Source of the DNA: Pseudoxanthomonas sp.
GTDB taxonomy: Bacteria; Pseudomonadota; Gammaproteobacteria; Xanthomonadales; Xanthomonadaceae
Length of the DNA: 32,565 nucleotides
Assembly (NCBI RefSeq): GCF_024710765.1
Contig: NZ_JANJUE010000120.1
Span: forward strand, 1 to 32,565
Reading direction: 5' to 3'
The position numbers and the translations under genes are program-made. Position 1 is the stretch's first letter. Every line of letters starts with the position of its first letter. Positions 1 through 32,565 of the stretch are shown in pieces. The notes under the pieces were generated by a model, which was given only the letters and a program-made list of their open reading frames with translations, did no database searches and was not told the origin of the DNA.

Positions 1-1
1 C

Positions 2-460
2 GACTTCATCGACGGTGACAAGGCCTGCGCGCTGGGCGCCAGCTACGGTGGCTTCATGGTCAACTGGATCGCCGGCAACTGGAACGGCCCGTGGAAGTGC
101 CTGGTCAACCACGACGGCGTGTTCGACCAGCGCATGATGGGTTACTCGACCGAGGAACTGTGGTTCACCGAATGGGAACAGGGCGGCACGCCGTACGCGG
201 TGCCGGCGAACTACGAGAAGTTCAATCCGGTCAACCACGTCAAGGACTGGAAGGTGCCGATGCTGATCGTGCACGGCCAGCTGGACTACCGCATCCCGGT
301 CGAGCAGGGCCTGGCCGCGTTCACCGCGCTGCAGCGGCAGGGCATCAAGTCGCAGTTCCTGTACTTCCCGGACGAGAACCACTGGGTGCTGAAGCCGCAG
401 AACAGCGTGCAGTGGCATGACACCGTCAACGCCTGGCTGAAGCAGCACATCGGCCAGTGA
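2..460 (+). CDS. S9 family peptidase (prolyl oligopeptidase type), C-terminal part
   Basis: This is the C-terminal catalytic end of a serine peptidase of the prolyl oligopeptidase / dipeptidyl aminopeptidase group; the gene begins before the window. The reading frame is open from base 2 and the visible 152 residues belong to the alpha/beta-hydrolase domain. The nucleophile elbow GASYGG is at about residues 14-19. The acid is the Asp in HGQLDYRIP, and the catalytic His is in DENHWVLKP near the end, in the order and spacing usual for S9. Such enzymes cleave short peptides, often after proline, and are frequently exported in xanthomonads. The signal peptide and beta-propeller would lie upstream, so the subfamily cannot be settled here. 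A strong terminator follows within 10 bases, so this is the last gene of its transcript. Confidence 0.93.
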   Translation, partial: DFIDGDKACALGASYGGFMVNWIAGNWNGPWKCLVNHDGVFDQRMMGYSTEELWFTEWEQGGTPYAVPANYEKFNPVNHVKDWKVPMLIVHGQLDYRIPVEQGLAAFTALQRQGIKSQFLYFPDENHWVLKPQNSVQWHDTVNAWLKQHIGQ

Positions 461-469
461 CGCACGCAG

Positions 470-499
470 GGCGCGCCGCATCCGCGGCGCGCCTTTTTT
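470..499 (+). terminator. Rho-independent terminator after the S9 peptidase
   Basis: A perfect 10-bp GC-only stem (470-479 with 484-493) and a 4-base loop ATCC are followed at once by six T residues (494-499). It lies 9 bases after the peptidase stop and ends that transcript before the DUF819 gene. Confidence 0.93.
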
Positions 500-558
500 C
501 GTGCCAGGGAAACGGCTGAGCCGAAGGCACCCTTTCATCACCAGGGGAGAGATACCGG

Positions 559-1812
559 ATGGCGGCAGCAGGCACCGGCGCACTCATCAACAACGACATC
601 ATCGTTTTCGGGCTGATCGCCGCCACGCTGGGCGTGATCTTCTGGACGTCCAGCAGCGAGAACCGCCATCTGCGCAAGTTCTACAGCTTCGTGCCCGCGC
701 TGCTGCTGTGCTACTTCATTCCCGGCGTCTACAACACCGTCGGCCTGATCGACGGCGAGAACACCAAGCTGTACAACCCGGTGGCGCGCGATGTGTTCCT
801 GCCGGCCGCGCTGGTGCTGCTGACGCTGAGCATCGATCTGAAGGGCATCCTCGGCCTGGGCTGGAAGATGCTGGTGATGTACGTGGCGGCGGTGCTGAGC
901 ATCATGCTGGGGGCGGTGGTGGCATTCCAGGTGATGGGCTGGTTCCATCCCGAAACCGTCGCCGGCGACACCTGGGCCGGCATGGCCGCGCTGGCCGGCA
1001 GCTGGATTGGCGGCGGCGCCAACATGCTGGCGATGAAGGAGATCTTCGAGGTCAACGCGACCACTTTCGGCCAGTTCGCGGTGGTCGACGTCGGCGTCGG
1101 CTATGTGTGGATGGCGGTGCTGATCTTCTTCGCCGCGCGCGCGCCGGCGCTGGATCGCCACAGCGGCGCGGACACCTCGGCCATCGACGAACTGCGCGAG
1201 CGCATCGCCAGCTACCAGGCCCAGCACGCGCGCATTCCCACCCTGTCGGACCTGATGGTGCTGGGTGGCGTGGCGTTCGGAACGGTGGGATTGGCGCACG
1301 CGGTCGCCGCGCCGCTAGCCGGCTGGTTCGCGGCCAACGTGGCGTGGTCGCCGATGGTCAGCCTGGACAAGCCGTTCGTGTGGGTAGTCCTGCTGGCAAC
1401 CTTCGCGGGCCTGCTGCTGAGTTTCACCCGCATGCGCACCCTGGAAGGCGTGGGTGCGTCGAAGTGGGGCTCGATGTTCCTGTACTTCCTGATCGCCTGC
1501 ATCGGCATGCAGATGGATCTGCTGGCGCTGCTAGAGCGCCCGTGGCTGTTCCTGTTGGGGGTGATGTGGATCGCGGTGCACATCGTGCTGCTGTGGGGCG
1601 TGGGCAAGCTGCTGCGCGCGCCGTTCTTCTATTTCGCCATCGCCTCCCAGAGCAACATCGGCGGCCCGGCCTCGGCGCCGGTGCTGGCCACCGCGTTCCA
1701 TCCGGCGCTGGCACCGGTGGGCGTGCTGCTGGGAACGCTCGGCTACGCCACCGGCACCGGTGCGGCCTACGTGGTTGGCATCACCCTGCGCGCGATGGCG
1801 GGGCAGGGATAA
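559..1812 (+). CDS. DUF819 family integral membrane protein
   Basis: A 417-residue, very hydrophobic protein with about ten to eleven predicted membrane segments and no signal peptide. It matches the DUF819 (YjcL-like) family. A diagnostic stretch is AGSWIGGGANMLAMKEI at about residues 151-167, with a related Gly/Ser-rich stretch near the C-terminus (ASQSNIGGPASAPVLATAF). These two inverted-repeat-like helices look like those of transporters, but to my knowledge no substrate has been firmly assigned to the family. The ATG at 559 is preceded by AGGGGAGAG at 543-551, a good ribosome-binding site. The gene is flanked by terminators on both sides and so is probably transcribed alone from a promoter in the 500-540 region. 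Transport is an inference from topology. Confidence 0.88.
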   Translation: MAAAGTGALINNDIIVFGLIAATLGVIFWTSSSENRHLRKFYSFVPALLLCYFIPGVYNTVGLIDGENTKLYNPVARDVFLPAALVLLTLSIDLKGILGLGWKMLVMYVAAVLSIMLGAVVAFQVMGWFHPETVAGDTWAGMAALAGSWIGGGANMLAMKEIFEVNATTFGQFAVVDVGVGYVWMAVLIFFAARAPALDRHSGADTSAIDELRERIASYQAQHARIPTLSDLMVLGGVAFGTVGLAHAVAAPLAGWFAANVAWSPMVSLDKPFVWVVLLATFAGLLLSFTRMRTLEGVGASKWGSMFLYFLIACIGMQMDLLALLERPWLFLLGVMWIAVHIVLLWGVGKLLRAPFFYFAIASQSNIGGPASAPVLATAFHPALAPVGVLLGTLGYATGTGAAYVVGITLRAMAGQG

Positions 1813-1845
1813 AACCCGACTCGGGGAGTCGATACGGGCGCTGAA

Positions 1846-1879
1846 AAAAGCACGGCAGCCGCCAGGCCGCCGTGCTTTT
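1846..1879. terminator. Bidirectional terminator between DUF819 gene and secreted-protein gene
   Basis: An inverted repeat AGCACGGC / GCCGTGCT (1849-1856 and 1869-1876) has an A-run on the left and a T-run on the right. It can therefore terminate both the rightward DUF819 transcript and the leftward transcript of the convergent gene at 1900-2757. Confidence 0.88.
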
Positions 1880-1899
1880 GTTTCTGCGGGCGATGCACT

Positions 1900-2757
1900 T
1901 CAGTTCAGCGGACAGCCCTGGTTGTTGTACGCGTCCAAGGTGGCGGACAGCGAGATCATCACGTCGCGATCGCCACTGTCCAGGGCGAAGGTGACCTGCT
2001 GGATCACCTGCGCGGTGGTCAGCGGAAAATCCACGCCGGACGATGCCGCGTTCAACAGTGATGCCACCGCCTGCTTCAGCAGGATGCGCTTGCCGCCGTC
2101 CACGCCCGGACCGCCCTGGAAATTGAGCGCGGTCAGGAAGGTGACGTCGGGTGCCCCGCTGCCGAAGTAGCCTTGCAGCAGTGTGTTGACGGTGAACGGC
2201 ACTGGCCAGGAATCATGATGCTTCTTGACCTTCCAGTAACCCAGCGTGCAGCCCTCGAAGCCGGTTTGGTCGGGGGTGGAATAGCAGAAGCTGGCGCGGC
2301 TGATGTGCGGATAGGGAGTGTTGGTGAGGATGGTGAAGCCGGGCGCGGCGGGCAGGTGCAGGCCGGCGTCGCTGGTGACCGGCGGGTCGTAGACATAGAG
2401 CACGCCGCCGTTGTCGTCGCTCAGCGAAACGCTATGGATGGACTGGCCGCTGCTCAGCTGCTCCCAATACAACAGCCAGCCGCTGGTGGATTCGAAATGG
2501 ATCGTGTCCACGGTCAGTACGCCATCGGTGTGCGCCTGCACGCCGTCCGGCAGCGGGTTGATGACCAGTTCGCTGAGGATGCCGGCGGTGTCGAAATCCT
2601 TGCAGCTCAGGCCGACGTCGACCGGCGTCGGCGTGCCGATGGTGCCGGTGGCGTGGGCGGGAAGGGACAGCACCATTCCCAGCGCCAGCGTGGCGGCGGT
2701 GGTGGACAGGAAACCGCGGAACGTGCGCGCCGGCGAGCGGCGTCGTGGTGAATTCAT
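1900..2757 (-). CDS. Secreted protein with GCTxGYWK motif, function unknown
   Basis: A 285-residue exported protein that I do not recognise as a named gene. The ATG at 2757 is preferred over upstream codons in the same frame. It has AAGGGG about 8 bases before it and gives a signal peptide with an Arg-rich start (MNSPRRRSPART), a hydrophobic core and cleavage near AHA-TG (about residue 36). The mature protein has four Cys, which could form two disulfides. In its second half it carries GCTLGYWKVKKHHDSWPVP. The GCTxGYWKxxxHxxSW pattern recurs in secreted proteins of unrelated bacteria, usually of unknown role. After it come repeated aliphatic stretches (LLNAASSG, AQVIQQVTFALDSG) resembling the helical tail seen in those proteins. 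No membrane anchor, sorting signal or catalytic motif is visible. Confidence 0.75.
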   Translation of the reverse strand: MNSPRRRSPARTFRGFLSTTAATLALGMVLSLPAHATGTIGTPTPVDVGLSCKDFDTAGILSELVINPLPDGVQAHTDGVLTVDTIHFESTSGWLLYWEQLSSGQSIHSVSLSDDNGGVLYVYDPPVTSDAGLHLPAAPGFTILTNTPYPHISRASFCYSTPDQTGFEGCTLGYWKVKKHHDSWPVPFTVNTLLQGYFGSGAPDVTFLTALNFQGGPGVDGGKRILLKQAVASLLNAASSGVDFPLTTAQVIQQVTFALDSGDRDVMISLSATLDAYNNQGCPLN

Positions 2758-2890
2758 GGCGAAACCCCTTGTGACGTCGAGTGAAACGGCGGCTACGCGG
2801 CGCGCAGTTCCGTTGGTGTCTGGGGAAACGCCGGGACATCGGCGATGCGGCCAGAACTCGCCGGAAGCCCGATGAACGGTAGCGCGGAAC

Positions 2891-2916
2891 AAAAAAGCGG
2901 GGCCCGCGGGCCCCGC
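2891..2916 (-). terminator. Rho-independent terminator of cstA-ybdD
   Basis: A perfect 20-bp GC palindrome (2897-2916; 8-bp stem, CGCG loop) is followed on the - strand by six T residues (2896-2891). It lies about 25 bases past the ybdD stop and closes the cstA-ybdD transcript. Confidence 0.93.
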
Positions 2917-2941
2917 CGGGAGAGGGGGGAATGGAGGGCAC

Positions 2942-3166
2942 TCAGCAGCAGCGGAATCCGCTCCTGCCGCCGTAGCGCGCCTCCTGGCGTTCGCGGAAGA
3001 AGGTCTTGTAATCCATGACCTCGCGATCCGGATGCTTCTCCAGCATGTGCCGGACATAGTTGTCGTAGTCCGGCACGCCGCAGCACAGCCGCGCGGTCTG
3101 CACCAGCCGGCGCCACACCCGGCGGTGTACCTGGTAGTGGCTGACGGGAACGAGCGCGGTGCCCAT
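2942..3166 (-). CDS. ybdD: YbdD/YjiX family small protein
   Basis: A 74-residue protein of the YbdD/YjiX family (DUF466). Family members are encoded directly after cstA or btsT carbon-starvation and pyruvate transporters in E. coli and many other bacteria. The C-terminal signature is clear: [16 protein letters not shown] followed by the terminal RCC. The middle [15 protein letters not shown] also fits. Its ATG overlaps the cstA stop codon as TGATG (3168-3164), which indicates translational coupling and supports the start. The 74 residues are slightly longer than the roughly 65-67 of E. coli members, because of a basic N-terminal extension. The molecular role is not known to me; the tight coupling suggests it assists the transporter. 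Confidence 0.92.
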
Positions 3167-5238
3167 CACAGGTTCGCCAGCTGCTGCGGATCGACCTTCA
3201 CGTAGGCCGTTTCGCGATCGGTGCGGACCGTGCTGCGACGGGCGGCGACGATGGTCTTGATCGAGTAGATCAGGATCGCGCCCACCACGAACAGGAACAG
3301 CGCGGTGAGGCCGGTGTTGACGTAGGCGTTGACCACGATCTTGTGCATCTCGCCCATGGTCTTGGCCGGAGCGGTGACGGTGCCGGAGGCGATCGCGGCC
3401 TGGTATTTGTGCGCCTGCGCCAGGAAGCCCTGGGCCGGATTGCCGTCGAAGATCTTCAGCAGGCCGGCGGTGGTCGTGCACAGCAGCAGCCACACCGCAG
3501 GAACCGCGGTGACCCACGCGTAGCGATCACGCTTCATCTTGAACAGCACCACCGTGCCGAGCATCAGCGCGATGCCGGCGAGCATCTGGTTGGAGATGCC
3601 GAACAGCGGCCACAGCGTCTTGATGCCGCCGAAGGGATCGGTCACGCCGGTGTAGAGCAGGTAGCCCCACAAGGCCACGCAGCCGCCGGTGGCGATGATG
3701 TTCGCGGTCCAGGATTCGGTGCGACGCATCGCGGGCAGGAAGTTGCCGAGCAGGTCCTGCAGCATGAAGCGGCCGGCGCGGGTGCCGGCGTCGACCGCGG
3801 TCAGGATGAACAGCGCCTCGAACAGGATTGCGAAGTGGTACCAGAACGCCATCGTGTCCTCGCCCGGCAGCACGCTGTGCAGGATCTGGGCGATGCCCAC
3901 CGCCAGCGTGGGCGCGCCGCCGGCGCGGTTGAGGATGGTGCTTTCGCCGATGTCCTTGGCGGTGGCGGTGAGCACGTCGGGGCTGATGGCGAAGCCCCAT
4001 TCGCTGACCTTGGCGGCGACCGTGACCACGTCGCTGCCGACCGCGGCCGGCGGCGCGTTCATCGCGAAGTAGACACCGGGCTCGATGATCGAGGCCGCGA
4101 CCAGCGCCATCACCGCGACGAAGGATTCCATCAGCATGCCGCCGTAGCCGATGTAGGGCATGTGGCCTTCGCTGGCAAGCAGCTTGGGCGTGGTGCCGGA
4201 GGAAATCAGCGCATGGAAGCCGGACACCGCGCCGCAGGCGATGGTGATGAACAGGAACGGGAACAGGCCGCCGGTCCAGACCGGGCCCATGCCGGTGCGC
4301 GCATATTCGGTCACCGCCGGCATCTTCAGATCGGGCATCACGATCAGGATGCCGATGGCGAGCGCCACGATCGTTCCGATCTTGAGGAAGGTGGACAGGT
4401 AGTCGCGCGGCGCCAGCAGCAGCCACACCGGCAGCACCGAGGCGATGAAACCGTAGGCGACCATCATCCAGGTGATGGACTCCTTTGAGAAGGTGAAGGC
4501 CGGGCCCCAGGTGGGATCCGCGGCGACCTTGCCGCCCAGCCAGATCGCGCCCAGCAGCAGGATCAGGCCGACCACGGAAATCTCGCCGATCCGGCCGGGC
4601 CGGATGTAGCGCATGTAGATGCCCATCAGGATCGCGATCGGCATGGTCGCGGCGACGGTGAACATGCCCCATGGACTTTCGGCCAGCGCGTTCACCACCA
4701 CCATCGCCAATACCGCCAGGATGATGATCATGATCAGGAAGGCGCCGAACAGCGCGATGGTGCCGGGGATGCGGCCCATTTCCTCGCGCACCAGATCGCC
4801 GAGCGAACGCGCGTCGCGGCGGCTGGAAATGAACAGCACCATGAAGTCCTGCACCGCGCCTGCCAGCACCACGCCGACCACCAGCCACAGCAGGCCGGGC
4901 AGGTAGCCCATCTGCGCGGCCAGCACCGGACCGACCAGCGGGCCGGCGCCGGCAATGGCGGCGAAATGGTGGCCGAACAGCACGTGCCGGTTGGTGGGCA
5001 CGTAATCCAGGCCGTCGTTGCGGAGCACTGCGGGGGTGGCGCGGGTGGGATCGAGCTGCATCACCTTGTTGGCAATGAACAGCGCATAGAAGCGGTAGGC
5101 GATCAGGTAGATCGAAACCGCCGCGGTGACGATCCAGATCGCGTTGATGTGCTCGCCGCGGCGGAGCGCGACCGTGCCCAGCGCGAACGCGCCGAGAACG
5201 GCCAGTGCCGCCCAGCCGAGTTTCGACAGACCTTTCAT
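3166..5238 (-). CDS. cstA: Carbon starvation protein A (peptide/pyruvate transporter family)
   Basis: A 690-residue polytopic inner-membrane transporter of the CstA/BtsT family, which takes up pyruvate and possibly peptides when carbon is short. Family hallmarks are near the N-terminus: [16 protein letters not shown] followed by [10 protein letters not shown], then [30 protein letters not shown]. Its length is close to E. coli CstA (701). The ATG at 5238 has GGAGG upstream at normal distance and gives MKGLSKLGW. An in-frame codon 19 residues earlier is rejected because it lacks both a ribosome-binding site and family support. The stop overlaps the ybdD start. About 60-100 bases upstream of the start lie two overlapping hairpins (5301-5338), possibly a leader structure. 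Assignment to CstA rather than BtsT is by general similarity, so the exact substrate is not certain. Confidence 0.94.
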
Positions 5239-5300
5239 GAATCCACCCTCCACGGAGACTCCCGCTAGAGTCCTCCGATGCCGGGGGAGGGTCAATCCGT

Positions 5301-5338
5301 AAGCCGGATTCCCGGCTTCGACTTTGGTCGAAACCCGG
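5301..5338 (-). promoter_or_regulatory. Two overlapping hairpins between corA and cstA
   Basis: Hairpin A pairs AAGCCGG (5301-5307) with CCGGCTT (5312-5318). Hairpin B pairs CCGGCTTCGAC with GTCGAAACCCGG (5312-5338, imperfect at the outer arm). They share the 5312-5318 arm, so they cannot form together. No T-run follows. They lie downstream of corA and upstream of cstA on the same strand. They could be a weak terminator for corA, a leader element of cstA, or chance. Confidence 0.4.
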
Positions 5339-5358
5339 CGCCGATCACCCTTGCGCGG

Positions 5359-6375
5359 CTACAGCCAGCGGACGCGCTTGAACAGGCGGTACAGGCCGAC
5401 GCAGACCGCCGCCACGCCCAGCATCAGCAGGGGATAGGAGAACCGGCCGGCCAGCTCCGGCATGTGCTCGAAGTTCATGCCGTACCAACTGGTGATCAGG
5501 GTCGGCGCGGCCAGCAGCGCGGCCCACGCACCCAGGCGCTTGACCGTCTCGCCCTGCGCCAGCGTCACCAGCGACAGGTTGACGCTCAGCGCGGTGGTGA
5601 GCATCTCGCGCAGGGTGTCGGTGGATTCGTTGACCCGCAGTGCATGGTCATGCACGTCGCGGAAATACAGCCGCACTTCCTCGGGAATCAGCGGACTCTG
5701 CGTGCGCGACAGCTGCGCCAGCACGTCCTGCAGCGGCGCCACCGCCAGGCGCATCTTGGTCAGTTCGCGCTTGAGCTCGTACAGCTTGACCACGGTGACC
5801 CGGCGATAGGTGTCGGCGAAGATATCCTTCTCCAGGGCGTCCAGGGTCTGGCGGAACTCGTCTACGATCGGGCGGTAGTTGTCGACGATGAAATCCAGCA
5901 CCGCGTACAGGCCGTAAGAGGGTCCCAATCCCAGCAGATCCGGTTCGCGCTGGACCCGCTCGCGCACCGGCGCATAGGACAGCGACGCACCGTGGCGCAC
6001 GGTCACCAGGTAGCGTGGCCCGAGGAAGGCGTGGGTCTCGCCGTAGCGGATGCGGTCGTCCACGACCTGCGCGGTCTGCATCACGATGAACAGGGAGTTG
6101 CCGTAGGCCTCCAGCTTCGGACGCTGGTGCGCGTTCTGCGCATCCTCCACCGCCAGGTCGTGCAGGCAGAATTCCTCCTGCAGCTTTTCCAGCACCGAGT
6201 CCGCCGGCTCGTACAGGCCCACCCAGATGAAGGTGCCGTCGTCGACCGCCAGCACGTCGCTGATCTCGTCCAGGGTGATATCCCGGCGCTTGCCCTGCTG
6301 GTCGTAGACGGCGCAATTGATCACGCAGCTGGGCAGGGCGTTCTGGACCGGGTTCAGCGAGGGCGATTGGTTCAT
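5359..6375 (-). CDS. corA: CorA family magnesium/divalent metal transport protein
   Basis: A 338-residue CorA-type channel that forms a pentamer in the inner membrane and passes Mg2+ (some members Co2+, Ni2+ or Zn2+). The N-terminal two thirds are the soluble cytoplasmic domain, including the long helix region DEFRQTLDALEKDIFADTYRR and KLYELKRELTKMRLAVAPLQDVL. Two membrane helices close the protein. The signature YGMNFEHMPEL, containing the GMN selectivity motif, lies between them. The terminus is basic (LYRLFKRVRWL). The ATG at 6375 (MNQSPSLNP) is chosen over a TTG 12 codons earlier; its ribosome-binding site is weak, so the start is less certain than the identity. A REP pair lies just upstream (6436-6540), separating this gene from the GH97 gene. 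Confidence 0.92.
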   Translation of the reverse strand: MNQSPSLNPVQNALPSCVINCAVYDQQGKRRDITLDEISDVLAVDDGTFIWVGLYEPADSVLEKLQEEFCLHDLAVEDAQNAHQRPKLEAYGNSLFIVMQTAQVVDDRIRYGETHAFLGPRYLVTVRHGASLSYAPVRERVQREPDLLGLGPSYGLYAVLDFIVDNYRPIVDEFRQTLDALEKDIFADTYRRVTVVKLYELKRELTKMRLAVAPLQDVLAQLSRTQSPLIPEEVRLYFRDVHDHALRVNESTDTLREMLTTALSVNLSLVTLAQGETVKRLGAWAALLAAPTLITSWYGMNFEHMPELAGRFSYPLLMLGVAAVCVGLYRLFKRVRWL

Positions 6376-6435
6376 GTACCGGATCGTGCGCCAGTTGACC
6401 TTGAGCAGCAAGCGGCCGCCATTGTTCCTTCCCCT

Positions 6436-6540
6436 GTAGGAGCGACGTCAGTCGCGACCCTGCGCCCGACCAAGCACGCCTTGGCCCCATCGAAAATCAC
6501 CTGGCTGGCAGGACGGCGGTCGCGACTGACGTCGCTCCCA
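6436..6540. repeat. Pair of inverted GTAG-type REP elements
   Basis: The left copy at 6436-6459 reads GTAGGAGCGACG, a TCA loop region and GTCGCGACC, forming a GCGAC/GTCGC hairpin behind a GTAG head. The right copy at 6518-6540 is the same unit in reverse orientation, but its head reads TGGG in place of GTAG. The two face each other across about 58 bases. Related copies are at 16825-16890 and 23823-23845. This is the form of REPs mobilised by RAYT transposases; no such transposase is in the window. Confidence 0.88.
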
Positions 6541-6552
6541 CGGAGAGAAGAC

Positions 6553-8574
6553 CTACCTCGCCACGAAGCGGATCGCCTGGCCGCCACCAGGCGCGAGCCT
6601 GAGTTCCAGCGTATCGGCCGCGCCGACCTCGCGTTCCTCGATGACGATGTCCTCGCGTGCGCCCTTCCAGTCTGCCTTGGGACCGTCGCGGTAAATCTGC
6701 GCGGTGTAGCGGCGGCCGGGATCAAGGAATGACAACGGAGCCTTCAGCGTGCGTGGCTGCTCGTCGGTGATCGCGCCCAGGTACCAGTTGTCGCCATGGC
6801 GATCCTTGCGCGCGATGGTCACGTAGTCGCCGACCTCGCCGTTGAGCACGCGGGTGTCTTCCCAGTCCACCGGCACGTCCTTGATGAACTGGAACGGGCC
6901 CGGGTTGGCCTCGTAGTTTTCCAGCAGGTCCGCGGCCATCTGGATCGGGCTGTAGATGACCACGTACAGCGCCAGCTGCTTGGCCCAGGTGGTGGCCACG
7001 CCATCGGGCGAGCGGGTCTTCATGCCGAAGATGCCGGGGGTGAAATCCATCGGGCCCGCCAGCAGGCGGGTGAACACCAGCATGGCTTCGTGCTCGGGCG
7101 GATTGCCGGGCTGGCCCCAGGCGTTGTACTCCATGCCTCGCGCGCCCTCGCGCGAGATCCAGTTGGGATAGGTGCGGCGCAGGCCGGTGTCCTTGATCGG
7201 CTCGTGGGCGTTGATGGCAATGTGTCGCCGGGCGGCTTCGGTCACCACCTTCAGGTGATGGCGGGCCATGTCCTGGCTCTCGTGCCAGGCGTAGTGGACC
7301 GTGCCGTCGCCGCCGATCACCTTGGCCTGGCCGGCGTCGGAGACATAGCCGGTCTTGACCGCGGGCACGCCGACCCGTTGGTACAGGTCGAACGCCGCGC
7401 CCATCTGCGACTCGTAGTGGGCGGCGTTGGCGGAAGTCTCGTGGTGGCCGATCAGTACCACGCCTTTGGATTTCGCATACGCGCTGAGCTTTTCCAGATC
7501 GAAGTCGGGATACGAGCGGGTGAAGCTGAAGTCCTCGCCGTTGCCGAACCAGTCGCCATCCCAGCCGATGTTCCAGCCTTCGACCAGCACCCCGCCGAAC
7601 CCGTGCTTCGCGGCGAAGTCGATGTGCTTGGTCACGTTCTCGTTGGTGGCGCCGTGGCGTGGTCCGGAGGCCCAGGTCCGGGTGTCCAGGTGCATTTCCC
7701 ACCACACGCCGACGTACTTCATCGGCTTGACCCACGACACGTCGCCCAGCACGTTGGGTTCGTTGAGGTTGAGGATCAGGGAAGAGGTCACCAGACCACC
7801 GGCGTCGTCGGCGATCTGCACGGTGCGCCAGGGCGTGTTGAACGGCGCTTCGCGGGTCACCTTGGCGCCGTCGATGCCCGGCGTCAGCAGCGCCTTCAGC
7901 CGGCGTCCTTCCACGCGGGTGAGGTTCATGCCGGAATAGTCGACCAGCGCGGCCTCGTGGATCGACAGATGGGTGCCGTCGGCCAGCCTGAAGGTGATCG
8001 GCGTCTGCGCGTCGCCGACTTCCTCCACCGGGGTGCGTTGGTACAGGTACTCCTCGCGGTTCCATTCGCCAGCCGGAATCCACCAGGCGGTGGCGTCGCC
8101 GGCGAGGGCGAATTCGGTCAGCTCCTCGCGGATCTTCACCATCGGCAGGCCATCCTGGCGGGGAAATTCGTAGCGGAAGCCCAGGCCGTCGTCGTATACG
8201 CGGAACACCAGGTCCAGGTGTCGGCGCGGCCCGGCATTCTCGGCCAAGGTCACCCGCAGTTCGTTGTAGTGGTTGCGGATGCGGCGGCGCTCGCCCCAGG
8301 GCTGTTCCCAGGTCTCGTCGAACGCGCGCGTGCGCGGTGTGGTCACCGCGATGGCGCGATCCAGCTTGGGCGTGTCGAGCAGCAGGAAACCCAGCCGCGA
8401 GGGCGCCAGCAGCGGCTTGCCGTCGCGCTGCACGGTGTAGGTCGGGCGGCCGTCGGGATCGGCGTCCAGTTCCACCACGATGCGGCCGTCAGGCGAGGCA
8501 ACGCGCGCGGCGGGCGCCGCGACCGCGGCCAGGGGAAGGCCCAGGACGGCCAGTGCGAACAGTCGAATCAGCAT
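6553..8574 (-). CDS. Glycoside hydrolase family 97 protein, probable exported alpha-glucosidase
   Basis: A 673-residue exported enzyme of GH97, the family of Bacteroides SusB, which hydrolyses alpha-glucosidic (some members alpha-galactosidic) bonds. The start at 8574 gives a clean signal peptide (MLIRLFALAVLGLPLAAVAA). An ATG 12 codons upstream is possible but buries it. The N-terminal beta-sandwich runs to about residue 270 (VASPDGRIVVELDAD, GLGFRYEFP). The (beta/alpha)8 barrel follows (GVWWEMH, VEGWNIGWDGDW, GHHETSANAAHYE), then a C-terminal beta domain. Glutamates at 458 (NAHEPIKDTG), 476 and 482 (RGMEYNAW) have exactly the spacing I recall for SusB E508, E526 and E532, which are base, calcium ligand and acid. 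That points to the inverting subgroup. The gene lies 42 bases after the DUF4105 gene and may be co-transcribed with it. No susC/D-like genes are adjacent. Confidence 0.93.
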   Translation of the reverse strand: MLIRLFALAVLGLPLAAVAAPAARVASPDGRIVVELDADPDGRPTYTVQRDGKPLLAPSRLGFLLLDTPKLDRAIAVTTPRTRAFDETWEQPWGERRRIRNHYNELRVTLAENAGPRRHLDLVFRVYDDGLGFRYEFPRQDGLPMVKIREELTEFALAGDATAWWIPAGEWNREEYLYQRTPVEEVGDAQTPITFRLADGTHLSIHEAALVDYSGMNLTRVEGRRLKALLTPGIDGAKVTREAPFNTPWRTVQIADDAGGLVTSSLILNLNEPNVLGDVSWVKPMKYVGVWWEMHLDTRTWASGPRHGATNENVTKHIDFAAKHGFGGVLVEGWNIGWDGDWFGNGEDFSFTRSYPDFDLEKLSAYAKSKGVVLIGHHETSANAAHYESQMGAAFDLYQRVGVPAVKTGYVSDAGQAKVIGGDGTVHYAWHESQDMARHHLKVVTEAARRHIAINAHEPIKDTGLRRTYPNWISREGARGMEYNAWGQPGNPPEHEAMLVFTRLLAGPMDFTPGIFGMKTRSPDGVATTWAKQLALYVVIYSPIQMAADLLENYEANPGPFQFIKDVPVDWEDTRVLNGEVGDYVTIARKDRHGDNWYLGAITDEQPRTLKAPLSFLDPGRRYTAQIYRDGPKADWKGAREDIVIEEREVGAADTLELRLAPGGGQAIRFVAR

Positions 8575-8616
8575 GCGGGCCCTGCGTGGATGCGGTGGGA
8601 AAGGCCGCATCCTGCG

Positions 8617-9792
8617 TCAGCCGGCGTGAGGCGGCCGTTTGAATACGTATGCGAGCGCCAGGTGGATGGGCAGCAGCAGGGCGACCCAGGACTGGTTGTA
8701 CTGGTAGCCGAACGCGAACGGCAGCCACTGTACGAACCAGGCGAACAGCGCGCAAAGCGCGACGGCGGTCGGCACGCCGCGGAACAGCCGGCCCGGATTG
8801 CGGCGGCGCAGCACGGCGATTGCGCCGGGCAGCAGCAGCAGGCAGAGCGGATTGAGCAGCAGCAGGTTGTGGTTGCGCCAGGCGGCCCAGTGTTCGCTGA
8901 AGCCCCACAGGTACACCAGCAAACCGCCCGCGATCGCGCACAGCAGCCAGAACGGCAGCGCCAGGGCGGCGATCACGCGCGGATGCCGACGTCCGACCAG
9001 AGCGATTGCGACGGCCACCGCCAGTCCGGCGATCAGCCAGGGCCACCAGCGTCGCGGCGCCTCGGGCGGCTCGGCGGCGATCCGGTGTGGCAGCAACTCG
9101 GCTTCGGCCTGCACCAGCGGCCGGCCGGCGGCGTTCTTCGCCTCGCGCAGGCTATCGGCCAGGCGCATCGGGATGAAACCTTCCTCCCAGCGCGACATCG
9201 GCAGGTCCGACGCCGGTCCCAGGCCGACATCGAAGCCCAGCCACATCCAGGTCGCCGGCGAAGCCAACCGCACGCTTTCGCTGCGATAGGTGTTGCCGCG
9301 GGAACGGCCGGCCAACTGCGGCTTCAGCGCGCCGCCCATCGCCGCGTCCAGCGCGTCGCGCACCTGGGTCGAGCAGTTGGCGGTGAAGTAGTCGTAGCGG
9401 TAGCGCGCGTTTTCCGGCCGCGCCCGCACGGCCAGGCTGTCGGCCAGCGCCTGCGCCTGTTCCGGCGGCAGGTCGAGCCATTGCAGCCGCACCCCGCGGC
9501 CGCTGTCGCGGTACTGGGCCAGATCCTGTTCCAGCGGCAGGGCGACCAGGTAGTACTGCATCACCCCGCGGGCGAAGTTGCCGACGAAATCCGATTCGCC
9601 CGGATCGAAGTAGCCGAAGTTGTACGAGGTCGCGGCGCCGGTCGCCGGATCCGCGATCACGATGGCGTTGTGGCCGAAGCGTTCGAAGAACACCTCCCCC
9701 GGCTGCATGGTCGCCACCGCGACGCGCGGCGCGGCGAAGGCCGATGCCGCCAGCAGCCACAGCGCGGCGATCAGGAGCAGGCGCTGCAGCAC
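8617..9792 (-). CDS. DUF4105 (Lnb N-terminal domain) membrane protein in the lnt position
   Basis: A 391-residue protein with a signal peptide (MLQRLLLIAALWLLAASAFA) and a periplasmic domain of about 220 residues. It ends in about five hydrophobic segments from residue 245 onward. The periplasmic part matches DUF4105, now called the Lnb N-terminal domain. VFFERFGHNAIVI carries the conserved His, and YRYDYFTANCSTQVRDALDAA carries the conserved Cys; together they would be the thiol catalytic pair. Lnb of Bacteroides N-acylates lipoproteins. The start is a GTG at 9792, one base after the ybeX/corC stop (TGA-C-GTG), so translation is coupled. In E. coli the gene after ybeX is lnt. A lipoprotein-related role is an inference from domain plus position. 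The family is broad and many members are uncharacterised. Confidence 0.82.
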   Translation of the reverse strand: MLQRLLLIAALWLLAASAFAAPRVAVATMQPGEVFFERFGHNAIVIADPATGAATSYNFGYFDPGESDFVGNFARGVMQYYLVALPLEQDLAQYRDSGRGVRLQWLDLPPEQAQALADSLAVRARPENARYRYDYFTANCSTQVRDALDAAMGGALKPQLAGRSRGNTYRSESVRLASPATWMWLGFDVGLGPASDLPMSRWEEGFIPMRLADSLREAKNAAGRPLVQAEAELLPHRIAAEPPEAPRRWWPWLIAGLAVAVAIALVGRRHPRVIAALALPFWLLCAIAGGLLVYLWGFSEHWAAWRNHNLLLLNPLCLLLLPGAIAVLRRRNPGRLFRGVPTAVALCALFAWFVQWLPFAFGYQYNQSWVALLLPIHLALAYVFKRPPHAG

Positions 9793-9793
9793 G

Positions 9794-10657
9794 TCAGCTT
9801 TCGGCCAGGATGCCGACGTGGAAGGCATGCACGCGGCGCGCGTCGGCCTTGGCCACGCGAAAGGCGAACCGGCCCAGGGTGAGTTCCTCGCCGGCTTCGG
9901 GCAGGTGGCCGATGGCGGACGTGACCAGGCCGCCGATGGTGTCGTATTCGTCATCCGGGAAATCCGCGCCGAAGCGTTCGTTGAAGTCGGCGATCGGCGT
10001 CAGCGCGTCGACCACGTACTGGCCGTCGGCCTGCACCGCGATCAGCGAGGCGCCGTCCTCGGCTTCGTCATGTTCGTCGTCGATCTCGCCGACGATCTGT
10101 TCCAGCACGTCCTCGATGGTGACCACGCCGGCGACGCCGCCGTACTCGTCCACCACGATCGCCATGTGGTTGCGCGAGAGCCGGAATTCCTTGAGCAGCA
10201 GGTTGAGCTTCTTGGACTCCGGGATCAGCACCGCCGGGCGCAGCAGTTCGCGGATGCTGCCCGGGCCGTTGTCGGCGACCACGCCGCGCAACAGATCCTT
10301 GGCCAGCAGGATGCCGAGGATTTCGTCCTTGTTGTCGCCATGGACCGGGAAGCGCGAATGGCCGGATTCGACCACCAGTTTCATCAGGTCGAGGAAGCGG
10401 CCATCCACCGGCAGGGAAATCATCTGCGCGCGGGGGACCATCACGTCGCCCACGGTCAGTTCGGCGACCGTCAGCGCGCCTTCCATCATCCGCAGGGTGT
10501 CACCGCCGATCAGGCCGTCGCTCTGCGCATCGCGCAGGATCGCGACCAGGTCTTCGCGGGAGGTGGGTTCGCCGGAAAACGCCGAACTCAGGCGTTCTAG
10601 CCAGCTGCGCCGTTTCTCGTGGTGCTCCGGCGCTTGGGTACTGTCGTCTTCTGACAT
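9794..10657 (-). CDS. ybeX: HlyC/CorC family CBS-domain protein (YbeX)
   Basis: A 287-residue cytoplasmic protein orthologous in context and length to E. coli YbeX/CorC (292). An acidic and basic N-terminal tail is followed by two CBS domains: VGDVMVPRAQMISLPVD at about residues 70-86, then HMAIVVDEYGGVAGVVTIEDVLEQIVGEI. The C-terminal CorC_HlyC (transporter-associated) domain follows (ADFNERFGADFPDDEYDTIGGLV). It has no membrane segment. YbeX has been linked to Mg2+/Co2+ resistance and, in more recent work, to ribosome metabolism together with YbeY and YbeZ. It lies in the phoH-ybeY run, separated from ybeY by one extra gene, and its stop is one base before the next start. A short GC hairpin (10672-10688) precedes its start. 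Confidence 0.94.
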   Translation of the reverse strand: MSEDDSTQAPEHHEKRRSWLERLSSAFSGEPTSREDLVAILRDAQSDGLIGGDTLRMMEGALTVAELTVGDVMVPRAQMISLPVDGRFLDLMKLVVESGHSRFPVHGDNKDEILGILLAKDLLRGVVADNGPGSIRELLRPAVLIPESKKLNLLLKEFRLSRNHMAIVVDEYGGVAGVVTIEDVLEQIVGEIDDEHDEAEDGASLIAVQADGQYVVDALTPIADFNERFGADFPDDEYDTIGGLVTSAIGHLPEAGEELTLGRFAFRVAKADARRVHAFHVGILAES

Positions 10658-10671
10658 CTCTCGGAAAGGGG

Positions 10672-10688
10672 CGCCCGCGAGGCGGGCG
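10672..10688 (-). promoter_or_regulatory. GC hairpin just upstream of ybeX
   Basis: CGCCCGC and GCGGGCG (7 bp) flank a 3-base loop, ending about 15 bases before the ybeX start on the - strand. No T-run follows, so a strong terminator is unlikely. It may stabilise or separate message segments, or dampen ribosome loading. Confidence 0.4.
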
Positions 10689-10720
10689 ACGGGCCAGAGT
10701 CTAGCAGGCGCGGCGGACGC

Positions 10721-11305
10721 TCAGCCGCCGGCGGCCGGCTCGGCCGGCTCTTCCTCAAGCGGATCAATGCTGTAGGTGCAGCCGACCAGCGTCTTGCCGG
10801 GGTGGGAGGTGACGTTGGAGACGTTCAGCACCAGCGAGCGGACCAGGGTCGCGCCGGTGGCCGGGTCGCGCATTTCCTCGCTGACCAGTTCCTTGCCGAA
10901 CATGGCCTTCTCCGGGGTATCGACCGCCGTTTCCAGTTCCAGTTGGCGGGCCAGCGGACGCGGGTCCGGCAGGTCCAGCACCGCCATCACGCTGGAGCCG
11001 GCGAAGGCGATGCGATCGCTGGAATGGCCGAACACCGTCACCGGCTCGCCGAGCGCGTATTCGCTCAGGAACATGTTGCTCTGGGGCAGCGGGCGCCAGC
11101 CCAGCGACACCGCCTTGAGCGGCTCCTGCAGCGCGGTCGCCAGCGCCATGAACTCCTCTGGCTGACCCTCGCAGCGGATCAGCCTGGCGATGTCGACCCT
11201 GTCCGGGGTCGATGCGGGCGCCGCATCCTCCCCCGTGCCGCGCGCGTGCGCGCCGGCCGCCAGCGTCAGCAGCAACAGGAGGGGAATGGAACGGGCAGGG
11301 AGCAT
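10721..11305 (-). CDS. Exported protein of unknown function between ybeY and ybeX
   Basis: A 194-residue protein with a typical signal peptide (MLPARSIPLLLLLTLAAGAHARG, cleavage near residue 21). The periplasmic remainder has two Cys (LIRCEGQPEE and VGCTYSID) that could form one disulfide, and an acidic, Ala/Pro-rich tail. It has no membrane anchor and no recognisable catalytic motif. The segment SEYALGEPVTVFGHSSDRIAFAGSS looks like a beta-rich fold. The ATG at 11305 is the only start giving the signal peptide. The gene lies in the same direction as its neighbours, 55 bases after ybeY and 63 before ybeX. I do not recognise the family; similar small exported proteins may be lineage-specific to xanthomonads. 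No function is proposed. Confidence 0.75.
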   Translation of the reverse strand: MLPARSIPLLLLLTLAAGAHARGTGEDAAPASTPDRVDIARLIRCEGQPEEFMALATALQEPLKAVSLGWRPLPQSNMFLSEYALGEPVTVFGHSSDRIAFAGSSVMAVLDLPDPRPLARQLELETAVDTPEKAMFGKELVSEEMRDPATGATLVRSLVLNVSNVTSHPGKTLVGCTYSIDPLEEEPAEPAAGG

Positions 11306-11360
11306 GGCATCGGATCGCTGTTTCGGGAGCCCGAAGCGTAGCCGCTGTGCGCGGCCGGGA

Positions 11361-11845
11361 CTACTGCTCCGCGTAGGGATCGTCGATGCCGAGTTCGGCC
11401 AGGATCTCGCGTTCCAGCTGCTCCATGCACTCGGCTTCCTTGTCGTCCTCGTGGTCCCAGCCCAGCAGATGCAGGGTGCCGTGCACGGTGAGATGGGCGT
11501 AATGGGCGGCGAGCGTCTTCTTCTGTTCGCGCGCCTCGCGGGCCACCACCGGCGCGCAGATCACCAGATCGCCCAACAGCGGCATCTTCACGCCCTTGGG
11601 CAGCTTGACGCCCTCGGCCACGTCGGCCGGGAAACTCAGCACGTTGGTCGCGTAGTCGCGGCCGCGATAGTGGCGGTTGAGCGCGCGGCCTTCCTTGCTG
11701 TCGACGATGCGGATGGCCAAGTCGGCCTCGCGGATGCGCCCGCGCAGCGCCGCGGCCACCCATTTGCGGAAGCTCACCGCCGCGGGCAGGCCCGCGCGCG
11801 GCAGCGCGTAGCTGACCGAAACCTCCAGCCGTGTCGGACCCTGCG

Positions 11846-11849
<4 letters not shown>
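11361..11849 (-). CDS. ybeY: Endoribonuclease YbeY
   Basis: A 162-residue metalloprotein of the UPF0054/YbeY family, required for 16S rRNA 3'-end maturation and ribosome quality control. The zinc signature [11 protein letters not shown] gives His123, His127 and His133 (H-x3-H-x5-H). The conserved Arg-bearing stretch [14 protein letters not shown] lies in the first half. The length fits the family (E. coli 155). Its ATG overlaps the phoH stop as ATGA (11849-11846), as expected for this conserved operon. The C-terminus is acidic (GIDDPYAEQ). Confidence 0.97.
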
Positions 11850-12829
<980 letters not shown>

Positions 12830-13079
12830 GGATGAGGAGCGATGGCGGTGGCCTGACCGGGCGGACGGCCGGGAGGCGGCCGGCGGAGGCCGGACGGGCA
12901 GGCACAAGCGGAAATGGGGTCGGCCGGTCCTATCTGGAGCGGGCGCGCGGGATTTGCAAGCGGCAGATCAGCGGTTGGGCTGGATCACGGCGGCGTTCCT
13001 CGGCCGAGGTATCAGGCCGCGAAGGTTAAACCCGCACCCGGCACGACGCCAGCCGGCATGACCGTTCGTCGGCGGCGTA

Positions 13080-13115
13080 TTGCATTAATTAAACGATGAA
13101 TTAAATAATGCGCGC
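13080..13115 (+). promoter_or_regulatory. Promoter and palindromic operator of the TetR-efflux cassette
   Basis: An A+T-rich island in very GC-rich DNA holds a -35 TTGCAT (13080-13085), a 16-base spacer and a -10 TAAATA (13102-13107). Overlaid on it is an inverted repeat, GCATTAATTAA and TTAAATAATGC (13082-13092 and 13101-13111, one mismatch, 8-base centre). This is the usual layout for autoregulation by a TetR repressor. Transcription would begin at or very near the ATG at 13116, and no Shine-Dalgarno sequence is present, so the first message may be leaderless. Confidence 0.7.
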
Positions 13116-13820
13116 ATGTCGAAACCCACTTCCCGAACCCGCCCCCCTTCCGCCGCCGCCGGCCCGGCCGCGCCGGCCCGGCGCAAGCGCGCCCCCGGTC
13201 GCCCCGGCGCCGATCAGGCCGACCAGCGCGAGCGCCTGCTCGACGCCGCGTTGGCCTGTTTCGTCCGCCAGGGCATCGCGGCCACGTCGCTGCGCGACAT
13301 CGCCGGTGAAGCCGGGGTGACCCCGGCGCTGGTGCATTACTACTTCGGCGACAAACCGCAGTTGCAGCAGGCGGTGGTGGGCGAGCGCCTGCTGCCGGTG
13401 GTCGCGCAACTGCGCGAGCCGGTGGCGGAGGCGCAGGGGGATGTCGCCGCATTGATCGCGGCGTTCGTGCATGGGGTGGGTGGCCTGGTCACGCGGTACC
13501 CGTGGCTGCCCACGCTCTGGGTGCGGGAGGTGCTGTGCGAAGGCGGGGCGCTGCGCGACCTGCTCATCGAACAGATCGGCCCGCTGCTGCCGCGGATGAT
13601 GGCGGCAAGGTTCGCCGAAGCGCAGCAGCAGGGGAAACTCAACGCCGATCTCGATCCCCGCCTGCTGATGGTGTCGCTGGTCGGCCTGACCTTCTTCCCG
13701 TTGGCAAGCGCGCCGATCTGGCGAACGCTGTTCGGCGCCGACGATGTGGATTTTGAGGAACTGCGCCGACACACGCTGGTGCTGCTGGACCGTGGACTGG
13801 AGTTGGACAATGCGAAATGA
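13116..13820 (+). CDS. TetR/AcrR family transcriptional regulator (CecR-like)
   Basis: A 234-residue repressor of the TetR/AcrR family. After a 35-residue Pro/Ala/Arg-rich tail comes the helix-turn-helix domain: RERLLDAALACFVRQG, then TSLRDIAGEAGVTPALVHYYFGDK. A ligand-binding helical domain follows, starting around residue 90. A CecR (YbiH)-like regulator with HlyD and ABC genes alongside resembles the E. coli ybiH-ybhGFSR arrangement. The gene overlaps the next by 11 bases, so it is co-transcribed with the pump it probably represses. The near-perfect palindrome in its promoter is the likely binding site. The inducer cannot be told from sequence. Confidence 0.92.
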   Translation: MSKPTSRTRPPSAAAGPAAPARRKRAPGRPGADQADQRERLLDAALACFVRQGIAATSLRDIAGEAGVTPALVHYYFGDKPQLQQAVVGERLLPVVAQLREPVAEAQGDVAALIAAFVHGVGGLVTRYPWLPTLWVREVLCEGGALRDLLIEQIGPLLPRMMAARFAEAQQQGKLNADLDPRLLMVSLVGLTFFPLASAPIWRTLFGADDVDFEELRRHTLVLLDRGLELDNAK

Positions 13821-14772
13821 GCGCAACCTGATGATGGCCGCGTTGCTGCTGGCGCTGTCCGCCTGCAAGCCCGCCGCGCCGCAGGCGCTGGGCACGCTGG
13901 AGTGGGACCGGGTGACCCTGCCCGCGCCGGTGGCCGAGAAGATCGTGCGCATCGAGGTGCGCGAAGGCCAGCAGGTCGCGGCCGGCGCGCCGCTGCTGCA
14001 GCTCGAACTGACCCGCACGCAATCGCAGTTGCAGGCGGCGCGCGCGCAGGCGCAGCAGAATCGCGACGTATTGTCGGAACTGCAGGCGGGGCCGCGGGTG
14101 GAAGCCATCGCCCAGGCGCGCGCGGCGCTGGCCGCCGCGCAGGCGCAGGCCAGCGATACCCGCGCGTACTTCAACCGGCTGCAGCCTCTCGGCAGGCAGC
14201 AACTGGTCGCGGCCGCCGAGGTCGACCGCGCGCGCGCGGCCGCCGACAACGCCGCCGCGCAGGTGCGCTCTGCACAGGCGGCATTGCTGGAACTGGAGCG
14301 CGGCACCCGTCCGGAGCAACTGGCGCAGGGCGAAGCGGCGTTGGCAGCGGCCGAAGCACAGGCCGCGGTGCAGGCGGTCACCCTCGACAAGCTCAACGTG
14401 GTGGCCCCGCGCGCCGGTCGGGTCGACAGCCTGCCGTACCGCCTGGGCGATCAGGCGCCGGTCGGCGCGCCGCTGGCGGTGATGCTGGTGGGCGAGGCGC
14501 CCTATGCGCGCGTCTACGTGCCCGAACCGCTGCGCGCCGGGGTCAAGGTTGGCGATCCGGTGCGGGTGCATGTCGATGGTCGCGAGCAGGTCTACGCGGG
14601 CAAGGTCCGCATGATCCGCAGCGAACCGGTGTTCACGCCGTACTACGCGCTGACCGGCAAGGACGCGGCACGATTGAGCTATCTGGCCGAAATCAGTCTG
14701 GGCAAGGACGCGGCGGAGTTGCCGGCGGGCTTCCCGGTGCGCGTGGAGTTTGGCGATGGCCGTGGCCGCTGA
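13810..14772 (+). CDS. HlyD family periplasmic adaptor, lipoprotein (YbhG-like)
   Basis: A 320-residue membrane-fusion (adaptor) protein. The ATG at 13810 gives a complete lipoprotein signal (basic start, hydrophobic core, lipobox LSAC), with Cys19 as the lipidation site. A biotinyl-lipoyl-like half (VRIEVREGQQVAAGAPLLQLE) precedes a long coiled-coil hairpin rich in Ala/Gln (about residues 65-190). The second lipoyl half (APRAGRVDSLPYRLGDQAPVGAPL) and a beta-barrel region follow. It would link the inner-membrane ABC pair to the periplasm. It overlaps the TetR gene by 11 bases and the ATPase gene by 17. YbhG-type adaptors are usually anchored by a signal peptide or membrane helix, so the clear lipobox is worth noting. 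Confidence 0.9.
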   Translation: MRNERNLMMAALLLALSACKPAAPQALGTLEWDRVTLPAPVAEKIVRIEVREGQQVAAGAPLLQLELTRTQSQLQAARAQAQQNRDVLSELQAGPRVEAIAQARAALAAAQAQASDTRAYFNRLQPLGRQQLVAAAEVDRARAAADNAAAQVRSAQAALLELERGTRPEQLAQGEAALAAAEAQAAVQAVTLDKLNVVAPRAGRVDSLPYRLGDQAPVGAPLAVMLVGEAPYARVYVPEPLRAGVKVGDPVRVHVDGREQVYAGKVRMIRSEPVFTPYYALTGKDAARLSYLAEISLGKDAAELPAGFPVRVEFGDGRGR

Positions 14773-15724
14773 AACGGACAGCTTCGCGATCGAGGCGCGC
14801 GGACTGACCAAACGGTTCGGTGACCTGATCGCGGTGAACGCGGTGGACCTGCGGGTGCCGCGTCGCAATGTGTACGGCTTCCTGGGGCCCAACGGTTCCG
14901 GCAAATCCACCACGATCCGGATGCTGTGCGGATTGCTGACGCCCAGCGCGGGCGATATCCAGGTCCTGGGCCTGCGCATTCCCGAACAGGCCGAGCAACT
15001 GCGTACCCGGATCGGGTACATGACCCAGAAGTTCTCGCTGTTCGAGGACCTGAGCGTGCGCGAGAACCTGGAATTCCTGGCCGCGGTGCAGAACCTGTCC
15101 AAGGCCGAAGCGCGCCGACGCATAGACGAACTGGTCGAGCAGTACCACTTCCAGGACCGGCAGAAGCAGCTGGCCGGCACCATGAGTGGCGGCCAGAAAC
15201 AGCGCCTGGCATTGGCGGGAGCGGTGATCCACCAGCCGGAGCTGCTGTTCCTGGACGAGCCCACCAGCGCGGTGGATCCGGAATCACGGCGCGACTTCTG
15301 GGAAAAACTGTTCGAGCTGGCCGATGCCGGCACCACCATCCTGGTGTCGACCCATTACATGGACGAAGCCGAGCGCTGCCATCGCATCGCCATCCTCGAC
15401 CGCGGCGTGCTGGTGGCCGATGGCACGCCCGCGGATCTGACCGGCGAACTGGCCGGCCGCACGCTGGCGGTGCAAGCGGCGCAGCCGCGCCAGGCGCAGA
15501 AGGTCCTGCTGGGGCTGGCGGACGTGATCAGCGTGGCCCAGATCGGCAACACCCTGCGGGTGCTCATGGCGGGCAATGGCGACGCGGCGGCGCGGGTGGC
15601 GGACGGACTGCGCCGTGCGGGCATGGATGCGGAAGTCGCGCCCTCGCAGGCCAACCTGGAAGATGTGTTCGTCGCCGCCACCCGCGGCCGTCCGTCGCCG
15701 GACGGGCAGGAGCGCGCCGCATGA
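14756..15724 (+). CDS. ABC transporter ATP-binding protein (drug-export type)
   Basis: A 322-residue ATPase subunit with all expected motifs. Walker A GPNGSGKST is at about residues 44-52, the Q-loop is in YMTQKFSLFEDL, and the signature is MSGGQKQRLALAGA. Walker B is LLFLDEPTSAVD and the H-loop is STHYMDEAERC. A C-terminal domain of about 90 residues follows, as in DrrA/CcmA-type exporters. E. coli YbhF has two fused nucleotide-binding domains; here there is one, so a homodimer is expected. The ATG at 14756 has GGAG seven bases before it; the TTG two codons earlier is rejected. It overlaps the adaptor gene by 17 bases and the permease by four. Confidence 0.95.
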   Translation: MAVAAETDSFAIEARGLTKRFGDLIAVNAVDLRVPRRNVYGFLGPNGSGKSTTIRMLCGLLTPSAGDIQVLGLRIPEQAEQLRTRIGYMTQKFSLFEDLSVRENLEFLAAVQNLSKAEARRRIDELVEQYHFQDRQKQLAGTMSGGQKQRLALAGAVIHQPELLFLDEPTSAVDPESRRDFWEKLFELADAGTTILVSTHYMDEAERCHRIAILDRGVLVADGTPADLTGELAGRTLAVQAAQPRQAQKVLLGLADVISVAQIGNTLRVLMAGNGDAAARVADGLRRAGMDAEVAPSQANLEDVFVAATRGRPSPDGQERAA

Positions 15725-16812
15725 TCTGGCGTCGGCTTTCCGCGGTGATGCTGAAGGAAGTGCGGCAGATGCGCCGTGATCGCATCACCCTGGCGATGAT
15801 CGTCGCCATCCCGGTGATGCAGCTGTTGCTGTTCGGGTATGCGATCAACACCAACCTGCGCGATCTCAAGGCCGGTGTCGCCGATCAGGCCAACACCGCG
15901 GCCTCGCGCGCGCTGGTGATGGACATCGTCGCGACCACGGTGGTCAAGCCGACGCTTTCGGCACGCACGCCGCAGGAACTGATGGAAGCCATTCGCCGCG
16001 GCGAGATCAGCCTGGGCATCGTGGTGCCGCCGGATTTCGAACGACGCCGCGCCGAGGGACGCGAGCAGGTGCAGATCCTGGTCGATGGCAGCGACAACGC
16101 GGTACAGAGCGCGGCCGCGCAATTGGCGCAGATGCCGGCGGACAGCGCGGTCCGTCCGGTGGTGCCGGCGGAGCGCGCCATCAGCGTGGTCGCCTTCTAC
16201 AACCCGGAGCGGCGCTCGGCGGTGAACATCGTGCCCGGTCTGATCGGGGTGATCCTGACCATGACCATGGTGCTGTTCACCGGCGTGGCCATCGTGCGCG
16301 AGCGCGAGCGCGGCAACATGGAGTTGCTGATCGCCACGCCGGTCAGCAGCGCGGAACTGATGATCGGCAAGGTGCTGCCCTACATCGGCATCGGCCTGAT
16401 CCAGACCAGCGTGGTGCTGGCGTTGGGCATGTGGCTGTTCGAGGTGCCGCTCAACGGCAGCGTCTGGCACGTCTACGTGGCGGCGATCCTGCTGATCGCG
16501 GCCAACCTGACCCTGGGCCTGCTGATCTCGACCCGTGCGCAGTCGCAGTTCCAGGCCATGCAGATGACCTTCTTCGTATTCCTGCCGTCCATCCTGCTGT
16601 CCGGCTTCATGTTCCCGTTCTCGGGCATGCCGCGGCCGGTGCAGTGGCTGGCGGAAGTGTTGCCATTGACCCATTTCCTGCGCCTGATCCGCGGCGTCAT
16701 GCTGCGTGGGGCCAGCCTGTGGGAACTATGGCCGGACGTGCTGGCGCTGCTGGCCTTCACCACGGTGATGATGTCCGCCGCCATCCTGCGCTTCCGCAAG
16801 CGGCTGGATTGA
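15721..16812 (+). CDS. ABC-2 type permease (YbhS/YbhR-like)
   Basis: A 363-residue inner-membrane permease of the ABC-2 family. One N-terminal membrane helix (ITLAMIVAIPVMQLLLFGYAI) is followed by a large periplasmic domain of about 140 residues. A cluster of five more helices starts at NIVPGLIGVILTMTMVLFTG. The linker RERERGNMELLIATPVSSAELMIGK is the classical cytoplasmic coupling segment of this family. The start overlaps the ATPase stop as ATGA (15721-15724), with AGGAG eight bases upstream. Only one permease gene is present, against two (ybhS and ybhR) in E. coli, so a homodimer is likely. The gene ends nine bases before a REP hairpin that can serve as terminator. Confidence 0.94.
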   Translation: MIWRRLSAVMLKEVRQMRRDRITLAMIVAIPVMQLLLFGYAINTNLRDLKAGVADQANTAASRALVMDIVATTVVKPTLSARTPQELMEAIRRGEISLGIVVPPDFERRRAEGREQVQILVDGSDNAVQSAAAQLAQMPADSAVRPVVPAERAISVVAFYNPERRSAVNIVPGLIGVILTMTMVLFTGVAIVRERERGNMELLIATPVSSAELMIGKVLPYIGIGLIQTSVVLALGMWLFEVPLNGSVWHVYVAAILLIAANLTLGLLISTRAQSQFQAMQMTFFVFLPSILLSGFMFPFSGMPRPVQWLAEVLPLTHFLRLIRGVMLRGASLWELWPDVLALLAFTTVMMSAAILRFRKRLD

Positions 16813-16820
16813 AGATGTGG

Positions 16821-16890
16821 CCCCTTGTAGGAGCGACGTAAGTCGCGACCATGCTGTTTCCGGTCGCGACTTACGTCGCTCCTACAGGGG
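16821..16890. repeat. REP inverted pair (BIME-like) between the permease gene and miaB
   Basis: Two GTAG-headed REP units face each other across 11 bases. The left arm (16821-16850) and right arm (16862-16890) match over 29 bases with a single extra T in the left arm. The transcript would fold into a very stable long hairpin. Lying between the convergent permease and miaB genes, it probably ends both transcripts. The loop sequence differs from the other REP loci in this window (GTAA in place of GTCA). Confidence 0.92.
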
Positions 16891-16898
16891 AGTGGGCA

Positions 16899-18323
16899 TC
16901 AAGCCGCGTCCTCGTCCACCGTGGCCATCCGCCCGCGCAGCGAATTGGTCAGCGCCTCGGTGATCAGCACGTCGACGAACTGGCCGACCAAGCGTGGATG
17001 GCCGGGGAAGTTCACCGAGCGCATGTTTTCGGTTTTGCCGGTGAGCTCGTTTGGATTCTTCCGCGAGGGACCTTCCACCAGCACCGACTGCACGCTGCCG
17101 ACCATCCGCTGCGAGATGCCGGCGGCGTGGACATTGATGTGGGCCTGCAAGCGTTCCAGCCGCGCATGCTTGGTGGCCTCGGGCGTGTCGTCTTCCAGAT
17201 CCGCGGCAGGGGTGCCGGGGCGTCGCGAATAAATGAAGGAGAACGACTGGTCGAAACCGACGTCCTCGATCAGCTTCATGGTCTTGTCAAAATCGGCATC
17301 GGTCTCGCCGGGAAAGCCGACGATGAAATCGGACGAGATCGAGATGTCCGGGCGCACCGCGCGCAGCTTGCGGATCTTCTGCTTGAATTCCAGCGTGGTG
17401 TAGCCGCGCTTCATCGCCGCCAGCACGCGATCGCTGCCGGCCTGCACCGGCAGGTGCAGGTAGTTGGCCAGCTGCGGCACGTCGCGATAGGCCTCCACCA
17501 GCGAGTCGCTGAATTCCAGCGGGTGCGAGGTGGTGAAGCGGATGCGGCCCACGCCCTCGATCTCGGCGATGGTGCGGATCAGCAGGCCCAGGTCGGCGAT
17601 TTCGCCGTCGCCATAGGGACCTCGGTAGGCGTTGACGTTCTGGCCGAGCAGGTTGATCTCGCGCACGCCCTGGGCGGCCAGTTGCGCCACTTCCACCAGC
17701 ACGTCCTCGAACGGCCGGCTGACTTCCTCGCCGCGGGTGTAGGGCACCACGCAGAACGAGCAGTACTTGGAGCAGCCTTCCATGATCGAGACGAACGCGC
17801 TCGGACCTTCGGCGCGCGGCTCTGGCAGGCGGTCGAACTTCTCGATCTCGGGAAAGCTGATGTCCACCTGCGGCTGGCCGGACTGGCGCCGCTCGCGAAT
17901 CAGTTCCGGCAGCCGGTGCAGGGTCTGCGGGCCGAACACCAGGTCCACGTAGGGCGCGCGCTTGACGATGGCCTCGCCCTCCTGTGAGGCCACGCAGCCG
18001 CCGACGCCGATCAGGACCGGCTTGCCGTCCTTCTTCAGTGACTTCCAGCGGCCGAGCTGGCTGAACACCTTCTCCTGCGCCTTCTCGCGGATGGAGCAGG
18101 TGTTGACCAGCACCACGTCGGCTTCCTCGGGGTTGTCGGTCAGTTCCAGGCCCTCGGCGGCGGCCAGCACGTCGGCCATCTTGGCCGAGTCGTACTCGTT
18201 CATCTGGCAACCGTGGGTCTTGATGAACAGCTTGCCGCGGGCCGGCAAGACGGCCGGACGGGCGGAGGAGGCGACAGGCAGATCGCCCATCGGGGCGGTA
18301 TCGGGGGCTTGCGTCCCGGTCAT
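16899..18323 (-). CDS. miaB: tRNA-2-methylthio-N6-dimethylallyladenosine synthase MiaB
   Basis: A 474-residue radical-SAM methylthiotransferase that adds the 2-methylthio group to i6A37 in tRNAs reading UNN codons. The N-terminal UPF0004 domain holds Cys39 (HGCQMN), Cys76 (NTCSIR) and Cys110 (GGCVAS), which bind the auxiliary 4Fe-4S cluster. The radical-SAM cluster is Cys184, Cys188 and Cys191 in CSKYCSFC. The C-terminus is a TRAM domain ([24 protein letters not shown]). The ATG at 18323 is preferred over a codon 13 residues upstream and leaves an unconserved tail of about 28 residues. MiaB usually heads the run leading to ybeZ; here it stands alone behind the REP pair. Confidence 0.97.
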
Positions 18324-18453
18324 GGCGCTTATTCCAGTCGGGTGGGCGGGCGGAAACCGCATAGTTTACGCGGGGTGGTCCGGTTCCGTGCCGATTCGGC
18401 GTTGATGGGAGGGAACACGCCCCGTCGGGCGGATGCGCGGATGGGGCGCGGAG

Positions 18454-18538
18454 CCGGATATCCGGATCCCCGACCGACCGCACAGATTCGAGGATTCCTT
18501 TCTTGGACAAGGACTTGGCAATCACCCCCGGATCCGGG
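18454..18538. repeat. Two perfect 12-bp palindromes between miaB and the transglycosylase gene
   Basis: CCGGATATCCGG (18454-18465) and CCCGGATCCGGG (18527-18538) lie in the 227-base divergent intergenic region and share the CCGGAT half-site. Spacing between centres is 73 bases. They may be binding sites for a dimeric regulator or chance in GC-rich DNA. No convincing -10 box could be picked out. Confidence 0.35.
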
Positions 18539-18550
18539 ACACTGCCCCGC

Positions 18551-19513
18551 ATGAGGGGGATACTGCCACTGGGGATGCTGGCCGCGCTGGCCTGCATGGC
18601 ACCGGCTGCGACTGCGGCCGCCGGTACGCTGTACAAGTGCACCGGCGCCGACGGCGTGCCCGCCTATGTCAGCAAGCGCGTCGGCGGAGCCCGTTGCGAG
18701 GTGATCAGCCAGTACACGCCCGAACGCGGTAACCGCCGCGTGTCCAGCGTGTCCCGTCCGGCCGACGCCTCCAGCCTGTCCACGCCGGCGGCCCCGCCGA
18801 AAGAACCGGGCGTCGCCGCGATGGGCGGCACGACCACCACCAGCGCGCCGGTCACGACGGCGGTCTCGGTGGCCCCGACCGCGATCACGCCCGCGCCGCT
18901 GCCCGCCGCAAGTGCGGGGGGAACCCGCCGGGTGGTCAGCGGGCAGGTCTATTCCTACATCAAGGATGGCGTGCGCCACTACACCAGCACCCGGCCCCGT
19001 GGCGGCGCCGGCGCCGTGGCCAGCCTGCGGACCATCAAGTACAGCTTCATCGAAACCTGCTTCGCCTGCGGCAATCCCAGCCTGAACTTCGGCACCCTGC
19101 GGCTCAATACCGCGGCCTACCAGGCCGAGATCGCCGCGGCATCCCGCGAGTTCGGGGTCGACGAGGCGGTGATCCGCGCGATCATGCACGCGGAGTCCTC
19201 CTACAACCCGATGGCCCTGTCCCACGCCGGGGCGCAGGGCCTGATGCAGCTGATGCCGGCCACCGCGCGCCGGTTCGGTGTCAGCGACGCCTTCAACGCG
19301 GGGCAGAACATCCGTGGCGGCGTGCAGTACCTGTCTTGGCTGCTCAAGCGCTTCAATGGCGACCTGCGCCTGGCCGCGGCCGGCTACAACGCCGGCGAGG
19401 GCGCGGTGGATCGCCACGGCGGGGTCCCGCCGTACCGGGAAACCCAGCGCTATGTCGAGCGCGTGGCGGTCCTGGCCGATCGCTACCGCGGCAACATCGC
19501 CGCCGCGCGCTGA
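18551..19513 (+). CDS. Exported lytic transglycosylase (SLT domain) with DUF4124-like segments
   Basis: A 320-residue exported peptidoglycan-cleaving enzyme. The ATG at 18551 gives a signal peptide (MRGILPLGMLAALACMAPAATA). The first mature segment (GTLYKCTGADGVPAYVSKRVGGARC) looks like a DUF4124 module. A low-complexity Thr/Ala/Pro linker follows (about residues 65-125), then a second similar segment (QVYSYIKDGVRHYTSTRPRG). The C-terminal SLT domain has catalytic Glu215 in HAESSYNPMALS, then AGAQGLMQLMPATARRFGV and AAAGYNAGEGAV, all diagnostic. It cuts the MurNAc-GlcNAc bond to form 1,6-anhydroMurNAc ends. A Cys pair lies before the domain (ETCFACGNP). The ribosome-binding site is weak. The gene is divergent from miaB and upstream of petA, from which it is probably separate. 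Confidence 0.92.
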   Translation: MRGILPLGMLAALACMAPAATAAAGTLYKCTGADGVPAYVSKRVGGARCEVISQYTPERGNRRVSSVSRPADASSLSTPAAPPKEPGVAAMGGTTTTSAPVTTAVSVAPTAITPAPLPAASAGGTRRVVSGQVYSYIKDGVRHYTSTRPRGGAGAVASLRTIKYSFIETCFACGNPSLNFGTLRLNTAAYQAEIAAASREFGVDEAVIRAIMHAESSYNPMALSHAGAQGLMQLMPATARRFGVSDAFNAGQNIRGGVQYLSWLLKRFNGDLRLAAAGYNAGEGAVDRHGGVPPYRETQRYVERVAVLADRYRGNIAAAR

Positions 19514-19522
19514 CGCGGAAAT

Positions 19523-19538
19523 CCCGCCGTGTGGCGGG
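19523..19538 (+). terminator. Possible weak terminator after the transglycosylase gene
   Basis: A 6-bp CCCGCC/GGCGGG stem with a GTGT loop begins 10 bases after the stop. No T-run follows, so the role in termination is uncertain. Confidence 0.35.
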
Positions 19539-19575
19539 TCCAGGCAACCGCAAACCCTTGATCCACGGCAAAACG

Positions 19576-19605
19576 TTGTCGGTCGGTTAAGGCTTCCGCT
19601 ACACT
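19576..19605 (+). promoter_or_regulatory. Putative sigma-70 promoter of petABC
   Basis: A -35-like TTGTCG (19576-19581) and a -10-like TACACT (19600-19605) are separated by 18 bases in a locally less GC-rich stretch. They lie about 86 bases before the petA ATG. The match is moderate and untested. Confidence 0.45.
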
Positions 19606-19690
19606 TTGCTGTCTTTGCGGCCCGCCCCGAGCTCTGGGCGCGGGGTGCTGGCAGCCTTTTAGCTACCTGATAGTTTTGCGGAGTGCCGGA

Positions 19691-20302
19691 ATGGCCAACG
19701 ATGGGGTCAATGGGCCTGTGAATACAGGCCGACGCCGGTTTCTGACTGCGACCACGGCTGTGGTTGGTGCGGTTGGAGCCGGTTTCGCAGCAGTACCGTT
19801 TATCAAGTCGTGGAATCCGAGCGCGAGGGCCAAACTGGCCGGCGCCCCGGTGACCGCCGACCTCACCGGCCTGCAGGAAGGGCAACGCCTGATCCTGGAA
19901 TGGCGCGGCCAGCCGATCTGGATCGTCAAGCGCTCCAAGGCGATCCTGGACGCGCTGCCGACCCTGGACAGCCGCCTGCGGGATCCGGAGTCCAAGAACA
20001 CGGACCAGCAACCGGCCTACATCAAGGGCGAAACCCGCTCCCTGAAGCCGGAAATCTCCGTGCTGGTCGGCCTGTGCACCCACCTGGGCTGCTCGCCGGA
20101 AATGGTCGCCGAAATCCGGCCCGAACCCTACGATCCGGACTGGAAGGGCGGCTACTTCTGCCCCTGCCACAAGTCGCGCTTCGACATGGCCGGCCGCGTG
20201 TTCCAGGGCGTCCCGGCGCCGACCAACCTGGTCGTGCCGCCGCACTACTACGAGAACGACACGACGATCGTGATCGGCGTCGATCCGAAGGGAGCTGCGT
20301 AA
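19691..20302 (+). CDS. petA: Ubiquinol-cytochrome c reductase iron-sulfur (Rieske) subunit
   Basis: A 203-residue Rieske protein of the cytochrome bc1 complex, which takes the first electron from ubiquinol and passes it to cytochrome c1. A Tat-type signal-anchor (NTGRRRFLTATTAVVGAVGAG) is uncleaved in this family. The 2Fe-2S ligands are Cys119 and His121 (CTHLGC) and Cys147 and His150 (CPCHKSRFD), with Cys124 and Cys149 forming the disulfide. The ATG at 19691 has GGAG seven bases upstream; an in-frame TTG five codons earlier is rejected. Three bases separate its stop from petB, so petABC is an operon. Confidence 0.98.
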   Translation: MANDGVNGPVNTGRRRFLTATTAVVGAVGAGFAAVPFIKSWNPSARAKLAGAPVTADLTGLQEGQRLILEWRGQPIWIVKRSKAILDALPTLDSRLRDPESKNTDQQPAYIKGETRSLKPEISVLVGLCTHLGCSPEMVAEIRPEPYDPDWKGGYFCPCHKSRFDMAGRVFQGVPAPTNLVVPPHYYENDTTIVIGVDPKGAA

Positions 20303-20305
20303 GCC

Positions 20306-21568
20306 ATGTCGAACATCTTCAACCGTACCGCCGATGGCGTGATGGATTGGTTCACTGCGCGTGCGCCGAGTTTCATGCCGTTCTACCGGAAGCACATGTC
20401 GGAGTACTACGCTCCGAAGAACTTCAACATCTGGTACATCTTCGGCGTCCTGTCTTCGATCGTTCTGGTCAACCAGATCCTGACCGGCATCTTCCTGACG
20501 ATGCACTTCAAGCCGAGCGCCGCGGAAGCGTTCGCCTCGGTCGAGTACATCATGCGCGACGTGGAGTGGGGCTGGCTGATCCGGTACATGCACAGCACCG
20601 GCGCCTCGCTGTTCTTCATCGTCGTCTACCTGCACATGTTCCGCGGGTTGATGTACGGCAGCTACCAGAAGCCGCGTGAGCTGGTGTGGATCCTGGGCAT
20701 GCTGATCTACCTGGTGCTGATGGCCGAAGCCTTCATGGGCTACGTGCTGCCGTGGGGCCAGATGTCGTTCTGGGGCGCCAAGGTGATCATCTCGCTGTTC
20801 GGTGCCATCCCGGTGATCGGCAACGGCCTGACCGAGTGGATCATGGGCGACTACCTGCCCGGCGACGCCACCCTCAACCGCTTCTTCGCCCTGCACGTGA
20901 TCGCGCTGCCGCTGGTGCTGCTGCTGCTGGTGGTGCTGCACATCTTCGCCCTGCACGAAGTCGGCTCCAACAACCCCGACGGCGTGGAAATCAAGAAGGG
21001 CCCGAAGGGCAACCGCTGGTCGCCGACCGCGCCGGCCGACGGCATCCCGTTCCACCCGTACTACACGGTCGGCAAGGACCTGTTCTACGTGTGCATGCTG
21101 GTGATGGTCGCCGCGTTCATCATCTTCTTCGCGCCAGCCTTCGGCGGCTGGTTCCTGGAGCATGACAACTTCACCGAGGCCAACCGCCTGGTGACGCCCG
21201 AGCACATCAAGCCGGTGTGGTACTACACCCCGTACTACGCGATGCTGCGCGTGGTGCCGCACAAGCTGAGCGGCGTGCTGGTCATGTTCGGCGCCATTGC
21301 CATCCTGTTCCTGGTGCCGTGGCTGGATCGCGCCAAGGTCAAGTCGTACCGCTATCGCGGCAAGCTGTCGTGGGCGCTGCTGCTGACCTTCGCCGTGAGC
21401 TTCCTGTGGCTCGGCAAGATCGGCGCCGGTCCGGGTACCGACATCGTCGAAACCTACATCGGCCGCGTGCTGACCGTTTACTACTTCCTTTTCTTCCTGA
21501 CCATGCCGCTGTGGACCAAGTGGGACAAGACCAAGCCGGTGCCGGAACGGGTGACGACGCATGACTAA
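20306..21568 (+). CDS. petB: Cytochrome b subunit of the bc1 complex
   Basis: A 420-residue cytochrome b with eight expected membrane helices. The haem ligands are His96 and His110 in helix B (14 residues apart) and His197 and His212 in helix D. These hold the low- and high-potential b haems. YVLPWGQMSFWGA is the conserved Qo-side segment after helix C. The usual PEWY motif of the Qo site reads PVWY (residues 303-306), a variant I recall from other beta- and gammaproteobacteria. The start has its ribosome-binding site in the end of petA (AAGGGAG). The stop overlaps the petC start by eight bases. Confidence 0.98.
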   Translation: MSNIFNRTADGVMDWFTARAPSFMPFYRKHMSEYYAPKNFNIWYIFGVLSSIVLVNQILTGIFLTMHFKPSAAEAFASVEYIMRDVEWGWLIRYMHSTGASLFFIVVYLHMFRGLMYGSYQKPRELVWILGMLIYLVLMAEAFMGYVLPWGQMSFWGAKVIISLFGAIPVIGNGLTEWIMGDYLPGDATLNRFFALHVIALPLVLLLLVVLHIFALHEVGSNNPDGVEIKKGPKGNRWSPTAPADGIPFHPYYTVGKDLFYVCMLVMVAAFIIFFAPAFGGWFLEHDNFTEANRLVTPEHIKPVWYYTPYYAMLRVVPHKLSGVLVMFGAIAILFLVPWLDRAKVKSYRYRGKLSWALLLTFAVSFLWLGKIGAGPGTDIVETYIGRVLTVYYFLFFLTMPLWTKWDKTKPVPERVTTHD

Positions 21569-22307
21569 GACCTTGACTTCCCGCCTAGCTGTCTTCGCCA
21601 GCGGGTTGCTGATTTCGTTCTCCGCGCTGGCCGCCGAGGGCGGCGACAAGCTGCAGGCCGGCAACGACCTGAGCGATCGCGCCTCGCTGCAGCGGGGCGC
21701 CCAGCTGTACATGAACTACTGCTCGAGCTGCCATTCGCTCAAGTACCTGCGCTATTCGCGCATGGCCGAGGACCTGGGCCTGACCGAAGAAGAGGTGATG
21801 AACAACCTCAACTTCACCGGCGCCAAGTTCGGCGAGCAGATCCAGGTGGCGATGCCGCACGACCCGGCGGGCAAGTGGTTCGGCAAGATGCCGCCGGATC
21901 TGAGCACCATCTCCCGCGTCCGCGGCAGCGACTGGATCTACACCTACCTCAAGTCGTTCTACCTGGACGAGTCCCGCCCGCTGGGCTGGAACAACAAGCT
22001 GTTCCCGAACGCGTCGATGCCGAACCCGTTCTGGGAGCTGCAGGGCCTGCAGCACGCCGAGTACGGCAAGCCCGACGCGGCGACCGGCGATCGCCACGTG
22101 GAATCGCTGAAGCTGGCCCAGCCCGGTCGTCTGAGCCCGCAGGAGTTCGATCAGGTCGCGCGCGACGTGACCAACTTCCTCGAGTACGCCGGCGAGCCGG
22201 CGGCCCTCAAGCGCCAGAGCCTGGGCGTGTGGGTCGTGCTGTTCCTGGCGGCGCTGTCGTTCCTGGCCTATCTGCTCAAGCAGGAGTACTGGAAGGACGT
22301 GCACTGA
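21561..22307 (+). CDS. petC: Cytochrome c1 subunit of the bc1 complex
   Basis: A 248-residue haem c protein. A signal peptide (about residues 1-25, ending SALA-AEG) delivers the domain to the periplasm. Haem is bound by Cys54, Cys57 and His58 (CSSCH), with Met153 in NASMPNPFW as the likely sixth ligand. One C-terminal helix (VWVVLFLAALSFLAYLL) anchors it in the inner membrane. It accepts electrons from the Rieske centre and passes them to soluble cytochrome c. The start lies inside petB (eight-base overlap), so expression is coupled. Confidence 0.98.
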   Translation: MTKTLTSRLAVFASGLLISFSALAAEGGDKLQAGNDLSDRASLQRGAQLYMNYCSSCHSLKYLRYSRMAEDLGLTEEEVMNNLNFTGAKFGEQIQVAMPHDPAGKWFGKMPPDLSTISRVRGSDWIYTYLKSFYLDESRPLGWNNKLFPNASMPNPFWELQGLQHAEYGKPDAATGDRHVESLKLAQPGRLSPQEFDQVARDVTNFLEYAGEPAALKRQSLGVWVVLFLAALSFLAYLLKQEYWKDVH

Positions 22308-22326
22308 CACGTCCGGCGCTCCCTCG

Positions 22327-22355
22327 TGCCGTCCGGCTGCATACGCCGGGCGGCA
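22327..22355 (+). terminator. Stable hairpin after petC, possible terminator
   Basis: An 11-bp stem (22327-22337 with 22345-22355, one G-T wobble) has a 7-base loop. It lies 20 bases after the petC stop. No T-run follows, so it may attenuate or stabilise the message. It marks a boundary between petABC and sspAB. Confidence 0.5.
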
Positions 22356-22383
22356 GGGCGGTGCCCAGTGGCATGGCGGCCGC

Positions 22384-22412
22384 TTGGCATTTTCCTGAAG
22401 GGATTGCACACT
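22384..22412 (+). promoter_or_regulatory. Candidate promoter of sspA
   Basis: A good -35 TTGGCA (22384-22389) is followed after 17 bases by a poor -10 CACACT (22407-22412), about 77 bases before the sspA start. It would allow sspA-sspB expression independent of petABC. The evidence is limited to these hexamers. Confidence 0.35.
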
Positions 22413-22488
22413 CGGGGACCGTGGCGACCGCTGGCAAGGGGCTGGCGGCGTCGGTGCGATCGGCGGATTCCGATCGTCGGAGAGCCTG

Positions 22489-23124
22489 ATGGCTGCGAGT
22501 CCACGTATGCGCAATACACTGACTTTGTTTTCCTCCATCGATGACGTGCTGTGCCACCGCGTACGGCTGGTGCTGGCCGCCAAGGGCGTCAGCTACGACT
22601 TCGTGCCGGTGGATCCGCAGAACCCGCCCGAAGATCTCATCGATCTGAATCCCTACCACTCCGTTCCCACCCTGGTGGAACGCGATCTGGTGCTGTACGC
22701 CGCTTCGGTGGTCAGCGAATACCTGGACGAACGCTACCCGCACCCGCCGCTGATGCCGGTGGATCCGCTGTCGCGCGCGCGCCTGCGCCTGGCGATGCTG
22801 CGCATCGAACATGACTGGGTGCCGCAGGTGCAGGCCATCCAGCTGGGCAACAAGCAGCAGGCCGAAGCCGGGCGCAAGCGTCTCAAGGAACTGCTGACCG
22901 CGTCGGTGCCGCTGTTCAAGGCAAGCAAGTTCTTCCTCAATCCCGAAATGAGCCTGGCCGATTGCGCCATGGCGCCGATCATCTGGCGCCTGCCGTCGCT
23001 GGACATCCCGTTGCCCAAGGATGGCAAGGCCATCGAGGACTACGGCAACCGCATCTTCCGCAATCCCGGCTTTATCCGCAGCCTGACGGACGCGGAAAAG
23101 AAGCTGCGCGACATTCCGGCCTGA
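22489..23124 (+). CDS. sspA: Stringent starvation protein A (SspA)
   Basis: A 211-residue protein of glutathione-S-transferase fold, matching E. coli SspA (212). The N-terminal thioredoxin-like half has HRVRLVLAAKGVSYDFVPVD and NPYHSVPTLVERDLVLYAASVVSEYLDERYPHPPLMP. The C-terminal half is all-helical. SspA binds RNA polymerase and alters promoter choice in stationary phase and starvation. It is usually not an active transferase. The ATG at 22489 has GGAG six bases before it. A later ATG (22507) would trim six unconserved residues. It follows petABC and precedes sspB, the conserved gammaproteobacterial order. Confidence 0.96.
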   Translation: MAASPRMRNTLTLFSSIDDVLCHRVRLVLAAKGVSYDFVPVDPQNPPEDLIDLNPYHSVPTLVERDLVLYAASVVSEYLDERYPHPPLMPVDPLSRARLRLAMLRIEHDWVPQVQAIQLGNKQQAEAGRKRLKELLTASVPLFKASKFFLNPEMSLADCAMAPIIWRLPSLDIPLPKDGKAIEDYGNRIFRNPGFIRSLTDAEKKLRDIPA

Positions 23125-23262
23125 CGCCGGGGCAAACGAGTGGAGTCGCTGCCGCGGCGCTGGCATGGAACCGCGGGGTGGTCGTGACTTATCCTAGACC
23201 GGCGGCGCGCGACGTCGCCGGCTCCGCCGTCCGTCCGCGGACGACTTCACCAGGCAGTACCC

Positions 23263-23703
23263 ATGAACGATGAAAGCCCCCGCATGACCAGCCACCGCCC
23301 GTACCTGTTGCGGGCGCTGGTGGAATGGATCGCCGACAACGGCATGACCCCGCACCTGCTGGTCGATGCGACCCAGGCTGGGGTGCAGGTGCCGGCCAGC
23401 GCGGTCAAGGAGGGCAAGGTCGTGCTCAACATCGCCGAGCGCGCGGTGGTGCAGCTGAATATCGACAATCATGCGGTCAGTTTCACCGCCCGGTTTGGAG
23501 GGGTCAGCTTCCCGGTGATGGTGCCGATCTCCGCCGTGCTGGCGATCTATGCGCGCGAAACCGGGCAGGGCATGGCGCTGCCCGACGACGGCCATGCGCC
23601 GGGACCGGATGACGGCGGCGACGACACGCCGGGTCCGGACAGCCCGGGTGACGACGACACGCCGGCGCCGCCCAAGCGGCCGCATCTGCGGGTGGTCAAG
23701 TAA
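23263..23703 (+). CDS. sspB: ClpXP protease specificity-enhancing factor SspB
   Basis: A 146-residue adaptor that delivers ssrA-tagged and some other proteins to the ClpXP protease. The folded domain begins at RPYLLRALVEWIADNGMTPHLLVDA and includes VVLNIAERAVVQLNIDN and ARFGGVSFPVMVPISAVLAIYARE, close to E. coli SspB. A flexible acidic linker of Pro, Gly and Asp (about residues 107-136) leads to the C-terminal ClpX-binding tail RPHLRVVK. That tail nearly equals the E. coli RPALRVVK. The linker is shorter than in E. coli. The start at 23263 has only a weak ribosome-binding site; an alternative ATG is seven codons later. The 138-base gap from sspA leaves room for its own promoter. Confidence 0.97.
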   Translation: MNDESPRMTSHRPYLLRALVEWIADNGMTPHLLVDATQAGVQVPASAVKEGKVVLNIAERAVVQLNIDNHAVSFTARFGGVSFPVMVPISAVLAIYARETGQGMALPDDGHAPGPDDGGDDTPGPDSPGDDDTPAPPKRPHLRVVK

Positions 23704-23822
23704 GCCGGTGCGCGGACAGCGTGGTGGAATGGCCGCCGCCGACTGCATCGGGCAGATGAAAACCACGGAAATCGCGGGTGTGGCAGCGGCGTGAATCGCG
23801 AACCCTGATCCAGCCGGCAGAC

Positions 23823-23845
23823 GGTCGCGACTGACGTCGCTCCCA
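23823..23845 (-). repeat. Single REP unit, reverse orientation
   Basis: This unit is identical to the right copy at 6518-6540, including the TGGG head in place of GTAG. It lies between the convergent sspB and DUF3301 genes (183-base gap), where its hairpin may help end transcription. Nothing else was seen in the gap. Confidence 0.82.
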
Positions 23846-23886
23846 GCGGAGAGCATCGGTGACCACAGTGCGTCCGCTACCGGCGC

Positions 23887-24213
23887 TCAGTGTTCGAACG
23901 GCACCACGCTCGGGCGAACCGGACCCACGAATGACACCAGGGTGTCGCCACGCAGGACCAGGCGTCCGGTGTGCCGATCGATGCCGTCGTAGGAGTACTC
24001 GAAGCGGAACGTCCGCTCCCAGCCCAGGCGCCCGTCCTCGTTGCGCCGCAGGCGCAGCCCGGCGGCGTGCACGCTCTGGTCCAGCCAGATGACGCCGGCG
24101 GCATCGCAGGCGTTGCGGCCCAGCATGCCCGCGCGTTCGGCGGCGGCCCGGGCGGCGTTCCAGTAGGCGAATCCGGCGGCGCCGGCGATCATCAGCAGGA
24201 TCAGGGTGGGCAT
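23887..24213 (-). CDS. DUF3301 family membrane-anchored protein
   Basis: A 108-residue protein with one N-terminal membrane segment (MPTLILLMIAGAAGFAYW) and a small domain fitting DUF3301. The fit is seen in GVIWLDQSVHAAGLRLRRNEDGRLGWERTFRFEYSYDGIDRHTGRLVLRGDTLV. The WLDQ and FEYSxDGxxRxxGxLxL patterns are the features I associate with that family. No catalytic residue is evident and the function is unknown. It is last in a - strand run after nadC, with a 19-base gap. The start has no strong ribosome-binding site, but the ATG at 24213 is the natural beginning of the hydrophobic helix. Confidence 0.85.
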   Translation of the reverse strand: MPTLILLMIAGAAGFAYWNAARAAAERAGMLGRNACDAAGVIWLDQSVHAAGLRLRRNEDGRLGWERTFRFEYSYDGIDRHTGRLVLRGDTLVSFVGPVRPSVVPFEH

Positions 24214-24232
24214 GGCGTCGCGGCGTCCGACT

Positions 24233-25093
24233 TCAGGTGCGGTCGCCCGGCGGCGGGCCGAGTTTCAGCGACAGGTCGATGGCATGCACGTGCTTGGTCA
24301 GGCCGCCAATGGAAATGCAGTCCACGCCGTCCTCGGCGATGCCGCGGAGCGTGGTCATGTCCACGCTGCCGGAGACTTCCAGCGGTATGCGGCCGGCGGC
24401 GATGCGCACCGCCTCGCGCCGTGCAGGGGCATCGAAATCGTCGATGAGGATGCGATCACAGCCTTCGCGCAGGGCTTCCTCCAACTGCGCCAGGGTCTCC
24501 ACCTCCACGATCAGCGGCAGCGTCGGTTGCGCGTCGCGGGCCGCGCGGATGGCTCCGGCCAGCGAGCCGGCCGCGCGGATGTGGTTCTCCTTCAGCATCA
24601 CCGCGTCGTACAGGCCAATCCGGTGGTTGTGCCCACCGCCGCAGCGCACCGCGTACTTCTGCGCCAGGCGCAGGCCGGGCAGGGTCTTGCGGGTATCGAG
24701 GATCTGCGCGCGGGTTCCGGCGACCGCCTCGACATGGCGCGCGGTCGCGGTGGCCGTACCGGACAGGGTCTGCAGGAAATTCAGCGAAGTGCGCTCGGCG
24801 GTGACCAGCGCGCGCGAATGGCCCTGCAAGGTGGCCAGCACCATACCGGCGCGGACGCGATCGCCTTCGCCGACCCTCCAGTCGATCCGCACCTGCGGAT
24901 CCAGCAGCCGGTGGGTGGTGTCGAACCAGGGGCGCCCGGCGATGATGCCGTCCTCCTTGCACAGCAGATAGGCGCTGTCGGGGCTGTTGGGCAGCAGCGC
25001 GGCGGTGACGTCGCCGCTGCCGACATCCTCGGCGAGCGCGCGCCGGACATCGGCTTCGACGACTTCGGAAGGCGGCGGCTGGAGGTCGCTCAT
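24233..25093 (-). CDS. nadC: Nicotinate-nucleotide diphosphorylase (carboxylating), quinolinate phosphoribosyltransferase
   Basis: A 286-residue enzyme of de novo NAD synthesis. It converts quinolinate and PRPP to nicotinate mononucleotide, CO2 and pyrophosphate. The family signature runs through ALAEDVGSGDVTAALLP near the start, AERTSLNFLQTLSGTAT, LDTRKTLPGLRLAQKYAVRCGGGHNHRIGLYDAVMLKENH and IEVSG-type DGVDCISIGGLTKHVHAIDLSLK. The Lys and Arg residues in the DTRKT, KYAVRCGG and KENH segments bind the substrates. The length is standard (E. coli 297). Its ATG overlaps the stop of the preceding small gene as ATGA (25093-25090). Confidence 0.97.
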   Translation of the reverse strand: MSDLQPPPSEVVEADVRRALAEDVGSGDVTAALLPNSPDSAYLLCKEDGIIAGRPWFDTTHRLLDPQVRIDWRVGEGDRVRAGMVLATLQGHSRALVTAERTSLNFLQTLSGTATATARHVEAVAGTRAQILDTRKTLPGLRLAQKYAVRCGGGHNHRIGLYDAVMLKENHIRAAGSLAGAIRAARDAQPTLPLIVEVETLAQLEEALREGCDRILIDDFDAPARREAVRIAAGRIPLEVSGSVDMTTLRGIAEDGVDCISIGGLTKHVHAIDLSLKLGPPPGDRT

Positions 25094-25359
25094 CGCGCGG
25101 GGAAGTCGGCCAACTGCGAGGTGGCGATGGCTTCCTCGGCCAGCAGCACCGGAATGCCGTCGTCGACCCGGTACAGCGTCCGGCGATCCTGGGTGACCAA
25201 TGCTTCGCGCAGCGCCTCGGCCTGTGCCGAGCCGTCCGCGCGGGTCACGCCGCCGGTGGCAATCGCGCGGTTGGCAGCGTCCAGGCCGCGACCGTCGAGC
25301 AGCGACAGCGATTGGCGGGTGGTCGGGCAGCAGAGGATGTCCAGCAGTTTGCGGTCCAT
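25090..25359 (-). CDS. Trm112/YcaR family small protein with internal insertion
   Basis: An 89-residue protein with the ends of the Trm112 (YcaR, UPF0434) family. It begins MDRKLLDILCCPTTRQSL and has DGIPVLLAEEA near residues 68-76. E. coli YcaR is about 60 residues. Here a segment of roughly 30 residues (LDAANRAIATGGVTRADGSAQAEALREAL) lies between the two ends. The zinc-binding Cys pairs seen in some members are not complete: only CC-P-T-T remains. The true start is taken as the ATG at 25359. Bacterial members have been linked to tetraacyldisaccharide kinase neighbourhoods and to methyltransferase partnering, but no function is certain. It is coupled to nadC by a four-base overlap. Confidence 0.8.
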   Translation of the reverse strand: MDRKLLDILCCPTTRQSLSLLDGRGLDAANRAIATGGVTRADGSAQAEALREALVTQDRRTLYRVDDGIPVLLAEEAIATSQLADFPAR

Positions 25360-25386
25360 GGGTCCAACGTCGTTCGGCAAGGAGGG

Positions 25387-25392
25387 TAGAAT
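25387..25392 (+). promoter_or_regulatory. Probable -10 element of purEK
   Basis: TAGAAT matches five of six bases of the -10 consensus and lies 24 bases before the purE ATG in the 57-base gap between divergent genes. No clear -35 hexamer is seen at the usual distance. PurR-type operator sequences were not recognised. Confidence 0.5.
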
Positions 25393-25416
25393 ACGTCTTT
25401 GCGACAGAGGACGGCC

Positions 25417-25926
25417 ATGACCGCCACCGTTGACAGCCCCGTCGTGGGCATCGTGATGGGTTCCCGTTCGGATTGGGAAACCATGCAGCATGCCGCCCAG
25501 AAGCTCGATGCGCTGGGGGTTCCCTACGAAGTGAAGGTGGTGTCCGCGCACCGGACCCCGGATGTGCTGTTCTCCTATGCCGAGACCGCGGGTCCGCGCG
25601 GCCTGCGCGCGATCATCGCCGGTGCCGGTGGCGCCGCCCACCTGCCGGGCATGCTGGCGTCCAAGACCGCAGTGCCGGTGCTGGGCGTGCCGGTGCAGTC
25701 CAAGGCACTGAACGGCATGGATTCGCTGCTGTCGATCGTGCAGATGCCGGCCGGCATTCCGGTGGCGACCTTCGCGATCGGCAACGCCGGCGCCGCCAAT
25801 GCGGCCCTGTTCGCCGCGGCGCTGCTGTCGCCCGAGTATTCCGAGATCGGCGCCGCGCTGGCTACTTTCCGCGCGCGCCAGACCGATGACGTGATGGCGC
25901 ACGACGATCCGCGCCTGCCCGCATGA
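25417..25926 (+). CDS. purE: N5-carboxyaminoimidazole ribonucleotide mutase PurE
   Basis: A 169-residue class I PurE that moves the carboxyl group from N5-CAIR to CAIR in purine synthesis. The phosphate-binding start [17 protein letters not shown], the catalytic VVSAHRTPD and the segments [19 protein letters not shown] and [25 protein letters not shown] are diagnostic. E. coli PurE has 169 residues. The ATG at 25417 has GAGG seven bases upstream. The stop overlaps the purK start (ATGA). The pairing with PurK shows that the two-step bacterial route, rather than class II PurE, is used. Confidence 0.97.
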
Positions 25927-27065
25927 CCACCGTCGGCATCCTCGGCGGCGGGCAGTTGGCCCGCATGCTCGCCCTTTCCGGCGCACCGCTGGGTTTGCGC
26001 TTCCTGGTGATGGACACCGAAGCCGATGCCTGCGCGGGCCAGTTCGCCCCGCTGCTGGTCGGCGATTACCGTGACGAGGCCGCGCTGGCGGAATTCGCCG
26101 GCAAGGTCGATGTCGCCACCTTCGATTTCGAGAACGTGCCGGCCGAAAGCGCCGAATGGCTGGCCGCGCGGGTGCCCGTGTTCCCCAATCCGCGCGCGCT
26201 CGCCACGGCCCAGGACCGCCTGGCCGAGAAGACCCTGTTCCGCGAACTGCAGATCCCGGTGCCGGATTTCGCGCCGGTGGCCACCCGCGAGGAACTGGAC
26301 GCCGCACTGGCCCAGGTTGGGGCGCCCTGCATTCTCAAGACCCGCCGGCTGGGCTATGACGGCAAGGGCCAGTTCCGCATCCGCACGCTGGCCGACGCCG
26401 ATGCGGCATGGGAAGCGCTCGGGGCACAGGCGGCCAAGGTCGGTCTGATCGTCGAGGCTTTCGTGCCGTTCGAGCGTGAACTGTCGGTGGTCGCGGTGCG
26501 CGGTCGTGACGGTGAATTCCGGACCTGGCCGCTGACCGAGAACTGGCACGTCGACGGCGTGCTGTCGGCCAGCCTTGCGCCGGCGCGGACCGATGACGGG
26601 ATCCTGCGGACCGCGGTCGACTATGCCCGCCGCCTGGCCGAGCGCACCGACTACGTGGGCGTGTTCGCGCTGGAGCTGTTCTATCGCGACGGCCAACTGC
26701 TGGCCAACGAGATGGCCCCGCGCGTGCACAACTCCGGGCACTGGACCATCGAAGGGGCGGAAACGTCGCAGTTCCAGAACCACCTGCGCGCGGTGCTGGG
26801 ACTGCCCTTGGGCGATACCCGCATGCTCGGCCATGCCTGCATGCTCAACTGGATCGGGCAGATGCCGGACGCGCTGCCGCTGTTGCGGGAGCCCGGCGGC
26901 CATTGGCACGATTACGGCAAGCTGCCGCGTGCCGGCCGCAAGGTCGGACACGCCACCGTGCGTGCGGATGGCGCGGAGGAACTGGCGCAGGCGCTGGAGC
27001 GCGCCGGCCGCGCGCTGGGGCGCGAGGCGCAGGTGGCGCCGGTGGTCGCGCGCCTGCGCGGCTGA
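25923..27065 (+). CDS. purK: 5-(carboxyamino)imidazole ribonucleotide synthase PurK
   Basis: A 380-residue ATP-grasp enzyme that makes N5-CAIR from AIR, bicarbonate and ATP. It starts with [18 protein letters not shown] (pre-ATP-grasp fold). FDFENVP follows, then the ATP-binding lid [14 protein letters not shown]. The metal and substrate region is VGVFALELF and [32 protein letters not shown]. The length matches the family (E. coli 355, others about 380). Its start overlaps purE by four bases. A strong palindromic terminator lies 25 bases past the stop. Confidence 0.97.
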
Positions 27066-27090
27066 GCGCGGTCACGATGCCGCAAAAGCA

Positions 27091-27116
27091 GAAGGCCGGG
27101 GCATGCCCCGGCCTTC
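27091..27116. terminator. Bidirectional terminator between purK and sodB
   Basis: A perfect 26-bp palindrome centred at 27103/27104 has 11-bp arms around a short loop. On the + strand it is followed by CTGTTT, and on the - strand by TGCTTTTGC. It lies between two convergent genes and can serve both. Confidence 0.85.
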
Positions 27117-27142
27117 CTGTTTCCAGTGGTTGAACCCCGGGC

Positions 27143-27721
27143 TCAGCGCAGGTTGCCGGCCACGAAGTCCCAGTTCACCAGCGCCCAGAACGATTCCACG
27201 TACTTCGGACGCGCGTTGCGATAGTCGATGTAGTAGGCGTGTTCCCACACGTCGATGGTCAGCAGCGGCTTGTCCTCGCCGGTCAGCGGGGTGGCGGCGT
27301 TGGAGGTACTGGCCAGCGCCAGCGAGCCGTCCGGACGCTGCACCAGCCAGCCCCAGCCGGAACCGAAGGTGCCGATGGCGGTCTTGGTGAACTCTTCCTT
27401 GAACTTGGCGAAATCGCCGAAGGCCTTGTTGATCAGCTCGGCCAGCTTGCCGGTCGGCTCGCCGCCGCCATTGGGCTTCAGGCAGTTCCAGTAGAAGGTG
27501 TGGTTCCAGATCTGGGCCGCGTTGTTGAACATGCCACCCTGGGACTTGCGCACGATCTCTTCCAGCGAAAGATCGGCGAATTCGGTGCCTTCGATCAGCT
27601 TGTTGAGGTTGTCCACGTAGGTCTTGTGATGCTTGCCGTAGTGGAAGTCGATGGTTTCGCCGGAAATATGCGGCTCGAGCGCGGTACGGTCGTAGGGCAG
27701 GGGGGGCAGTTCGATGGCCAT
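27143..27721 (-). CDS. sodB: Iron superoxide dismutase
   Basis: A 192-residue cytoplasmic superoxide dismutase (E. coli SodB 193). The metal ligands are His27, His74, Asp157 and His161 ([22 protein letters not shown]). Gln70 in [11 protein letters not shown], together with FGSGWGWLV, marks the iron-specific type. The manganese type carries its Gln later in the sequence. The ATG at 27721 has AAGGA eight bases before it; an in-frame codon 18 residues upstream is rejected. It is divergent from grxD, with 153 bases between starts that must hold both promoters. It protects against superoxide made by respiration. Confidence 0.97.
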
Positions 27722-27782
27722 GGCTGGGATCCTTGCGCTAGGCGGTGGAAGGGGGGCGTCGGCAGGGCGGCGCACGGGGGCT

Positions 27783-27788
27783 TACAAT
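27783..27788 (+). promoter_or_regulatory. Candidate -10 box upstream of grxD
   Basis: TACAAT matches five of six bases of the -10 consensus and lies 87 bases before the grxD start in the sodB-grxD divergent region. No good -35 box was found. A TACACT on the opposite strand near 27823-27828 is a comparable candidate for sodB. Confidence 0.35.
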
Positions 27789-27874
27789 GGCGTTCCCGGT
27801 GGACAGGTCCGTCGGGACGAGGCGGAAGTGTACCCGACCGTGGTTGGGTTACCGTAAAAGCAGGAGAAAACAGC

Positions 27875-28195
27875 ATGCCGGTGATGGAACGCATCCAGGC
27901 CGAAGTCGAAAGCCATCCGATCGTCCTCTTCATGAAGGGCACGCCGGAATTCCCCATGTGCGGCTTCTCCAGCCGCGCGGTGCAGGCGCTGCGCGATGCG
28001 GGCGCCGAACACCTGTACACCATCAACGTGCTGGAGGAGCCGGAAATCCGCGCCAACCTGCCGCGCTTCTCCAACTGGCCGACCTTCCCGCAACTGTTCA
28101 TCCATGGCGAACTGATCGGTGGCTGCGACATCACCCTGGAACTGCACGAGTCCGGTGAACTCCGGCGCATCGTCGCCGAAGCCGTGTCGCAGTGA
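27875..28195 (+). CDS. grxD: Monothiol glutaredoxin, Grx4 type
   Basis: A 106-residue monothiol glutaredoxin. The active site is Cys29 in the CGFS motif (FPMCGFSSRAVQ). The glutathione-binding WPTFPQLFIHGELIGGCD follows at about residues 69-86. Such proteins carry a 2Fe-2S cluster bridged with glutathione and hand clusters on or sense iron status, often with BolA partners. The ATG at 27875 has AGGAG eight bases upstream. Lengths in the family are about 105-115. It leads a run with the SDR gene (10-base gap) and marC. Confidence 0.96.
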   Translation: MPVMERIQAEVESHPIVLFMKGTPEFPMCGFSSRAVQALRDAGAEHLYTINVLEEPEIRANLPRFSNWPTFPQLFIHGELIGGCDITLELHESGELRRIVAEAVSQ

Positions 28196-28205
28196 GCGTG
28201 CCTGC

Positions 28206-28952
28206 GTGAGTCTCATCGATCTTCCCACCCGTCAGGGACGCGCGCTCACCGATCGCGTGATCCTGATCAGTGGCGCGCACGGCGGCCTCGGCGCCGCCGC
28301 CGCGCTGGCCTGCGCCGAGGCGGGCGCGACCCTGGTGCTGCTCGGACGCAAGGTGCCCAAGTTGAACCGCGTCTACGACGCGGTCGCCCAGGCTGGCAGC
28401 GAGCCCCTGTTGTACCCGCTGGATCTCGAAGGCGCGGCACCGGACGACTACGCCGAACTGGCGGATCGCCTCTATGCCGAACTCGGCCGGTTGGATGGGG
28501 TACTGCATTGCGCCGCCGAATTCCGCGGCCTGACGCCGCTGGAACACACCGACCCGGCCGCGTTCGCACGCGCGCTGCACGTCAACCTTACCGCGCCCTG
28601 GTGGCTCTCGCAGGCCTGCCTGCCGCTGCTCAAGCAGTCGGATGATGCCGCGCTGGTGTTCGCCATGGACGATCTGGCCAGGGTGGGGCAGCCTTACTGG
28701 GGCGGCTATGGCGTGGCCCAGCACGGACTGGCGGGACTGGTGGGCATGCTGGCGGCCGAACTGGCCGGCGGTCCGGTCCGGGTTTCCGGCCTGCAGCCGG
28801 GTCCCATGAGCACTGGCCTGCGCTCGCGCGCCTATGCCGACGACAGTGACGGACAGGCCTGCGATCCTGCCCGCTATGGGGCCGCCTGTGTCACATTGCT
28901 GTCATCCGCGGGCGCCGAACACCGGGGCCGCGTCTGGACCGTCCGGGCATGA
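28206..28952 (+). CDS. SDR family protein, YciK-like, with altered catalytic residues
   Basis: A 248-residue protein of the short-chain dehydrogenase/reductase fold resembling E. coli YciK. The cofactor-binding loop SGAHGGLGA is present (residues 22-30), as are GVLHCAAE and HVNLTAPWW, holding the conserved Asn127. In the catalytic centre the expected Ser is Asp145 (VFAMDDLARVG). The YxxxK motif reads Tyr158-x3-Gln162 (GYGVAQHG), so the Lys is missing. Classical dehydrogenase activity is therefore doubtful. The likely start is a GTG at 28206, 10 bases after grxD; the ribosome-binding site is weak. Its stop overlaps the marC start by four bases. Confidence 0.87.
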   Translation: MSLIDLPTRQGRALTDRVILISGAHGGLGAAAALACAEAGATLVLLGRKVPKLNRVYDAVAQAGSEPLLYPLDLEGAAPDDYAELADRLYAELGRLDGVLHCAAEFRGLTPLEHTDPAAFARALHVNLTAPWWLSQACLPLLKQSDDAALVFAMDDLARVGQPYWGGYGVAQHGLAGLVGMLAAELAGGPVRVSGLQPGPMSTGLRSRAYADDSDGQACDPARYGAACVTLLSSAGAEHRGRVWTVRA

Positions 28953-29548
28953 CCATCCTTTCGGCCGCGCTGCTGCTGTTCCTGATCCTGGATCCGCTGG
29001 GCAATATTCCGGTGTTCCTGAGCGTGCTCAAGCCGCTGCCGCCGAAGCGCCAGCGCGTCGTGCTGGCGCGCGAGCTGCTGATTGCCCTGGTCGTCCTGAT
29101 GATGTTCCTCTGGGGCGGAAAGTACGCCTTGGAACTGATGCACCTGCGGCAGGAATCGGTGGCTATCGCCGGCGGCATCGTCCTGTTCCTGATCGGCATC
29201 CGCATGATCTTCCCCCGGCCGGAAGGCCTGATGGGGGAAATCCCCGGCGGCGAACCCTTCATCGTGCCCCTGGCCATCCCCCTGGTCGCCGGTCCCTCGG
29301 GCATGGCCGCGGTCATGCTGATGGGCAGCAACGAACCCGCCCGCCTGGCCGACTGGAGCCTGGCGCTGATCCTCGCTTGGGGCGCCACCGCGGCCATCCT
29401 GTTCTCCGCCACGCTGCTCTACAAATGGCTGGGCCGGAGCGTCCTGACCGCGGTCGAACGCCTGATGGGCATGCTGCTGGTGGCCATTTCCGTGCAGATG
29501 TTCCTGGACGGCATCGGGACCTATCTGAAGCTGCCGGTCAACATCTGA
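28949..29548 (+). CDS. MarC family integral membrane protein
   Basis: A 199-residue membrane protein with six hydrophobic segments, fitting the MarC/YhgN family (UPF0056). The conserved N-terminal LFLILDPLGNIPVFLSVLK and the mid-region FIVPLAIPLVAGPSGMAAVML, with its Gly/Pro-rich half-helix, are diagnostic. Despite the name, MarC is not shown to be an antibiotic pump and its function is unknown. The start overlaps the SDR stop as ATGA. Transcription with the grxD run is likely. Confidence 0.92.
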   Translation: MTILSAALLLFLILDPLGNIPVFLSVLKPLPPKRQRVVLARELLIALVVLMMFLWGGKYALELMHLRQESVAIAGGIVLFLIGIRMIFPRPEGLMGEIPGGEPFIVPLAIPLVAGPSGMAAVMLMGSNEPARLADWSLALILAWGATAAILFSATLLYKWLGRSVLTAVERLMGMLLVAISVQMFLDGIGTYLKLPVNI

Positions 29549-29585
29549 GCCGGGTCACGTAAAAAAGTGCTGCACCGCGGAAATT

Positions 29586-29640
29586 TTGTCACGCGGCGGT
29601 CACAAAATGGTCCTATCGTGTTAACCTGTTATTAACCAAC
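29586..29640 (+). promoter_or_regulatory. Pho-box-like 11-bp phased repeats upstream of the receptor gene
   Basis: TTGTCAC (29586) and CGGTCAC (29597) are separated by four bases, the 7-4-7 layout of a Pho box. Weaker units continue in the same 11-base phase: TGGTCCT (29608), TGTTAAC (29619) and TATTAAC (29630). A -10-like TATCGT (29614-29619) begins 10 bases after the second unit, the spacing I recall for E. coli pstS. The alternative reading is a 7-bp inverted repeat, ATTTTGT/ACAAAAT (29583-29608). Confidence 0.55.
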
Positions 29641-29688
29641 GCGGTCGTTCCGCGTAGGCTCAGGGAACCCCAGAAATGCCCCCCACGA

Positions 29689-29704
29689 CCCGCCGCGAGG
29701 CGGG
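29689..29704 (+). promoter_or_regulatory. Hairpin with GNRA-type loop in the receptor leader
   Basis: CCCGCC and GGCGGG pair around a GCGA loop in the roughly 150-base untranslated leader of the TonB-dependent receptor. It may stabilise the message. No other leader structure is clear. Confidence 0.35.
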
Positions 29705-29771
29705 CCGCCTGCGCGTCCGTACCAGCCAGCCAGTTTCCGCAACGCCAATTCCCGTACCGAGGCTCACACCC

Positions 29772-32565
29772 ATGAACCAATCCCGTTGTCTCCGGATGTC
29801 CAAGCTCACCCTTGGCCTCGTCGCAGCGCTCGCGGCCGCGCCGGTCTTCGCCCAGAGCACCTCCGCCGGTGTCGGCGGCGTGGTGACCGGCGCTGGCGGC
29901 CAGCCCGTCACCGGCGCCGAAGTGGTCATCACCCACGTCGAATCCGGAACCGTCAGCCGCACTGTCACCGATGCGAGCGGCCGCTACAGCGCCCGCGGCC
30001 TGCGCGTGGGCGGTCCGTACCAGATCACCATCACCAAGGCTGGTGAAGGTACCAAGACCGAGGAAGGCGTCTATCTCGGCCTGAACCAGGTGAACACGGT
30101 CAACGGCACCCTGTCCGGCGACGTGACCACGCTCGAGTCCGTCACGGCGATCGGTGCCAGCGGTGGCTCGGAGGTGTTCAGCGCGAACAAGATGGGCACG
30201 GGTACCAACATCGCCCAGGAACAGATCGAGGCACTGCCGTCGATCAACCGCAACATCCAGGATTATGTCCGACTGGATCCCCGCATCAGCCAGAGCGACA
30301 AGGCGCGTGGCGAAATGACGGTCGGCGGCCAGAACCCGCGCTACAACGCCATCCGCATCGATGGTATCAATACCAGCGACACCTTCGGCCTGGAGTCGAA
30401 CAACTTCCCGACCCTGCGCCAGCCGGTTTCGATGGATGCCATCGAAGCCATCAACGTCGATATCTCCAACTACGACACCACCATCACCGGCGCAACCGGC
30501 GCGGTGATCGACGCGGTTACCAAGTCAGGTACCAACGAATTCCACGGTTCGGTCTACGGCGTGTACCGCGACAAGGATATGGTAGGCGATCATCCGGTCA
30601 CCGACGCCAAGTTCACCGGTTTCAACAAGGAAGAAACCTACGGCGCGACCTTTGGTGGCCCGATTGTCAAGGACACGCTGTTCTTCTTCGTCAACTACGA
30701 GAAGTACACTCGTGATCGCTCGGCGCCGTCCTACGGTCCGCTGGGTTCCAATGCTGCCAATGTGATCAACATCGATCCGGCGTGGATTTCCGAAGCGCAG
30801 CAGATCGCGCGTGATGTCTACGGCGCCGACCTGGGCTCGCTGGAATCGCCGAGCAGCATCAAGCAGGAGGTCGAGGAATACGCTGCCAAGATCGACTGGA
30901 ACATCAACGAGAACCATCGCCTGTCGGCGCGTTACTCGAAGCTGGAGCAGATCGAACCGAACCTGGCTGGTTCCAGCACCAGCATCAACTACGACAGCCA
31001 CGGCCTCACCCGTGGTCCGAGCCTGGGCCTGAACAGCCGCTGGTACGACATCGTCAAGAACGTCGAAACCTCGGTCGTCCAGCTGTTCAGCGACTGGAAC
31101 GACAACTTCTCCACCGAATTCAAGGTCGGCCGCCGCACCTATGATTCGCTGAGCAACGTCTATTCGCGCCTCCCTCAGGTCATCATCGGTTTCGGCAACC
31201 CGGCCGATCCGAATCAGGCGGTCCCGCCGTACCTGAGCGCCGGTGCCGACGAGTTCCGTCACGGCAACCAGATCAATACCGAAACCACGACCGCGTTCGG
31301 TGCCGGTACCTGGTACGTCGGTGACCACACGCTGAAGTTCGGATTCGACTGGGAATCCAACGACGTCTACAACCTTTATGCCCAGAACATCTGGGGCACG
31401 TACGCGTTCAACAACCTGGATGATTTCCGCAACGGTCATTACTGGGTCTACGACCTGAACGCTCCGGTGCCCGGCGCGGGACTGGATTCCGTTGCGATGA
31501 ATTACAAGCATCGCAACACCGGTCTGTTCGTGCAGGACACCTGGGCGGTGAACTACAACCTGAACCTGCTGTTCGGCCTGCGCGTGGACATGCCGGATCT
31601 GGATGACGTCTCGGTGCACAACCAGCTGGTGCAGGAGGTCTACGGTTACGACAATCGCGAAAAGCTCGACAAGGCCCTGTGGCAGCCGCGCTTCGGTTTC
31701 AACTACACCTTCGACAGCGAGCGTCCGACCCAGCTGCGCGGCGGCCTGGGCCTGTTCCAGGGCGCGGCGGCCAATGTGTGGGTGGGCAACTCCTACCAGA
31801 ACAGCGGCTTCGGCCTGATCGGCTACAACGCCCGCGTCACCGCGACCATGACGCCGGAACAGCGTGAAGCCCTGTGGAACAGCCTTCCGGTCTCGTTGAA
31901 TCCGGACAATCCGGCGCGCCCGTCGCCGGCATCGGGCTACACCATGATGGTGAACCTGATGGACAAGGACGTCTCCCAGCCGTCGGTGTGGAAGGCCAAT
32001 CTGGCGTTCGATACCGAGCTGCCCTGGTACGGCATCGTCGCTTCGGCCGAACTGCTGTACACCAAGGTCAACGACGCGCTGCACTTCGAGCGACTGGACC
32101 TGGGCAACGTCACCTATGACGAAGGCCCGGACGGCCGCAAGCTGTACTGGTCCAATCCGTACACCCGCACCGGCACCCGTTCCGGTAGCAACACCGGCAT
32201 CGCGGCGCTGGCCGACACGATTCCCGGCTATGAGAACGTGACCGGCTGGCACAACGACGGTGTGATTCTGATGAAGAACACCGACAAGGGCCGCAGCACG
32301 CAGCTGACCGTCAGCCTGAACAAGCCGCTGACCGAAAACTGGGGCTGGATGATCGGCTACACCTACACCGATGCCACTGAAGTCAGCCCTCTGACGTCTT
32401 CCCGCGCGATCTCGAACTGGTCAAACAAGGCTGTTTTTGATCCCAACGAAGACGTTGCCGCCACGTCGAACTACGAGATCAAGGATCGCGTCACCGCCAG
32501 CCTGACCTTCCGCAAGGCTTTCTTCGGCGACTACAACACCACGTTCTCGATGTTCTATGAAGGTC
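29772..32565 (+). CDS. TonB-dependent receptor, Oar type with carboxypeptidase-regulatory-like domain (partial)
   Basis: The first 931 residues of an outer-membrane receptor; the gene runs off the window. The signal peptide MNQSRCLRMSKLTLGLVAAL continues to a cleavage site near AAAPVFA-Q (residue 28). A carboxypeptidase-regulatory-like beta domain follows (GVGGVVTGAGGQPVTGAEVVI, DASGRYSARGLRVGG). The plug is next (IEALPSINRNIQDYVRLDPR, GQNPRYNAIRIDGINTSD, GAVIDAVTKSGTNEFHGSVYG), then many barrel strands rich in aromatics. The last visible residues AFFGDYNTTFSMFYEG fit Oar-like receptors. These take up large substrates using TonB energy; the ligand is unknown. An in-frame ATG at 29676 also has a Shine-Dalgarno sequence, but 29772 gives the signal peptide. 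Pho-box-like repeats lie upstream. Confidence 0.95.
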   Translation, partial: MNQSRCLRMSKLTLGLVAALAAAPVFAQSTSAGVGGVVTGAGGQPVTGAEVVITHVESGTVSRTVTDASGRYSARGLRVGGPYQITITKAGEGTKTEEGVYLGLNQVNTVNGTLSGDVTTLESVTAIGASGGSEVFSANKMGTGTNIAQEQIEALPSINRNIQDYVRLDPRISQSDKARGEMTVGGQNPRYNAIRIDGINTSDTFGLESNNFPTLRQPVSMDAIEAINVDISNYDTTITGATGAVIDAVTKSGTNEFHGSVYGVYRDKDMVGDHPVTDAKFTGFNKEETYGATFGGPIVKDTLFFFVNYEKYTRDRSAPSYGPLGSNAANVINIDPAWISEAQQIARDVYGADLGSLESPSSIKQEVEEYAAKIDWNINENHRLSARYSKLEQIEPNLAGSSTSINYDSHGLTRGPSLGLNSRWYDIVKNVETSVVQLFSDWNDNFSTEFKVGRRTYDSLSNVYSRLPQVIIGFGNPADPNQAVPPYLSAGADEFRHGNQINTETTTAFGAGTWYVGDHTLKFGFDWESNDVYNLYAQNIWGTYAFNNLDDFRNGHYWVYDLNAPVPGAGLDSVAMNYKHRNTGLFVQDTWAVNYNLNLLFGLRVDMPDLDDVSVHNQLVQEVYGYDNREKLDKALWQPRFGFNYTFDSERPTQLRGGLGLFQGAAANVWVGNSYQNSGFGLIGYNARVTATMTPEQREALWNSLPVSLNPDNPARPSPASGYTMMVNLMDKDVSQPSVWKANLAFDTELPWYGIVASAELLYTKVNDALHFERLDLGNVTYDEGPDGRKLYWSNPYTRTGTRSGSNTGIAALADTIPGYENVTGWHNDGVILMKNTDKGRSTQLTVSLNKPLTENWGWMIGYTYTDATEVSPLTSSRAISNWSNKAVFDPNEDVAATSNYEIKDRVTASLTFRKAFFGDYNTTFSMFYEG

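Follow-up and report, generated by a model that had tools for sequence, protein, structure and literature searches.

The window, by which we mean the whole stretch of 32,565 nucleotides analysed here, comes from a draft Pseudoxanthomonas genome (4.63 Mb in 443 contigs, 99.88% complete, 4.5% contamination). NCBI taxonomy places Pseudoxanthomonas, Xanthomonas and Stenotrophomonas together in the order Lysobacterales, of which Xanthomonadales is an older name, and in the family Lysobacteraceae. Genes on the minus strand of the window run in the order phoH, ybeY, a small gene, ybeX, an lnb-like gene and a GH97 glycosidase gene (Table 1). An earlier note on this DNA had named the gene upstream of the lnb-like gene ybeX, and its product has the CBS and CorC_HlyC domains expected of YbeX. 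The note had also described a GTG-started gene one base past ybeX, which is what the sequence holds: the ybeX stop codon TGA is followed by a single base (c) and then by the GTG start of a 391-aa frame that ends at 8617. The interval marked for this gene, 8617-10657, does contain it but also takes in ybeX, the lnb-like gene alone being 8617-9792. In E. coli, the gene that comes after ybeX is lnt.

Table 1. Features of the ybeX-lnb locus. Coordinates are positions in the window; residue numbers are those of the 391-aa protein.
Feature	Coordinates	Strand	Basis
phoH/ybeZ	11846..12907, start codon uncertain	minus	Pfam PhoH (PF02562) 318.8 bits
ybeY (endoribonuclease)	11361..11849	minus	Pfam YbeY (PF02130) 118.1 bits
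Small gene between ybeY and ybeX	10721..11305	minus	no Pfam family at E 0.001
ybeX (CBS + CorC_HlyC), directly upstream of the lnb-like gene	9794..10657	minus	Pfam
lnb-like gene, predicted lipoprotein N-acyltransferase (391-aa Lnb_N + 5TMH_Lnb protein)	8617..9792	minus	Pfam, NCBIfam
N-terminal signal/anchor helix, residues 1-21	9730..9792	minus	hydropathy peak 6-24; model helix 2-18
Periplasmic permuted NlpC/P60-like catalytic domain (predicted), residues 22-235	9088..9729	minus	VIA-align, Lnb_N
Codon of predicted catalytic His41	9670..9672	minus	invariant in A1, A2; strand 37-47
Codon of predicted catalytic Cys140	9373..9375	minus	invariant in A1, A2; N-terminal residue of helix 140-151
C-terminal membrane helix bundle, residues about 249-385	8638..9048	minus	5TMH_Lnb, hydropathy, model helices

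Among the matches listed, the closest named relative of the lnb-like protein was that of Pseudoxanthomonas beigongshangi, with 89% identity over residues 1-391. In Pfam, the window protein matched Lnb_N (PF13387) over residues 23-154 (61.8 bits, cut-off 22.2) and, after it, 5TMH_Lnb (PF25221) over residues 257-361 (41.5 bits, cut-off 25.2). The sole NCBIfam family matched at E up to 0.01 was NF051878, lipoprotein N-acyltransferase Lnb (E 1.8e-45, residues 21-336 against model positions 28-347 of 394), which was again the only family matched by six relatives, at 148.7-190 bits. Since the window protein scores 155.5 bits against an equivalog cut-off of 550 bits, it would not be called Lnb under the rule that NCBI applies, and we file it as a predicted Lnb-type homologue rather than an Lnb equivalog. 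The domains of Lnt were absent from it, both LNT_N and CN_hydrolase at E up to 1 in Pfam and TIGR00546 at E up to 0.01 in NCBIfam. The DUF4105-type domain that had been read from the letters is present, with Lnb_N over its cut-off, His41 in FERFGHNA and Cys140 in ANCSTQ.

Lnb itself is reportedly the lipoprotein N-acyltransferase of Bacteroides, described in 2024 by Armbruster et al. (PNAS). The window protein resembles it in having a periplasmic Lnb_N domain followed by 5TMH_Lnb, in matching most of NF051878 and in carrying the superfamily's conserved His and Cys; it differs in coming from the Gammaproteobacteria, in its place in the ybeX slot, in its score far under the equivalog cut-off and in that its function is predicted. 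The likeness to Lnt is of another kind, consisting of the same slot after ybeX and the same predicted step of lipoprotein maturation. Lnt works with a nitrilase catalytic triad, Glu-Lys-Cys, whereas the window protein has neither Lnt domain and its predicted chemistry is that of a papain-like Cys-His pair.

We aligned two sets of sequences around the putative catalytic residues. The first (A1) holds 26 Lnb sequences, namely the window protein and those of 25 of 30 loci sampled from the order, with identities down to 34%. The second (A2) holds 60, the window protein and those of 59 of 80 named loci, from which two of odd length and near-duplicates chosen by eye were left out. The named loci are the best 80 of 546 relatives and come from Xanthomonas (X. 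campestris being absent), Stenotrophomonas, Pseudoxanthomonas, Lysobacter, Luteimonas and MAGs; because only the best 80 were kept, the set is biased to close relatives. His41 and Cys140 were invariant in both alignments. Other invariant positions in A1 were R38, F39, G40, N139, T142, V144, R145 and D146 and, in the membrane part, H301, N307, N309, P315, Q364 and N366 among others. All named loci but one (79 of 80) carry an NC[STA]T motif; the exception, L088, belongs to A2 and still aligns with Cys140.

An AlphaFold (AF2) model of the window protein (pLDDT 89.9, pTM 0.85) places helices in the membrane part at residues 250-267, 271-298, 315-328, 335-355 and 367-383. Together with hydropathy, it agrees with the signal peptide and multi-helix C-terminal membrane part proposed for the protein, in showing a hydrophobic helix at the N terminus and membrane helices at the C-terminal end. 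With VIA-align, the periplasmic part of the model superimposed on YiiX (2if6; Z 11.1, 160 residues, 3.9 A, model range 22-235) and TseH (6v98; Z 10.8, 152 residues, 3.3 A, model range 18-237), and more weakly on H-REV107 (Z 6.2). The rows for residues 255-391 were mostly helical bundles, the best of which reached Z 7.3, and we therefore make no claim for the fold of the membrane part. Foldseek also ranked TseH first (probability 1.00, E 4.3e-3, TM 0.44 by target length) and matched no structure at E up to 0.001; a sequence search of solved structures gave a single, unrelated match at E 1.1. Judged from the model, the periplasmic domain is a predicted member of the permuted NlpC/P60 group, with a papain-like core and the His before the Cys. 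The usual catalytic layout has the Cys at a helix start and the His on a strand. The window protein shares its predicted periplasmic fold and the order of His and Cys with YiiX, TseH and H-REV107, but these solved chains consist of the domain only, whereas the window protein has an additional membrane bundle. Members of the permuted NlpC/P60 group include lipid acyltransferases and phospholipases, according to the accessible part of PMC12994826.

A canonical Lnt, for which the earlier note had proposed to search the complete genome, was not detected in it. Profile searches of the contigs gave no match to LNT_N, a model that did match 7 of the 14 control genomes, including that of E. coli, and TIGR00546 reached at most 34 bits (cut-off 132.9). 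Five CN_hydrolase matches were found in the genome, with an LNT_N companion for none of them anywhere in it. The weak TIGR00546 and CN_hydrolase matches lay on contigs C83, C56, C367, C2 and C54, and all were rejected as Lnt; we take those on C83, C2 and C54 to be nitrilases, that on C56 a NadE-like protein and that on C367 an omega-amidase-like protein. A 508-aa open frame on C83 proved a false lead, CN_hydrolase being the sole domain in the frame.

The genome encodes two Lnb_N proteins, that of the window and one on contig C330 (L014:2194-4146), in which Lnb_N is combined with DUF7844. An alternative to be weighed is that N-acylation is carried out by this second protein, by a divergent Lnt or by an enzyme of the Lit or LnsAB type, and that the ybeX-linked protein is an accessory. 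The C330 protein does outscore the window protein on Lnb_N (90.7 against 61.8 bits), and the CN_hydrolase match on C54 is cut by the contig end. Of the two Lnb_N proteins, however, only the window's matched 5TMH_Lnb (Pfam) and NF051878 (NCBIfam), and no YbeX was found in the flanking stretch examined around the C330 gene. The Lnt models also matched control genomes of other phyla and 217 of 232 genomes of the class, so that they are unlikely to have overlooked an Lnt in the greater part of an order. We regard an enzyme elsewhere in the genome as quite improbable.

Four profile searches were run on the same 249 genomes of the order, sampled at a requested completeness of at least 90%. LNT_N was matched in 57 of them and 5TMH_Lnb in 230 (over its cut-off in 215), while the full-length Lnb profile made from A1 was matched in 246. 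TIGR00546 was over its cut-off in 28; at E up to 0.001 it was matched in 236, nearly all of these being weak matches to other nitrilases, and for this reason the cut-off was applied. Taken together, 192 of the 249 genomes had Lnb without an LNT_N match, 54 had both, three had Lnt only and none had neither. In the window's own family (79 genomes), Lnb was found in all 79 and LNT_N in 10. The three genomes without Lnb (G006, G016 and G018) have the highest Lnt scores of all, with TIGR00546 at 298.5-304.6 bits, the next being 209.3, and in each of them Lnt is encoded directly behind YbeX (L017, L018 and L019). The fragmentation of the 443-contig draft and its 4.5% contamination could suggest that the absence of Lnt is an artefact of assembly and that Lnb is a lineage-specific extra. 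The order survey speaks against this, since Lnb without LNT_N is the state of most of the sampled genomes, including assemblies that consist of a single contig (G185 and G077, for example), and we consider an artefact extremely unlikely.

The 5TMH_Lnb model found nothing in 19 genomes, which might be taken as counter-examples. We rejected them as such, because 16 of the 19 have Lnb by the full-length profile, so the misses reflect the sensitivity limit of the Pfam model. In six of the 16 (G083, G130, G143, G109, G129 and G042), Lnb is present as contig-end pieces or in two pieces. The 54 genomes with both enzymes mean that Lnb and LNT_N are not mutually exclusive everywhere. The suggestion that the Lnb-like protein may act alongside an Lnt encoded elsewhere thus fails for the Pseudoxanthomonas genome and stands for these 54. 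Nine Lnt-like proteins from the two-enzyme genomes (L020-L028) were looked at closely. In eight of them (L020, L022-L028), the open frame measures 821-938 aa and includes a C-terminal extension; the ninth, L021, has about 480 aa and a score of 137.3 bits, near the lnt cut-off. None of the nine has YbeX beside it within a flank of ~1.5 kb, and we read them as additional paralogues.

YbeX was found upstream of Lnb, in the same orientation, in each of the 30 order loci and each of the 80 named loci (the best 80 of 546 relatives), which shows that the arrangement in the window is not due to chance. With start codons picked by script, the spacing between ybeX and lnb lay between -20 and +25 bases in 25 of the order loci and 77 of the named loci, and between 44 and 428 bases in the other eight. 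Within the named loci, again as the best 80 of 546, the two genes overlap by 4 bases in 50; YbeY was matched in 73 and PhoH in 70, some loci being cut by contig ends, and the small gene between ybeY and ybeX in 61. YbeX was also upstream in 15 of the 16 divergent genomes recovered with the full-length profile, with ~0.5 kb between YbeX and Lnb in one of them (L147), while the contig of the sixteenth (G068) starts too close to Lnb to include YbeX. The synteny check proposed for ybeX and DUF4105 therefore comes out in favour of adjacency across the order. Pairwise distances of Lnb and YbeX were correlated (r = 0.87, 80 sequences, leaving out named locus L130 with a YbeX match of <200 residues), the best of 1000 permutations reaching 0.22. 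Such a correlation is what a resident gene inherited with its neighbour would show, and it speaks against a recent import.

In the class survey of 232 Gammaproteobacteria genomes, the 15 without LNT_N were three from the window's family and 12 others, 10 of them with genomes of at most 2.0 Mb. The A1 profile was matched in three of the 232, all three from the window's family. Leaving the order aside, LNT_N was present in 217 of 229 genomes and Lnb in none, as seen with an order-derived profile (A1) applied to at most seven first-look candidates per genome, which a more distant Lnb could escape. The remaining 12 had neither, which shows that Lnt is also lost in genomes that do not have this Lnb.

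Lipoprotein transport in the Pseudoxanthomonas genome bears on whether the lipoproteins are N-acylated at all. A single LolC/E-family permease there scores over cut-off (460.3 bits); it matches the LolC and the LolE model, each below its own cut-off, and this points to a LolF-like arrangement. As far as the accessible part of a review goes (PMC11784454), LolF is linked with tolerance of lnt loss. N-acylation therefore need not be essential in this organism, and we do not predict essentiality. According to the part of PMC10368991 (2023) that was accessible, Lnt could not be found in X. campestris B100, which is why diacyl anchors were modelled.

Both observations would suit a reading in which the lipoproteins stay diacylated and the Lnb-like protein hydrolyses or remodels phospholipid acyl chains or acylates another substrate, and lipid-cleaving toxins do occur among the permuted NlpC/P60 relatives in the accessible part of PMC12994826. 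Alternation with Lnt is not what one would expect of a lipid hydrolase, though, and the sole three of the 249 genomes that lack Lnb have Lnt in the ybeX slot. The Lnb models match the membrane part of the window protein as well as its catalytic part. The inference of 2023, moreover, was drawn because Lnt had not been found, before the Lnb report of 2024. We hold diacylated lipoproteins to be improbable.

In our view the gene is likely to encode a lipoprotein N-acyltransferase of the Lnb type, and such an enzyme is likely to have taken over from Lnt in situ, at the end of phoH-ybeY-ybeX, throughout the order that contains Xanthomonas, Stenotrophomonas, Lysobacter, Luteimonas and Pseudoxanthomonas. 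The direct basis for this is the domain architecture, the invariant His and Cys, the lack of a detectable Lnt in this genome, the presence of Lnb across the sampled order and the complementary pattern of Lnb and Lnt at the slot, to which the predicted fold is added. The idea of a non-homologous enzyme in the operon slot of lnt, put forward from the window alone, gains support from the genome search and the order-wide synteny, while the enzymatic function itself is a prediction from sequence. The order probably finishes its lipoproteins with a different enzyme, rather than leaving them unfinished.

The reaction, its donor and acceptor and the acyl-enzyme step are carried over by analogy from Bacteroides Lnb and the permuted NlpC/P60 acyltransferases. 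By that analogy, Cys140 would be activated by His41 and would become acylated, through a thioester bond, with a chain drawn from a membrane phospholipid. The acceptor would be the lipid-modified N-terminal cysteine with a free alpha-amine left by Lgt and LspA; transfer of the acyl group to that alpha-amine would then give a triacylated lipoprotein.

DUF4105 proteins are displaced by Lnt in three genomic contexts, according to the accessible part of PMC12994826 (2026), and the ybeX-slot swap may well be one of them. The main text of that paper does not contain 'ybeX', 'corC' or 'Xanthomon', and Stenotrophomonas appears only in a reference. The portion of the open-access literature that was covered yielded no description of Lnb in the order of Xanthomonas and Stenotrophomonas.

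The swap is order-wide across our sample, and so larger than a single odd gene. It is likely that almost the whole order exchanged Lnt, the standard enzyme of Proteobacteria, for a non-homologous Lnb-type enzyme in the ybeX slot, one gene for the other, and that its lipoproteins are triacylated by an enzyme resembling a cysteine protease, so that Xanthomonas and Stenotrophomonas would not be 'diacyl' Gram-negatives. This prediction is the opposite of the diacylated lipoproteins inferred for X. campestris in the accessible part of PMC10368991. If true, it would fill a gap, as X. campestris was read there as being without the third step of lipoprotein maturation. The range of Lnb would extend from the Bacteroidota to a large gammaproteobacterial order that includes plant pathogens and the opportunist Stenotrophomonas, and the ybeX slot would offer a clear example of one operon position filled by enzymes that are not homologous. 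The exchange would also bear on Toll-like receptor signalling, as regards diacyl versus triacyl lipoproteins, and inhibitors directed at Lnt would be expected to miss these species.

Among the 80 named loci (the best 80 of 546 relatives, biased to close ones), the GH97 glycosidase was matched in only 11 and is thus a local neighbour of the lnb-like gene. The 194-aa protein, for which no Pfam family was found, had a counterpart in 61 of the same 80. The window's genome also encodes a second Lnb_N protein, in which a domain search did not find 5TMH_Lnb.

Features in the window and on contig C330 of the same genome
Feature	Location	Strand	Remarks
GH97 glycosidase	window 6553-8610	minus	6 bases after lnb-like gene
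194-aa protein gene	window 10721-11305	minus	between ybeY and ybeX
Second Lnb_N protein	L014:2194-4146, contig C330		N-terminal DUF7844, then Lnb_N

Several genomes of the order that have Lnb also encode Lnt-like proteins (loci L020 and L022-L028), with LNT_N and a C-terminal extension in open frames of 821-938 aa; LNT_N and CN_hydrolase were both checked in one locus of this set, L024. YbeX was not found in the flank examined (~1.5 kb) at any of them. Outside the order, the class survey of Gammaproteobacteria matched neither LNT_N nor the window-type Lnb in, among others, two genomes of larger size, G323 and G393 (2.7 and 3.5 Mb), which may reflect different replacements, genuine loss or incomplete drafts.

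In genome G018 of family f8, Lnt is present and positioned after YbeX (locus L019), unlike the remaining sampled genera of that family, where Lnb is present. The YbeX of this locus is 28% identical to that of the window, versus 57-58% in L017 and L018, the other Lnt loci behind YbeX. It looks as if the entire ybeX-lnt block of L019 had been swapped.
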